Assembly (NCBI GenBank): GCA_020072655.1 | Contig: JAIQGH010000016.1 | Coordinates: 1-52,813 of the forward strand | From: Terriglobia bacterium | GTDB taxonomy: Bacteria > Acidobacteriota > Terriglobia > UBA7540 | Length of the DNA stretch: 52,813 nt | Direction: 5' to 3' | Shown here: in pieces, positions 1 through 52,813 of the stretch | How the letters are laid out: each line of letters starts with the position of its first letter | Position numbering within the stretch: the stretch's first letter is position 1 | Made by a program: the position numbers and the translations under genes | Notes under the pieces: generated by a model | Seen by the model: only the letters and a program-made list of their open reading frames with translations | The model's database searches: none | What the model was told of the DNA's origin: nothing

Positions 1-197
1 CCGGACATCCCCGGCATGCGAATATCGGAGAGCACCACGTCAAAGGACTCTTGCTCCATCACCGCCAGAGCTTCCTTCGCGCTGGAGCATGCCTGGCAGA
101 CGTAGCCCTCCATGCTCAACCGCTCACTGAGGAGCTCGCACACTGCCGACTCGTCGTCCAGCACCAGGACACGTCCCTTGCAGGGAGTATCAGCCAT
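1..197 (-). CDS. Response regulator, receiver domain (partial)
   Basis: The N-terminal 65 residues of a two-component receiver domain; the rest lies beyond the window edge. The start ATG is at 197-195. Visible are the hydrophobic beta-1 strand followed by the acidic pair (VLVLDDES), and the phosphoacceptor aspartate in VVLSDIRMPGMSG near residue 57, the usual spacing for a CheY-like fold. The protein would be phosphorylated by a histidine kinase in the cytoplasm. The output domain is not visible, so it could be a transcription factor, an enzyme or a stand-alone receiver. It lies 239 bases downstream of purQ on the same strand, with hairpins between, so co-transcription is doubtful. Confidence 0.85.
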   Translation of the reverse strand, partial: MADTPCKGRVLVLDDESAVCELLSERLSMEGYVCQACSSAKEALAVMEQESFDVVLSDIRMPGMS

Positions 198-335
198 TGT
201 GATCTCTCATCGGTTGACGCTGGGAGCTTTCCTCCCAAGGCCGGCTCAAGGGAAGCATAGTCTAACCTCCCATCCGCACACTTATATCACAATAGGTTAA
301 GTCGCCACTCGCAGGGGGGCGCTTCGCGGCCACGC

Positions 336-354
336 GGGAGCCGAAAGGGCTCCC
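336..354. other. Hairpin between purQ and response regulator
   Basis: Perfect 7-bp stem GGGAGCC/GGCTCCC around a GAAAG loop. No T-tract follows on either strand, so it is not a clear intrinsic terminator. It lies in the 239-base gap that also holds the palindrome at 418-440. No gene is visible in the gap. Confidence 0.5.
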
Positions 355-417
355 CTATCCGGCGGTCATAGACCGGCGACACAACAAAAGGCTCTCCCAC
401 AGTTTACTGCCAAGCAT

Positions 418-440
418 GCCGCCCTGAAGGGCGGCGCTAC
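418..440 (-). repeat. GTAGCGC-type palindrome at the purQ stop codon
   Basis: Read on the minus strand it is GTAGC followed by 8-bp arms GCCGCCCT/AGGGCGGC around a 2-base loop. The TAG inside GTAGC is the purQ stop codon. The same GTAGC(GC) flank with different arm sequences recurs in the cluster at 25.4-26.1 kb. Confidence 0.6.
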
Positions 441-1171
441 TTTCCGAGCCAGCGAACTAGATTTCGGAAGAGCTTCAATCCATCCCGGGAGTACTGGGCG
501 GGTAAGGAGGCGCGCTCCGGATGGGGCATCAGCCCCAGGACAAGGCCGGTGGAATCGGTTACCCCCGCCACCGCGCCTGGAGCGCCATTCGGATTCGCGG
601 GGTACTCCAGGGTCGGCCGCCCCTCTATATCGGCATAATAGAAGACGACCTGAGCACGATTCCCCCGCTCGCACAGGAGCGGTCGGCCTTCCGCGTGGGC
701 CACCGGCATCTCGAGGACCTGCCCGGCAAGTCCCTCGGTCCACATGCATTTCTCCGACGAAACCAGCAATCGAACTTTCCGGTCCTCGAAACGCGCGGAC
801 TGGTTTTCTATCAGCGCCATGGCGCGCTCACCGGGCGCGCGGTCGGGAAGGATCCCGGCCTCGGTCAGCACCTGGAAACCGTTGCAGATGCCCAGGATAG
901 GCTTCTGGGAAGCCAGAAACTTCACGAGCTGGTCGCGCAGCCTGGCCACCAGCGTGGTCGCGAAGATTCGCCCGGCGCCCAAATGATCGCCGTACGAGAA
1001 ACCGCCGGGCACGACCGCCGCCTGGTAATCCTCCAGGCGCGCCCGCCCGTCTACGAGGTCGCGCAACAGGACGAGCGCAGGCCTTCCGCCGGCTTGCTCG
1101 ATGGCCGCTGCGGTCTCCTCGTGACAGTTCGTTCCGGGAGCGTAAAGGACCGCGGTTGTTGCCTCACTCAT
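437..1171 (-). CDS. purQ: Phosphoribosylformylglycinamidine synthase, glutaminase subunit PurQ
   Basis: Class I glutamine amidotransferase subunit of FGAM synthase (purine synthesis step 4, cytoplasm). It hydrolyses glutamine and passes ammonia to PurL. At 244 residues it has the length of a free-standing PurQ. The catalytic triad is visible: Cys96 in GICNGFQ, His217 and Glu219 in PHPE; the oxyanion region PGGFSYGD lies near residue 55. Its ATG overlaps the purL stop by four bases (ATGA), so translation is probably coupled. The stop codon lies in a palindromic repeat. Confidence 0.95.
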   Translation of the reverse strand: MSEATTAVLYAPGTNCHEETAAAIEQAGGRPALVLLRDLVDGRARLEDYQAAVVPGGFSYGDHLGAGRIFATTLVARLRDQLVKFLASQKPILGICNGFQVLTEAGILPDRAPGERAMALIENQSARFEDRKVRLLVSSEKCMWTEGLAGQVLEMPVAHAEGRPLLCERGNRAQVVFYYADIEGRPTLEYPANPNGAPGAVAGVTDSTGLVLGLMPHPERASLPAQYSRDGLKLFRNLVRWLGK

Positions 1172-3876
1172 TCAACCACCTCACGAAATGTCTTGGACCA
1201 GGCTGCGGCCAGGGAGGAAATGGAGTCCTGCCAAACCCCGTGGCCCGCCTCGGTGAGAATCAGGCGGGGCTCTTCGATTACTTCGCCGAGAACGTAATGG
1301 GAGACGCCGTCAAGGAATGAGTCCATTCCGGGAGGTACCTCAAGCAGCACTGACCCGACGAACTCTCCAAAAAGCAAGCCATCCCGGCGGCCCTTGATGG
1401 GCAGATTGAGGTCGATGCGAGCCCCCAGGCCGGAGCCGAAGCTCGCTTCGAAGAGCCGCAGAAACACTCCGCCTTCGGCAATGGCCGACCCCGAAAGATA
1501 GGCGCCCTCACGATGGAGGTGTAGGATCGTGTCCCACTGCGCCCGGATCGAGGCAGCATCGTAAGCGTCGAAAAGACGATCACCGCGCTGCCCGTAGCTA
1601 TCGGCATACACGCTGCCACCCAGCAAGTCGGGATTCGCCCGCCCGACCAGCACAATCCTGTCGCCGGGGCTCCTGAAGTCCTTGGTCACAATCTCCTTCA
1701 CGTCCGGGACGCGACCCAGCACGCTCACGACCAAGGTCGGAGGAACATCGATTCGCCTCCCGCCGCTCTCCATTGTTCCGGAACTCGAGTCCTTGCCGGA
1801 AATGAACGGGATGCCCAACTGCTCGGAAAGGTCGGCAATCGTCTCGACCATGCGCTTGAGGTCCCAGGCGATGTCCGGTCGCAAGCGGGGCGTGTAGAAG
1901 TTGTCGCACAGAGCCAGCTCGTGATAATCGGCGCCCGCCACCACGGCCTCGTAGGTTTTCCCGCGCAGGGGCGCGGAAACATAGAGGTTGGTCGGCATGC
2001 GATGACTCTTGCCGCCGAAGGGTCCAACGGCCGTCCGCCCCTGGACGGTGGTGTCGAACTGCGACCCCGCCGCCTGCTGGTCTGCGCAATGGTAGTGAGT
2101 GAGGACGCGTCGCACGGCTTCTCCCCATTCACTCGCGGTTGCTGGCTCAGGGATATCGAGCGACGCAAGCTGCCGCTGCGGCTCCGCAATCACCGTCGAA
2201 TCGATGGGACACGCCTCCCACAAGAAGGACATTTCCAGATCCACAACCTTCTGCCCTTGCCAGAAAGCTTCCAGCCGCTTGTTGTCCGTGAAGTGGCCAA
2301 GCACGGTGTGCAGGACTTCGTAGCGGTCGAGAATGGCCACGGTTTCCGCAAGCTTTTCCGGTGGCACGGCAACCAGCATCCGCTCCTGCGACTCGGAGAG
2401 CAGGATTTCCCAGGCCGTCAGGCTGCGGTCTTTGAGCGGCACGACATCAAGATCGATGCGCACTCCCGTCTCCGCGCCCATCTCGCCTACGGCGCAGGAG
2501 ATGCCGCCCGCGCCGAGATCAGTAATGGATCGTACGCACCCGGCATCACGGAGAACCGGGATGGCGGAAGTGAACTTGCGTTCCGTAATGGGATGGCCGA
2601 TCTGCACGGCGGCGAATTCCTTCTCGAGCGTTTCGCCGGTCATGCCAGTTGAGCTGGCGGTCGCGCCGTGAATGCCGTCGCGGCCGGTTTCGCCTCCCAT
2701 CAGCAGCGCCACGTCCCCGGGCCGCGGCTCGTCCTTGATGGCGTACCGGCGCGGAATCAGCCCCACGGAATGGCCCAGCGCGAAGCACTTGGCGTATCCC
2801 GGATGAATCCGATAGATGGGATGCATCATCGGGATGCCCATCGGGTTCGTGTAGTAGGCGGTGGCGCGAATGGATTCGGTCACGATCAGTTGCGGATGGA
2901 GCGCTCCGGCGGGCACTTCCTGGTCAGGCAGGCGCGGGTCCATGGTGCCCATGATCGTCGAGCCGCCAATGGGATACCCGCCCTTGCCGAAGCCCAGAGT
3001 GTCGCGGATCACTCCCCCGTGTTTGGTGGCGATTCCGCCGAAGGGCGCGATCGAGCTGGGAAAATTGTGCGTCTCGCCTTTGATGGTGACAACCCAGTCT
3101 TCGTAGAAGTCGAGCCCTCCCGCGTTGTCTTTGAACGAGGAAACCACCAGCGGGTGATTGATGCGTGCCGTCGCCGCGGAGAGCCGCTTGAGAAGCCCCA
3201 GGCTCTTCCAGGTCGTGTGGAAGCAGTGATCGCTCCAGGACTGTGCGAGGATTTCGATTTCCGCATCGGTGTGCGGGCGTCTCTGGGCGAGCTCGTGAGC
3301 CTGGATGGCCTTCATCTGTGAGAGCGGCGCGTACCAGGAGCGCGCGTGGGAGAGTTCGACCAGCTCTTTGTCGCTCAGTCCCGCGAGCAAGATCGCGCGC
3401 ACCGGGTCGGGCGTGCCGGTGGGGCGCAGGGTCGTCACCACTTCGCCCGGTTCGCGAACTCGCTCGACGATCTTGTTGTAGAGAAACCGCGCCGCGAGCC
3501 TCCGCGCCTCGGCCTCCTGCAGCCCCACAAACTGGTACCGGCGGCTAAGCCGCGCAAACTCCAGCCCGTTCTCACCCAGCGCCCGGGCGCCGGCCAGAAT
3601 CGACGGTGTCTCCGGGTCGGTCACTGCCGGACGATAAGCGATCTCCACGATGGGTCCGAGAGACGGGTCAAGCTGCGACCGCTCCGAAGCATCCTGGTAC
3701 AGCGGGTTGACCAGAAGCGGGAGAAGCCGTTCGACGCTGACGTCGCCTTCCAGCCAGAAGACGCGCTCGATCACCAAGCCATCCAGCGCGGGACAGCCGT
3801 GGCTGCGAAAGAACGAAAGCCAGCTTCTTGCCTCGGCATCGTCTTTGTATAGGGCATAGACGGAATGAATGGCCAT
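1168..3876 (-). CDS. purL: Phosphoribosylformylglycinamidine synthase PurL with extended N-terminus
   Basis: Synthetase subunit of FGAM synthase: FGAR + ATP + ammonia give FGAM. At 902 residues it is longer than small PurL (about 720-750) and shorter than the single-chain enzyme (about 1,300). The first ~200 residues resemble a PurS-like region and linker, followed by SDHCFHTTW near 215, KGETHNFPSS near 270 and a second AIRS-like half with SGKDSS near residue 690. With PurQ encoded separately, this is the intermediate architecture in which PurS seems fused to PurL; no separate purS is visible. It is translationally coupled to purQ. The start ATG at 3876 follows GATC without a strong ribosome site. 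Confidence 0.93.
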   Translation of the reverse strand: MAIHSVYALYKDDAEARSWLSFFRSHGCPALDGLVIERVFWLEGDVSVERLLPLLVNPLYQDASERSQLDPSLGPIVEIAYRPAVTDPETPSILAGARALGENGLEFARLSRRYQFVGLQEAEARRLAARFLYNKIVERVREPGEVVTTLRPTGTPDPVRAILLAGLSDKELVELSHARSWYAPLSQMKAIQAHELAQRRPHTDAEIEILAQSWSDHCFHTTWKSLGLLKRLSAATARINHPLVVSSFKDNAGGLDFYEDWVVTIKGETHNFPSSIAPFGGIATKHGGVIRDTLGFGKGGYPIGGSTIMGTMDPRLPDQEVPAGALHPQLIVTESIRATAYYTNPMGIPMMHPIYRIHPGYAKCFALGHSVGLIPRRYAIKDEPRPGDVALLMGGETGRDGIHGATASSTGMTGETLEKEFAAVQIGHPITERKFTSAIPVLRDAGCVRSITDLGAGGISCAVGEMGAETGVRIDLDVVPLKDRSLTAWEILLSESQERMLVAVPPEKLAETVAILDRYEVLHTVLGHFTDNKRLEAFWQGQKVVDLEMSFLWEACPIDSTVIAEPQRQLASLDIPEPATASEWGEAVRRVLTHYHCADQQAAGSQFDTTVQGRTAVGPFGGKSHRMPTNLYVSAPLRGKTYEAVVAGADYHELALCDNFYTPRLRPDIAWDLKRMVETIADLSEQLGIPFISGKDSSSGTMESGGRRIDVPPTLVVSVLGRVPDVKEIVTKDFRSPGDRIVLVGRANPDLLGGSVYADSYGQRGDRLFDAYDAASIRAQWDTILHLHREGAYLSGSAIAEGGVFLRLFEASFGSGLGARIDLNLPIKGRRDGLLFGEFVGSVLLEVPPGMDSFLDGVSHYVLGEVIEEPRLILTEAGHGVWQDSISSLAAAWSKTFREVVE

Positions 3877-4161
3877 GATCGTAGTATCCTACCGGCCGGC
3901 TGAGCTGGGAGCCCGTCGGCCCGCTGCTTGGAGGGCTGGACCTGGATTAGTATCCCGACGAATTGGTTGCAGGGAAGCTGCTCGTCAGTCCAGCGCAGCA
4001 TTATATCCGGGATATGGGGGAAGGCAACCTTCCCCGTAGGCCTGCCCTCTATTTGAATTGCGGCGGCGTTCGTCGGGGCGGGCAGGTCGGCACTTGGGGG
4101 CTTTGCCGAGCTACCCGCCGCAACACAAGCACCACGGGCCAGTCCCAACCGCTTGTTCTCC
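3877..4161. other. Intergenic region between divergent purL and small secreted protein
   Basis: No coding region is convincing here. The one clear structure is a hairpin at 4017-4035 with 8-bp arms GGGGAAGG/CCTTCCCC and a CAA loop. No conserved riboswitch is recognised upstream of purL. Confidence 0.5.
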
Positions 4162-4190
4162 TTGATTTTGCCCGGTCACCGGCGTAAATT
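4162..4190 (+). promoter_or_regulatory. Candidate sigma-70-type promoter
   Basis: TTGATT (4162-4167), a 17-base spacer and TAAATT (4185-4190), about 40 bases before the ATG at 4232. Fit and spacing are good, but only the sequence supports it. Confidence 0.5.
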
Positions 4191-4231
4191 ACGCACAAGG
4201 GATGGCTCGCCAAGCTGACGGGAAGGTGCCT

Positions 4232-4831
4232 ATGAAACTCCACCGAATTCTGATGGCAAGCGTCTTGGCGCTGGCAATTGCGGGATTGATCCCTCTCTCC
4301 GCCCAAACGCCGGGGCAGTCCGCTTCCTTGGGTGACCTTGCGAAGAAGCTGAAGTCTGAGCGAGCCGCGTCCGGGAAGTCCGTCAGAGTCTTCACCAATG
4401 ACAACCTGCCACGCGGGCCAGCGTCGGGCGGCATTTCGATCGTCGGCTCGATGTCACCGACGACGCCAACTCCTCCGGCTCCAGCGGCGGGCGAGGCGGC
4501 CGCTGGCCCAGCGAGCACGGCCTCAACGGAGGAGTCACCGGCCACCCACGACGAAAAGTATTACCGAGACAAGATGGCTGAACTGCGGTCACGGCTCGAA
4601 TTGCACGAGCGTGAGCTGGGCATCCTTCAGCAAAAACAGTCGCAAGGAGAGGTCCAGTATTATCCGGACCCGAATAAAACGCTCCAGCAGGAATACTCAC
4701 GCTCGGACATCAATAAGAGAAACGACGAGATTGCCAAGAAGCAGGCACAGATCGACGAAGACAAGCGCGCCATGCAGGACTTGCAGGATCAACTTCGACG
4801 CGAGGGCGCGCCTTCGGGCTGGCTGCGATAG
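4232..4831 (+). CDS. Secreted coiled-coil protein with VFTNDNLP motif (paralogue 1)
   Basis: A signal peptide (MKLHRILMASVLALAIAG...SAQ) is followed by SLGDLAKKLKSE, then VRVFTNDNLP, a low-complexity Pro/Ala/Ser stretch, and a charged C-terminal helix that looks coiled-coil (repeated E/K/Q near residues 110-195). ATG 4232 is chosen over the in-frame ATG 4202 because GGAAGGTG lies just before it and the signal peptide then starts cleanly. The next gene encodes a paralogue with the same motif order. The VFTND(N/D)LP signature recurs in Acidobacteria proteins of unknown function. No enzyme motif is visible; a periplasmic or envelope-structural role is a guess. Confidence 0.75.
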   Translation: MKLHRILMASVLALAIAGLIPLSAQTPGQSASLGDLAKKLKSERAASGKSVRVFTNDNLPRGPASGGISIVGSMSPTTPTPPAPAAGEAAAGPASTASTEESPATHDEKYYRDKMAELRSRLELHERELGILQQKQSQGEVQYYPDPNKTLQQEYSRSDINKRNDEIAKKQAQIDEDKRAMQDLQDQLRREGAPSGWLR

Positions 4832-4924
4832 CAATGCCGACGCGCGGGCGGAATTGGCCTCCCCCGCCCGGCCAGGTCCGCGGCTGGCTTTGTACACCGG
4901 CCTTGGCAAACCAGGTGAGGTGAC

Positions 4925-5527
4925 ATGAAAAAGCGGTTCCTGTTATTGGCCGGCTTGAGCACGGCTGTGATGTTTACCCTTTCCCTGGTGTTCGCCCAGA
5001 GTCTGGGTGATCTGGCGCGCGCCGAGCGCGCCAAGCGAGAGAAGGAGGGGAAGAAGCCCGTCAAGGTCTTCACCAACGACAACCTCCCAGCGCGCCCTCC
5101 GGGCGAAGGTCCTACGGCTGCAAGCTCGATGTCCTCGGCGCCGCCTCCTCCCAGCGAAGCGCCACCTGCTGAGCAAGCCACGTCCGCACAGCCCGCGACG
5201 GAGTCCGCGCCCTCGGAGGCGGGGGGCGAGGAGAAGCAGAAGACAAGGGAGTACTGGCAGGATCAATTCAAGTCCGCCCACAAGAACCTTGCCGACGCCG
5301 AGGAGCAACAGCGCGTGGCGGAGGATGAATTGAGCCTCTTGCAGATTCAGCAGGCTCGCGAGCTTTCCTCCGACGCACAAAGCCAATTGGAAGCCCAAAT
5401 CAAATCAAAGCAGGCGGGGGTCCAAGCCAAACGGGCCGACACTGACAAAGCCCGCAAAGACTTGGAGAACCTCGAAAAGGATTTCAAGGACAGCGGCGCG
5501 CCCGCTGATTGGGGAAAGACCGACTAG
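4925..5527 (+). CDS. Secreted coiled-coil protein with VFTNDNLP motif (paralogue 2)
   Basis: It has 200 residues: a signal peptide (MKKRFLLLAGLSTAVMFTLSLVFAQ), SLGDLARAERAKREKEGKK, VKVFTNDNLP, a Pro/Ala/Ser spacer, then a long charged helix rich in E, K and Q (residues ~100-195) likely to form a coiled coil. The ribosome site is GGTGAGGTGAC directly before ATG 4925. It lies 93 bases after its paralogue and both C-termini end in similar (K/R)xxGAPxxW segments, so a tandem duplication is likely. Function unknown. Confidence 0.78.
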   Translation: MKKRFLLLAGLSTAVMFTLSLVFAQSLGDLARAERAKREKEGKKPVKVFTNDNLPARPPGEGPTAASSMSSAPPPPSEAPPAEQATSAQPATESAPSEAGGEEKQKTREYWQDQFKSAHKNLADAEEQQRVAEDELSLLQIQQARELSSDAQSQLEAQIKSKQAGVQAKRADTDKARKDLENLEKDFKDSGAPADWGKTD

Positions 5528-5532
5528 CGCTC

Positions 5533-5575
5533 GGCGATTCTGATCGCCCTAGGGGAGGGCCTTTACGGCCCTCCC
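5533..5575. terminator. Tandem hairpins between convergent genes
   Basis: Two hairpins: GGCGAT/ATCGCC with a TCTG loop (5533-5548) and GGGAGGGCC/GGCCCTCCC with a TTTAC loop (5553-5575). Neither is followed by a clear T-tract, but the position between convergent genes suits bidirectional termination or mRNA end protection. Confidence 0.5.
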
Positions 5576-5619
5576 GTTGGAGCTTCCCGCGCGCGCACGT
5601 GCGAAGAATCCGACGCTGG

Positions 5620-5644
5620 GAGCACCGTGAAGGTGCTCTCCTAC
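5620..5644 (-). repeat. Palindrome at the menG/ubiE stop codon
   Basis: On the minus strand GTAG is followed by a hairpin with 7-bp arms GAGCACC/GGTGCTC. The TAG of GTAG is the stop codon of the methyltransferase gene, the same arrangement as at purQ (418-440). Confidence 0.5.
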
Positions 5645-6399
5645 GCCTTCTCCGCCAAGTGTAAAGCCGCGACCCCGCCGGTGAAGTTCCGGTACCGGAC
5701 GTTGGCAAATCCCGCCTCACGCAGGGCGTCCGCAAGCTCCTCCTGATCTGGAAAACGCGAGACCGAGTCGGGTAGGTATTGGTACGGACCCGGAATTCCG
5801 GAAATCCAGGTGCCGACGCGCGGAAGGATGTGGTGAAAGTAGAAGCGAAACAGCGGTCCGAACAGCGGCCAGCGGACGGTTGAGAACTCAAGAATGGCCA
5901 GCGAGCCGCCGCGCTTCAGCACGCGTCGCATTTCGCGAAGGCCCTCGGCGTAGCGGGCGAGATTGCGGAAACCGAAAGCCACGCTCACCACATCCAGGGA
6001 ATCGTCGCGAAACGGCAGAGCCAGCGTATCCCCCTCAAGAAGCAGCAAACCGCCTCGCTGCCTCCTTCCCTTAGTTCTGGCCCGCTCGAGCATGGGGCGG
6101 CAGAAATCGGTTCCCACAACTTTCCCTGCGGAGTGATGGAGGAGGGCCAGCGCCAGATCGCCCGTTCCGCAACAGACGTCCACGGCCAGCGAGCCGGGCC
6201 GCGCCAGCGTTTCACGTAAGGCACGCGCCGTCGCCTTCCGCCAGGCGATGTCCCGCCCGAAGGAGAGAACGTGATTCGCCAGGTCGTATCGCGGTGCCAC
6301 CGCCGCGAACATTGTGCGCACCGCTTGCGCCGTGGATGGTCGGTCTTGGGGATTCCCCAGCGGGCTCCCGCGCGACGTGAGAGATGAAACCTCATTCAT
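5641..6399 (-). CDS. ubiE: Demethylmenaquinone/ubiquinone methyltransferase (MenG/UbiE)
   Basis: SAM-dependent C-methyltransferase of quinone synthesis. FAAVAPRYDLANHVLSFGRDIAWR matches the family start and VDVCCGTGDLAL is the SAM-binding loop. The C-terminus FTGGVAALHLAEKA fits the family's usual ending. ATG 6399 (MNEVSSL) overlaps the aroB stop by eight bases and gives about 252 residues, as usual; the upstream in-frame ATG at 6456 would add 19 residues inside aroB. Which quinone it methylates cannot be told here; menaquinone is likely for Acidobacteriota. Confidence 0.93.
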   Translation of the reverse strand: MNEVSSLTSRGSPLGNPQDRPSTAQAVRTMFAAVAPRYDLANHVLSFGRDIAWRKATARALRETLARPGSLAVDVCCGTGDLALALLHHSAGKVVGTDFCRPMLERARTKGRRQRGGLLLLEGDTLALPFRDDSLDVVSVAFGFRNLARYAEGLREMRRVLKRGGSLAILEFSTVRWPLFGPLFRFYFHHILPRVGTWISGIPGPYQYLPDSVSRFPDQEELADALREAGFANVRYRNFTGGVAALHLAEKA

Positions 6400-7480
6400 G
6401 CCGGTCGGCTCGCTGGATATCACGGAAGGCAGCGCCGACGGCGGCCGGTGGCACATCCGCGACGATACGGACTTTGCCGATTCGCTCCGGCAGGACCCAG
6501 TGGATTCTCCCCCCCACGGCTTTTTTGTCGCGTGGCAACAATTTCAGAACGCGTCCCGCCTTCAGATCGCCAATGGACGGCAAAGGTCCAACACGGCGGA
6601 TGAGTGCTACAACCTTCTGCGAACTTGCCGGGCTCATTAGGCCCAGCAGTTCTGCTAGCCGTACCGCGCCCAGCAGCCCCCAGCCCACCGCCTCACCGTG
6701 CAGGAACCGTCGGTAGCCGGTGGCTTCCTCGAGCGCGTGGCCGAACGTGTGTCCCAGATTCAGGACACGCCGCAGTCCCGCCTCTTTTTCATCACGGCTG
6801 ACCACGTCGACTTTAACGCTCGCGGCATGCGCCAGTAACGGCCCGAGCGAAGCCGCCCGCTCCGGCCGAAGCGAATCGAGCGCACATTCTACCTCGTCGA
6901 AAAGCCTGGGCCCCGAGAGCACCGCATGTTTGACCACTTCGAAGAAGCCGGAGCGGAAAGCCCGCTCATCGAGCGTCGTAAGCACCACCGGGTCGGCCGC
7001 CACAAGTCGCGGCGGATAGAAGGTTCCGATAAGATTTTTCATCGCGCCCACGTTGACGGCCGTCTTGCCGCCGATCGAGCTGTCCACCTGGGCGACGACC
7101 GTCGTGGGGACCTGCACGCAATCAATCCCGCGCATGTACGTCGACGCGACAAATCCGCCCAAATCCCCGATCACCCCGCCGCCAAAAGCCACGAGCAGCG
7201 ATCGCCGGTCCGCGCCTTGCGCCAGAAGCTCTCCGGCCACTTGCTCGACCATGCGGAGACTCTTCGAGGCCTCTCCAGAGGGAACAAATACCCTCTGTGC
7301 CGTCTTTAAGCCGCTCGACCGCAGGAATGGCTCTTGCCAGTGATTCCACAGCCCGCGCTCGGTGAGCAGGAAAACCGAGGTGTAACCGCTCCGGGCAAAT
7401 TCGCGAAGCGCGCGCCAAGCGCCGCGGCCCACCACGACGTCGTAATGAACAGTCTCGGAAGTCACGCCCAGGCGCTGCAT
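6392..7480 (-). CDS. aroB: 3-dehydroquinate synthase
   Basis: Second step of the shikimate pathway: DAHP to 3-dehydroquinate, NAD- and metal-dependent, cytoplasmic. Visible are FGGGVIGDLGGFVAS (nucleotide loop), VDSSIGGKTAVN (substrate lysine region), FFEVVKHAVL and LNLGHTFGHALE, whose histidines belong to the metal site. ATG 7480 (MQRLGVTSETVHYDVVVG) fits the family N-terminus; a GTG at 7504 in the same frame would add eight residues. It overlaps ubiE downstream and is divergent from nadB. The DAHP synthase gene, one step earlier in the pathway, is elsewhere in the window. Confidence 0.94.
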   Translation of the reverse strand: MQRLGVTSETVHYDVVVGRGAWRALREFARSGYTSVFLLTERGLWNHWQEPFLRSSGLKTAQRVFVPSGEASKSLRMVEQVAGELLAQGADRRSLLVAFGGGVIGDLGGFVASTYMRGIDCVQVPTTVVAQVDSSIGGKTAVNVGAMKNLIGTFYPPRLVAADPVVLTTLDERAFRSGFFEVVKHAVLSGPRLFDEVECALDSLRPERAASLGPLLAHAASVKVDVVSRDEKEAGLRRVLNLGHTFGHALEEATGYRRFLHGEAVGWGLLGAVRLAELLGLMSPASSQKVVALIRRVGPLPSIGDLKAGRVLKLLPRDKKAVGGRIHWVLPERIGKVRIVADVPPAAVGAAFRDIQRADRHE

Positions 7481-7609
7481 ACGGCCCCAAGAGAACCTTG
7501 TCACCCAAAGCAGAAGCTACTGATAACACAGGCGGAGACGCGAAGGCCACAAGAAAAACAATGAAGCGGGAATCTTTCTTCCAGTTGCGAAGGTGCGAAT
7601 CGAAAGGCT

Positions 7610-9232
7610 ATGATGATGGCGCTCATGCGGCGCACCAAGGTTCAGGAGGCGGATTTTCTGGTGGTCGGAAGCGGCATCGCCGGCGTGCGGGCCGCCATCG
7701 AGCTCGCCCGCGCCGGCCGTGTGCTAGTGCTGAGCAAAGGCGAACTCTATGAATCGAGCACCGAATACGCTCAGGGCGGCATTGCCGCCGCGCTCGGCGA
7801 AGATGACGAGGTCTCGCTGCACCTTCACGACACGCTCCAAGCCGGAGACGGGTTGTGTCGCGAGGAAGCTGTCCGCATTCTGGTCGAGGAAGGCCCCCGC
7901 CTCATCCACGAATTGATCGAATGGGGGATGAAGTTTGACCGCAACGGCACCAAGCTGGCGTTCACTCGCGAAGGAGCCCACAGCCGGTCCCGAGTCCTGC
8001 ATGCCCACGGCGATTCCACGGGCCGGGAGATTCTCCGCGCCCTGATGGCGAAGGCGAAATCTCTGCGCGCCATCCAGCTTCAGCCGTATGCGTTCGCCGT
8101 CGATCTCCTCATGGAAGGCGAGCGCGTGGCGGGCGTCGAATACCTCGACGAAAAGACAGGCGCGCTGAACCAAGTGCGGGCGAGAGCTGTCCTGCTCGCT
8201 ACCGGCGGGATGGGGCAGGTTTACAAGGAGACCACCAATCCGTCGGTCGCGACCGGCGACGGGGTGGCCATTGCCGGGCGCGCGGGCGCGATGCTCAGCG
8301 ATCTGGAATTCGTGCAATTCCACCCCACGGCGCTCTATGTCAAAGGCGCTCCCCGCTTCCTGCTTTCGGAAGCGCTGCGCGGTGAGGGCGGGCAGTTGCG
8401 CAACATCGACCTCGAGCGCTTCATGCCGCGCTATCACGAGGCGGCAGAGCTGGCCCCGCGCGACGTTGTTTCGCGCGCCATCGTCATGGAGATGCAGCGC
8501 AACCAGACCGAGTTCGTTTACCTTGACCTGACCGGCCTGGACCCCGAGCACGTCAAGAGGCGATTTCCCCGCATCTATTCGACCTGCCTGGAATACAACC
8601 TCGATATCACGGCCGATCTAATGCCCGTCCGGCCGGCGGCGCATTACGCCATGGGCGGTGTGGCGACCGACCTGCGCGGGGCGACGGATCTTGCAGGGCT
8701 TTATGCGGCTGGTGAAGTGGCGGCCACCGGCGTCCACGGGGCCAACCGCCTGGCCAGTAATTCCCTGCTGGCCATGGCGGAGGGGGAGACGAGCGCGGCC
8801 GCCGCCCCGCCGGAAAAGTCACAGACCCCGACGGCCGTTCCGAGCCTCGGCGGAGAGGCATCGCCCGTGGAACTCGAGAAAACTCTCACGACGGTGCGCG
8901 ACGTGATGTGGGAAAAGGTGGGCATCATTCGCAAGGGGAAAGAACTGAGTGAAGCCGTCAACCGCCTCCAGTCCTTGGCGGTGCCGCTACCTGCCACACC
9001 TTCGCGTCAGTACTACGAATTGATTAACATCCTGGAAGTGGCGCGCGCTATCGCGCGCTCGGCGCTCGCTCGGGAGGAAAGCCGCGGCGCCCATTACCGC
9101 ACCGACTTCCCTCTCAAGGCCGACGCCAAACCTCCCCGCCATTCCTTCCTCTCGCGAGACACCGGCGTTCAGTTCAGCGTGGAGATCCCGAGGCGGGCGG
9201 GAAGCTCCGCCGCCGGGGCCCGCGACCGCTGA
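7610..9232 (+). CDS. nadB: L-aspartate oxidase
   Basis: FAD enzyme that oxidises L-aspartate to iminoaspartate, the first step of NAD synthesis with NadA. Visible are the Rossmann motif VVGSGIAGVRAAIELA, EYAQGGIAAAL, HSRSRVLHAHGDSTGREI, the active-site FHPTAL, RDVVSRAIVMEM and GLYAAGEVAATGVHGANRLASNSLL. After SNSLL the usual E(G/C)LV(F/Y)G segment is replaced by AMAEGE and an Ala/Pro-rich stretch, an unusual spot. The first in-frame ATG is used; ATG 7616 (MALMRR) lies at a better distance from GAAAGG and may be the real start. nadA and nadC are not in view. Confidence 0.92.
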   Translation: MMMALMRRTKVQEADFLVVGSGIAGVRAAIELARAGRVLVLSKGELYESSTEYAQGGIAAALGEDDEVSLHLHDTLQAGDGLCREEAVRILVEEGPRLIHELIEWGMKFDRNGTKLAFTREGAHSRSRVLHAHGDSTGREILRALMAKAKSLRAIQLQPYAFAVDLLMEGERVAGVEYLDEKTGALNQVRARAVLLATGGMGQVYKETTNPSVATGDGVAIAGRAGAMLSDLEFVQFHPTALYVKGAPRFLLSEALRGEGGQLRNIDLERFMPRYHEAAELAPRDVVSRAIVMEMQRNQTEFVYLDLTGLDPEHVKRRFPRIYSTCLEYNLDITADLMPVRPAAHYAMGGVATDLRGATDLAGLYAAGEVAATGVHGANRLASNSLLAMAEGETSAAAAPPEKSQTPTAVPSLGGEASPVELEKTLTTVRDVMWEKVGIIRKGKELSEAVNRLQSLAVPLPATPSRQYYELINILEVARAIARSALAREESRGAHYRTDFPLKADAKPPRHSFLSRDTGVQFSVEIPRRAGSSAAGARDR

Positions 9233-9330
9233 AGCCCTTTTGCTCACCCGCACGACGCCCTCCGCGATGCCGCGCCTGCCCGCGCTTCCTCCCGGATGGC
9301 CGCGGAGATTCAATTCCCCAATTGAAAGTG

Positions 9331-10245
9331 TCAGGCGCGCGGAGCTCCCGAACGTAGCGAGGCGAGAATAGTAATCAGCAGTATCACACTGATGATCCCC
9401 AGGGAAAGGAGTGTGGGGATCTTGTAGAACTCAGCAGCAAGCATTTTGGCGCCCACAAATACCAGTATGAAGGACAAGCCCTGGCGCAGGTACCGGAAAC
9501 GCCGAATCGCTCCCGCCAGCACGAAATAGAGTGAGCGCAGGCCCAAAATGGCGAAGATGTTCGAGGTGTAGACGATGAAAGGGTCGAGAGTGACTGAAAA
9601 CACTGCGGGAATCGAATCCACAGCGAACAGCACGTCAGTTGTCTCGACCATCAGGAGCACCAGCAGCAGCGGCGTGGCGAGCCGCCGGCCTTCATGCCGA
9701 ACGAAAAACGCCGCCCCCTGGTACCCTGGCGTCATAGGAAAGATGCGGCGGGCCAGCCGGACCACGGGGTTACGCTCGGGCTGGACCTTCTCCTGCGGCC
9801 GCGAAAAGAATCGGACGCCGGTAACAACCAGGAAGGCTCCGAAGATGTAAAGGACCCAGTGAAAGCGCGCCACCAGCGCCACGCCGGCCGCGATGAAGGC
9901 CGCCCGCATGATCAACGCGCCGACGATTCCCCAGAAGAGGACGCGATATTGGAATTCACCGCCCACTCCCATATACGCAAAAATCACAGCGAAGACCAAC
10001 ACGTTGTCCATGGAGAGTGACACTTCCAGGACGTACCCGGTCAGGAATTCCAGCGCCGGCTGCCCGCCACGCCAGAAGTAGATCCCCAGGTTGAACAGGA
10101 CGGCGAGCGTCACCCAGAAGACGTACCAGCCTGCGGCTTCGCGGAAAGACAGCTTGTGCGGGTGGCGCTGTAAGATTCCGAGATCGAGCGCCAGCAGGAA
10201 AAGGACGAAGACCGTGAACAGAATCAGGGCAGGAATCTCACTCAT
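9331..10245 (-). CDS. TerC-family integral membrane protein
   Basis: 304 residues with about eight hydrophobic segments. Family motifs are present: LEVSLSMDNVLVFAVIF in the first half and TTDVLFAVDSIPAVFSVTLDPFIVYTSN in the second, with the paired acidic residues inside membrane helices thought to handle metal ions. Family members are tied to tellurite resistance or to manganese/calcium export; which applies is not visible. No yybP-ykoY-type leader was found upstream. It lies 75 bases after the M28 peptidase gene on the same strand. Confidence 0.9.
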   Translation of the reverse strand: MSEIPALILFTVFVLFLLALDLGILQRHPHKLSFREAAGWYVFWVTLAVLFNLGIYFWRGGQPALEFLTGYVLEVSLSMDNVLVFAVIFAYMGVGGEFQYRVLFWGIVGALIMRAAFIAAGVALVARFHWVLYIFGAFLVVTGVRFFSRPQEKVQPERNPVVRLARRIFPMTPGYQGAAFFVRHEGRRLATPLLLVLLMVETTDVLFAVDSIPAVFSVTLDPFIVYTSNIFAILGLRSLYFVLAGAIRRFRYLRQGLSFILVFVGAKMLAAEFYKIPTLLSLGIISVILLITILASLRSGAPRA

Positions 10246-10320
10246 ATCTTGGGGCGCCGTGAAACAGTCAGGTCCTTGTACACGGACGGCCGGCGTCCTG
10301 CGCGCGGCAGGTGCCGTGCC

Positions 10321-11244
10321 TCATTTCAGGCGAGTCTTTTCCAGTTCATCCAGCGTGGCCACAGCCACTCGGCCCACGATGGTTAGACTGATTGGGCTGC
10401 ATTTGTCCAGGGTGTCCCGGGCGGTGTGCCAGTAACGGTTGTCCGGCCCGTAGTCAAAGTCCAACAGATCAGTCGCCGCAACCCCGGCGTTCACAAAGGG
10501 AATGTGATCGTCCTCGTAAGCTCGCGGCTCATCCAGGAAATACTTTCCGTATCCTAGCCGTTGGGCGCTTCGGAACACCAGGTCGGTCAGCCAGGGCGTG
10601 GAGTTGTATTCGCGGTGGATGTTCAGGCGCGCATCCGCGATCATGTCCACGAGAATCATGGCCTCGAGGCGGCTCAATTCGCCGTCCGCGGTGAGCTTCT
10701 GGGCAAGGTGGCGGCTGCCATACAGGCCGTCGGTTTCCGTGAACTGCTGAAAGGCCTCCTCGCCATCAAAGAAGACCAGCCAGTAGGTAAAGCCGTTTTT
10801 TCGGCCCGCGAGGACTCGCGCCATCTCCAGCAGGAAAGCGGCGCTCGAGCCGCCGTCATTGGCGCCCACGAAAGGAAAATCGTCGAATCGCTTGGTTTCG
10901 TAATGCCCGGCGAGGATGACGACCTGCGGTCGCGCCCCGGGAATTCGCCCGATCACGTTCACCATGGGGACACGGCCCAGGGGCGTCGCGGCATCGAAGC
11001 GGTCTTCCTCCGCAGCAACTCGTGCCTCGTGCAGCCCGCGCAGAATAACCTTGCGCGCCTCTTCGAGAGCCCTCGAGCCCGATGGCCGCGGACCCAACGC
11101 GACCAGGCGCTTCAGGTCCCCGAAGGCTCGCCCGCCATTGAAGGTTAGTGGCTCAGCAGCGCAAGAGGAGGCAACGAGCAGGAGCCAAAGGCAGGAGGCC
11201 CAGCCGAGCCGGCTCTCCCAACGTCTACCCCTAAGCCTGCTCAT
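10321..11244 (-). CDS. M28-family zinc protein, glutaminyl-peptide cyclotransferase-like
   Basis: 307 residues: an N-terminal hydrophobic export signal ending at LLVASSCAAE (a weak lipobox), then an M28 fold. Motifs closely follow glutaminyl cyclase, not general aminopeptidases: GANDGGSSAAFLLEMAR (zinc Asp), FFDGEEAF...DGLYGSRHLA (zinc Glu), YEDDHIPFVNAGV and YWHTARDTLDKC (zinc His). The likely reaction is cyclisation of N-terminal glutamine to pyroglutamate on exported proteins. It overlaps the tatC end by 14 bases, which places it in a Tat export operon. General M28 aminopeptidase activity remains possible. Confidence 0.82.
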   Translation of the reverse strand: MSRLRGRRWESRLGWASCLWLLLVASSCAAEPLTFNGGRAFGDLKRLVALGPRPSGSRALEEARKVILRGLHEARVAAEEDRFDAATPLGRVPMVNVIGRIPGARPQVVILAGHYETKRFDDFPFVGANDGGSSAAFLLEMARVLAGRKNGFTYWLVFFDGEEAFQQFTETDGLYGSRHLAQKLTADGELSRLEAMILVDMIADARLNIHREYNSTPWLTDLVFRSAQRLGYGKYFLDEPRAYEDDHIPFVNAGVAATDLLDFDYGPDNRYWHTARDTLDKCSPISLTIVGRVAVATLDELEKTRLK

Positions 11245-12049
11245 GCCGCCGCGCTCGCTTCTTCCTCAGATAGACAAGCCAAGAGAGACCAATGCTGAGG
11301 ATATAGAGACCCACCATCGGGACCCAAAGGATGAACACCGTGGCCAGGTCCGGAGTGGGAGCGATCGCCGCCGCGATCACGGCCGTCACCAGGACCGCAT
11401 AGCGGACGTTCCTGAGCAGGAACCTGGGGGTGACGATCCCAAACAGCGAGAGGATCAAGATCACAACCGGCAACTCGAAGACCAACCCCACGCCGACGAT
11501 GATCGTGGTGACCAGCTTCCAGTATTGATCGATGGTGATGAAGGGTTGAAACCGGTGGCCAAACTCCACCAGGAATTTCAGCGCCGGCGGCAGCGCCATC
11601 CGATGGGCAAATAACCCGCCTCCGATGAAGAGGCCGCTGGTCAGGAGAACGAAGGGCCAGATGTAGCGCTTCTCATGCCGATAGAGTCCCGGCGAGATGA
11701 AGAGCCAGAGTTGGTAAAGAACGTAGGGCGAAGCCAGGAAGAGACCGGCAACGGCGGAAAGCTTGATGTAAAGATTGAACGGGTCGATGGGGTTGGTGTA
11801 AACAAGCTTGTCGGACATGTGCAGGCTGCGCAGGGTGTCGGTAAGGGGCTTGGCGAGGTACGCGTAGATGTGGTCGGAGAAGTAGAAGCAGATGCCGAAG
11901 GCGATGACGATGGCGAGAATCGACCGAATCAGCCGCTGGCGTAGTTCTTCGAGATGCTCGAAGAACGACATCTGCTTGCCGTCAATATGTTCTTCTTCAG
12001 GGTCTTGGTTCGGGTTCTTCGTGGGCGGGTTCTGAATGGTTGTGGCCAT
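11231..12049 (-). CDS. tatC: Sec-independent protein translocase TatC
   Basis: Six-helix inner-membrane core of the twin-arginine translocase. MSFFEHLEELRQRLIRSI is the typical start of TatC, with FYFSDHIYAYLAKPL and the helices following. The annotated ATG (12049) lies inside tatA by 53 bases and adds a charged 26-residue leader (MATTIQ...DGK). The alternative ATG 11971 (MSFFEHL) would start after the tatA stop and match the usual N-terminus, so the true start is open. Several proteins in the window carry Tat-type signals (18798-21125, 26213-27439, 39866-42460). Confidence 0.93.
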   Translation of the reverse strand: MATTIQNPPTKNPNQDPEEEHIDGKQMSFFEHLEELRQRLIRSILAIVIAFGICFYFSDHIYAYLAKPLTDTLRSLHMSDKLVYTNPIDPFNLYIKLSAVAGLFLASPYVLYQLWLFISPGLYRHEKRYIWPFVLLTSGLFIGGGLFAHRMALPPALKFLVEFGHRFQPFITIDQYWKLVTTIIVGVGLVFELPVVILILSLFGIVTPRFLLRNVRYAVLVTAVIAAAIAPTPDLATVFILWVPMVGLYILSIGLSWLVYLRKKRARRHEQA

Positions 12050-12260
12050 AGTGTGGAGCGGAGTCCGACGCTCCTTCCGAATGGCGGTCCAGATTGCGAA
12101 TCTCTTCCTCGAAGGAGTTCCTCAGTTCATTCGACGCCCGACGCAGCTCGCCCAGCCCTTTTCCCAGGACGCGCGCAATGTCGGGCAACTTCTTCGGCCC
12201 GAAAAGCAGGAAGGCTACGAAGAGGATAAAGCCGATCGAGAAGATGTCGCCACCGAACAA
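11997..12260 (-). CDS. tatA: Twin-arginine translocase TatA/TatB-like subunit
   Basis: 87 residues: one N-terminal membrane helix (IFSIGFILFVAFLLFGPKKLPDIAR), an amphipathic helix (LGKGLGELRRASNELRNSF), then an acidic His/Glu/Pro-rich tail. FGPKKLP is the family hinge. The start is TTG at 12260, supported by GGGGGAGAGG five bases upstream. Whether it acts as TatA or TatB is unclear; only one such gene is seen, so it may serve both roles. First gene of tatA-tatC-M28. Confidence 0.9.
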   Translation of the reverse strand: MFGGDIFSIGFILFVAFLLFGPKKLPDIARVLGKGLGELRRASNELRNSFEEEIRNLDRHSEGASDSAPHYGHNHSEPAHEEPEPRP

Positions 12261-12339
12261 GGAAACCTCTCCCCCTAGCGATGATAGGAGACCCCTCGGG
12301 GGTTGTCAAGCAGCGTCGCAGAATCTCGAATGCGGAATT

Positions 12340-12648
12340 CTATCTTCTTTTCACTCCCTCCCCGTGCGCGGGGGCAACGTTCTGCCGGGGATGGCGCGCC
12401 ACGCTCCTACTGTCTACTCCCCCTTCGAGGAATTCAATCAATTCTTCACGAGTAAACCCGGCTTCCCGCAGCAGGGCGAGCAAGGTCCCTTTGGGAATAT
12501 CGCGATTGTGCCGGGGAACCACGGCGCGTCGTCGCAAGTTCGGATGTTAGAAGACAAAGTGGCTGCCCGACGTGTGGTCGAGAATGAAGCCGTGGCGTTC
12601 CAGGAAGCGGATGACGGCGCGCGGTCTAACGCTGGGTAGTCTCGGCAT
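12340..12648 (-). pseudogene. hicA: HicA-like mRNA interferase, broken by an in-frame stop
   Basis: Reading from ATG 12648 gives MPRLPSVRPRAVIRFLERHG, then FILDHTSGSHFVF, a TAA at 12549-12547, then HPNLRRRAVVPRHNRDIPKGTLLALLREAGFTREELIEFL in the same frame. That is a whole HicA fold (double-stranded-RNA-binding-like, with the GSH histidine) with one codon replaced by stop; a CAA-to-TAA change would suffice. It overlaps the hicB end by 23 bases. As it stands the toxin would stop after ~33 residues. About 23 residues after EFLEGG look like run-on sequence. Confidence 0.75.
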
Positions 12649-12877
12649 GCTCGAGGTCGAGGGAGGTCAGCAGTGTTTCGTCGTCGGAGGGAATGGGTTC
12701 GCCGTGCTTCTGAAGGCTCTGGATGTAGCCGGCGATGGCGTCCCGGGCCATCTCTTTGGCTTCGGCGAGCGTCCGCCCGTAGGTCACGCAACCGGGCAGC
12801 GCGGGCACCAACGCCGTAAATCCCCCCTCGGGCTCAGGCCGGAGAACAATATTGAAATGGCGGCGCCTTCTCTTCAT
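12626..12877 (-). CDS. hicB: HicB-family antitoxin
   Basis: 83 residues matching the HicB partial RNase-H-like fold: FNIVLRPEPEGGFTALVPALPGCVTYGRTLAEAKEMARDAIAGYI. It is the short form without a C-terminal DNA-binding domain. It would bind and neutralise HicA. It lies upstream of and overlaps the hicA reading frame (hicB-hicA order). Because hicA carries a stop, the antitoxin may now be an orphan. Confidence 0.85.
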   Translation of the reverse strand: MKRRRRHFNIVLRPEPEGGFTALVPALPGCVTYGRTLAEAKEMARDAIAGYIQSLQKHGEPIPSDDETLLTSLDLEHAETTQR

Positions 12878-12952
12878 GACGCAGGTCTACACCAAAATGC
12901 GGGCGGATTCTCAGCCCATGACAGCAAGCTGGCGCAGGGTCCGGCTTTTTCG

Positions 12953-12992
12953 GACTCTGCGGTTCGTGGACGTGAAAATGGGCCGCAGAGTC
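12953..12992. repeat. Inverted repeat with GCAGAG-type arms
   Basis: 10-bp perfect arms GACTCTGCGG/CCGCAGAGTC separated by 20 bases, in the 169-base gap between hicB and ilvE. The GCAGAG core matches arms in the 25.4-26.1 kb repeat cluster, but the GTAGCGC flank is missing. Confidence 0.5.
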
Positions 12993-13046
12993 TCTGAAAG
13001 GCAAGACTCCGCACCGCACATTTACTGGCGACTGACAATTCAAGAC

Positions 13047-13991
13047 TCACCGGCTGGTGGTGACGGGCTGTGCACAGAGGGTGAGCCAGGCGTACTTGTC
13101 TTCGGCGCGGCCTTCGACGATGGAAAGGAAACGCTCTTGGAGCTTCTTGGTGATGGGGCCGGGCTTGCCGGCGCCGACCGCGATGCGGTCCACGGAGCGG
13201 ATCGGCGTAATCTCCGCCGCGGTGCCGGTAAAGAAGACCTCGTCGGCGATGTAAAGGATTTCACGCGCCAGCGCCTGCTCGATGACCTCGAAGCCCAGCT
13301 CGCGCGCCAGGGTGATGACCGAGTCGCGCGTGATACCGGGCAAGATGGCGGAGGCGAGGGGCGGCGTGTAGACCTTCCCGTCGCGCACGATAAAGATATT
13401 CTCGCCACTGCCTTCGCTGATGTGGCCGGAGACATCGAGCGCGATCCCTTCCGTGTAGCCGTTGGTGAGGGCTTCCATTTTGATGAGCTGCGCGTTCATG
13501 TAATTGGAAGCGGCCTTGGCCATGGCCGGCAGGGTGTTCGGCGCCATGCGGTGCCAGGAGGCAACGCAAACATCCACACCCTGACTCAGGGCTTCGGCGC
13601 CCAGGTACTTTCCCCACCGCCAGGCGAGCAGATAGATCTCGATGGGATTCTTGAGGGCGCTAACACCGGCCTCGCCGTAACCGCGGAAGATGACGGGACG
13701 AATATAGCAGTGTTGCGCCTTGTTCGTCCGCACCAGTTCCACCATGGCCTGCTGGAGTTGCTCGCGCGAGTAGGCGAGTTCCATACGGTAAACTTTGCAG
13801 GAATTGACCAGCCGGTCAGTATGCTCCTTCAGACGGAAGATGGCGGGACCTTGTGGCGTGTCGTAGCAGCGGATGCCTTCGAACAGGCAGGAGGCGTAGC
13901 TCACCACGTGTGAGGCGACGTGAATGGTGGCATCCTTCCAGGGAATGAATTCACCGTTGTGCCAGACGTGCTCGTAATAATCGATCGCCAT
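13047..13991 (-). CDS. ilvE: Branched-chain amino acid aminotransferase
   Basis: PLP enzyme (fold type IV) that interconverts Leu/Ile/Val and their 2-oxo acids. ATG 13991 (MAIDYYEHVWHNGEF) is preceded by GGAGAGGATCCC, so the longer frame beginning at 14315 is not used. At 314 residues it has the family length. Visible are FEGIRCYD, YIRPVIFRGYG, the PLP lysine Lys159 in LPAMAKAASNY, EGSGENIFIVRDG and the phosphate-binding FFTGTAAEITPI. The 5' leader contains a strong hairpin and an extended -10 box. Confidence 0.95.
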   Translation of the reverse strand: MAIDYYEHVWHNGEFIPWKDATIHVASHVVSYASCLFEGIRCYDTPQGPAIFRLKEHTDRLVNSCKVYRMELAYSREQLQQAMVELVRTNKAQHCYIRPVIFRGYGEAGVSALKNPIEIYLLAWRWGKYLGAEALSQGVDVCVASWHRMAPNTLPAMAKAASNYMNAQLIKMEALTNGYTEGIALDVSGHISEGSGENIFIVRDGKVYTPPLASAILPGITRDSVITLARELGFEVIEQALAREILYIADEVFFTGTAAEITPIRSVDRIAVGAGKPGPITKKLQERFLSIVEGRAEDKYAWLTLCAQPVTTSR

Positions 13992-14021
13992 GGGATCCTC
14001 TCCGCCGGTCCGGATTTCATC

Positions 14022-14052
14022 GGCTGGATTCCACCTCGAGGTGAGTCCAGCC
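14022..14052 (-). promoter_or_regulatory. Hairpin in the ilvE 5' leader
   Basis: Long imperfect hairpin: 7-bp arms GGCTGGA/TCCAGCC enclose a second palindrome around CACCTCGAGGTG. It lies between the -10 box (14071-14076) and the ilvE ribosome site, so it is in the transcribed leader. No T-tract follows, so it is not a simple terminator. Confidence 0.45.
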
Positions 14053-14070
14053 TCGCACTCCAATCGCAAA

Positions 14071-14080
14071 ATTATAGCAC
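14071..14080 (-). promoter_or_regulatory. Extended -10 promoter element of ilvE
   Basis: On the minus strand GTGCTATAAT gives a consensus TATAAT with an upstream TGn. No good -35 box is seen, as is usual for extended -10 promoters. The same 12-base string recurs upstream of the TPR gene at 35748-38372. Confidence 0.55.
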
Positions 14081-14532
14081 GAAGGGTTTGACATGCTTCT
14101 GGAACCGCCGCGAAATCTGAGGATTGTCTCTCCTCGGGACCTGGTTTTTGGCCTGCCGGCATTCGACACGCTGAGCGGTTTTTGCGTGCGGGACACGCGC
14201 TGGCGATTGACGGGCCGCATGAATCGCGAGGGTGGTTCGGAACGGACAGGGTCGGTATTCGGTTGCGGCGCGGGTGGGCATCGCGATCGCAGCGCCAGCC
14301 CGCTTTCACCGACACTCCATCATTTAGTCAGATGCGCTCCGCCGACAGACCGGTTATGGGGAATTCCCCCTAGAAAAACTTATGCGGGCAACAAATATTT
14401 CTTTCTTGCATCGAATCAGAGTGTAGTGGAATATTGTTCACTACAGGCCGCGAGCGCCGTAGCGCCGCGGTCGTGGGGAGAAGCGGTTACCAGAGCGGGG
14501 GTTTTGAAGCCGCCGCTCAAGGAACCGGCAGG
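14081..14532 (+). promoter_or_regulatory. Gap before the AAA+ operon with operator-like palindrome at 14422-14445
   Basis: About 450 bases without a convincing gene. A GGGGAATTCCCC palindrome lies near 14355. The main feature is an inverted repeat TGTAGTG-N10-CACTACA (14422-14428 and 14439-14445) around an AT-rich core, about 90 bases before ATG 14533. The size and symmetry suit a dimeric repressor. It is not the CIRCE/HrcA element. A TTGCAT at 14407-14412 could be a -35 box. Confidence 0.45.
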
Positions 14533-14955
14533 ATGGCCTTCATTCGCAAACGCGGCGGTGCTTACTACCTGGTGCACAGCGTCCGGAAGAAAGGCCGGGT
14601 GCGCCAGCTTTATCTGGCGCGGCTGGGGCCGCGGCCGCGCATTTCTGAGGAAGTCATCCGAGGGGTGAGGACCCAGCATCCCTTCCTTCATGTGAAGTGG
14701 GACGAATTGAAGGCGAAGGCCGCGCGTGACCTCGTGCAGCCGTTGGCCAACAACTCGCAGTACCTCCGTGATCTGCTCTCGTCGGTTCGGAACCTTCATA
14801 TGGATATTGCGGACTTACATCTGCCCGTTCTCGGAATGACCCATGACCCGGACCTCACGGCCGAACTGACGACGGGTCTGAAGTTGCTTCGAACGACGCT
14901 GGATGTGAAGCTGGCCCAACTCCGCAAAGGAGGGTATCCGGCACTGCGAAGTTAG
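14533..14955 (+). CDS. Conserved-looking protein of unknown function upstream of Clp-type ATPase
   Basis: Starting at ATG 14533 it gives 140 residues. The first ~40 (MAFIRKRGGAYYLVHSVRKKGRVRQLYLARLG) are basic and beta-rich and recall the N-terminal segment of some IS1634-type transposases, but no transposase core follows. The rest is helical and amphipathic (LLSSVRNLHMDIADLHLP, LTTGLKLLRTTLDVKLAQLRKGG). Its stop is 18 bases before the ATPase start, so the pair is probably one operon and the protein may be an adaptor. I do not recognise the family. Confidence 0.6.
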   Translation: MAFIRKRGGAYYLVHSVRKKGRVRQLYLARLGPRPRISEEVIRGVRTQHPFLHVKWDELKAKAARDLVQPLANNSQYLRDLLSSVRNLHMDIADLHLPVLGMTHDPDLTAELTTGLKLLRTTLDVKLAQLRKGGYPALRS

Positions 14956-14973
14956 TGTAGGGAGGTTACTGCG

Positions 14974-16116
14974 ATGGGCGTTTGTCAGACTCTGCTCGAT
15001 CCAAGTTTGCACAGTCCGGAAGTGAGGGACTTCGAGGCCGCGCTGCGGCGGCGCGTGGTGGGACAAGACCGCGCCGTCAAAAGCCTGGCGCGCGCCTACC
15101 AAGTCTACTTGGCCGGCCTGGCGCCGCCCGGGCGGCCGCTCGTCAACCTGCTGTTGCTCGGACCGACGGGCTCGGGCAAGACGCGCCTGGTGGAAGCAGC
15201 GGCGGAATCGGTGCTCGGCGACATCCGAGCACTGGTGAAGGTGGACTGCGCGGAGTTCCAGCACAGTCACGAGATTGCCAAGCTCATCGGTTCTCCCCCG
15301 GGCTATTTAGGCCATCGGGAAACGCAGCCCCTGATCACCCAGGAGGCCCTGGAGCAGTACCACACGGAGAAGGTGAAACTCTCGCTGGTTCTCTTCGACG
15401 AAATCGAGAAGGCCTCGGATGCTCTGTGGCAGTTGCTGCTCGGCATCCTGGATAAAGCCACGCTCACTCTGGGGGACAACCGCCGCGTGGACTTCTCGCG
15501 CACGATGATTTTCCTCACCTCAAATCTGGGCACCTTGGAAGTCAACAAGCTCATGACGGGCCGAATGGGCTTCGGCACGAAACCGGAAGAGGGCTCTGAC
15601 GATTTGGATCGGAGAATTTATCGTACGGCGCTGGAAGCCGCGCGGCGCAAGTTCTCCCCGGAATTCATGAACCGCATCGACAAGGTCATCGTCTTCCGCG
15701 CCCTCCAGCGCCCCCACCTCGAGCGCATTCTCGATATCGAGCTAGGCTTTGTCCAGGAACGTGTCATGACCGCCACGAATAGTCAATTCGTGTTCAAGTG
15801 CACCGAAGCGGCCCGCGATTTCCTGCTGCGCGAGGGCACCGATCCGAAATTGGGCGCGCGCCACCTGAAGCGCGCGATCGAGAAGCACCTCGTCTTCCCG
15901 CTTTCGAACCTTTTGGCCACACGCCAGATCGAGTTGGGAGATCTGATCACCGTGGACTTCGATGCCGCCTCATTAAAGCTGATGTTCTTCAAGGAACGCC
16001 AGGGGGCGCTGGTGGGAAGCCAGCGTGAGGTCGCGGAAGAAATGCCGATCGTCCTCCCGTCCAGCCACGCCGCCGGCGCGGTGCGGGCGCTGGCGCGACG
16101 CGCTCCGCGGGATTGA
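14974..16116 (+). CDS. Single-domain Clp/Hsp100-type AAA+ ATPase
   Basis: 380 residues corresponding to the second ATPase domain (D2) of ClpA/ClpB. Walker A is GPTGSGKT (63-70), followed by GSPPGYLGH (substrate-pore region), Walker B LVLFDEIEKA, sensor-1 FLTSN, arginine finger FSPEFMNRID and the D2-small domain with sensor-2 GARHLKRAIEKH. The D1 domain, Clp N-domain and middle coiled coil are absent. The last ~45 residues are a basic, Ala/Arg-rich tail. The ribosome site GGGAGG lies 10 bases before ATG. Likely a substrate remodeller working with the gene upstream; no ClpP-type partner is near. Confidence 0.85.
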   Translation: MGVCQTLLDPSLHSPEVRDFEAALRRRVVGQDRAVKSLARAYQVYLAGLAPPGRPLVNLLLLGPTGSGKTRLVEAAAESVLGDIRALVKVDCAEFQHSHEIAKLIGSPPGYLGHRETQPLITQEALEQYHTEKVKLSLVLFDEIEKASDALWQLLLGILDKATLTLGDNRRVDFSRTMIFLTSNLGTLEVNKLMTGRMGFGTKPEEGSDDLDRRIYRTALEAARRKFSPEFMNRIDKVIVFRALQRPHLERILDIELGFVQERVMTATNSQFVFKCTEAARDFLLREGTDPKLGARHLKRAIEKHLVFPLSNLLATRQIELGDLITVDFDAASLKLMFFKERQGALVGSQREVAEEMPIVLPSSHAAGAVRALARRAPRD

Positions 16117-16232
16117 CCACGCCCGGAAGTCCGCCGCCTCTCCGCGACCGAACTCGGTGCCTATGGGCTAGCCGTCCCACACCTTCGCTGCACCTTGGCT
16201 GAGGCTCTCGTCTCTGCTACCATGCGCGGGAC

Positions 16233-16532
16233 ATGCCTCCCAAGATTCCCGATGAGGTGGTTCGGCACGCCCTTTACGTTGCTGGCCTCTTGGTCGCGGA
16301 CATTGTAGTCTCGGCCATCAGTTGGCGGCTGGCAGGGGTAAAGCGCCGTGGAACCAGGCTCGTGGGCCGCGTGGTTGCGGCCTTTTTCAGCTTGGCGAAC
16401 GCCGGACTCGCGCTCGGCTGCCTCTTTCACTTGCTGCGAGGCGGTGCAGATTGGTTTTACGTGGCACTTCTGGTGTTAGGTTTCGTGTTCGCCTACCGGA
16501 TTGGCGGGGCGACGATCGGGCGATACCCCTAG
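16233..16532 (+). CDS. Small membrane protein
   Basis: 99 residues with about three hydrophobic stretches (HALYVAGLLVADIVVSAISW; VVAAFFSLANAGLALGCLFHLL; WFYVALLVLGFVFAYRIGG) separated by a basic loop (KRRGTRLVGR). Positive-inside topology is plausible. There is no good ribosome site before ATG 16233. The family is not recognised; it could be a chance frame, but the hydrophobic pattern argues for a gene. Confidence 0.5.
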   Translation: MPPKIPDEVVRHALYVAGLLVADIVVSAISWRLAGVKRRGTRLVGRVVAAFFSLANAGLALGCLFHLLRGGADWFYVALLVLGFVFAYRIGGATIGRYP

Positions 16533-16567
16533 CATTTCGAAAACACGTAAGGATGTCGGCGCAGTCG

Positions 16568-17815
16568 TCAGTATGCCCAGTACGGACCTACCACGTTGTT
16601 GGGCCCGGTCTGACCTTCAATGCCCACGAACACGTTGCGGCCGTAGAAGAACGGTAGTCCAAAGTCAAAAGCGCCGTTGGTCCCCCCCAGGTTGCTGAAG
16701 ACCGTGTTGGTGCTGTTGTTGGCGGTAAACAGCGCATCGGCGTTGAAGATGGTGAAGGTGAGCGGGCCCGTAGTGCCGTTGTGCCCAGTGTTGGTAACGG
16801 CGACCTGCACGGGTGATGCCTGTGGCGGGCAATAGAAACCGGGAGCGTCCGAGCACTCGGGGATGCCCGTCGTAGCGGAATCCAGGAAATACAGGCCGTT
16901 TGAGCCCGAGTCGATAAAGCTCTGGCTGTAGGCCACGTTATTGTAGGTTGTTTGGAAATTCCCCGTGTTGGGGTCGGTCGTATAGATTTGCGCGCTTCCC
17001 AGGGCGTTGTTAGATTGGGTGCCAATGCCGAAGATCAGAGAGCCGGAGACGGCCGTCATTCCAGTTCCATTGGGGTCAACCGCCGGCAGGGTGACCAATA
17101 CGCCGTTGTTGTCCTGCGGGAAGAGAAAGACAGGGTTCTGAAGCTGGAAGTTCAGCGGCACCGAGGCAAGATTGCAGATCGCGTTAGCACAGACGTAGTA
17201 GACGGGGGGAACGGAAGTGCCGGCGCATGCGGGGCCGCAATCCTGCTGGAAGACGCCGATGCCCAAAATCCCGTTGGCGCCCAGCAGGCTGACCGTGTTG
17301 TCGGCGAGCCCGCCGCCACTCGTACAATCGGAGGGCACAGCAAAACCAGTATTCGCAGGATTGATAAGCTGGATGGGCACCGACGAGGCCTTTTCATCGG
17401 CCATCTGCACGTCGGCACTCACGACGGGTCCCCAAACGTACGAACCATCCACAAAGGTGACACATTCGTGCAGCGCGCCGCTGGTGGTGGTTTCAGTGAT
17501 CGCCGGCAGTGAGAGTGTCACTTGCGGGGAGAGGAGCCGCAAACCCTCTGAACCGCTGTCAACCAGAACGTCCGGAATGGTTTGGCAATTCGAAGACCCC
17601 GGCACGCAAATGGTGACATCGGTCAATAGGTCATTAACAGCATTGTTGGCAGGGCCTCCGTTCACCACGACGGCCTGCACGTTGTTGACGGGGGTCGGCG
17701 GCGGATTGTTGTTACTGGAACTGCTTCCACCGCCGCAACTCGTCAAAACCAACAGGAACGCCAAGAGCGCGACGAAAGGGGCGGCTTGGGCCTTCGAGCA
17801 CTTCCACAGGTTCAT
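16568..17815 (-). CDS. DUF3443 family lipoprotein
   Basis: ATG 17815 (MNLWKCSKAQ) gives 415 residues; the longer frame to 18031 runs through the preceding gene. The signal peptide ends in LLVLTSCGGG, a good lipobox, followed by a Ser/Asn/Pro linker. The body has two related segments built around (V/I)DSGS(E/N)GL (IPDVLVDSGSEGLRLL and QSFIDSGSNGLYFLD), which resemble the DSG active-site loop of pepsin-like aspartic proteases. Catalysis is unproven. It overlaps the DUF2844 gene by ATGA, the pairing usual for these two families. Confidence 0.83.
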   Translation of the reverse strand: MNLWKCSKAQAAPFVALLAFLLVLTSCGGGSSSSNNNPPPTPVNNVQAVVVNGGPANNAVNDLLTDVTICVPGSSNCQTIPDVLVDSGSEGLRLLSPQVTLSLPAITETTTSGALHECVTFVDGSYVWGPVVSADVQMADEKASSVPIQLINPANTGFAVPSDCTSGGGLADNTVSLLGANGILGIGVFQQDCGPACAGTSVPPVYYVCANAICNLASVPLNFQLQNPVFLFPQDNNGVLVTLPAVDPNGTGMTAVSGSLIFGIGTQSNNALGSAQIYTTDPNTGNFQTTYNNVAYSQSFIDSGSNGLYFLDSATTGIPECSDAPGFYCPPQASPVQVAVTNTGHNGTTGPLTFTIFNADALFTANNSTNTVFSNLGGTNGAFDFGLPFFYGRNVFVGIEGQTGPNNVVGPYWAY

Positions 17816-18255
17816 TGGACGACCTCCGGGGGGATGTTCTTGGGCAAGAGATTCGGCACGTAGGCGCGCCCGTGGAAAGCCCGCATGTGACCGCCGCTTT
17901 CCACGACGAGCTGGTCTGTCCGCACCACGAAGGGCCCGCGCCGCCTCACCCGGGACTGCGAGGCTTGCTGGAATTGCGCGTAGTAGGACCCCATCAACTG
18001 CCGCAGATTGGGCATCGTCACGCTCTGCCACGAGATGCCGAAGACCAGGCCGGCCGGTGAGATATATTCTCTGACCACCGTGCCGTCCGCAGAGGCGATG
18101 CGGTGGAGTGTATAACCCTGACGCGGAGTCGTTTGAAGCTTTCCGCGGAGATATTGCTGATCAGAGCTTACGGATGCCTCATATTCGCCCAGAGTCGCCC
18201 ACGTCGGAGCAGCCCCGAGTACCAAAGCTAGCAAAACTCCCACAACGGTTTTCAT
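17812..18255 (-). CDS. DUF2844 family secreted protein
   Basis: ATG 18255 (MKTVVGVLLALVLGAAPTWA) gives a signal peptide and 147 residues; the frame extending to 18420 overlaps the tRNA and is rejected. Conserved-looking features are YTLHRIASADGTVVREYISPAGLVFGISW and VESGGHMRAFHGRAYVPNLLP. It ends in a four-base overlap with DUF3443, so the two are probably translated together. Function unknown; likely periplasmic or cell surface. Confidence 0.82.
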   Translation of the reverse strand: MKTVVGVLLALVLGAAPTWATLGEYEASVSSDQQYLRGKLQTTPRQGYTLHRIASADGTVVREYISPAGLVFGISWQSVTMPNLRQLMGSYYAQFQQASQSRVRRRGPFVVRTDQLVVESGGHMRAFHGRAYVPNLLPKNIPPEVVQ

Positions 18256-18348
18256 GAACCTGCACCTGTATCCTTTTCCCTTTCGGTCCCGACCCTGACG
18301 AAGAATTAGACGGAATTCCCCCTGAAAAGGTTTCAACACGAATAACCG

Positions 18349-18378
18349 TTGCCAACCCCCACGCACCGCCAATATAAT
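18349..18378 (+). promoter_or_regulatory. Promoter of initiator tRNA gene
   Basis: TTGCCA (18349-18354), an 18-base spacer, TATAAT (18373-18378). The predicted start is 18384-18385, that is, at the tRNA 5' end itself. Confidence 0.65.
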
Positions 18379-18383
18379 GCTGT

Positions 18384-18460
<77 letters not shown>

Positions 18461-18461
18461 T

Positions 18462-18497
18462 GGGCGCTTTTCGGAAAAACCGGGAAGCGCCCTTGCT
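18462..18497 (+). terminator. Intrinsic terminator of initiator tRNA gene
   Basis: A 13-bp stem starting with GGGCGCTT and closing with AAGCGCCC (two G-T pairs inside), loop AAAAA, followed by TTGCTCTTTT. It lies directly after the tRNA CCA. Confidence 0.75.
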
Positions 18498-18534
18498 CTT
18501 TTGGCCACACGTGAATCCATCATACACACCTCTC

Positions 18535-18762
18535 CTAATGGATCGCTGCCCTTTTTGCACTTGTTCTCGGAATTGAGAACAGGTCGCCATAGATGGCCCG
18601 CTCCACGGCGAGAGCGGCTTCGCGCTCCGGCCCTTGGGCTGTGTGGGTGTGAATGTCTGCGGTTGTGCTGAGGTTTAAGTGGCCCAATAGCCTCTGGGCC
18701 AGTTTCAGATTGCCCGTCGGCGCACTAAGGCACCTCCCGACCGAGTGCCGGTTGGTGCCTCT
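18535..18762 (-). pseudogene. C-terminal remnant of a tyrosine recombinase (integrase)
   Basis: The minus-strand frame from after a TGA (18765-18763) to TAG 18537-18535 reads RHSVGRCL, then GNLKLAQRLLGHLNLSTTAD, then IHTHTAQGPEREAALAVERA. This matches the last catalytic block of phage-type integrases (RHxxG...LLGHxxxxTTxxIYTH), but the nucleophile tyrosine is His (DIHTH). No start codon or N-terminal core is present; the frame is cut by the beta-galactosidase 3' end. It lies 75 bases after the tRNA-fMet gene, the usual neighbour of such integrases. Confidence 0.75.
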
Positions 18763-18797
18763 TCAAGGAATCTGTGCTGACGCCGGGAGGTTGCGTG

Positions 18798-21125
18798 TTA
18801 CGCAGGCTCCGGCGTCGCCGGCCCAATCTCGAACCGCAACTCCTGAGCGCCCAGGGTCGGATGTTTCGCGCGCAGCACCACAGTGCCGGGGGTCTCCTGG
18901 GCGCGAATCCAGACCGCTCCGACTCCTCCTGAGAGAGCAAAAGGATTTTCGCCCAGGAGTTCTGCCGGCCCCTCGATCTCCAGTGCAATCGCCGCCGTCG
19001 AGAACGGGCGCACATTGCCGAACTCATCCGTCACGCGGAACACGACACGCGTGGTGTCCGCTCCATCGGCCACCAGGGTTGTGTCGTCCGCAGCGAGCGC
19101 AAACTTCTGGTCGGTCCCCTTGCCGGAACACGTCTTGGTGATGACCTTTTTGCCCTGCAGATATCCTTCGATGCGCAGATCACCCCATTCGCGGTCCGCC
19201 CGGTAAAGGTTCGCCTGGAACAGGGGGTGCGGAAGGTTCCCAAACTCCGCGTGGTCAGGATCAGCCTCGGCGATGAGGCGGTCGTCGATAAAGAATTTGA
19301 GGTGGTCGCAGTTCGAGCACACGACCACGCGGTTTAACCACTCCAAATCGTCACCGCGGGACCAGGGGAACGCCGGCTCCAGGACGATTTCCTCCTGCGG
19401 ATCGCACTGCGACTTATAAAAGTACGCGGCGGGCTTCGGCTCGCGAAAGATGTCGGAGACGCCGTGATAGCAGATGCGATCGCCCGAACCGAAATCCCCA
19501 TGCGTGTCGTAATCGAAGGCACACCAGCCAATGCCTCCCGCGTAGGACGGGCTGGAGGCGAGCTGGTTGTGGACGCGCGCATGCCGCCGGGTGTGCTCCA
19601 TCAAGCGGGTGACGTTGTCAAAGGACTTGGTGGGGAAGGTGTGGCCGCAGAACTCCGTATTCAGATACCGGGGGTGATTGGGCGGCTTCAGCGGAAAACC
19701 AAAGTCATTCATGGTGAAGACGTCTTCCAGGAACTCCGACGCCTGGAAGTATCGAATGCCACCCGTCTGACGCGTTGGGTCCAGGGAATGCGCGAGGGCG
19801 TTGGTGCGCGTGTAAAAGTCGTGATCGTCCTTGGACTCGTTGATGCGGACGCCCCAAAGGATGATAGAGGGGTGATTCCAATCGCGGCGGATCATTCGCC
19901 CGACGTTGTCAATGGCCAGCACTTTCCAGGCTTCGTCACCAATGTGTTGCCAGCCGGGAATCTCTTCGAGCACCAGGAGACCGATCTCATCGCAGCAGTC
20001 GAGGAAGTGGCGCGACTGCGGGTAGTGCGAGGTGCGGACGAGGTTGCACTTCAGCTCCCTCTTGAGGATGACCGCGTCGCGCCGCTGGACGCGCTGGGGC
20101 ATCGCTTGCCCGACGAAGGGGAAGGTTTGGTGGCGGTTTAAGCCGCGCAATTTGACCACCCGACCGTTCAGCTTGAAACCCTCCTCGGTAAACCAAGCCT
20201 CACGAAAGCCGATTCGGCGCGTATCTTCGTCGCTGAGCTCCGTTCCTTTGCGGAGCCGCGCGACCACCGTGTAAAGATGCGGGTCCGTCAGATCCCATAG
20301 CTTGACCTTTCCCAGGCCGGTGAGTTCGAGCGAGTGCGAGACAGCTTCGGGAGAGACCTCGGGGGCGGGAATTTCTCTTTCCGCACGGGCAATGACCCGA
20401 TCGCCATCGCGCAGCTCGGCTTCCAGGGTCAGCGGCTCGCGGCCCTTCTCCAGCGTGGCCACAAAGCATGCGACCTCGACACTGGGATGGTCGCTCAAAA
20501 CGTCCTTGGGCTTGGCGAAGATATTCTCCAGAAACGATCCCGGCACGATCCGCAAGCTAACCTCGCGATAGATCCCTCCGAAGGTCAGGTAGTCGATTTG
20601 GCCACCGAAGGGCGGGATGTCCGACCGTTCGGTGGAGTCCACCGCGACCGCCAGAACATTCTCTCCATCCCAATCGAGGTGTGGGGTGAGATCGAAGGAA
20701 AAGGGAGTGTATCCGCCCTTGTATTCACCCAGCCGCTGCCCGTTGATCCATACGGTCGAGGCCGTCATCACTCCTTCGAAATCAGCGAAGACGTGACGCC
20801 CCTTGGCTTCGGGCGGAAGCTTGAACCGGCGCCGATAGGCCGAGACAAACTCGTAAGCCTTGTCGTCAAAGCTGTGCCAGGGCAGGCGGAGGTTGGTGTG
20901 CGGAACCGTAACGCGCTCGAATCGCGAGTCGTCGAACTCGCGCGCCTGGAAACCCTCGACGGCCTGGCGGCTGTACCGCCAGTTTCGGTTGAGCGGCAGC
21001 ACCAGCCGGCCGCGGGCGCTGGCCGGAACGGCGTCGGCCCAAAGCGCTCCGCCACGTGGGCTTGCGCTCAGGGTGGCACTTGCCAGAATCGTGCTAGCGT
21101 TCTTCAGAAAGACGCGGCGGTCCAT
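18798..21125 (-). CDS. Exported beta-galactosidase-type glycoside hydrolase (GH2)
   Basis: 775 residues. The Tat-type signal MDRRVFLKNAS opens the protein. Next come the GH2 sugar-binding fold (residues ~40-195, with TVWINGQRLGEYKGGYTPFSFDLT), an immunoglobulin-like domain, and the TIM barrel from ~310 with LRGLNRHQ. The acid/base is Glu430 in WGVRINES and the likely nucleophile Glu491 in YLNTEFCGH. A C-terminal Ig-like/DUF4982-type segment follows. AGGAGG precedes ATG 21125. It should act in the periplasm or outside on beta-galactosides; the exact sugar is not visible. An alpha-galactosidase gene lies 110 bases upstream, probably in the same transcript. Confidence 0.88.
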   Translation of the reverse strand: MDRRVFLKNASTILASATLSASPRGGALWADAVPASARGRLVLPLNRNWRYSRQAVEGFQAREFDDSRFERVTVPHTNLRLPWHSFDDKAYEFVSAYRRRFKLPPEAKGRHVFADFEGVMTASTVWINGQRLGEYKGGYTPFSFDLTPHLDWDGENVLAVAVDSTERSDIPPFGGQIDYLTFGGIYREVSLRIVPGSFLENIFAKPKDVLSDHPSVEVACFVATLEKGREPLTLEAELRDGDRVIARAEREIPAPEVSPEAVSHSLELTGLGKVKLWDLTDPHLYTVVARLRKGTELSDEDTRRIGFREAWFTEEGFKLNGRVVKLRGLNRHQTFPFVGQAMPQRVQRRDAVILKRELKCNLVRTSHYPQSRHFLDCCDEIGLLVLEEIPGWQHIGDEAWKVLAIDNVGRMIRRDWNHPSIILWGVRINESKDDHDFYTRTNALAHSLDPTRQTGGIRYFQASEFLEDVFTMNDFGFPLKPPNHPRYLNTEFCGHTFPTKSFDNVTRLMEHTRRHARVHNQLASSPSYAGGIGWCAFDYDTHGDFGSGDRICYHGVSDIFREPKPAAYFYKSQCDPQEEIVLEPAFPWSRGDDLEWLNRVVVCSNCDHLKFFIDDRLIAEADPDHAEFGNLPHPLFQANLYRADREWGDLRIEGYLQGKKVITKTCSGKGTDQKFALAADDTTLVADGADTTRVVFRVTDEFGNVRPFSTAAIALEIEGPAELLGENPFALSGGVGAVWIRAQETPGTVVLRAKHPTLGAQELRFEIGPATPEPA

Positions 21126-21235
21126 AATGATTTAGCCTCCTGGTTCTCGATCTCGGTGGCGCGTCTCAACGCATTCCTCGGAGACAGCCCCCTCCCGGAG
21201 CCTTGCCAAGGAAAATGCCTTTCAGCTCTCGCTGC

Positions 21236-23506
21236 CTATTTCGTCCTTTCCAAGATGACCAATGAGCTGTCGTAATCTCCCCGTAGATCCAAGCGGAGCC
21301 CGTGGTGCATCAGGTAAGCTCCGCTCACCCCTTCGGCCGCGTAGATGCCTGGCGCCACGATCAATTTGTTGTCGATGGTTTTGATCCGATAGAGCGCGTT
21401 TTCCTCAAGCCCGCGCAAATAAATCATGGGAGCCGGCCACAGGAATTGCTGGGAGTGGAGGAAACCAAATAATACCGCCTGCTTGCCGTCCGCGGAGACG
21501 TATTCGTTGGCGGTCAGGTTGCCCTCGCGCGGAGAAAACAAGCGATAGAGATCGCCTTGCTGCACCGTCTCTCGAATGCTTTTGTAGGTGCTCACCATCT
21601 GCGTGGCCAACGCGAAGTCCTCGGGGGACCACTTGTTGAGGTTCGCGCCGATCCCCAACGCGCCCTGCATGGCGACCAGGAACCGGAACTTCAGCGGCGT
21701 GGAGCGCCCGTTCATGTTCGGCACGTCGGTCACCCAGGCCGACATGATCTTGGGCGCGTACGCAAAACTGAAGCCTTCCTGGATGCGCAGCCGGTCAAAG
21801 GCTTCGGTGTTGTCGGAGGTCCAGACTTCATTCACGCGCTCCAAAATGCCCAGGTCCACACGCCCGCCTCCGCCCGAACAGGACTCAATCTCCAGATTCG
21901 GATGCTTCGCGCGCAGCCGGTCGATGATCTCGTACACGTTGCGCACGTATTTCACCCAGATTCCCTTCTGCTCTGGGACAGGCACTTCGGGCCAGCCCGG
22001 CTCGCTAAAGTGGCGGTTCATGTCCCACTTGATGTACTCGATATTGTTTTCGGAGAGCACTTGATCGAGCGCGTGGAAGACGTACTCCTTTACGTCGTCG
22101 CGCGCCATGTTGAGGACGAGCTGGTTGCGAGCCTCGCTGCGCGGACGCCCCGGGAAGTTCATCGCCCAGTCGGGATGCTGGCGGTAAAGGTCGCTATCGG
22201 GATTCACCATCTCCGGCTCGAACCACAAGCCGAAATCCATCCCCAGGCCGTTGACGTAGCTGATGAGCGGCCCGAGCCCGTTGGGAAACTTCTGGCGGTT
22301 CACGGTCCAATCGCCCAGGCCGGCGCGATCGTTGTTGCGCTGCCCGAACCAGCCGTCGTCCATCACGAATAGCTCGACGCCCAGCTTGGCGGCTTTCTCG
22401 GCCAGGGATTTCTGGCTTGGCTCGTTCACGTCAAATTCCGTGGCTTCCCAGGAGTTGTAGAGCACCGGCCGCACGTGAGGATGAGCGCGGTCCGGCAGAA
22501 CCTCATCGCGTTCAAAGCGATGCAGGAGCCGCGAAGCCTCCCCAAACCCCTGGCTGCTGAATCCTCCGTAGTAGGGCGGGGTGCTCAGATTTTCGCCCGG
22601 CTTGAGTGGCCAGGAAAAGTCAAAGTCGTTGTAGCCGCCCGTCACGCGCACCTGATGGGCGGCGGGCGTGTCTTCCACCACCAGCTTCCAGTTGCCGCTC
22701 CAGCCCAAAGCGCCGAACCAGACCCGACCGTGCTCCTCGTCCGCAGCGCCTCCCACGTCAATGGCGAACCACGGGTTCAACTGGTGGCTGGTGTTGCCGC
22801 GTCGGCTCTCCAGCACCACCTTGCCCGGATTGATCGGTTCGCGGGTCAGTTGCGTTTCCCCCGCCCAGCGGCCGGTCAGATAAGTGAGGCGATAGCCCTC
22901 GCCCACCGGCATATACCACACGCCCGACTGGGCGCTCTCCACATTTAAGGCTTGCGACGTGTGGTTCTGAATTTCCGCTTGCTTGCGGATGATGTCTTCG
23001 CGAGGAAAGACCGTGTAGGTGAGGTTTACGAAAAGGTCGTATTGAATGTCCTTCAGGCGGATGACCAACGTGTCGCCGCGAATTTCCTGCGAAACATACT
23101 TCAGAACCAGGTCGCGCACCCCGTCGGCGAGCGTGACCTTCAAGGCAGGCTCATTGTAGTAGCGCCCGCCCCAGCCGGGGTACTCGTTGTTGGTCACGGT
23201 CTCGCTGGAATCGAAGGAAGCAATCCCCGGGCGAGAATGCGCTGCGAAAAGGTCGCGTTCACTCGCGAGCTTCTCTCCCCAGTAGAGACTCTGCAGCTCG
23301 TTGCGCTCGTTCAGCCCCAGCACATAGGAGGTTCGTTCGGTGTCAAGGATCCACACCTTAAGGTGGGGCAGGTAACGCACCGGCGCCGGGCTGGCGGCCC
23401 CCGCCGCGCCTGCCCAGGCCGGCACAAATATGCCCACGGTGAGCACCACTCCCGCGAGCACCTTCCGCGGGAGGGCGCTTCGAGAAGCAAGGAGACCGTG
23501 GGACAT
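21236..23506 (-). CDS. Secreted alpha-galactosidase (GH36)
   Basis: 756 residues with an N-terminal export signal (VLAGVVLTVGIFVPAWAGAAGA). An N-terminal beta-sandwich leads to a TIM barrel with VLYNSWEATEFDV and FVMDDGWFGQR. The nucleophile is Asp495 in YIKWDMNR and the acid/base Asp565 in VWTSDNTEAFDR; ESCSGGGGRVD is the family galactose-binding loop. It would release terminal alpha-galactose from raffinose-type sugars or galactomannan side chains. It precedes the GH2 gene on the same strand, so the two can strip both alpha- and beta-galactosyl groups. Confidence 0.92.
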   Translation of the reverse strand: MSHGLLASRSALPRKVLAGVVLTVGIFVPAWAGAAGAASPAPVRYLPHLKVWILDTERTSYVLGLNERNELQSLYWGEKLASERDLFAAHSRPGIASFDSSETVTNNEYPGWGGRYYNEPALKVTLADGVRDLVLKYVSQEIRGDTLVIRLKDIQYDLFVNLTYTVFPREDIIRKQAEIQNHTSQALNVESAQSGVWYMPVGEGYRLTYLTGRWAGETQLTREPINPGKVVLESRRGNTSHQLNPWFAIDVGGAADEEHGRVWFGALGWSGNWKLVVEDTPAAHQVRVTGGYNDFDFSWPLKPGENLSTPPYYGGFSSQGFGEASRLLHRFERDEVLPDRAHPHVRPVLYNSWEATEFDVNEPSQKSLAEKAAKLGVELFVMDDGWFGQRNNDRAGLGDWTVNRQKFPNGLGPLISYVNGLGMDFGLWFEPEMVNPDSDLYRQHPDWAMNFPGRPRSEARNQLVLNMARDDVKEYVFHALDQVLSENNIEYIKWDMNRHFSEPGWPEVPVPEQKGIWVKYVRNVYEIIDRLRAKHPNLEIESCSGGGGRVDLGILERVNEVWTSDNTEAFDRLRIQEGFSFAYAPKIMSAWVTDVPNMNGRSTPLKFRFLVAMQGALGIGANLNKWSPEDFALATQMVSTYKSIRETVQQGDLYRLFSPREGNLTANEYVSADGKQAVLFGFLHSQQFLWPAPMIYLRGLEENALYRIKTIDNKLIVAPGIYAAEGVSGAYLMHHGLRLDLRGDYDSSLVILERTK

Positions 23507-23637
23507 CCGGTTACCCTGGTTTAAGAAGATTCATTGCCCTCATCGCAAGCGCCCGAGTATACACCGAGCGGCCGCGTCCTGTCCCGGATGCCCCACGACG
23601 CGCCGTCTGCAAACCGCCGCCGCAAGGTGAGCCGCGA

Positions 23638-25350
23638 TTAGGGAGGCGTTTTGCCGGGTTCATTCTGCGGGACGCCAAACGGTTTGGCCTCGCGTCGGCG
23701 CTTATCAGTTTCCTCGCGCGGTGGCTGCCGGAGCTTGTCATAAAGCTGCAATTCTTCTTGGCCGCGCTGCTTGTCGCCGGTCCGAAGGTAGGCCTGCGCC
23801 AAGCGGTAGTGCGCGTCGGGATTCGCCGGATTCAAGCGGACAGCCGCCTGAAACTCCGGAACGGCCTCCGGCTCGCGCTGCTGGTCGTGGTAGAGCGTCC
23901 CGAGCTGGAGATGCGCGTCCGCCAATTGCGGGTCGAGCGCAATCGCTTTCCTCAGCAGAGCTTCAACCTGGGCCAGGTCCACGCCTTGATTGCCGCTCCG
24001 GGGGCCTTTCCAGGCGCTAAGCGCGGCGTAGTAGTAAGCGAGGGGGTTATCGGGGTTGGTCTCCCTGAACCTCTTGAGTCGCGTCGCGACTTCGTCCGCG
24101 TGGCTCACGGAAACGTTGTACATTTTCCCGAGAAACACGTAGGGCCGAGCATCGGCCGGGTCGAAGTCCGAAGCGTGGCAGAGCGCTTCGATCGCGGCAT
24201 CGTAGGAACCGCGGGAATAAAACGCGATGCCCAGGCCGATGTACATCCGCGAAGAATTGGGATAAAGCGCGACGCCTCGCTGGAAGACCTCGAGAGCCGG
24301 TTCAACGCTCTCGTGGAAGAGCAACTCGTTTCCCCAGTCAAAGAGGTTCTTCTCGCTGGGGTCCATCTGCGCCGCCCGTTGGAATTCTTGGGCCGCCGAG
24401 GTCGGATCGTCCAAAGCTTCCTCGGCCTGCCCCAGCAGATTGTGGAGTTCGGCGGCGTCCTGGCGGCCGATCAGCTCCCGCAGGAGCGGCTGCGCTTTCG
24501 CCGGGCTCTTCGTCTCGAGATACGCCACCGCCAAGTCGTGTCCGTTGGCGTAGTGTCCGGGCTTCAACTCTTGGGCCTTTTCAAGATTAGGAATCGCGGC
24601 TTTCGAATCCCCTACGGATAGATAATACTCTGCCATCTGATGATTAGCATCGAAACCGTTCGGATCGGCTCGAAGGGCCTCGCGGAGCTCGCGTTCCTTT
24701 GCTGCGGCCTCGGGGCTCCCCGGCTGCCGGGCCGGGGCCTTGGCCACATTGCCGGAAAGACTCGGGCCTTCGCTCAACAAACGTCTCGGGCTCTGCGCTT
24801 GGGAGGAGTATCCGGCGGCGTCGATCGTGCTTTTCACCGCACTGGCCTTCAACTGGGTGTCATCGTGATAGCTGGGCGGCGGTGCGGCTGGGGGGTTTTG
24901 GTTTGGCCCCGCCGGGCTCGCCGCTGCTATGAGCAGGTCCACGGTGGTCGGGGCTCCGCCCGCCACGCGGACGTCGGCCCGCGTCACCGCCTGATAGCCC
25001 GCGGCCCCGGCAGTGATGGTGTACGAACCAGGTTCGACGGACGGAAACAAGTAATTCCCGGTCTGATCCGCCGTGACGGATTGCCGGCCCCCATCGGCGG
25101 CCGCCAGCGTCACCTTGGCGCCGGGAACCGGGACATTGGAAGGGCCAGCGACGGTGCCCGTCACCCTGCCTTTCTCGCCGGCTAAGAGGGAGCCCGCTCC
25201 CACCACGAGCGCCAGCAGCCAGCCGAGGAGGGCAGCCCCGACCGGCGCACCGCGGGTGAAAGGCCGAAGCCTGTGAGGACCTTCGATAACGCCAGGAGAA
25301 GTGAGCCCGCGGGAAGGGCCTTCAGTCGCGAAGTCGTTTGTTCCGCCCAT
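23638..25350 (-). CDS. Secreted TPR protein with carboxypeptidase-regulatory-like domain
   Basis: ATG 25350 (MGGTND) is used; a GTG at 25359 would add three residues. A hydrophobic segment (VGAALLGWLLALVVGAGSLLAG) exports or anchors it. Residues ~60-145 form a carboxypeptidase-regulatory/Cna-B-like fold (GRVTGTVAGPSNVPVPGAKVTL...GNYLFPSVEPGSYTITA). After a Pro/Ser linker come about eight to nine TPRs (~210-550) and a basic tail. It shares the block DPSEKNLFDWGNELLFHESV with the TPR protein at 28900-30309 (EPSEANLFDWGSELLVHQTP), so they are paralogues. Likely a periplasmic scaffold; partner unknown. Confidence 0.82.
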   Translation of the reverse strand: MGGTNDFATEGPSRGLTSPGVIEGPHRLRPFTRGAPVGAALLGWLLALVVGAGSLLAGEKGRVTGTVAGPSNVPVPGAKVTLAAADGGRQSVTADQTGNYLFPSVEPGSYTITAGAAGYQAVTRADVRVAGGAPTTVDLLIAAASPAGPNQNPPAAPPPSYHDDTQLKASAVKSTIDAAGYSSQAQSPRRLLSEGPSLSGNVAKAPARQPGSPEAAAKERELREALRADPNGFDANHQMAEYYLSVGDSKAAIPNLEKAQELKPGHYANGHDLAVAYLETKSPAKAQPLLRELIGRQDAAELHNLLGQAEEALDDPTSAAQEFQRAAQMDPSEKNLFDWGNELLFHESVEPALEVFQRGVALYPNSSRMYIGLGIAFYSRGSYDAAIEALCHASDFDPADARPYVFLGKMYNVSVSHADEVATRLKRFRETNPDNPLAYYYAALSAWKGPRSGNQGVDLAQVEALLRKAIALDPQLADAHLQLGTLYHDQQREPEAVPEFQAAVRLNPANPDAHYRLAQAYLRTGDKQRGQEELQLYDKLRQPPREETDKRRREAKPFGVPQNEPGKTPP

Positions 25351-26112
25351 AGAAATCACTGACTCGGCGCCTCGTGAAAACAGAATTCTAGCACCGCCCT
25401 TCCGGCGCGCCCAAGAAAAGCTTGGTGTCGAGTAGCGCAGAGTTTCGTTATTCAGAAACTCTGCGGCTTTTCAGTGGCTTCCAAGCGGGTAGCGCAGAGG
25501 TACGCGTCCTTTGCGTTCCTCTGCGGCTCTTCGCCTCGCCGCCATGATCGCAGGTCATTCGCGTGGCAACAAATCCGTGGGCCGGGATCAAAGGGGAGCC
25601 GGAGTTTACGGCCGCGTGCGCAAAAGTCACTGGCCGATGTCCTATTCCGCACAAGTGCCGCAGAGGAGGGCCGAACGCGCCCACCTCTGCGCTACCCGCT
25701 TCCAGCGCGCCCAAGAAAACGATGGGGTAGTGTCCTAATTTGATGGTGCTTTTTTCCGGGCTTTCTTGGCTGATGGGAGGAGGGGAGCAGTGAGTTTCTC
25801 CTAGAGGGCGAAGAGACGTTCCACTTGAATACTTGCTCACTTAGGTTTACTTTGTGGTGGTCGTAGGCCATGCGCGCACGATGCTGACTCAACCCATCGT
25901 CCCCCTACCCAAGAACTTCGCCGAGTATTTGCATTCCTACTGCGAGCAGCAAGGTAGCGCAGACCTCCGCTGTTGAGGTCTGCGGCTCTGTCTTAATCAA
26001 GAAGGACCGCGGACCCCGATGAAGGGCATCGGGGTTCGCGCTACCCCCTCAAGCACTTCAATTGCACAGGGGGGATACGATGTACCCTTCCAATTCCAGC
26101 ATGGGCATTCCG
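25351..26112. repeat. Intergenic region with five GTAGCGC palindromes
   Basis: No convincing gene. Five palindromes with a GTAGCGC flank and differing arms lie at 25432-25470 (GCAGAGTTTC/GAAACTCTGC), 25489-25530 (GCAGAGG/CCTCTGC), 25658-25695 (inverted orientation, same core), 25954-25991 (GCAGACCTC/GAGGTCTGC) and 26008-26044 (inverted, ACCCCGATG/CATCGGGGT). Several also end in TGCGGCTCT or TGCGGCTTT. A separate direct repeat (core GCGCGCCCAAGAAAA) occurs near 25400 and again exactly 300 bases later. The pattern recalls REP-type elements. Confidence 0.65.
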
Positions 26113-26141
26113 TTGAAAAACCCAGGCCCCGGGAATATAAT
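26113..26141 (+). promoter_or_regulatory. Promoter of the alkaline-phosphatase-like operon
   Basis: TTGAAA (26113-26118), a 17-base spacer, TATAAT (26136-26141). A 9-bp hairpin CCTCGATTC/GAATCGAGG (26151-26175) follows in the predicted leader before ATG 26213. Confidence 0.65.
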
Positions 26142-26212
26142 GCGCGCAGCCTCGATTCAATGCCTCGAATCGAGGCGGGGCCCAGAGCGAAGTCACCCTC
26201 GCAGGTCTGCCC

Positions 26213-27439
26213 ATGGAGAACACCCGTCCCTTAGACGCTCAGGCTGGCACCCAACCTGCCGCCGATGCAGACTCGGTGGTGGACCGCTCCAAGCGGTCGT
26301 TTTTACGCGCGGCAGGATTGCTCGTAGCGGGCCAACTGCTCCCCCAAGCGCGCGCGGGTAAGAGTTCGCTGGCGGAGGCGGGTTCGGGCCAGAAGGTCGT
26401 CGTCGCGATCATTGGTGGGGTGCGCCGCGCGGAGACTTTTTCGCCCGAGGGGCTGGAGAACATCCCGCACCTCGCGCAAGACCTGCTCCCCAAGGCCCTC
26501 TTTTACGACCGCCTGCGCAACGAGGGCGTGACCGCGCATTTCAACGCCACCGCCAGCATCCTGACCGGCAACTGGCAACGCGTGGACGATTGGGGAAAGC
26601 TGCCTCCCACCACTCCGACCATCTTCGAGCATTTCCGCAAGCAGCTCCGGGTCCCGCGGAGTGAGACTTGGGTGGTGGCCAGCAACAAAGCCCTCACCAG
26701 CCTGATTGGCGCCAGTTCGGCCTCGGATTATGGCCCCGAGTATGGCGCCAACGTGGTGTTTCCCAAGCAACTGATGATCGCTGCCGCCGCTGACGCCCTG
26801 CGCGGAGGACGAACCGGCAATATGGCGGATCGCGCTAAGGTGGAAGCGGAGTTCGAAAGCACGCTGGAAGGTAGCAACTACGAAGGCTTGGGCTGGACGG
26901 TGTTCGATGCCGCCGACCGACTGGATCCGCGCGTGCGCAGCACGATCAAGGAAGCCATCGCCAGCTTTGTGCGCGGCGTCCCCACTTCCGGCGACGAGCT
27001 CACCTTCCTGGTCAGCCGCGAGGTCATGCGCAAGTTTTCGCCGCGTTTGCTGGTGGTCATCTTTTCGGACGTGGAAGTGGCGCACTTCGGCTCCTATGCC
27101 CTGCATCTCGGGGGCATCCGAACGGCCGACCGGCTGGCCTACCAACTCTGGCAGGAAGTGGAAGCGAACCCCGAATACCGGGGGAAGACCACGATGCTGA
27201 TCCTCCCGGAGTTCGGACGCGATCCGGACGGGTCCACGACGAACGGCTTCTTCAATCACCGCGCGAACGAAGAGTCGACCCGGACCACCTGGATGATGGC
27301 TCTGGGAGCGGCGGTCAACCGGCCGCAGGTCATCGAGCGCCCCGTCCGACACATCGATCTGGGCCCCACGCTCGCGGGCCTGCTGGGCTGTTCGCCCATG
27401 GAGGCCCTAGGCACACGGCTCGTCGAGTTACAGGTTTAG
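26213..27439 (+). CDS. Exported alkaline-phosphatase-superfamily-like protein
   Basis: 408 residues. The N-terminus has SKRSFLRAAGLLVAGQLLPQARA, a Tat-like signal with KR in place of RR. The body has the layout of the phosphatase/sulfatase superfamily: a beta strand then a Thr (VVVAIIGGVRRAETFSP), a metal-like DVEVAHFGSY pair, LPEFGRD, FFNHRANEES, and HIDLGPTLAGLLG, which in sulfatases closes the fold. The first aspartate ligand after the beta strand seems to be Gly (IIGG), so catalysis is uncertain. DUF1501-type proteins share parts of this pattern. It lies 28 bases before an unknown gene and has its own promoter. Confidence 0.6.
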   Translation: MENTRPLDAQAGTQPAADADSVVDRSKRSFLRAAGLLVAGQLLPQARAGKSSLAEAGSGQKVVVAIIGGVRRAETFSPEGLENIPHLAQDLLPKALFYDRLRNEGVTAHFNATASILTGNWQRVDDWGKLPPTTPTIFEHFRKQLRVPRSETWVVASNKALTSLIGASSASDYGPEYGANVVFPKQLMIAAAADALRGGRTGNMADRAKVEAEFESTLEGSNYEGLGWTVFDAADRLDPRVRSTIKEAIASFVRGVPTSGDELTFLVSREVMRKFSPRLLVVIFSDVEVAHFGSYALHLGGIRTADRLAYQLWQEVEANPEYRGKTTMLILPEFGRDPDGSTTNGFFNHRANEESTRTTWMMALGAAVNRPQVIERPVRHIDLGPTLAGLLGCSPMEALGTRLVELQV

Positions 27440-27467
27440 CCGGTTGCGGAGCGGCTAGGAAGTTGTC

Positions 27468-28769
27468 ATGCGGTTCGAGGAGAAATTGCCGGAGGAAGTT
27501 CGGGAGGCGCTGAGCAAAGGCCTGCTCAAACGCGTGCCGCCGACCTTCCTTCCCTTCATCAATCAGCACCTCCGCGAGTGGGATTACCTGTTTCCTTACG
27601 AGCGGCAGTCGGTCCTGCGGTTTCTCGTTTATCTGGCAGGCCTGAGCGAGGAGGAATGCGCCAGGCTCTTCCGGGACGTGGTGCAGCTCGAAGAACGTAT
27701 GGGGGTGCGCCACTGGCCGTTCTCGACCAGCGAGCAGACGATCCAGAACGCCTCGCTGCTTGCCCGCTCGCCGTACTATCAGGAATGGCGGCGAGCCGTC
27801 CAGAAGGTCTTCGATGCGGTCGATGAGCACGCGCGGAGCACCAACGCCGCCGGCGGCTCATCAGGAAATCGGCTGGTACTGCTGGTCATCCCTCGGCCGC
27901 TTCCCCTCAATGCGGCAAAAGTCTGGCACAAGTGGCAGGGAATTGGCCGGCCGGTGAAACTCGATCTCACCTTATCGAGCGAGACCGCGAGCCCATCGCA
28001 AGCCCTTTTGGGAGGCATCACCAGCGCCGCCGGGGGGCTGCTGGATGACGCCTTGCGGCGCGCGGACGCCCCCTCCGCAGACACTTGGGTTTTGGACGCA
28101 GGAAGCAGCCTGGTCGATTACCTGCTGAACCGGCCCCCTTCCGGCGCCCACGCATCGAGCGGGGCGCCAGCTATCCTGCTAGGCTATGGCCGGCTGGCCC
28201 CCTTTCGGGAGAGCTTTTCGCACGAAATGAATACCATGCGCAAGGACCTTGCCGACGCCGACGCCGTGTACGATCATCTGCGCAAGGTCGACGTCACACC
28301 GTGGTGTCCGCCGGAAGTGGCCCCGGAACCTCGGACGCGGGAATTCCTGCGCTCGCTTTATCTCAGCGGGAATGGCGCCCTGATCTATGGCAACTCTTTC
28401 GTGGAGTGGGCGGCCTCGGAAGCGTTGCGTCGCGCTCGACCTCGCTTTCTCGCGGCGCATTTCGGCGTGCGCAGCAAGCCTAAGCCCTTCACGGGCGTGG
28501 TGCTGTTTGAAAACGCCGACAAGCTGAATCCCCTCCCGGCCGTCGACGACTTGCCGGGGAGCGCGGCCGATGCTGAGATGCTGGCGCTGTACGTGTGGCT
28601 GGCCGCCACCCGGAACGAGGAATACCTGCGCTCGACAGTCTGCCTCTGCCTGGCCGAAAGCCTTTCCGAAGCCTACGTGGTCGCCCCTGTGGAATTCGCC
28701 CTGGGGCGCGAAACGGCGCCGGTGCCGCTCGACCGGCTCGCCGCCAGCCTTCGCGAGTGGATAGCGTGA
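27468..28769 (+). CDS. Unknown protein paired with the alkaline-phosphatase-like gene
   Basis: 433 residues without a signal peptide or clear membrane helix. The N-terminal third is helical (LPEEVREALSKGLLKRVPPTF...RQSVLRFLVYLAGLSEEECARLF). The middle has RLVLLVIPRPLPLNA and a Gly/Ala/Ser stretch (LLGGITSAAGGLLDD); the C-terminal third has LIYGNSFVEWAASEALRRARPRFLAAHFG and VVLFENADKLNP. I do not recognise the family. AGGAAG precedes ATG 27468. The short spacing to the previous gene suggests a joint function, with this protein cytoplasmic and the other exported. Confidence 0.7.
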   Translation: MRFEEKLPEEVREALSKGLLKRVPPTFLPFINQHLREWDYLFPYERQSVLRFLVYLAGLSEEECARLFRDVVQLEERMGVRHWPFSTSEQTIQNASLLARSPYYQEWRRAVQKVFDAVDEHARSTNAAGGSSGNRLVLLVIPRPLPLNAAKVWHKWQGIGRPVKLDLTLSSETASPSQALLGGITSAAGGLLDDALRRADAPSADTWVLDAGSSLVDYLLNRPPSGAHASSGAPAILLGYGRLAPFRESFSHEMNTMRKDLADADAVYDHLRKVDVTPWCPPEVAPEPRTREFLRSLYLSGNGALIYGNSFVEWAASEALRRARPRFLAAHFGVRSKPKPFTGVVLFENADKLNPLPAVDDLPGSAADAEMLALYVWLAATRNEEYLRSTVCLCLAESLSEAYVVAPVEFALGRETAPVPLDRLAASLREWIA

Positions 28770-28770
28770 A

Positions 28771-28899
28771 GAATTGACGATTGATGATTGAAGATTGAAG
28801 AAAAATGACCTGCGAGGCAACTGTTCAACGCCCAGTAGTGAATCGCCAATCGTCAGTCAGCAGTTGTCAATCGACAATCGTCAATCATCAATCTTCAAT
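28771..28899. repeat. ATTGACG-type degenerate heptad repeat in a convergent gap
   Basis: After the stop of the plus-strand gene runs a series of ATTGACG/ATTGATG/ATTGAAG units. Before the stop of the minus-strand gene runs the inverse series (CAATCGT, CAATCAT, CAATCTT). The two halves can pair imperfectly over ~28 bases, giving a long hairpin. The same type of repeat fills the convergent gap at 35653-35749. Confidence 0.65.
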
Positions 28900-30309
28900 T
28901 CAGGGCCCGCCCTTCCTCGAATAGACAAACTGCTGAATCTCCGACCGCTCCTTGTCGACCTCCGCGAGGTGCTGCTCGTAGAGCTGCTTGTGGAGCTGAA
29001 ATTCCTTGTCCGCGAGATCCTTATTCCCCAGGCGGCTATAAGCCTGGCCCAATCGGAAGTGCGCGTCGGGGAGATGCGGGGAGAGCTTCAGCGCCTGCTG
29101 GTATTCGGGCACCGCCTCGGCATATTGGTGCCGCTGGGAGTAAAGGTTCGCAAGCTGGAGATGGCCCTCCGCGGACGAAGGGTCAAGCGCCACCGCTTTC
29201 TTCAACAGAGATTGCACTTGATCTAGGTACGCGTGGGAAGTCTCCGTCCGCCGGCCCTTCCAAAGGCTCAGGGCATAATAAACCGTAGCCCGCGCATCGC
29301 GCGGCCGCAGCTCCGCATAACGGCGGAAGCGCTCGACCACCGCATCGGCCTGGCTCGGGGCCCGATCATACGCTTTGCTTAAGAAATAGTAGGCGCGCGT
29401 GTCGGAAGGGTCCAGGTCAACGCCACGCAGCAGGGATTTGACGGCCTCGTCGTATTTGCCCAGCAGATCAAAAGCCAGACCGAGTCCGAGGGCCAGCCGC
29501 GGTGATTGGGGATAACGCTTCACGCCTTCCGAGAAGACCTCGATGGCGGGATTCGGGGTTTGGTGGACCAGCAGCTCGCTCCCCCAGTCAAAGAGGTTCG
29601 CTTCGCTCGGCTCCATGTGCGCCGCCCGCTCGTATTCATTGACGGCGGCCACATAATTCCCCGCCTTCTCTTCCACCCCAGCGAGCAGGTTGTGCAACTC
29701 GCCGGTGTCTTTCTGTTTCAGAAGCTCCTGAATCTGCCGCCGGGCCTCCGGCAAACGGCCGGTTTCCTCATAGGCGAGCGCCAGATCGTAGCCGTTATCG
29801 TAGGACGCGGGATTAGCGCTCTGGGCCTTTTCGAGATACGGGATGGCCGCGGCAATTCTTCCCGTCCGCAAGTAGAAAGCGCCCAGATTGCGATTAGCAT
29901 CGAAGCTTGCCGGCGCGAGTTCGACGGCCTTTTGGAATTCCTTTTCGGCCAAGGCCGGCTTTCCCCGCCGCGCCAGGTTCGTGGCCAAGTTGTTCCGAGC
30001 CTCGGCAGACTCCGGGCGCAGACGGACGGCCTGCTCGAGGTGAGTTGTGGCCTTCTCCTCCTGGCCTTCGGCCGAGTACACCAGCCCCAACAGTTCCTGA
30101 ACTTCAAAGCTCTTGGGCAACGCTTTGGCCAGGGCTTCAAGCTCTTGCTGCGCGGCGGCATACTTGCCGGAATTGAAATGAGCCTGTGCGGACTGGAACT
30201 TCCCCTCGAGCGCCTTGCCACCCTCCGCGTCGGCCTGACTCGCCGCGCGCGACGGGGCGAGCGCGGCCAAGAGAAGCAAAACGGCTACCGGCCAGCGATG
30301 GGCGAACAT
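28900..30309 (-). CDS. Secreted TPR protein downstream of TonB receptor
   Basis: 469 residues: signal peptide (MFAHRWPVAVLLLLAALAPSRAASQ), then about ten TPR-like units from residue ~35 to ~440, ending in a charged tail. The middle block EPSEANLFDWGSELLVHQTP is shared with the protein at 23638-25350. It lies downstream of a TonB-dependent receptor on the same strand, but a strong terminator stands between them, so expression may be separate. Likely a periplasmic protein that binds other envelope proteins; no catalytic motif. Confidence 0.83.
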   Translation of the reverse strand: MFAHRWPVAVLLLLAALAPSRAASQADAEGGKALEGKFQSAQAHFNSGKYAAAQQELEALAKALPKSFEVQELLGLVYSAEGQEEKATTHLEQAVRLRPESAEARNNLATNLARRGKPALAEKEFQKAVELAPASFDANRNLGAFYLRTGRIAAAIPYLEKAQSANPASYDNGYDLALAYEETGRLPEARRQIQELLKQKDTGELHNLLAGVEEKAGNYVAAVNEYERAAHMEPSEANLFDWGSELLVHQTPNPAIEVFSEGVKRYPQSPRLALGLGLAFDLLGKYDEAVKSLLRGVDLDPSDTRAYYFLSKAYDRAPSQADAVVERFRRYAELRPRDARATVYYALSLWKGRRTETSHAYLDQVQSLLKKAVALDPSSAEGHLQLANLYSQRHQYAEAVPEYQQALKLSPHLPDAHFRLGQAYSRLGNKDLADKEFQLHKQLYEQHLAEVDKERSEIQQFVYSRKGGP

Positions 30310-30375
30310 AGCGCCCTTATCTTAGCAGGTTTGTAGGCGCACCCTGACCCCTCGGGGCGTCCGTACACTGTCTAA

Positions 30376-30409
30376 ATGAAAAAGGGCGCCCCGGTGGACT
30401 GGGGCGCCC
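30376..30409 (-). terminator. Intrinsic terminator after TonB receptor gene
   Basis: On the minus strand: 9-bp perfect stem GGGCGCCCC/GGGGCGCCC, 8-base loop, then TTTTTCATTT. It lies 24 bases after the stop of the receptor gene and before the TPR gene. Confidence 0.85.
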
Positions 30410-30432
30410 TAGTTGGTGGCTCTTGAGTGTTC

Positions 30433-33400
30433 CTAGAAGTAAAGCTTCAGAGCAAATTGAATCTGACGCGCATCCTGCGTGGGGAAACGCGTAGCGCCGC
30501 TCTTCCCGAAGTTCTTGTCTAGGTAGTTGCCGGCGCCCGGAATGGCAACAACGCCGTTTCCGCCAAGGTTCGGCGGCATGAACGTCGGGTGGTTGAGGAT
30601 GTTGAAGAATTCACTCCGGAACTGCATCCGGAACCGCTCGCTGATCTGGAAGTCCTTGAACAGCGAGTAGTCCAGCCGAGTGATGCCCGGAGCGCGGACC
30701 TGGGTAGGTGCGCCGCCCAAGCGGCCAAGACCCGTTGTGGGGATACAACCCGCGGGCCCGCCAGTATCGGGGTTACAGGGCTGAGTGAAGGCGGCGGAGT
30801 TCCACATTCCGTCAGGTGCTTCCTTGCCGGTATAACGCGTCCCGGGAAGGAGGAGCGCGGTGCAGTTCAAGCCGTTGGTTGGGTTAGTGTTGCAGTTAAT
30901 GGTGGCAGGTTGACCGCCCTCCGCGGTTAGGATCCACTGCATGCTCCAGCCGCCGAGAACGTGCTTCTCAACTCCCGTGGCGTTGGGGAGGTAGTGCCTG
31001 CCCGGACCGACGGGAAGCTCGTATCCACCGCTGATGTGCACGACATTGCGGATATCGAAGTTCGCGTCGCGGTAATCGTACTGGATTCCGCAGTCGGCCA
31101 CGTCAGGGCAGCGATACTGTTCCCCAACCCCACCATTCAGGAGGTCGCCGGCATCGCTCCGGGTCCTTGAAAACGTGTCATTCGCCAGGAAGTACAAACC
31201 CTTCGCGAAGTGCCTTTCGACCGACAGCTGGAGGCTGTGGTAGTAACTGGATCCCTCCGTCGCCGCGTAGCTGTTGCCCTGACCGAAGTCGGGATAGGGC
31301 ATGTAGGGCTTCTTGTCAGCGGACGGCGCGATGACTTGGGTCACGTTATTGGTGCCGGGGAACACTTCGATGTGGCGAGCGCTGTTCCCGACATAACCCA
31401 GCGAGACCGTGGTGGAGGGCAACAGTTCGTACTGGAATGTCAGGTTCCAGCCCTGCGTGTAGGGAGTCTGGTAGTTGTATTGAATGCCTCGCAGGGTCAG
31501 GCCGGACGCCCCGACTAGGTCCGACTGGAGCGGTGTGCAGGAGAAGCCGGCCTCAAAGGTGTAGTTATTGGCGCAGTTGGTGCCGGCAAAGGTCGAATAC
31601 GAGGCGGCGTTAATCGGGTTTTGGTCCCCGTTATTGTTGAAGGAGAAACCGAACTGGAACGGGTAGTTTTCGCCGATATTAGGCGAATACCCGCGGTTCT
31701 CAAACCCGTTGTAGAACAGGCCGAATCCGCCGCGCATCACCAGTTTCGGCGTCCATTGGTAAGCGAATCCAAATCGCGGCCCGAAATTGCCCTTTTGCGA
31801 GACGCCCAAGCCCTGGTTGGTCGTGTAGACGATGGCGATGTTGTCCTTCGCCGTCAATTCGTAGAAGCTCGGGGAAAGGACGTCCTTCCGGTTGGCGGGA
31901 ATCAAGTACTGGGCGGAGCCGCCAAGGGTGGCGGGAACGAAGTTGGCCTGGCCGCCGAAGTGCTCAAAGGTCTGGCCAAAATACTCCCAGCGGAGTCCCA
32001 GGTTCAAGGTCAGTTTAGAACTCACCTTCCAATCGTCTTCGAAGTAACCGCCCCAGTAGTTCTTGCCGTCATCCGTCATGGCGATATTGGACAAGAAGAC
32101 TTGATTCGATCCGCCCACATTGGGCATGCAATTGGGAACTGAGGCAGGACATACCGACGCGGGTGTCAAAAGAAAATTTGCTCGCCCCGCGTTCTCGGAG
32201 TTTCCCCCTGGCATCCGGGTGTAGACCCCATCATAGTTGAACTGGCCGTGCGACCAGGGTGGTTGCAGGGTAGAGTACTTGACCCGCTGGTATTCGATCC
32301 CCGCCTTGAAGGTGTGCTTGCCGTAACTCTTGGTGAAGTTGTCCGTCACCTGGTTCGTCTGCGTCACCTCATCCGAAGGCAGGAAGGCGTTGCTCCCCAG
32401 GGTGCTCAGACCATTGATTCCGAAGGCGGGAAGGCCGCCGTTAAGGGTGACCTGGGGAACGTCCTTAATCCCGTACTGAGCGGGAAGCCCCAATTCGGAG
32501 GGAACAGGTCCGGTGCGCGAAGTGCCGATGCGATTGACCCCAATCCGCGCCTCATTCACCGTGGTCGGCGACAGCGTGCGGGTCCAGGACAAGGCGCCCA
32601 GGATGGTATTTGCTGTCTGAATGCCCTGCTGGAAAGCCCCGCCGTCGGCAATGCCGGCGAAGGGACCCGGGATGAACTGGGGATCGTCAACATAACTGAC
32701 CGTAACGAAGATCTGGTCTTTGTCCCCCCTATTGATGTCAACCCGCGCGTCGAAGGCGTTGCGGTGCTCGTTCAGCATGGGCGAGCTCGTATAGTTGCTG
32801 AAGAGCTTCGAGTTGTTCGGCGCGGGGTAAAGATTCAGAAGCTTGACCGCGTTGGCATCGATCTGACCGGCCGGGAGGTGATTGAGGAGAGCCAGCCACG
32901 GCGCGGTGTTAAAGTTCGTAACGCCGGTTATGGTCTGTGGTGTCGCAAAGATGGGATCGCGAACAAAGCCCGATTTCGTCGGAGTAAGGCCCGTGGCCGG
33001 GTCCGGCACACCTACCGTGACCGCTCGGGTGGTCGCAGGATCGAAAATAGTTCCGTACGGGGTCGTCCGACCGAGGATGTCCGTGTCCGGACTGTTGCCG
33101 GGTTGTCCCGAGATCAGGTCCGACAAATCGGCGTAATTACTGGCGCGCTCAGCGGCGGTTGGAACACTGGAGGTGAACACCGTACCCTGCCGCCGGCGCA
33201 GGCCTTCGTAATCGGCGAAGAAGAAGGCCTTGTTCTTGATGATCGGACCGCCGATGGCAGCTCCGAACTGGTTCTGCCGGTATGCACCCTTTTTGACACC
33301 CCCGGTGACTTCAAACCAGTCCGCGGCGTCGACCTTGTCGTTGCGGAGGAACTCCCAGACGGTGCCATGAATGCTGTTCGTCCCGGACTTGATCGTGGCG

Positions 33401-34149
33401 TTGAGGATGGCCCCGCCGGCGCGTCCGAACTGCGCGCTGTAATTAGTGGACTGCACCTTGAACTCGTTGATGGCATCCACCGGCGGAAGGACCACGAAGT
33501 TCGTGCCGTTCAAGAAGTCCACGGTGTTCGAGTTGTTGTCAATGCCGTTCAGCAAATAGTTGTTTTGAGCGGGCCTCATGCCGTTGGCCGAAAAAGCGCC
33601 GCTTTGAGCATTGCCGCGCGTGTCGGCTTCCGGCGTGTTGACCCCGGCGGAAAGTTGGGCCAGGAAGGTGAAATTCCTGCCGTTCAAGGGCAAGTCATTC
33701 ACCTGCCGCGAGCCGACCACTTGACCCACCGAAGCGTTCTGGGTCTGCAAGGCCGGAGGCGCGGCGGTCACCTCAATCGTTTGGGTCACCATGCCCGGCT
33801 TGAGGGTGAGGTCCACCACGAGTTGCTGCTGAATGCTCAGCGTGATGTGGGATTGAAGAGCCTTGGCGAACCCCGCGGCTTCGACGCTCACCGCGTAAGC
33901 CCCGATTTTGACCGGCGTGAAGATGTAACTGCCGTCGGCGCCCGTCGTCGTGGTAATGGCCAGGTTGGTCCCTTCATTCGTCAGGGTCACCTTGGCATTG
34001 GGAATCACTGCCCCGGATTGGTCCTTGATCGTCCCCTGAATCGAGCCCGTGTCCGCCTGGGCGTAAAGGCTCACACAGGTGAGGAGAGTGAGAGCAGGGA
34101 CTGCCAGGGCCAAGAAGAGATAGCGCAGGAAAAAACTGCGTCTTGGCAT
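30433..34149 (-). CDS. TonB-dependent outer-membrane receptor, Oar-like with carboxypeptidase-regulatory domain
   Basis: ATG 34149 (MPRRSFFLRYLFLALAVPA) is preceded by AAAGGAGG and gives 1,238 residues; the frame to 34287 is an upstream extension. Order: signal peptide (~1-30), carboxypeptidase-regulatory-like domain (~32-115: GSIQGTIKDQSGAVIPNAKVTL), TonB plug (~125-260: VNDLPLNGRNFTFLAQLSAG, FGRAGGAILNATIKSGTNSIHG), then a long beta-barrel ending in LKLYF, with the terminal Phe usual for outer-membrane barrels. It would import a ligand using TonB energy; a sugar or peptide is likely. A LacI-type gene diverges from it, with a repressor-like site at the promoter. Confidence 0.93.
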   Translation of the reverse strand: MPRRSFFLRYLFLALAVPALTLLTCVSLYAQADTGSIQGTIKDQSGAVIPNAKVTLTNEGTNLAITTTTGADGSYIFTPVKIGAYAVSVEAAGFAKALQSHITLSIQQQLVVDLTLKPGMVTQTIEVTAAPPALQTQNASVGQVVGSRQVNDLPLNGRNFTFLAQLSAGVNTPEADTRGNAQSGAFSANGMRPAQNNYLLNGIDNNSNTVDFLNGTNFVVLPPVDAINEFKVQSTNYSAQFGRAGGAILNATIKSGTNSIHGTVWEFLRNDKVDAADWFEVTGGVKKGAYRQNQFGAAIGGPIIKNKAFFFADYEGLRRRQGTVFTSSVPTAAERASNYADLSDLISGQPGNSPDTDILGRTTPYGTIFDPATTRAVTVGVPDPATGLTPTKSGFVRDPIFATPQTITGVTNFNTAPWLALLNHLPAGQIDANAVKLLNLYPAPNNSKLFSNYTSSPMLNEHRNAFDARVDINRGDKDQIFVTVSYVDDPQFIPGPFAGIADGGAFQQGIQTANTILGALSWTRTLSPTTVNEARIGVNRIGTSRTGPVPSELGLPAQYGIKDVPQVTLNGGLPAFGINGLSTLGSNAFLPSDEVTQTNQVTDNFTKSYGKHTFKAGIEYQRVKYSTLQPPWSHGQFNYDGVYTRMPGGNSENAGRANFLLTPASVCPASVPNCMPNVGGSNQVFLSNIAMTDDGKNYWGGYFEDDWKVSSKLTLNLGLRWEYFGQTFEHFGGQANFVPATLGGSAQYLIPANRKDVLSPSFYELTAKDNIAIVYTTNQGLGVSQKGNFGPRFGFAYQWTPKLVMRGGFGLFYNGFENRGYSPNIGENYPFQFGFSFNNNGDQNPINAASYSTFAGTNCANNYTFEAGFSCTPLQSDLVGASGLTLRGIQYNYQTPYTQGWNLTFQYELLPSTTVSLGYVGNSARHIEVFPGTNNVTQVIAPSADKKPYMPYPDFGQGNSYAATEGSSYYHSLQLSVERHFAKGLYFLANDTFSRTRSDAGDLLNGGVGEQYRCPDVADCGIQYDYRDANFDIRNVVHISGGYELPVGPGRHYLPNATGVEKHVLGGWSMQWILTAEGGQPATINCNTNPTNGLNCTALLLPGTRYTGKEAPDGMWNSAAFTQPCNPDTGGPAGCIPTTGLGRLGGAPTQVRAPGITRLDYSLFKDFQISERFRMQFRSEFFNILNHPTFMPPNLGGNGVVAIPGAGNYLDKNFGKSGATRFPTQDARQIQFALKLYF

Positions 34150-34407
34150 CGATTCATCCTCCTTTCCTCCAGCGCATAGGAACGCCGCTGGAGGGGTCTG
34201 CGAAGTGATGGGGTGAAGTTCAGCCTGCGGGGCCCGGAAGTAAGTCTGGGCGCTCGATCGTCTCTCCTCGGGCCGCTGCTGGCACATCGTTAAATAACCG
34301 CAATGTGAACCGAGGGGCGGTTTTGCCTCAGGGACTCCTGAATGGGTTACAACCGCTCTTCTACTCGATTCTTGCTGGCCCTATACCCGACGAAAGACAA
34401 ATGCACC

Positions 34408-34449
34408 TTAAGCGGTTAACTTTGTACCAGGTCAGAAAGGGCTTGTCAA
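34408..34449 (-). promoter_or_regulatory. Receptor promoter with LacI-type operator at the start site
   Basis: On the minus strand: TTGACA (34449-34444), a 17-base spacer, TACAAA (34426-34421), then TTAACCGCTTAA (34419-34408), a near-perfect palindrome with a central CG, the hallmark of LacI/GalR operators. It spans the predicted transcription start, so a bound repressor would block initiation. Inferred target of the adjacent regulator. Confidence 0.6.
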
Positions 34450-34491
34450 GTTCTTTTTGACGTTTTTTCCTAGATTTTTTACGGCCTGGTA

Positions 34492-34518
34492 TTGACTAAA
34501 AATAGAGGTCAGTAGTAT
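34492..34518 (+). promoter_or_regulatory. Weak candidate promoter of the LacI-type gene
   Basis: TTGACT (34492-34497) and TAGTAT (34513-34518) with a short 15-base spacer, about 50 bases before ATG 34567. The rest of the 417-base gap (34150-34566) is AT-rich and otherwise holds only the receptor promoter and leader. Confidence 0.35.
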
Positions 34519-34566
34519 TTTCAGATTACCTCGTCGCGGTCGTTTCGAGAGGTTCTGAGTTCGACC

Positions 34567-35625
34567 ATGGCTCTGACCATCCGGGATGTGGCTCGTGAAG
34601 CCAACGTCTCCACGGCCACTGTATCTCACGCGCTCAACCGAACCGGCCAAGTGAGCCGCGCGACGCGCCGGCAAGTCCTCTCGGTGGTGCGCCGCCTCGG
34701 GTACTTCCCCAACGCCCACGCGCGCAACCTGGCGTGGCGAAACAGCCGCACGCTAGGCATGATCGTCTCCGACATCGAGAACCCTTTTTTCCCGGAGGTC
34801 ATCAAGAGTTTCGAGACGCGCGCCCGCCAACTGGGCTACGAAGTCATCCTGAGCGACACGAACTATGACCCGGGCCTCATGCGCCGCGCGACGGAAAAGA
34901 TGCTCGAGCACCACGTCCGCGGCGTGGCGGTGATGACTTCCGAAGCCAACCTCCAACTGATTGAGGAAATCGCCCGGCGCCGGATCGCGGTCACGTTCCT
35001 CGACCTGGGGCCCGTGCAGCGATACGTCAGCAACCTCCGCGTCGACTATTTCTCGGGCATTCAGCAAGTCGTCAGCCACCTGTTTGATCTGGGCCATCGG
35101 CGAATGGTTTTTGCCGGCGAACGCCCGGGCTTGAAGTCGAACATTGCGCGCCGCGAAGCCTTTATCGAGTGCATGAAAGCTCGGGGCCTGGACCCTGGCC
35201 CCACCGTGCAGGGCGACTTGCGTTTTGAAGGCGGCGTGGCGGCGGGACTCGCCATCTTGGAGCTGAAGCCCCTGCCCACCGCCGTCGTGGCGGTCAATGA
35301 CCTGACGGCTGTGGGTCTGATCAAAGCCTTCACCCAGGCCGGCCTGCGCGTGCCGGAGGAAATTTCCGTGACCGGCTTCGACAAGACGCACTTGGCGGAC
35401 TACAGCACTCCTTCCATCACCACCGTGGACATCCACCGCGACTGGTTGGGGCGCATGGCGGCCGACGCGCTCCACGAGTTGTCGACCGCCAGTGAGCCCC
35501 AAGGCAAGGAATACACCATCCCCGCGGAACTGGTCGTCAAAGCCTCCACGGGCCCTGCCTTGTCCCGGCCCAGTGGCGAGACCAGTCCCGACCCGGTCGC
35601 CGCAGAGCTGCGGCTCGGCACGTGA
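34567..35625 (+). CDS. LacI/GalR-family transcriptional regulator
   Basis: 352 residues. Residues 3-50 form the helix-turn-helix and hinge helix (TIRDVAREANVSTATVSHALN...VRRLGYFPNAHAR). The rest is a periplasmic-binding-protein-like sensor (LGMIVSDIENPFFPEVIKSFE, GHRRMVFAGERPG, AVVAVNDLTAVGLIKAF, VTGFDKTHLADYSTPSITTV). It should bind a palindromic operator as a dimer and respond to a sugar or related effector. The TonB receptor is divergent and carries a matching palindrome. The C-terminal ~30 residues are an unrelated Pro/Ser tail. Confidence 0.93.
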   Translation: MALTIRDVAREANVSTATVSHALNRTGQVSRATRRQVLSVVRRLGYFPNAHARNLAWRNSRTLGMIVSDIENPFFPEVIKSFETRARQLGYEVILSDTNYDPGLMRRATEKMLEHHVRGVAVMTSEANLQLIEEIARRRIAVTFLDLGPVQRYVSNLRVDYFSGIQQVVSHLFDLGHRRMVFAGERPGLKSNIARREAFIECMKARGLDPGPTVQGDLRFEGGVAAGLAILELKPLPTAVVAVNDLTAVGLIKAFTQAGLRVPEEISVTGFDKTHLADYSTPSITTVDIHRDWLGRMAADALHELSTASEPQGKEYTIPAELVVKASTGPALSRPSGETSPDPVAAELRLGT

Positions 35626-35652
35626 AAACCTTGCCCCCCGGAACCCCACGCG

Positions 35653-35749
35653 GATTGCCGATTCGTGATTGCTGATTGACGATTGAGAATTGACCCGCTT
35701 GTCAGCCTTTAACTTTCAATCGACAATCGTCAATCTTCGATCGTCAATT
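35653..35749. repeat. ATTGACG-type heptad repeat, second copy, convergent gap
   Basis: The left half runs GATTGCT, GATTGAC, GATTGAG units; the right half runs the inverse CAATCGA, CAATCGT, CAATCTT up to the stop codon of the minus-strand gene. Again it lies exactly between convergent stop codons. Confidence 0.65.
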
Positions 35750-38372
35750 AAGGTGACTGATCGGCGAGGGCCAAGGCGATTTCGAGGAATTGCTGCCGGG
35801 CTTGCGGGGCAAGCTCTGGGGCTTTCCCGGGCGCGGGGTTCTCCGACGCGGCGGAAAGCGCTTGCTCGATCCGCTGGACATCGAGCCCGCCGCGCGGCCG
35901 CCCTTGCCGAAAGCGCTCCAAGGTTTCCCGCGCCTTGGCGATTTGCCCGGTCTGGTAATAGAGCACGCCAAGCGCCGAATAGCTTCCCGGCCATTCCGGC
36001 AGCAGATCGACCGACTTGCGGAGATACTGCTCGGCTTGCTCGGTGTTCCCTTCCGTCACCGACAAGACCCCCATGCCCCACAGGAGCTCCCCAGCGTTAG
36101 GAGTACGGTCGAGTCCTTGTTCGAGCGCCTCGCGCGCGCCCGAGGTGTTGCCAGCGCGGAGGTAGACGAGCGCCAGAGAAAGGTAGGTCTGGTCCTGATC
36201 GGGATTTTCAGCGATGGCTTGGCGCAACAGCTTGACAGCCTCTTCGGTTTGGTTGAGGTGAGCGTGAATATCGGCGCGCAGGGCCAAATAGCTGGCGTCC
36301 TTTTGCCCCTGGGGTGAGACACGTTGCGCCGCCGCGAGTGCGCGCGCATAATCGCGCTTCCGGAAATAGGCACCGGCGAGGTCGTACCACGCATCGTCCG
36401 AATCCGGGTTGGATTGGAGAGCCTGCTCGAAACGTGCAATGGCCTCCGGATAAAGGCGGTAACGCGCCAGCAGCACTCCCACCCCTACCATCGTGCGGAA
36501 GTCGCCCCGGCTCAACTGGTCGAGCTGGGCGATCGCCTGCTTGGCCTCCTCGGCCCGCCCCAGCTTGAGGTAGGTTTCGGCCAGAAGATAGAGGCTCTGC
36601 GGCTGGCCCGGATGGACCTTCACTTCCTGGAGCAACTGCTCGAGGTCAATCTCGGTCTTCTGTTGGGGAGGAAGGTTGGCCCGCTGGTCCAGACTGTCGT
36701 AGAGGTGCTGAAAGGGGTAGGGTGAAGGGGCGGCGTCTTTGGAAAGGGTTTGGAAGATTTTCAGATCCCTTTCCGCCGCTTCCGCTTGGCCAAGGTTCCG
36801 CTCGGCCGTGGCCAGCCGGTAGTAAACCGGCCCCGGGTGAGGATTCAACTGCGCGCACTTGCGCAACAGGGGCACGGCCGCCGCGAATTCTCTTTGGTGC
36901 ATCTTCAAGTTGCCCAATTCGAGCAGGGCCTCGTAATAATTCGGGTCGACCTCCAGCGCTTGCCGAAGCCATTTCTCCCCGGCGTCGTAGTGTCCTTGTC
37001 GGCTCTCGATGTAGCCCATGTTGAACAGGCAGGAAGGGTCGCGAGGATCGGCTTCGAGCCCTTGCTGGAAATACTTCTGCGCTTCGTCAAACCGTCCCAA
37101 GTGGCGGTAGCAGAGACCCATGAACGCGTGCGAGCGCGCGGAGGGGTCGACCTGTAAGAGCGTCTGGAAGGTCTCTTTCGCCTTATCGATCTTCCCCATC
37201 ATGAAGTAGCATTCGCCGAGCGCCGCGAGCAGGTTCGGGCGCCGGGGATCAATCCTGACTCCCTCCTCCAGCAACGGCGTAGCGTCTTCGAAAAACGACT
37301 GCTTCATGCTGAGGCGGGCCATGAAGAAGATCACGTCCGTATTGCGCGGCGCCAGCTTGTGCGCTTTGACGAGGAGCTCGAGGGCATCGAGGTCGCTGCC
37401 TCCGTTCGAGTAGGCTTGCGCCAGCAGATAGAGCGTCTCCGGCGAGTCCGGGGAAACCTTCAGCGCTCGGTCCAAAACTACTTTGGCCTTCTCGTTGTCC
37501 CCGCTTTTGAGGTAGGCCTGACCGAGATTGTGAAGAATCTCGACGGTACCGGGTTGGAGCGCGTCCGCGGTCTCGAACTCGTGGATAGCGTCGCGGTACT
37601 GCCGTTGCCCGGCGAGCAGAACGCCCAAGGTGAAATGCGTGCGCACGTCGCTCCGGGCCTGTTCTGAAAGCGACTTCGCAACCTCGATGGCCTTCGCCTT
37701 CTGGCCGGTGGCGAAGTAGGCCTGCGCGAGGTTGAAGAGCGCTTCGGGACTCGGCGGCTGCACCCGGCTGAAATAGCCGATGGCGCTCTGGGCGTCCTTC
37801 CGGGCCAGCAGCAGCGAGCCCAAGTTGTAATTGGCGTCGCGATCGCGCGGGTGGTACCGGAGCGTGGCGCGAAATTCCTTTTCCGCCAGATCGACATTCT
37901 TCCGGGCAAAATAGAGGCTGCCCAGACCGTTGTGCGCCGGCGCGAACCGCGGGTCGATCGCGAGCGCGCGCTGGAAGGCCGCCAAGGCCTGGTCAAAATC
38001 GCCCTTCTGCGCGTAGATGGCCCCGAGGAGGGCAAGGCCTCGCACACTCTTCGGGGCGCTCTGCAGGCCCGCTTCGACCGCCGCCCGGGCCCCATCCACG
38101 TTCCCCTGCCGCAGCCATTGTTGAGCTTCTTCAAAGTGTCGCGCCGCTTCAGAGGCCGGGCGAGCCGTGCCGCCACGCGCGGTTTGGGGGGCGCTGGCCG
38201 ACTGCGCGGACCCACTGGCGACTGTCGGGATGAGCAACGCCGCGACGAGCAAGAACCTCAGTCCGAGAGTCGGTGGCGCCTTGACAGTCCCCGCTGTCGC
38301 GCGAATCTCTTGTTCCACCGACGTGATCTGGCTAAGCAATGGGCGCCTATTCAGGGGGGTGCGTGGAGGCAA
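35748..38372 (-). CDS. Large secreted TPR protein
   Basis: 874 residues with a hydrophobic export segment at ~37-58 (LGLRFLLVAALLIPTVASGSAQ), then about twenty TPRs in two blocks, residues ~75-510 and ~570-820, separated by a linker around 520-560. Consensus units such as APAHNGLGSLYFARKNVDLAEKEF are easy to see. The annotated start is TTG (38372) without a clear ribosome site; a GTG 18 codons later would bring the signal closer to the N-terminus, so the start is unsure. An extended -10 box lies 200 bases upstream. It shares the locus with a TonB receptor and CRTAC1-TPR protein; a periplasmic scaffold role is inferred. Confidence 0.85.
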   Translation of the reverse strand: MPPRTPLNRRPLLSQITSVEQEIRATAGTVKAPPTLGLRFLLVAALLIPTVASGSAQSASAPQTARGGTARPASEAARHFEEAQQWLRQGNVDGARAAVEAGLQSAPKSVRGLALLGAIYAQKGDFDQALAAFQRALAIDPRFAPAHNGLGSLYFARKNVDLAEKEFRATLRYHPRDRDANYNLGSLLLARKDAQSAIGYFSRVQPPSPEALFNLAQAYFATGQKAKAIEVAKSLSEQARSDVRTHFTLGVLLAGQRQYRDAIHEFETADALQPGTVEILHNLGQAYLKSGDNEKAKVVLDRALKVSPDSPETLYLLAQAYSNGGSDLDALELLVKAHKLAPRNTDVIFFMARLSMKQSFFEDATPLLEEGVRIDPRRPNLLAALGECYFMMGKIDKAKETFQTLLQVDPSARSHAFMGLCYRHLGRFDEAQKYFQQGLEADPRDPSCLFNMGYIESRQGHYDAGEKWLRQALEVDPNYYEALLELGNLKMHQREFAAAVPLLRKCAQLNPHPGPVYYRLATAERNLGQAEAAERDLKIFQTLSKDAAPSPYPFQHLYDSLDQRANLPPQQKTEIDLEQLLQEVKVHPGQPQSLYLLAETYLKLGRAEEAKQAIAQLDQLSRGDFRTMVGVGVLLARYRLYPEAIARFEQALQSNPDSDDAWYDLAGAYFRKRDYARALAAAQRVSPQGQKDASYLALRADIHAHLNQTEEAVKLLRQAIAENPDQDQTYLSLALVYLRAGNTSGAREALEQGLDRTPNAGELLWGMGVLSVTEGNTEQAEQYLRKSVDLLPEWPGSYSALGVLYYQTGQIAKARETLERFRQGRPRGGLDVQRIEQALSAASENPAPGKAPELAPQARQQFLEIALALADQSP

Positions 38373-38693
38373 TCAGTTCCTTCATGGGACGCTCCCGCTG
38401 ACGAGGGGCAAAGCCCGCCCGCAGCGCCACGGGTTGATGAGCGCGCCGGAGCGCCCCGCGCCAGGCTCGTTCTCCTGACCTAGCGGTGCGGCTTGCGGAC
38501 CTGCATCGGATTCAATGCCGTCCCTGACCTAAGAAATCCCCCCGTGATGCACCCACCCGCTTCGGCCAGAATTATAGCACGCGGTCACGGCCGAGCCGCC
38601 GGCGCTGGACCTCCAATGAATCTCCAGAGCTGTTCCCTGCCGTCCGGAAGGCCGCCAGCCATGAGACCCGCCGCGCATCCTTCCTCGCAGGGC
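38373..38693 (-). promoter_or_regulatory. Gap upstream of the large TPR gene with extended -10 box
   Basis: No gene seen. On the minus strand GTGCTATAAT at 38580-38571 is an extended -10 element inside a 12-base string identical to that upstream of ilvE. The predicted leader is about 190 bases long. Confidence 0.45.
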
Positions 38694-40046
38694 CTAAGGG
38701 CTCGCCTGCGCGAGCAAGCTCCGTGCTTCGGCGTGGTCAGGGTGCCGCGCGAGCAGCTCCTTGAGGATCTCGCGGGCCCGAGCTTTCTCTCCTTGCGCCA
38801 AGTACAGCCGCGCCAGATTCAGGTACGGCTGGTCGAAATCCGGCGTCACACGCAGGGCTTTCTGGAACTCCACTTGGGCCTCGGCCGTCCGTCCCTGGCG
38901 CAAAAAGAGCACGCCGAGGTTGTTGAGCGCCTCCGGGTAGTCCGGGCGCAGCTCCAGGGCGCGCTGCCAATACTGGAGCGCCCGGTCCGTTTCGTTCAAT
39001 TGCGCGTAAAGCATGCCGACTCCGTAATTCACCTCCGGGTCGTCGGGAGCCAGGGCGACGGCGCGCTCCAAAGCCTGCTTGGCCTCGCTGAAGCGCTGCT
39101 CGCGGCGATAGACGTTTCCCAGATTGAAGAGCGCCAGAGCGTAATCGGGCCGCTGGTCAATCGCCTGCTTAAAGCAGCGGATGGCTTCGCGCGTATCGCC
39201 CGCCTGCGCCGCGAGCAAGCCGAGATTGTTGAGGGCATCGGGATAATCGCGGCGCAGCGCCAGCGCGCGCTCGAGGTGCCGGCGGGCTTCCTCAGGCTTC
39301 CCTTGCTTGAGATAAAGCGTCCCCAGATTGTAATGCGCCTCAGCGTAATCGGGATCGGTCTCGAGCGCCAGGGTGAATTCCCGGATCGCCTGATCGTAGT
39401 ACCCCGCCTGCGAGAAGGCCGCGCCGTAGGTGAACACATTGCGCCGAAATTCGCCCAAGTAGAGCGTCCCCGGAAAGGGCAGCGCCAAGCGCGCCCGGTC
39501 GTCGTCGGTGTGCGGGATGCGCTCCCGGTCAGCCTGCAAGCGCTCGGCGTCGACGGCTCCCTGATAGACCTTCACAACGAAGCCTTTCGCGTCGATCAGG
39601 AAGGTCGTGGGCAGACCGAGATTGCGTCGCCGGTCAAACAGGAAGTGGTAAACCAGATTGTAGATCCCGGCCACGTCGTCATCGGCCAGCAGGATGGGCA
39701 GCCGCAGCGAATTCGCGGCAGCGAAGGCCCGAACCTTCGCCGCTTCTTCCGGCTTATCGAGATTGATGGCCAGCACCTTCAGCGCCCCCGGCTTCCTCAA
39801 CGTCGGGGAGCGGTCGAGCGTCTTCAGGGTCTCGACGCTGGGCGGACTCGCGGTGGCCCAGAAGTTCAGAGCCACCTCTTGACCTCGCAAACTTGCCAGA
39901 TGGTGCCTCTGCCCGGTGAGATCCGGCAGCTCGAAATCCGGAGCCAGGATGGGATCGATGAGCCAAGTCTCGCAAGTGGCCGGCGGTGGCACAGCGGCCG
40001 GGGGAGCGGGAATCGCCGCGAGAGGTTGGTGCGGACGAAACGCCAC
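38694..40046 (-). CDS. Redoxin-TPR part of a frameshifted CRTAC1-redoxin-TPR protein
   Basis: 450 residues from a GTG that is not a natural start: the frame is open further upstream, where EALPANHRIEIEEGADQFRAV (40107-40047) completes the ASPIC/UnbV domain of the preceding gene. Residues ~30-190 are a TlpA/AhpC-like redoxin (PDFELPDLTG, VALNFWAT, LGLPTTFLIDAKGFVV) whose CxxC is replaced by SPPS (ATASPPSVETL). Then about seven TPRs (~205-445). It seems to be the C-terminal half of the protein encoded at 39866-42460, split by a one-base deletion. Confidence 0.8.
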   Translation of the reverse strand: MAFRPHQPLAAIPAPPAAVPPPATCETWLIDPILAPDFELPDLTGQRHHLASLRGQEVALNFWATASPPSVETLKTLDRSPTLRKPGALKVLAINLDKPEEAAKVRAFAAANSLRLPILLADDDVAGIYNLVYHFLFDRRRNLGLPTTFLIDAKGFVVKVYQGAVDAERLQADRERIPHTDDDRARLALPFPGTLYLGEFRRNVFTYGAAFSQAGYYDQAIREFTLALETDPDYAEAHYNLGTLYLKQGKPEEARRHLERALALRRDYPDALNNLGLLAAQAGDTREAIRCFKQAIDQRPDYALALFNLGNVYRREQRFSEAKQALERAVALAPDDPEVNYGVGMLYAQLNETDRALQYWQRALELRPDYPEALNNLGVLFLRQGRTAEAQVEFQKALRVTPDFDQPYLNLARLYLAQGEKARAREILKELLARHPDHAEARSLLAQASP

Positions 40047-42460
40047 CGCCCGGAACTGGTCCGCGCCTTCTTCAATCTCGATGCGGTGATTCGCAGGCAG
40101 CGCTTCAAAAGTTCCTTCGTGTGCTCAGAGGGGAAGCCCGTGCCGGCTTGCAGGATTTTCGTTTGCCGCCCCTCCGCCGTCTCCAGAATGACAACGGCGC
40201 CGACCGCATCCCGGTTGCTCGCCGTGCCGCGCAGCCGAAGGGCGAGAGAGTTGCCAAGCTCGGCCACCTCCGAGCGCAGGATGCGCAATTGCGGTCCGGT
40301 GCGATTCTTCAGGGCCACCTCCAGCCGCCCGTCGTGATCAAAATCGGCGAGGGCAAAGGCCCGGCTGTCATCGGCGAAATCCAGGCCCGTCACGCCAGAG
40401 ATATTCGAGAAGGTGCCGTCCCCGTTGTTGTAGAAGGAAACGTTGCGGAGATATCCCGCCCAGGTGCCGTCGGAGCGAATCAGCTCATTGATGGCGTTCC
40501 AGCCGAGCTCGTAAGGGAGCGTAGGATGAGCGTCCGCCGGAGACTGCGAAACCACCTGTTGCCAGAAGAAGCTTTCCAGATCGTCGCGGCTGGGGCCGGA
40601 GATCATCCCGTTGGCGATGTACAGGTGCGAGCGTCCGTTATGGGCGAAGTCCCAGGCGTGACAGGACCAGGACCACCCCGCCTTCTCGATTCCGGCCGCG
40701 GCGCTGCGATCCTCGAAGCGGCCGTTGCCGAGGTTGTGGAAGAGTGAATTCCCTTTGGCGTGGTGGCGGAAGTGCGCCCGCACGTCGGCGGGCAGGCGGT
40801 CCAGAAAACTCCTCTGCGACGTCAACCGCATGCCGGAGGCTTCCCACATGTCCGAAACGTAGAGGTCGAAGTTCTGGTCATTGTCGTAATCGAACCAGCA
40901 GGAACTCATTCCCGGCCCGACATCCACGACGCCGGCTTCCTCGGCGATATCGGTGAAAGTCCCGTTGCGGTTGTTGTGATAGAGATTTTTCCGCCCGAAG
41001 TCGTTCACCACGTACAGGTCCGGCCAGCCATCGTTGTCGAAGTCGCACCAGTTGCAGTCGAAGCTGAAGCGGTCGTTATTTTCATTGAGACCGGCCGCCG
41101 CCGTCACATCCCGGAAGGTGGCGTCGCCCTCGTTGTGGAAGAGGAAATTGGGTGGGCCGTTCCGCGCGTCGTAGTAGGGGACCGGGAAGTGGTATTGCTC
41201 GAGCCCCTTGTAGTAACTGTACAAGCAGAAGTAGATGTCCAGGCGCCCATCGCGATCATAATCGCCTAAGGCCGCGCCCGTGAAGGTCCCCTGCGGCGGC
41301 TGCGCGAAGCGAAAGGCCTCGGGCTTCAGCCGGAACTTCCCGTCCCCCTGGTTGAGGAAGAGCAGAGGGCCATTGGCGGTAACCACCACGAGGTCCTGAT
41401 GACCGTTGTTGTTGATGTCCGCGAAGAGCGCGCAAGGAGTATTGTCCAGGACGCCCACGCCAGCCGCTTCCGTGACGTCCTCGAACGTCCCGTCGCCGCG
41501 GTTGCGGTAAAGCCGGTTGGGGAGCCCCGACGGCTGGCAGATGTACAGATCATCAAAGCCATCGTTGTCGTAATCACCGGCAGCGATGCCGTTGTTGCCG
41601 TAGATGTCGATGCCGGTCGCCGCATCGAGCACCGTTCGCCAAAAATCCGTCCCGGGCAGCAGTTGCGCGCGGTAGGAAGAGACATCCTTCAGAGCGGCCG
41701 AAGTGATGTCCACAAATATCGGTTGAGAGGAGAGGCTCTGGGTCTCCGAAAGGGGCTCCCACGTTCTGGCCAGCAATCTTCCCTCGGGGCCTTGTTCCCA
41801 TTCGATCTGCCACAGCCCAATTCGCTGCAAGCGGTCGAGGCCCGCACCCGTGCCTACGAGCGTGTAGCGAACCTGGGTGGTGGTACGGAGCGGAGAAGAG
41901 GAAGTGATCTCCAAGTCCGCCACCTTGAACTCGGCAACGAGCAGCTCTGAGATCAAGACAAGGGAAGAACGGAACTCTTCAAGAAACGCCTCCCGGCCGA
42001 GCGAGAGTTCGGAAGAAAAACTCGCGCGCTGCACTTTGACAATCGAAGAGTCGGGGATTTCGTGGAGCGCCTGGGGGCGAGGCGATGCCGCCGCGAGTTG
42101 TGGCGAAAGCAGTGCCGCGAGACCACGCAAATCATCCTTGTTCTTGCCCAGCGCGTCCGCCCACTGGGCGAACCGCCTTTCGATCTCACGGCCGTACTTC
42201 TCGCTGGGATAGTCGTCCTCCTTTTGCCGGGCCTTGCGAATCAGCTCCTCAAGGGGGGACCGTGTCCGATAGTGAGGAAGAATTCGGTAATCAGTGAATA
42301 GAGAAGCGGCAGCCGTCGTGGCTGCCGTCTCCTCAGCGAACAGCAAAGCTGATTTCCCGACGAACGATGCGGGGAGAAGCAGTGTGGAGGCGTAGCCGCA
42401 GGCGCCCAAGAAATCCCGCCGCGTCAACGCGCCTTTGACTCGCCGTCGAGGGGTTCTCAT
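39866..42460 (-). CDS. CRTAC1/FG-GAP repeat protein with ASPIC/UnbV domain (frameshifted at its 3' end)
   Basis: Tat signal LTRRDFLGACGYASTLLLPASF at the N-terminus, a ~230-residue helical/beta region, then about six to seven FG-GAP/VCBS calcium-binding repeats (DYDNDGFDDLYICQ, DINNNGHQDLVVV, DYDRDGRLDIYFC, DFDNDGWPDLYVVN, DYDNDQNFDLYVSD) likely forming a propeller. It ends in ASPIC/UnbV (LRLRGTASNRDAVGAVVIL...LQAGTGFPSEH). After TKELL the frame becomes unrelated Arg-rich sequence, while the -1 frame continues the domain and runs into the redoxin-TPR half. The break is at the T-run 40110-40107. Exported; ligand unknown. Confidence 0.85.
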   Translation of the reverse strand: MRTPRRRVKGALTRRDFLGACGYASTLLLPASFVGKSALLFAEETAATTAAASLFTDYRILPHYRTRSPLEELIRKARQKEDDYPSEKYGREIERRFAQWADALGKNKDDLRGLAALLSPQLAAASPRPQALHEIPDSSIVKVQRASFSSELSLGREAFLEEFRSSLVLISELLVAEFKVADLEITSSSPLRTTTQVRYTLVGTGAGLDRLQRIGLWQIEWEQGPEGRLLARTWEPLSETQSLSSQPIFVDITSAALKDVSSYRAQLLPGTDFWRTVLDAATGIDIYGNNGIAAGDYDNDGFDDLYICQPSGLPNRLYRNRGDGTFEDVTEAAGVGVLDNTPCALFADINNNGHQDLVVVTANGPLLFLNQGDGKFRLKPEAFRFAQPPQGTFTGAALGDYDRDGRLDIYFCLYSYYKGLEQYHFPVPYYDARNGPPNFLFHNEGDATFRDVTAAAGLNENNDRFSFDCNWCDFDNDGWPDLYVVNDFGRKNLYHNNRNGTFTDIAEEAGVVDVGPGMSSCWFDYDNDQNFDLYVSDMWEASGMRLTSQRSFLDRLPADVRAHFRHHAKGNSLFHNLGNGRFEDRSAAAGIEKAGWSWSCHAWDFAHNGRSHLYIANGMISGPSRDDLESFFWQQVVSQSPADAHPTLPYELGWNAINELIRSDGTWAGYLRNVSFYNNGDGTFSNISGVTGLDFADDSRAFALADFDHDGRLEVALKNRTGPQLRILRSEVAELGNSLALRLRGTASNRDAVGAVVILETAEGRQTKILQAGTGFPSEHTKELLKRCLRITASRLKKARTSSGRWRFVRTNLSRRFPLPRPLCHRRPLARLGSSIPSWLRISSCRISPGRGTIWQVCEVKRWL

Positions 42461-42734
42461 CAGTCCCTACGACCCGTTGTTCGCCGTCAGCCTGATCCGG
42501 CAGAACGCAGAGCTCCGCTCTGCGCCAGCCAGCGCCGTCGAACGCTCTAACCTAGCAACAAGGTCGGGCGCGGTCAAGAAAGGCTGGAGAATCGCCAGGA
42601 CGCAGAGCAACACTCTGCGCCCGCCGCTGGTGAGCGGGAGTCGAACCGCCAGCCGCGTCCTTACACGGTCGCGGCGGCGGTGGCGAGGCGGGATTCCTTC
42701 CAGAGCTGCAAATAAGGCTTCAGGTCGCGCCTCC

Positions 42735-43706
42735 TCATCGTGGACTTACCGGGGGTGGAGGCGGCCATGCAGACCCGTCGCTGAAAGCCTTCTCGGGGCA
42801 GGGATGCACCTCGACCATCAGCCCGTCGGCGCCGATGGCCACAGCGGCGCGGGCAAGCGCAGGCACCAAGCTGCGCTTGCCGGTGGCGTGGCTGGGATCG
42901 ACGATCACCGGCAGGTGGGTCAACTCGTTCAGCACCGAGACAGCGGTGATGTCGCAGGTGTTGCGCGTCTCGGTTTCAAACGTCCGGATGCCGCGTTCGC
43001 AGAGCGTGACGTTGGGGTTGCCGTGCGCGGTGATGTACTCGGCGGACATCAGCAATTCCCTGATCGTCGAGCTCATGCCGCGCTTGAGCAGCACGGGCTT
43101 CGAGCACTTGCCGAGGGCCTTGAGCAGCGCGTAGTTCTGCATGTTGCGCGCGCCCACCTGCATGATGTCCGCATACTCGCAAACGCGCTCGACCTCGTGC
43201 TCGCTCATCACCTCCGTGACGATGGAGAGCCCCGTGGCCTCGCGCGCGCGGGCGAGCAGCCGCAGACCCTCCACCTCCAGCCCTTGGAAATCGTATGGCG
43301 ACGTTCGTGGCTTGAAGGCGCCGCCGCGCAGGATGCGGGCGCCAGCGGCGGCCACCGCCTCCGCCGTCTCCATGATCTGTCTCTCGCTTTCCACGGAGCA
43401 CGGCCCGGCGATGACGATGAATTCGTCGCCGCCCACCGTCGCGCCGTCCACGCGAATCTGCGTGCGCTCGCGCTTGAATTCACGGCTGACGAACTTGTAG
43501 GGCGCGGAGATGCGCACCGCGCTCTCGACGCCGGGCATCGCCTCGAGCGATTCCAGGCAGGGCGTGACATCGCCCACGCCTACCGCGCCGATCACCACCC
43601 GCTCTTCGCCTTGGATCGAATGTACCTTGAACCCGAACTCGCGGATGCGGTCGCAAACAGCTTCGATTTCTTCCTTGCTCGCTTTCTTGCGCATGGAGAT
43701 GATCAT
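42735..43706 (-). CDS. aroF: DAHP synthase, N-terminal regulatory-domain type (C-terminus frameshifted)
   Basis: 3-deoxy-7-phosphoheptulonate synthase, first step of the shikimate pathway (PEP + erythrose-4-P). ATG 43706 follows AAGGAG; the frame's TTG at 43727 is rejected. Residues 1-70 form a ferredoxin-like (ACT-type) domain as in the Thermotoga enzyme. The barrel carries [40 protein letters not shown] and [10 protein letters not shown]. After CPEKAFSDG the frame reads a Pro-rich tail and stops; another frame holds the normal ending [13 protein letters not shown] and stops at 42661. One base seems missing near 42770. A leader peptide and attenuator precede it. Confidence 0.9.
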
Positions 43707-43724
43707 GGCCGGCTCTCCTTGAAA

Positions 43725-43765
43725 CAAAAAAGCCAGCCGCCTCCCTTGCGGTGAGTGGCTGGCTT
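43725..43765 (-). terminator. Attenuator terminator in the DAHP synthase leader
   Basis: On the minus strand: 9-bp stem AAGCCAGCC/GGCTGGCTT with an 18-base loop, followed directly by TTTTT and, 20 bases on, by the aroF ribosome site and ATG. A terminator between promoter and gene, after a short aromatic-rich reading frame, is the layout of transcription attenuation. Confidence 0.75.
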
Positions 43766-43803
43766 AACCTTATTTCTGATTCCCGATTCAGGCCGACGCC
43801 ACT

Positions 43804-43866
43804 CTACCGGCGGGAGCTAAAGCTCCAGTACCAGTAGCTAAACGAGCTGGCGTAGGCCCCTGACAT
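43804..43866 (-). CDS. Aromatic-rich leader peptide of DAHP synthase
   Basis: A 20-residue frame, ATG 43866 to TAG 43806-43804, that contains SFSYWYWSF: two Trp, three Tyr and two Phe in total. It lies between a promoter and an intrinsic terminator ahead of aroF. Stalling for lack of charged tRNA-Trp/Tyr/Phe would change leader folding and let transcription reach aroF, as in the trp and phe leaders. A GGAGCTTTAGCTCC hairpin lies within its 3' half. The ATG is only about nine bases after the -10 box, so the mRNA may be leaderless. Confidence 0.7.
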   Translation of the reverse strand: MSGAYASSFSYWYWSFSSRR

Positions 43867-43875
43867 AAGACGTGA

Positions 43876-43905
43876 AGTATACAGGAGAGAACTGCCCCAA
43901 CGCAA
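43876..43905 (-). promoter_or_regulatory. Promoter of the aroF leader
   Basis: TTGCGT (43905-43900), an 18-base spacer, TATACT (43881-43876). The predicted start falls within a few bases of the leader-peptide ATG at 43866. Confidence 0.55.
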
Positions 43906-43969
43906 GCGCCAAATCGTGCTTCAGCCCGGACCGGGCGGCGCGTCACAACAAAGGTCTTTCCGAAGACTG

Positions 43970-45238
43970 CTAGCAGGCAAGGTCGTTGCGGGTGAGCTTG
44001 AGATGATCCTGGGGGCCGAGGATGGTGAGGGCGATGCGGTCGGTCGAAAAGAACTCGCGGGCCACGGCTTGCACCTCATCGCTCGTGACGGAATCGACGC
44101 CGGAAGCGATCTCGTCGAGGGTGATGTGCCGCCCGAAATACATCTCCTGCCGGGCCACATTCGACATGCGGCTCATGGTGGACTCTAAGCTCAGCAGCAG
44201 GTTGCCTTTCAGGTAGTCCTTGGCGTGCTGGAGCTCCTCGGCGGTGAGCGGCGACTCCTTTAACCGGCACAGTTCCTCGACGATGAGCTGCACGACCTGC
44301 CGCGCGTTCTCCTTGGACGTCCCGGCGTAAACGCTCAGGCAGCCGGCGTCGCGGAAGGCGCTAAGGTTCGAGAACACCGAGTAGGCCAGGCCGCGCTTCT
44401 CGCGAATGTTCTGGAACAGCCGCGAGCTCATCCCGCCGCCCAGCACGCTGTTCATGACGTACGCCGCGTAGCGCCGCGCGTGCGTCTGGGGAAACGCCGG
44501 AGTCCCCAGGCAGATGTGCACCTGCTCGAGCTCCTTCTTCTTGCGGTACTTGATGTGGGGATTGGCGACAGGCGGAGGACTCATCTTGGTCGGCTTCACG
44601 GCGGGAAGGCTCCCGAATTCCTTAGTGGTCAGTTCCATCACGCGGGCGTGTTCGACGTGCCCCGCCGCGGCGACCAGCATGTTGCCCGGCGTGTAATGGC
44701 GATGGAAATAGCCGAGCAACCGGCCGCGCTCGAATTGGCCAACGCTTTGGCGCGTGCCGAGGATCGGCCGGCCCAGAGCGTGTCCGCGCCAGTAAGTCTG
44801 GGTGAAGATCTCGTGCACCAGGTCGTCGGGCGTATCCTCGACCATCTTGATCTCTTCCTGGATGACCCGGCGCTCCTTGGAAATATCTTCGGGCCGAAAG
44901 AGGGGATTCTTCAGGAGGTCACCGACAATGTCGAAGGCGCGCGGCAGGTGCTCGTCGAGAACCTTGATCGAGAAGCTGGTGCATTCCTTGGCGGTGAAGG
45001 CGTCGAGGTGGCCGCCGATCGAGTCCGCGGCGCGGGCGATCTCCTCCGCCGTGCGGCAGCGTGTCCCCTTGAAAAGCATGTGCTCGATGAAGTGCGTGAC
45101 GCCGTTCTCCGCTTCCCGCTCCTCGCGCGAGCCGGTGCGCAGCCAAATGCCCACGGAGACGGAACGCACCGAAGGCATCGGCTCGGTGACGACCGTCAGC
45201 CCGTTGGGAAGGACGTCTTTGTGGACACCCACGTTCAT
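43970..45238 (-). CDS. M16-family zinc metalloprotease
   Basis: 422 residues, the size of a single processing-peptidase-like subunit. The inverted zinc motif HFIEH (His49, Glu52, His53) is followed by the distal glutamate region EEIKMVEDTPDD, so this is a catalytically competent member. LPNGLTVVTEPM and REKRGLAYSVFSNLSAF are family blocks. There is no signal peptide, so it is probably cytoplasmic. The family includes YmxG/PqqL-type and mitochondrial processing peptidase relatives; substrate unknown. The gene starts about 240 bases before tRNA-Ile on the opposite strand. Confidence 0.92.
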   Translation of the reverse strand: MNVGVHKDVLPNGLTVVTEPMPSVRSVSVGIWLRTGSREEREAENGVTHFIEHMLFKGTRCRTAEEIARAADSIGGHLDAFTAKECTSFSIKVLDEHLPRAFDIVGDLLKNPLFRPEDISKERRVIQEEIKMVEDTPDDLVHEIFTQTYWRGHALGRPILGTRQSVGQFERGRLLGYFHRHYTPGNMLVAAAGHVEHARVMELTTKEFGSLPAVKPTKMSPPPVANPHIKYRKKKELEQVHICLGTPAFPQTHARRYAAYVMNSVLGGGMSSRLFQNIREKRGLAYSVFSNLSAFRDAGCLSVYAGTSKENARQVVQLIVEELCRLKESPLTAEELQHAKDYLKGNLLLSLESTMSRMSNVARQEMYFGRHITLDEIASGVDSVTSDEVQAVAREFFSTDRIALTILGPQDHLKLTRNDLAC

Positions 45239-45432
45239 CAGTTGTCGCGAACGGAATCGCGCCCCATGCGTGCTGCGTCTAGGTCTGTCAGGTGACTTCC
45301 CGCCCTCAATAACCTTTGTACCACAAGCCCACCCAAAAGACTACCACGCGAACGCGGCGGTGATGCGCGTCCGCCCTCGGCCTGATTGGTGAGCTGGGAG
45401 CAGAGGCCGCCGCGCGCAACCTCGGATAGGAC

Positions 45433-45461
45433 TTGCGGAGACATACCGCCCGGCCTATACT
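45433..45461 (+). promoter_or_regulatory. Promoter of tRNA-Ile gene
   Basis: TTGCGG (45433-45438), a 17-base spacer, TATACT (45456-45461), 15 bases before the tRNA 5' end. Confidence 0.6.
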
Positions 45462-45476
45462 TGGGCAATCGCCTTC

Positions 45477-45553
45477 GGGCCTGTAGCTCAGGTGGCTAGA
45501 GCGCACCCCTGATAAGGGTGAGGTCGGTAGTTCAACTCTACCCAGGCCCACCA
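45477..45553 (+). tRNA. tRNA-Ile (GAU)
   Basis: 77 bases with encoded CCA. Acceptor GGGCCTG/CAGGCCC, anticodon stem ACCCC/GGGGT-like with loop around CTGATAA (anticodon GAT), T-loop TTCAACT. The 3' 45 bases (45509-45553) recur at 47462-47506 with one change. Confidence 0.95.
45509..45553 (+). repeat. Left attachment repeat (functional tRNA-Ile 3' end)
   Basis: 45 bases identical to 47462-47506 except A in place of G in the T-loop (TTCAACT here, TTCGACT there). As part of the intact tRNA it keeps the gene functional. Confidence 0.8.
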
Positions 45554-45666
45554 ACTGAATCAGTTAGTTAGCGGAAGCCCCTTCGCCCAGCTCTTGCACT
45601 TGGTTACCAATTTGGTGCACACCCGTTCGAAAATGTGGGTTCTGAGAGGGGCTTGAAGGAGAACCG

Positions 45667-46506
45667 ATGACCCGGGCTTTAACTGAAGCGGAAATGAGAG
45701 GGAAGTTGCGCGCAGAATTCCCCGAGCACTTTAGGCACGCGTGGACTCTATTTGAACTGGCCCAAGGGGCTTTGGGTTCCTTCAAGGCAATCGCTGACAC
45801 ACCCTTCAAAAAGTCAATTGCGCTGATCGGCGGCAGGTCTTTCAAAGCGTACCATGCAATCCTGAACCTGTGTGAAATTGCGTACACCGAGGACGCGGGT
45901 GTGATCTTGAGGAGTCTATTCCAGCTACTGGTTATCACTCGCTGGTTGTCTATGGGGGATTCCGAAAAGAGGGCACGAAAATACTTGGGCTGGTTCTGGG
46001 TAGCGATGATGGGTGAACTGAAGCTGTACGAATCACGGATTGATCCGCGATTAGCCAGGGCGGCAAGAAACGGGTATGCAAATCACAAAGGTCTGTTTGA
46101 GTACATCGACAAAGACGGGAAGCAGAGAATGAGCAAGCAATGGTGCGAACCCGACGCTAGGAATTTGGAGCAAATGGCTAAGGAGGTGGACCTTACGACC
46201 CATTATGACGGTTTGTACCGCCCACTTTCGAGCGTGGAACACTCTGATGCTCTGGCGTACTCCGCTATGGTTTCGGAGATACTGACGACCCAAGACGGAG
46301 TCAGCCTTAACTTACACTCAGACATGTTCGTTCCCGCGCACGTCCGCAATGCTTTTCAGTACTTTGGTGAGATCTTCAATACGTGGAACCAGACGTTCGC
46401 TGTGCTAAAGGAAGATCACGTGAGACGTGTCCGCACAGAGGGAATTGACTTCTTCAAACAAGACATGAGTGAGAAACTGCCGACCGACTCCCCTGGAATC
46501 GCTTGA
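45667..46506 (+). CDS. DUF5677-like cargo protein
   Basis: 279 residues, mostly helical, without signal or membrane segments. KAYHAILNLCEIAYTEDAGVILRSLFQLLV and YRPLSSVEHSDALAY (an arginine motif and a late Ser/His motif) resemble DUF5677, whose members often sit in defence or mobile regions; the match is by eye. AAGGAGAA precedes ATG 45667. Codon use is AT-richer than in neighbouring genes, which supports recent transfer. It is the first gene after the tRNA inside the island. Confidence 0.65.
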   Translation: MTRALTEAEMRGKLRAEFPEHFRHAWTLFELAQGALGSFKAIADTPFKKSIALIGGRSFKAYHAILNLCEIAYTEDAGVILRSLFQLLVITRWLSMGDSEKRARKYLGWFWVAMMGELKLYESRIDPRLARAARNGYANHKGLFEYIDKDGKQRMSKQWCEPDARNLEQMAKEVDLTTHYDGLYRPLSSVEHSDALAYSAMVSEILTTQDGVSLNLHSDMFVPAHVRNAFQYFGEIFNTWNQTFAVLKEDHVRRVRTEGIDFFKQDMSEKLPTDSPGIA

Positions 46507-46624
46507 TCCTCTCGCGGGTCAATTCACCGCGTGGCTATTGGCCGCCCCGGGGCACGCGGAGTTGACATCAACTGGGAATCGGGTTACAAACGTGTGTATC
46601 AGTTGAAAACCTCGAGAGACAGGC

Positions 46625-47041
46625 ATGCGTCCTCCATCCTGGGAGAAGATAAGGACGCTACTCACGGGCCACAGGCCGGGCGGGGCTGGGGGGATCACGA
46701 GGCGTGATCAGCGCCACGCCTTCCAGGTGGCAGTGCTTTACCGTCAGACGGGCGGACTGTTCTGGTACAAAGGGACGACGGAGAATGCCAGCAACACGGG
46801 CATCCTGTTTCGCGGCGAGAAGTATATTCCGGTGGGTACTGCCATCGAGATGGCATTCACGTCGCCAGCACGAGCTGGCACGCGGAAAGCGGAGGGCGTT
46901 TTTTGCTGGGGCACAGTTGTTCGTACCGCGCCTCCTTCCGTACTCAATGCCCAGCCTGCTCTCGCCACGAAGATTCTGCGGTACCGCTCAAAGCCCCAGT
47001 TTCTTTCTAATTCTGATACACCCTTCGAGACAGCAGCCTAA
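46625..47041 (+). CDS. PilZ-like domain protein
   Basis: 138 residues. ITRRDQRHAFQVAVLYR supplies an arginine-rich motif like the RxxxR of PilZ; then ENASNTGILFRGEKYIPVGTAIEMAF corresponds to the (D/N)xSxxG strand, and GVFCWGTVVR to the following strand. PilZ domains bind cyclic di-GMP, but here Asn-Ala-Ser-Asn-Thr-Gly departs slightly from the motif, so binding is uncertain. It is the second cargo gene of the tRNA-Ile island. Confidence 0.55.
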   Translation: MRPPSWEKIRTLLTGHRPGGAGGITRRDQRHAFQVAVLYRQTGGLFWYKGTTENASNTGILFRGEKYIPVGTAIEMAFTSPARAGTRKAEGVFCWGTVVRTAPPSVLNAQPALATKILRYRSKPQFLSNSDTPFETAA

Positions 47042-47461
47042 GGCGACCTAGACTCCCAGGACTCTGAAACCAGCAAAACTGAAGACGACAGAACTTCCTC
47101 GCCACCACCCGAGTTTCGAATTTTGAAAAATCCGGCGAATGGAGTCTCAAGGTTTCAGGCAGGGGCAATGCGCCCAGCCGCCCCCCAGCCCGCTCGACCC
47201 TTTACGCGAGACCAGACTCTAGGCCGTCGTCGAGAACGGCCTGTCATCGCGTCAGGAGGCCCATAGGCGAGTCGCAACACCAGGGACAAGGGGGGTTTTT
47301 CCCCCCGTACTGTAACGTGGTTTGTCCCGCAACTACTCGGATAAGCCCTAATATGCTCTGAATGGCAGCTTAGGCGAGTTAGTATATTGACCCACCGAAA
47401 GGTGCATGAATACAGACCGAATCCCCATTACTGCCCACGGCTGCTATTATCGTTTCTAGAG

Positions 47462-47506
47462 CTGATAAGGGTGAGGTCGGTAGTTCGACTCTACCCAGGC
47501 CCACCA
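47462..47506 (+). repeat. Right attachment repeat (orphan tRNA-Ile 3' half)
   Basis: Second copy of the tRNA-Ile 3' 45 bases. Just before it CTAGAGC also matches the tRNA, but the seven bases GCACCCC between them are missing here. It probably is the original tRNA end displaced by the insertion. Confidence 0.8.
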
Positions 47507-47519
47507 GGGGCGCCTTCTC

Positions 47520-47570
47520 ATGCCCTTCTACCTCTATATCCTTCGCAGTGCCGCGACCGGAAGTGAGTAG
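47520..47570 (+). pseudogene. Truncated GIY-YIG nuclease start
   Basis: The 16-codon frame MPFYLYILRSAATGSE closes with TAG. It matches the first beta strand of small GIY-YIG proteins (M..YVYILRS...G), but the GIY-YIG catalytic core is gone. It lies 13 bases after the orphan tRNA end and may be the native gene that followed tRNA-Ile before the insertion. Confidence 0.5.
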
Positions 47571-47753
47571 CCTGTGCCGAAAAGCTCGGGCTGCCGAGGC
47601 CCCCGACTTCCTGGCAGTCGAGCCGCGGGCCTAGAAATCAGGTTCGCGCCGCCAGCTACACCCTGAGGAACCTCATGTTTTGTCGGGATTCTTTGGCGAG
47701 ATTGCTTTAGAATGAGGGCAACTTATAGATCGCTGGCTTGCCGGAGACTTGCC

Positions 47754-48944
47754 ATGAGACTTGCGACTCGACTTGCGGGTGTACTCATCACGTTACTGGC
47801 ATGGTCGTGGACCTTTCAGGCTGTAGGCCAGACTTTTCAAGGCAGCTTCACGGGCACCATTGTGGATTCGACCGGCGCGGTGATTCCCGGCGCAAAGGTA
47901 ACGGTCGAGGAAGAGGGCAAGGGGCTCAGCTGGACCGCGCTAAGCGACGAGGATGGCAACTATGACGTCGCCCTTTTGCCTCCCGGGCATTACCAGATGA
48001 CGGTTGAAAAGGAGGGGTTCGAGAAGATTGCGCAAGGACCCGTGACCTTGGCGGTCAACCAGCGCCTGCGCGTTGACTTTCAGATGAAGCTCGGCAAGAT
48101 CACCTCCACCCTGGTCGTCAAAGAAGCTCCTCCCATTCTGGACACACAGAGCTCCTCCGTGGGCACGACCATCGAAAGGACGAAGGTGGATGAAATCCCT
48201 CTGAACGGCCGGCACTTCCTCGCCTTGACGATGCTCGTGCCGGGGGTTGTGCCGGGCACCTCCGGCTCGCGTATCAGCGATCGCGGGGGAGCCATCAACG
48301 TCAACGGTCTGCGGGATTCCATGAATTCCTACTGGCTGGATGGCATGGACGACACGGCGATCGGGGTCGGCCAATTCACGGTGATTCCTCCGCTCGACTC
48401 CGTGCAGGAATTCCGCATGGAGACGGGCAACTACGAGGCCAAGTTCGGGGCGCATGCCGGCGCCCAAGTGAACGTGGTCACCCGGTCCGGCTCGAACGAG
48501 CTCCACGGCTCACTCCACGAGTTCTTCCGCCACACGCGATTGGATGCTCGAAATTTCTTTGATCCCGACGTGGCTCCCGAACACCGCAACCAATTTGGGG
48601 GCGCCCTGGGAGGGCCGGTGGTTCTCCCGGGCGTTTACGATGGTCACAATCGAACGTTTCTCTTCGGAGCATACGAAGGCCTGCGCGACCGGCTCGGTTT
48701 CTATAATCGAGCCCGAGTCCCCAGCTTGGCGGAGCGCCAGGGAGATTTCTCCGCCGACCTGGCCACGGACTGCCCCGTCCAGAATATGCTGGTTGATCCG
48801 CTGGCCTTGCTCTCCGGGCAAGTGCTTGCGGAGGCGTCAATTACGTGGCCCTGGTTAACCGCCAGATCGACGAGGACAATTACTTTGGCCGCCTGGACCA
48901 TCATTGGGGATCCAAGGACATCCTCTTCTTTCGTTACAACGTGA
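47754..48944 (+). CDS. TonB-dependent receptor, N-terminal part (frameshifted)
   Basis: ATG 47754 (MRLATRLAGVLITLLAWSW) has GGAGA six bases upstream and begins a clean signal peptide; ATG 47712 would add 14 residues. The carboxypeptidase-regulatory-like domain (SFTGTIVDSTGAVIPGAKVTVEE) spans ~30-110, then the plug (EIPLNGRHFLALTMLVPG, GAHAGAQVNVVTRSGSNELHG) and the start of the barrel. After QNMLVD the frame leaves the family; the frame of 48845-51121 takes over from SAGLALL (48797). One base seems to be missing near 48795. Confidence 0.85.
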   Translation: MRLATRLAGVLITLLAWSWTFQAVGQTFQGSFTGTIVDSTGAVIPGAKVTVEEEGKGLSWTALSDEDGNYDVALLPPGHYQMTVEKEGFEKIAQGPVTLAVNQRLRVDFQMKLGKITSTLVVKEAPPILDTQSSSVGTTIERTKVDEIPLNGRHFLALTMLVPGVVPGTSGSRISDRGGAINVNGLRDSMNSYWLDGMDDTAIGVGQFTVIPPLDSVQEFRMETGNYEAKFGAHAGAQVNVVTRSGSNELHGSLHEFFRHTRLDARNFFDPDVAPEHRNQFGGALGGPVVLPGVYDGHNRTFLFGAYEGLRDRLGFYNRARVPSLAERQGDFSADLATDCPVQNMLVDPLALLSGQVLAEASITWPWLTARSTRTITLAAWTIIGDPRTSSSFVTT

Positions 48945-51121
48945 ACCGCGTTCACGAGCTTTTGCCCTCCGGGACGAGCTCCCGCGCCGCCGGGACCAAC
49001 GTGCCCGGCTATGGAACCATCACCCATAACCAATACCAGATGGCCGGTCTGGATTGGACACACTCCTTCTCGCCGACCTTGCTCAATGAGCTGAAGCTCG
49101 GCTACAACCGCTGGCAGATTCGCGAGAATATCCAGGACCAGGGAAACCCTATTGCCCAGCAGTTGGGCCTGCAAGGCATTGTGGGAACCAATCCCATCGA
49201 GATTGGAGCGCCCAATCTCAACTTTTCCGGCTACGACAGCCTGGGGGCGAATAACACCGACCCCCAATCGGGCGCGGTCAATACGTTCCAGGTCGCAGAC
49301 ACGCTTACCCAGGTCCACGGGAGCCACTCGATGGCGTACGGCCTTGACCTGCGCAGCGTCGAGCGGGGGAATTTCTCGATCGACTCCTTGACGCGAGGCG
49401 AATTCAATTTCACCGGGACGGTGACGGGAGGGCTGGGAGAGCTCCCGGCGGGCGTTTCCCAACTTCTGGGCTGCAATCCTCCCGCCTGCGTCCTCGGGAA
49501 CAGCATCGCGGATGCTCTGCTCGGCTTCCCGACTTTCTGGATTGACGGCTTCGTGCAGAATATCTCCGGCCATCTGGGCGAATACGACTTCTTCGCGCAA
49601 GATACTTGGAAGGTGCGGCCCAACCTGACCCTCATCTATGGCCTGCGGTACGAATACAAGGGCCTTGCCACCGATAAGTATGATCGCTTCGCCAACTTTG
49701 ATTTCAACCGAGGTCTGCTGATGGTGGCGGGCCGGGGAGCGGTGACGCTCGAGAACCTCGACCCGATGACCGGAACATTCTCCCCGGTCGGGGTAACTTA
49801 TTTGGGGAGCACGGGCGCCAACCGCTCGCTCCAAAAACCCGACAGGAACAACCTCGCGCCTCGCTTTGGCTTTTCCTGGCAACCCTTCGCGCGCCCTTCC
49901 ACAGTGATCCGCGGGGGTTACGGGATGTTTTACAATCAGACCTTCGGCGATGTGTTCTTTCAGAAATCTGCCAATCCGCCCTTCGTCCAGATTGAGGCGG
50001 GCAACATTGGCGCGGCACTTCCCTTCGTCGGCAGCGGAATGATCGCCCCGGGTTCCGGCGCGCTGATCCAGCAGGCGCTGGCGGGAATCGTCGGGCCGAC
50101 GTTTCCGACCATGAGCCCGTTCCAGCTCAATTTCCGGGATGCCCAGATCCACGAGTGGAGTCTCGATGTGCAGCGCGAACTGCCGGGTTCGTGGCTTGTG
50201 GACTTAGGGTACGTAGGAACGCGCGGCTTGCGAATGCCGCGGGAGGTGGATCCCAACCAACCTCGGCCCGATCCCGTGACCCAGACGGCGATCTCCCCTT
50301 TCCCACAGTACGCGGGGTTTTCCTACACGGAATCCTCCGGCGCGTCGATTTACCATGCTATGCAGGTGAAGGTGGAGAGGCACTACTCGAATGGGTTGGC
50401 GATATTGGGCGCCTACACGTTCTCGAAATCGATGGATACCAATTCCAGCGAGTTCACCACCAGCCGGGATCAGAACTTTCCGCAGAATTCCGCCAACCTG
50501 GCGGCGGAGAAGGCCCTTTCGGATTTTAATTACCGGCACCGGCTATCGCTATCCTATGTGTACCTGCTCCCGTTTGGAGCGACCCTCTGGCGCCCGAAAG
50601 ACCCCAAAGTGAAGCTGCTGATTGCCGATTGGCAGCTGTCGGGCGTCCTCATGCTCCAGTCTGGCCCGCCGTTTACTCCCCAAATCAGCGGCGATCTCAG
50701 CCATGCGGACGAGCAGAACGTCATTGGGACGGGACTCCCCACCGACCGTCCGAATCTCACCGGGGCCAGCTTCTATCCCAGCAACCCGACTCCCGACCAA
50801 TACTTGCTGCCTTCTGCCTTCAGCGCTCCGGCGCCGTACACCTTCGGCAACGCGGGACGAAACATTCTGGTCGGTCCCGGGATCGGCACTTGGGACTTTG
50901 CCCTGATCCGCAGACTGCCCCTGGGGGAGAAAAAAATGTTGGAGTTTCGGACGGAGTTCTTCAACCTGACGAATCATCCCAACTTCGACATCCCTCGGCG
51001 AGATGTGGCCTCGCCGAGCTTCGGCAAGATCTTCAACACGCTCCGCCCCCTTGCCGGCCCCGCTTCGGGGGGACCGGGTGAGCCCCGGCAGGTTCAGTTC
51101 GCGTTAAGATTTGAGTGGTAG
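48845..51121 (+). CDS. TonB-dependent receptor, beta-barrel part (frameshifted)
   Basis: Its apparent start is a GTG inside GVNYVALVNRQ; the frame is open back to 48797 and continues the receptor begun at 47754. 758 residues of barrel: NYFGRLDHHWGSKDILFFRYN, FAQDTWKVRPNLTLIYGLRYEY, APRFGFSWQPFARPSTVIRGGYG, WSLDVQRELPGSWLVDLGYVGTRG, and a final LRFEW with a terminal aromatic residue. Together the two parts make an Oar-like receptor of ~1,120 residues. Ligand unknown. Another receptor gene follows 94 bases later. Confidence 0.87.
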   Translation: MALVNRQIDEDNYFGRLDHHWGSKDILFFRYNVNRVHELLPSGTSSRAAGTNVPGYGTITHNQYQMAGLDWTHSFSPTLLNELKLGYNRWQIRENIQDQGNPIAQQLGLQGIVGTNPIEIGAPNLNFSGYDSLGANNTDPQSGAVNTFQVADTLTQVHGSHSMAYGLDLRSVERGNFSIDSLTRGEFNFTGTVTGGLGELPAGVSQLLGCNPPACVLGNSIADALLGFPTFWIDGFVQNISGHLGEYDFFAQDTWKVRPNLTLIYGLRYEYKGLATDKYDRFANFDFNRGLLMVAGRGAVTLENLDPMTGTFSPVGVTYLGSTGANRSLQKPDRNNLAPRFGFSWQPFARPSTVIRGGYGMFYNQTFGDVFFQKSANPPFVQIEAGNIGAALPFVGSGMIAPGSGALIQQALAGIVGPTFPTMSPFQLNFRDAQIHEWSLDVQRELPGSWLVDLGYVGTRGLRMPREVDPNQPRPDPVTQTAISPFPQYAGFSYTESSGASIYHAMQVKVERHYSNGLAILGAYTFSKSMDTNSSEFTTSRDQNFPQNSANLAAEKALSDFNYRHRLSLSYVYLLPFGATLWRPKDPKVKLLIADWQLSGVLMLQSGPPFTPQISGDLSHADEQNVIGTGLPTDRPNLTGASFYPSNPTPDQYLLPSAFSAPAPYTFGNAGRNILVGPGIGTWDFALIRRLPLGEKKMLEFRTEFFNLTNHPNFDIPRRDVASPSFGKIFNTLRPLAGPASGGPGEPRQVQFALRFEW

Positions 51122-51215
51122 CTGAGTGCCGGCAAGGTTGGCGCCTCTCACTTTTCTTCCACGCCCGCCGACCCGCAAGGCTGCCCAACGGGGTGCGCTC
51201 AGGGATTTAGGGCTT

Positions 51216-52813
51216 ATGCCTTCGGATACTCTCCACCGGCTCGTCCTTGTGGCCTGTCTTGCCATGATGAGCGTGGCGGCGTGCCCCAGCAAGGCGGCTC
51301 CTCCGGTTGACAAAACGACCACCCTGCAGGGGGAAGTCCTTGACGATCAGAACCAGCCGATTGCCGAAGCCCCTTGCACCTTGACGGGAGGACTGCTGCC
51401 GAGCACGGGGATCACGGTTACCACCGACCGCCGCGGCAAGTTCCGCTTTCTGGAGTTGCCACCCGCCGAATACACCCTGACCTGCGCCGCCATGGGGTTC
51501 CGACCCATCAAGAAGGACCTGGAGGTCAGCCACGAAGCGCCCTTCGTGCAAGTGATCCTCACGCCCGACAAGATCCTGCGCCAGAGTATTGAGGTTCACG
51601 AGAAAGCCCCTGTCCTCGAGCAGGAGCAAGCCGCCACGGCCGTGAAGTTGAGCGCTCAGGAATTGACCGACCTGCCCATGGCGGAGCAGAAGTTCAAGGC
51701 TGCCCTTCCCATGATTCCCGGGGTCCTCCGGACGCCCGACGGCCGGATCAATATAAAAGGAGTCCCGGAAAATCAGGGCCTGCTCCTTGTCGACAGCGCG
51801 GAAACCGTGGACCCGGTGACAGGGAGCTTTGCCATTGATGTGCCGCACCAGGCGATCGAGTCCCTCGAGGTCCACCGGAGCGCCTATCGCGCCGAGTACG
51901 GAGGCGCCTCCGGTGGGCTCACCAGCATCGCCACGAAGCCGCCTTCCAGCCAGTGGCATACCGAGATCGAAGACTTCACCCCCAATCCCCGGATCAAAAG
52001 CGGGCACCTCGTCGGGATCGCCAATTTCAACCCCCGCCTCTACGTCACCGGGCCCCTGGTCCCGGGCCGCCTGAACTTTGCCGAAGCCTTGGGGTACGAC
52101 ATCGACAAGCAGCCCGTACGCGGCCTGGCCTGGCCTCACAACGAAATTTGGAGTCACGATTTCAACTCCTTTACCACCTTTCAATACGTCTTCTCCTCCC
52201 GACACCTCTCGACGCTCAATGTCAACGTTTTCCCTCTGAGGAGGGAGTTCGCCGATATCAGCTCGCTCATTCCCCAACCCGCCTCTTCCAATTACGGACA
52301 GAGAGGCTTTTCCGTGGATTTCAATGATCGCGCCATGACGGCTTCGGGGAGCGTCTTTACCACCGCTGCGCAAGCGACGAAATTCGACAGCAACTCGTAC
52401 GGGCAAGGCGCCGAGGACATGCTCGTCACGCCCAACGGCTGGGGCGGGAACTTCTTCAACTCGTTTCAGCGGAACAGCGATGAGGAAGAGCTCCGGGAAA
52501 CCTACGATTGGCCCGGAGTGACGTGGCACGGAAAGCACGAATGGACGACGGGCGGCGGGGTTCTGCGGCGGGCTTATGACGGCTTCAGCCACTCACACCC
52601 CGTGCTCGTCCTGCGGCAAGATGGCAGCGTCGCCCAGCGTCTCGATTTCCTCGGGACGGGCCAAATGCAGGCGCAGGATACGGAAGGGGTGCTGTTCGCA
52701 CAAGACCATTGGACGCTCACGGAGCGCGTGGCTGTGGACCTCGGGCTGCGCTACTCCGGGCAAACCGTCGGGAGCGCCGCGAATCTCGGCCCGCGCGCCG
52801 GCGTAGTGTATTC
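51216..52813 (+). CDS. TonB-dependent receptor-like protein with carboxypeptidase-regulatory domain (partial)
   Basis: An open frame from ATG 51216 runs past the window end (532 codons seen). The signal peptide MPSDTLHRLVLVACLAMMSV ends at AAC, a possible lipobox (VAAC). Residues ~30-115 are carboxypeptidase-regulatory-like (TLQGEVLDDQNQPIAEAPCTL...GKFRFLELPPAEYTLTC). A plug-like region follows (ELTDLPMAEQKFKAALPMIPGV, GGASGGLTSIATKPPSSQWH), then barrel strands (YVTGPLVPGRLNF, FAQDHWTLTERVAVDLGLRY). It is shorter in the plug than the other receptors. Probably an outer-membrane transporter, perhaps acting with the receptor upstream. Confidence 0.85.
   Translation, partial: MPSDTLHRLVLVACLAMMSVAACPSKAAPPVDKTTTLQGEVLDDQNQPIAEAPCTLTGGLLPSTGITVTTDRRGKFRFLELPPAEYTLTCAAMGFRPIKKDLEVSHEAPFVQVILTPDKILRQSIEVHEKAPVLEQEQAATAVKLSAQELTDLPMAEQKFKAALPMIPGVLRTPDGRINIKGVPENQGLLLVDSAETVDPVTGSFAIDVPHQAIESLEVHRSAYRAEYGGASGGLTSIATKPPSSQWHTEIEDFTPNPRIKSGHLVGIANFNPRLYVTGPLVPGRLNFAEALGYDIDKQPVRGLAWPHNEIWSHDFNSFTTFQYVFSSRHLSTLNVNVFPLRREFADISSLIPQPASSNYGQRGFSVDFNDRAMTASGSVFTTAAQATKFDSNSYGQGAEDMLVTPNGWGGNFFNSFQRNSDEEELRETYDWPGVTWHGKHEWTTGGGVLRRAYDGFSHSHPVLVLRQDGSVAQRLDFLGTGQMQAQDTEGVLFAQDHWTLTERVAVDLGLRYSGQTVGSAANLGPRAGVVY

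Follow-up and report, generated by a model that had tools for sequence, protein, structure and literature searches.

A small island behind the tRNA-Ile gene of a Terriglobia bacterium (Acidobacteriota) very probably derives from an integrative element that used this tRNA and lost its integrase by deletion, which makes it a fossil resembling the cis-mobilizable elements (CIMEs). This conclusion follows from an integrase stub at the left end of the island taken together with the occupied, broken and empty sites found in relatives. The features discussed below lie in the window, the whole stretch of 52,813 nucleotides that was analysed (contig JAIQGH010000016.1), and their coordinates are collected in Table 1.

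Table 1. Features of the tRNA-Ile island and its borders (window coordinates)
Feature	Position	Strand	Basis
tRNA-Ile(GAT), intact	45477..45553	+	ARAGORN; same tRNA-Ile in nearly all relatives examined
Left repeat (putative attL core), anticodon-loop-to-CCA part of tRNA-Ile	45509-45553	+	Repeat finder
3'-end remnant of a tyrosine-integrase gene (...GVHQIGNQVQELGEGASAN*), stop codon at 45564	~45564..45634	-	nhmmer integrase-tail profile; translations; ungapped identity
Paired arm-like motif TTGGTTACCAATTTGGTGCACACC, 24 bp, within the integrase tail	45600..45623	+	Motif search across 41 genomes
DUF5677 protein, 279 aa (cargo 1)	45667..46506	+	PF18928, E=2e-14
PilZ-domain protein, 138 aa (cargo 2)	46625..47041	+	PF07238 at its cut-off; RxxxR and NxSxxG motifs
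Right end, non-coding	47042..47461	.	GCATGAATA begins 58 nt before right repeat
Right repeat (putative attR core), probably the displaced original tRNA-Ile 3' part, one A-to-G change	47462-47506	+	Repeat finder
Truncated GIY-YIG gene (MPFYLYILRSAATGSE*), 16-codon remnant	47520..47570	+	Same gene start at empty sites in relatives

The two repeats that bound the island are 45 bp long, identical at 44 positions and spaced 1953 bp apart. Such a pair is expected by chance within the window about 1e-16 times, and the 45-bp repeat has just two copies in the 4.36-Mb host assembly. The sole mismatch falls in the T-loop, where position 26 of the repeat has changed from A to G; on either side of it the copies match exactly over no more than 25 and 19 bp. 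The change is in the downstream copy, because the copy within the tRNA gene matches the sequence of nearly all relatives. ARAGORN and the repeat finder agree with the first-pass annotation, which had described the anticodon-to-CCA part of tRNA-Ile as repeated 1,953 bases downstream with one T-loop difference. Its attribution of the repeat to a tyrosine recombinase working on the 3' end of the tRNA likewise remains the best explanation.

The stub was recognized with an nhmmer model built from the integrase 3' tails of 10 relatives, which, when run on the whole window, gave a single significant match (45560-45634, E=1.6e-7). The roughly 75 bases past the tRNA CCA, read on the minus strand, are the final 20-24 codons of a gene for a tyrosine integrase, and the C-terminus of an intact integrase from the same genus (G001:C141, GVHQIGNLAGSVIKSLHAN*) is equal in length to that of the stub. 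Ungapped identity of these first 75 nt to the nearest integrase tails is 41-46/75, versus 18.8 +/- 3.8 at random places; the tail at tRNA-Asn, which is shifted by a base, scores 29/75. Sequence comparison thus identifies the left end as the stub left by the loss of an integrase gene. The earlier statement that the island has no integrase was correct in that no full gene is present, but it overlooked these last codons, which the profile detects.

The 24-bp motif within the stub has 11 occurrences across 41 genomes and none in a reversed control. It is exactly or almost identical to integrase-gene tails beside tRNAs in related Acidobacteriota, matching those at tRNA-Arg and tRNA-Pro as well as that of the same-genus integrase. 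The distance from motif to CCA is 46 nt in the window, likewise at tRNA-Ile (G020), tRNA-Arg (G018) and tRNA-Pro (G017), and 47 nt at tRNA-Asn (G017). Most of the other motif sites lie within integrase tails adjoining tRNAs, and for three the fetched stretch contains neither an integrase nor a tRNA. The tail motif is also present in integrases that sit 5' of tRNA-Val rather than 3' of it, at L134 (G001:C141), L135 (G016) and L136 (G004).

A search for the 45-bp sequence in 61 genomes found the same tRNA-Ile in most family members and additional downstream copies in five of them. G012 has two copies in tandem (units of 1,670 and 1,732 bp), G005 and G021 have one each (903 and 1,668 bp), and G019 and G020 have one each on other contigs. 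In all five the repeats begin no more than two bases from the anticodon loop; the duplication in the window likewise starts, within two bases, at the crossover region common to these sibling elements. Full-length tyrosine integrases lie beside the same tRNA-Ile in G009 and G030, with the 3' end facing the CCA, and the integrase in this position in G019 is cut by the contig end. Only pieces of integrase are left at the same tRNA in seven relatives (G012, G005, G010, G013, G014, G020 and G023), and in G012 the broken gene joins codons 1-67 to about 373-413. Small integrase-poor islands of 0.9-1.7 kb at this tRNA-Ile carry PIN, HTH_3, DUF5678 and weak ParD-like genes.

The first-pass annotation had suggested looking for an empty site in which the tRNA is followed directly by the GIY-YIG gene, and such sites were found in G022, G018 and G023, where 11-12 bp separate the tRNA-Ile CCA from the GIY-YIG start codon. 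In G023 an integrase remnant lies farther downstream of the empty site, and in G020 the GIY-YIG start is 11 bp after the second tRNA copy. In the window, 13 bp lie between the right repeat and MPFYLYILRSAATG, the start of the GIY-YIG gene. The GIY-YIG remnant is the native downstream neighbour and shows where the tRNA gene used to end. An M16 peptidase gene upstream of tRNA-Ile is conserved in five relatives. The empty sites come from other genera, and the sole genome of the same genus has a tRNA-Ile without the M16 neighbour.

A different kind of second tRNA-Ile 3' part, in which a CCCGA/TCGGG stem replaces the anticodon arm, lies just downstream of tRNA-Ile in some relatives: L050 (G023) 2970-3351, G003:C144:7955-7987 and G004:C161:10340-10373. 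The 89-aa GIY-YIG gene of G023 ends inside such a part, which may perhaps represent a cassette of GIY-YIG plus tRNA end.

The history of the island can be pictured as follows. A tyrosine integrase would have inserted the element at the anticodon loop of tRNA-Ile, and the tRNA 3' part carried by the element would have rebuilt the gene, displacing the original 3' part 1,953 bp downstream; the repeat and the empty sites point to both steps. A later deletion presumably took the integrase gene except for the observed stub, and probably other element genes as well, with the foreign DUF5677 and PilZ genes surviving between the repeats. Mobility today is conceivable only if the integrase of another element still recognizes the putative ends. 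The first-pass annotation had left the choice between a decayed element and a minimal passenger that depends on an integrase elsewhere; decay is now the favoured reading, and the minimal passenger less so, because the left end consists of the 3' tail of an integrase gene since deleted.

The right arm counts against this explanation, being mostly unlike that of the sibling elements. The position of GCATGAATA relative to the right repeat is that of GCATRAATAGCGG in siblings, and the rest of the arm gave no match to the sibling-arm profile. Homology to the sibling right arms was accordingly set aside, the profile search having left just a 9-mer at the right offset. Class-wide, the right arm had matches in 3 of 399 genomes, which all belong to the same family. 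Either severe erosion or descent from another type of element may account for the right end. In no relative was the cargo found together with an intact integrase, and the parent element was not found.

The interior of the island has a GC content of 54.5%, versus 61.8% outside, and lies below all 510 comparison stretches of equal length, in keeping with the AT-richer interior noted earlier; GC3 is 0.62-0.65 in the cargo genes versus 0.76-0.87 in their neighbours. By composition, the cargo looks foreign. The only genes between the repeats are DUF5677 and PilZ, with no transfer genes. Both had been proposed from the sequence, and both assignments are upheld, the first by its Pfam match and the second, whose match is only at the cut-off, also by its motifs and by PilZ-like paralogues in relatives (38-45% identity, good alignment), which are common across this bacterial family. 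In the DUF5677 protein R82 and H192 are invariant and W159 and Y184 near-invariant. Its predicted fold is a confident helical model (mean pLDDT 83), for which the PDB yielded no match with E below 0.001 and no functional clue. The DUF5677 family is scattered, with members above the family cut-off in 14 of 61 genomes, and no close relatives were found among the genome contigs, plasmids, phages and viral contigs searched; neither cargo gene matched anything in the plasmids, phages and viral contigs.

Could the cargo explain why the island has persisted? If the two genes formed a module for defence or c-di-GMP signalling, this would be compatible with descent from an integrative element; both genes look intact and run in the same direction, and the PilZ protein carries c-di-GMP-binding motifs. 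Such a module is nevertheless improbable. The cargo had 0 matches to PADLOC defence families, so that the earlier suggestion of a small defence module gained no support, PilZ paralogues are common in the family, and the DUF5677 model lacks a significant fold match. DUF5677 and PilZ were never found together elsewhere in the genomes searched, where the stretches around DUF5677 members were examined, and a conserved cargo pair is therefore rejected for those genomes. The first-pass annotation had suggested looking for the same cargo pair beside other tRNAs; besides the lack of any second pair, DUF5677 relatives are not consistently tRNA-adjacent.

A matching integrase in intact form did not turn up in the host assembly, although one elsewhere in the host could be missing from it because the genome is a draft (209 contigs, ~96% complete). 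The tyrosine recombinases of the assembly are one fragment of this type and two distant ones. The 128-aa fragment (G000:C208:21031-21228), on another contig, is the sole close relative of this type there and is 74% identical to codons 327-392 of the G009 integrase; no tRNA was found near it in the fetched stretch.

An alternative to decay is that selection keeps the short ends, among them the integrase tail with its arm-like motif, so that the island would be a non-autonomous mobile element moved in trans by related integrases while its cargo is swapped. Consistent with this are the exact conservation of the left motif, the related intact integrase in the same genus (G001:C141) and the occupation of this tRNA-Ile by several other small islands, poor in integrase and with different cargo (PIN, HTH, DUF5678), which stand in tandem in G012. 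However, the paired motif is not kept in the right arm, neither the island nor the cargo pair turned up a second time anywhere searched, and the sibling remnants keep differing pieces of integrase, as random deletion predicts, leaving the proposal unlikely. There is, similarly, only a slim chance that tRNA-Ile in this Acidobacteriota family generally hosts non-autonomous mini-islands of 0.9-2 kb that exchange cargo and keep their ends for the integrases of other elements. Unrelated DNA trapped by an assembly join or by local duplication of the tRNA 3' end would dispense with an integrative element altogether, and the assembly is indeed a draft in 209 contigs. This origin is highly improbable: the stub of a tRNA-targeting integrase adjoins the CCA, several relatives share this architecture, and exact runs of 25 and 19 bp are too short for the usual k-mer misjoin by assemblers.

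As an integrase-deleted derivative, the island is a known kind of genomic fossil and a new but ordinary example of it. CIMEs have lost their integration and transfer genes and kept attL and attR, and their tandem accretion has been described (PMC5704250). The island similarly has attL/attR-like 45-bp repeats at both ends, no transfer genes and no integration genes save the last 20-24 integrase codons, and tandem accretion is seen in sibling G012. It differs in being very small and in carrying an integrase stub. CIMEs derive from ICEs or IMEs, whereas the parent here is known as integrase-bearing only (relatives have an integrase, and G009 also a primase-like gene); the ends in the window are putative att sites. 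At the Dehalococcoides ssrA locus, 15 integrase-free islands are possible CIMEs (PMC3146451). There too the borders are formed by the gene for an RNA and by a repeat of that gene's 3' end, some islands lack an integrase, and islands stand in tandem at one site, but the enzyme is a serine recombinase acting at tmRNA, in contrast to a tyrosine recombinase at tRNA-Ile. The tRNA-targeting, phage-type tyrosine integrases (PHROG 1) of relatives such as G009 and G030 share with the window the tRNA-Ile and the position of the tail beside the CCA, but the window retains only 20-24 codons of the integrase. An "integrase-free" tRNA island can thus be traced to its integrase through the last codons beside the tRNA, and a single site in an under-studied soil phylum allows full, broken, stripped and empty states of an element to be compared across genera.

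Two minor observations concern the right side of the locus. The non-coding right part of the island contains a nested inverted repeat, GGGACAA..GGGGGGTTTTTCCCCCC..TTTGTCCC, at about 47287-47332. To the right of the island, a TonB-dependent outer-membrane gene (47712-51121) is split into two overlapping frames that cover positions 1-98 and 150-838 of Pfam OMP_b-brl_4, reflecting either a frameshift or a sequence error.
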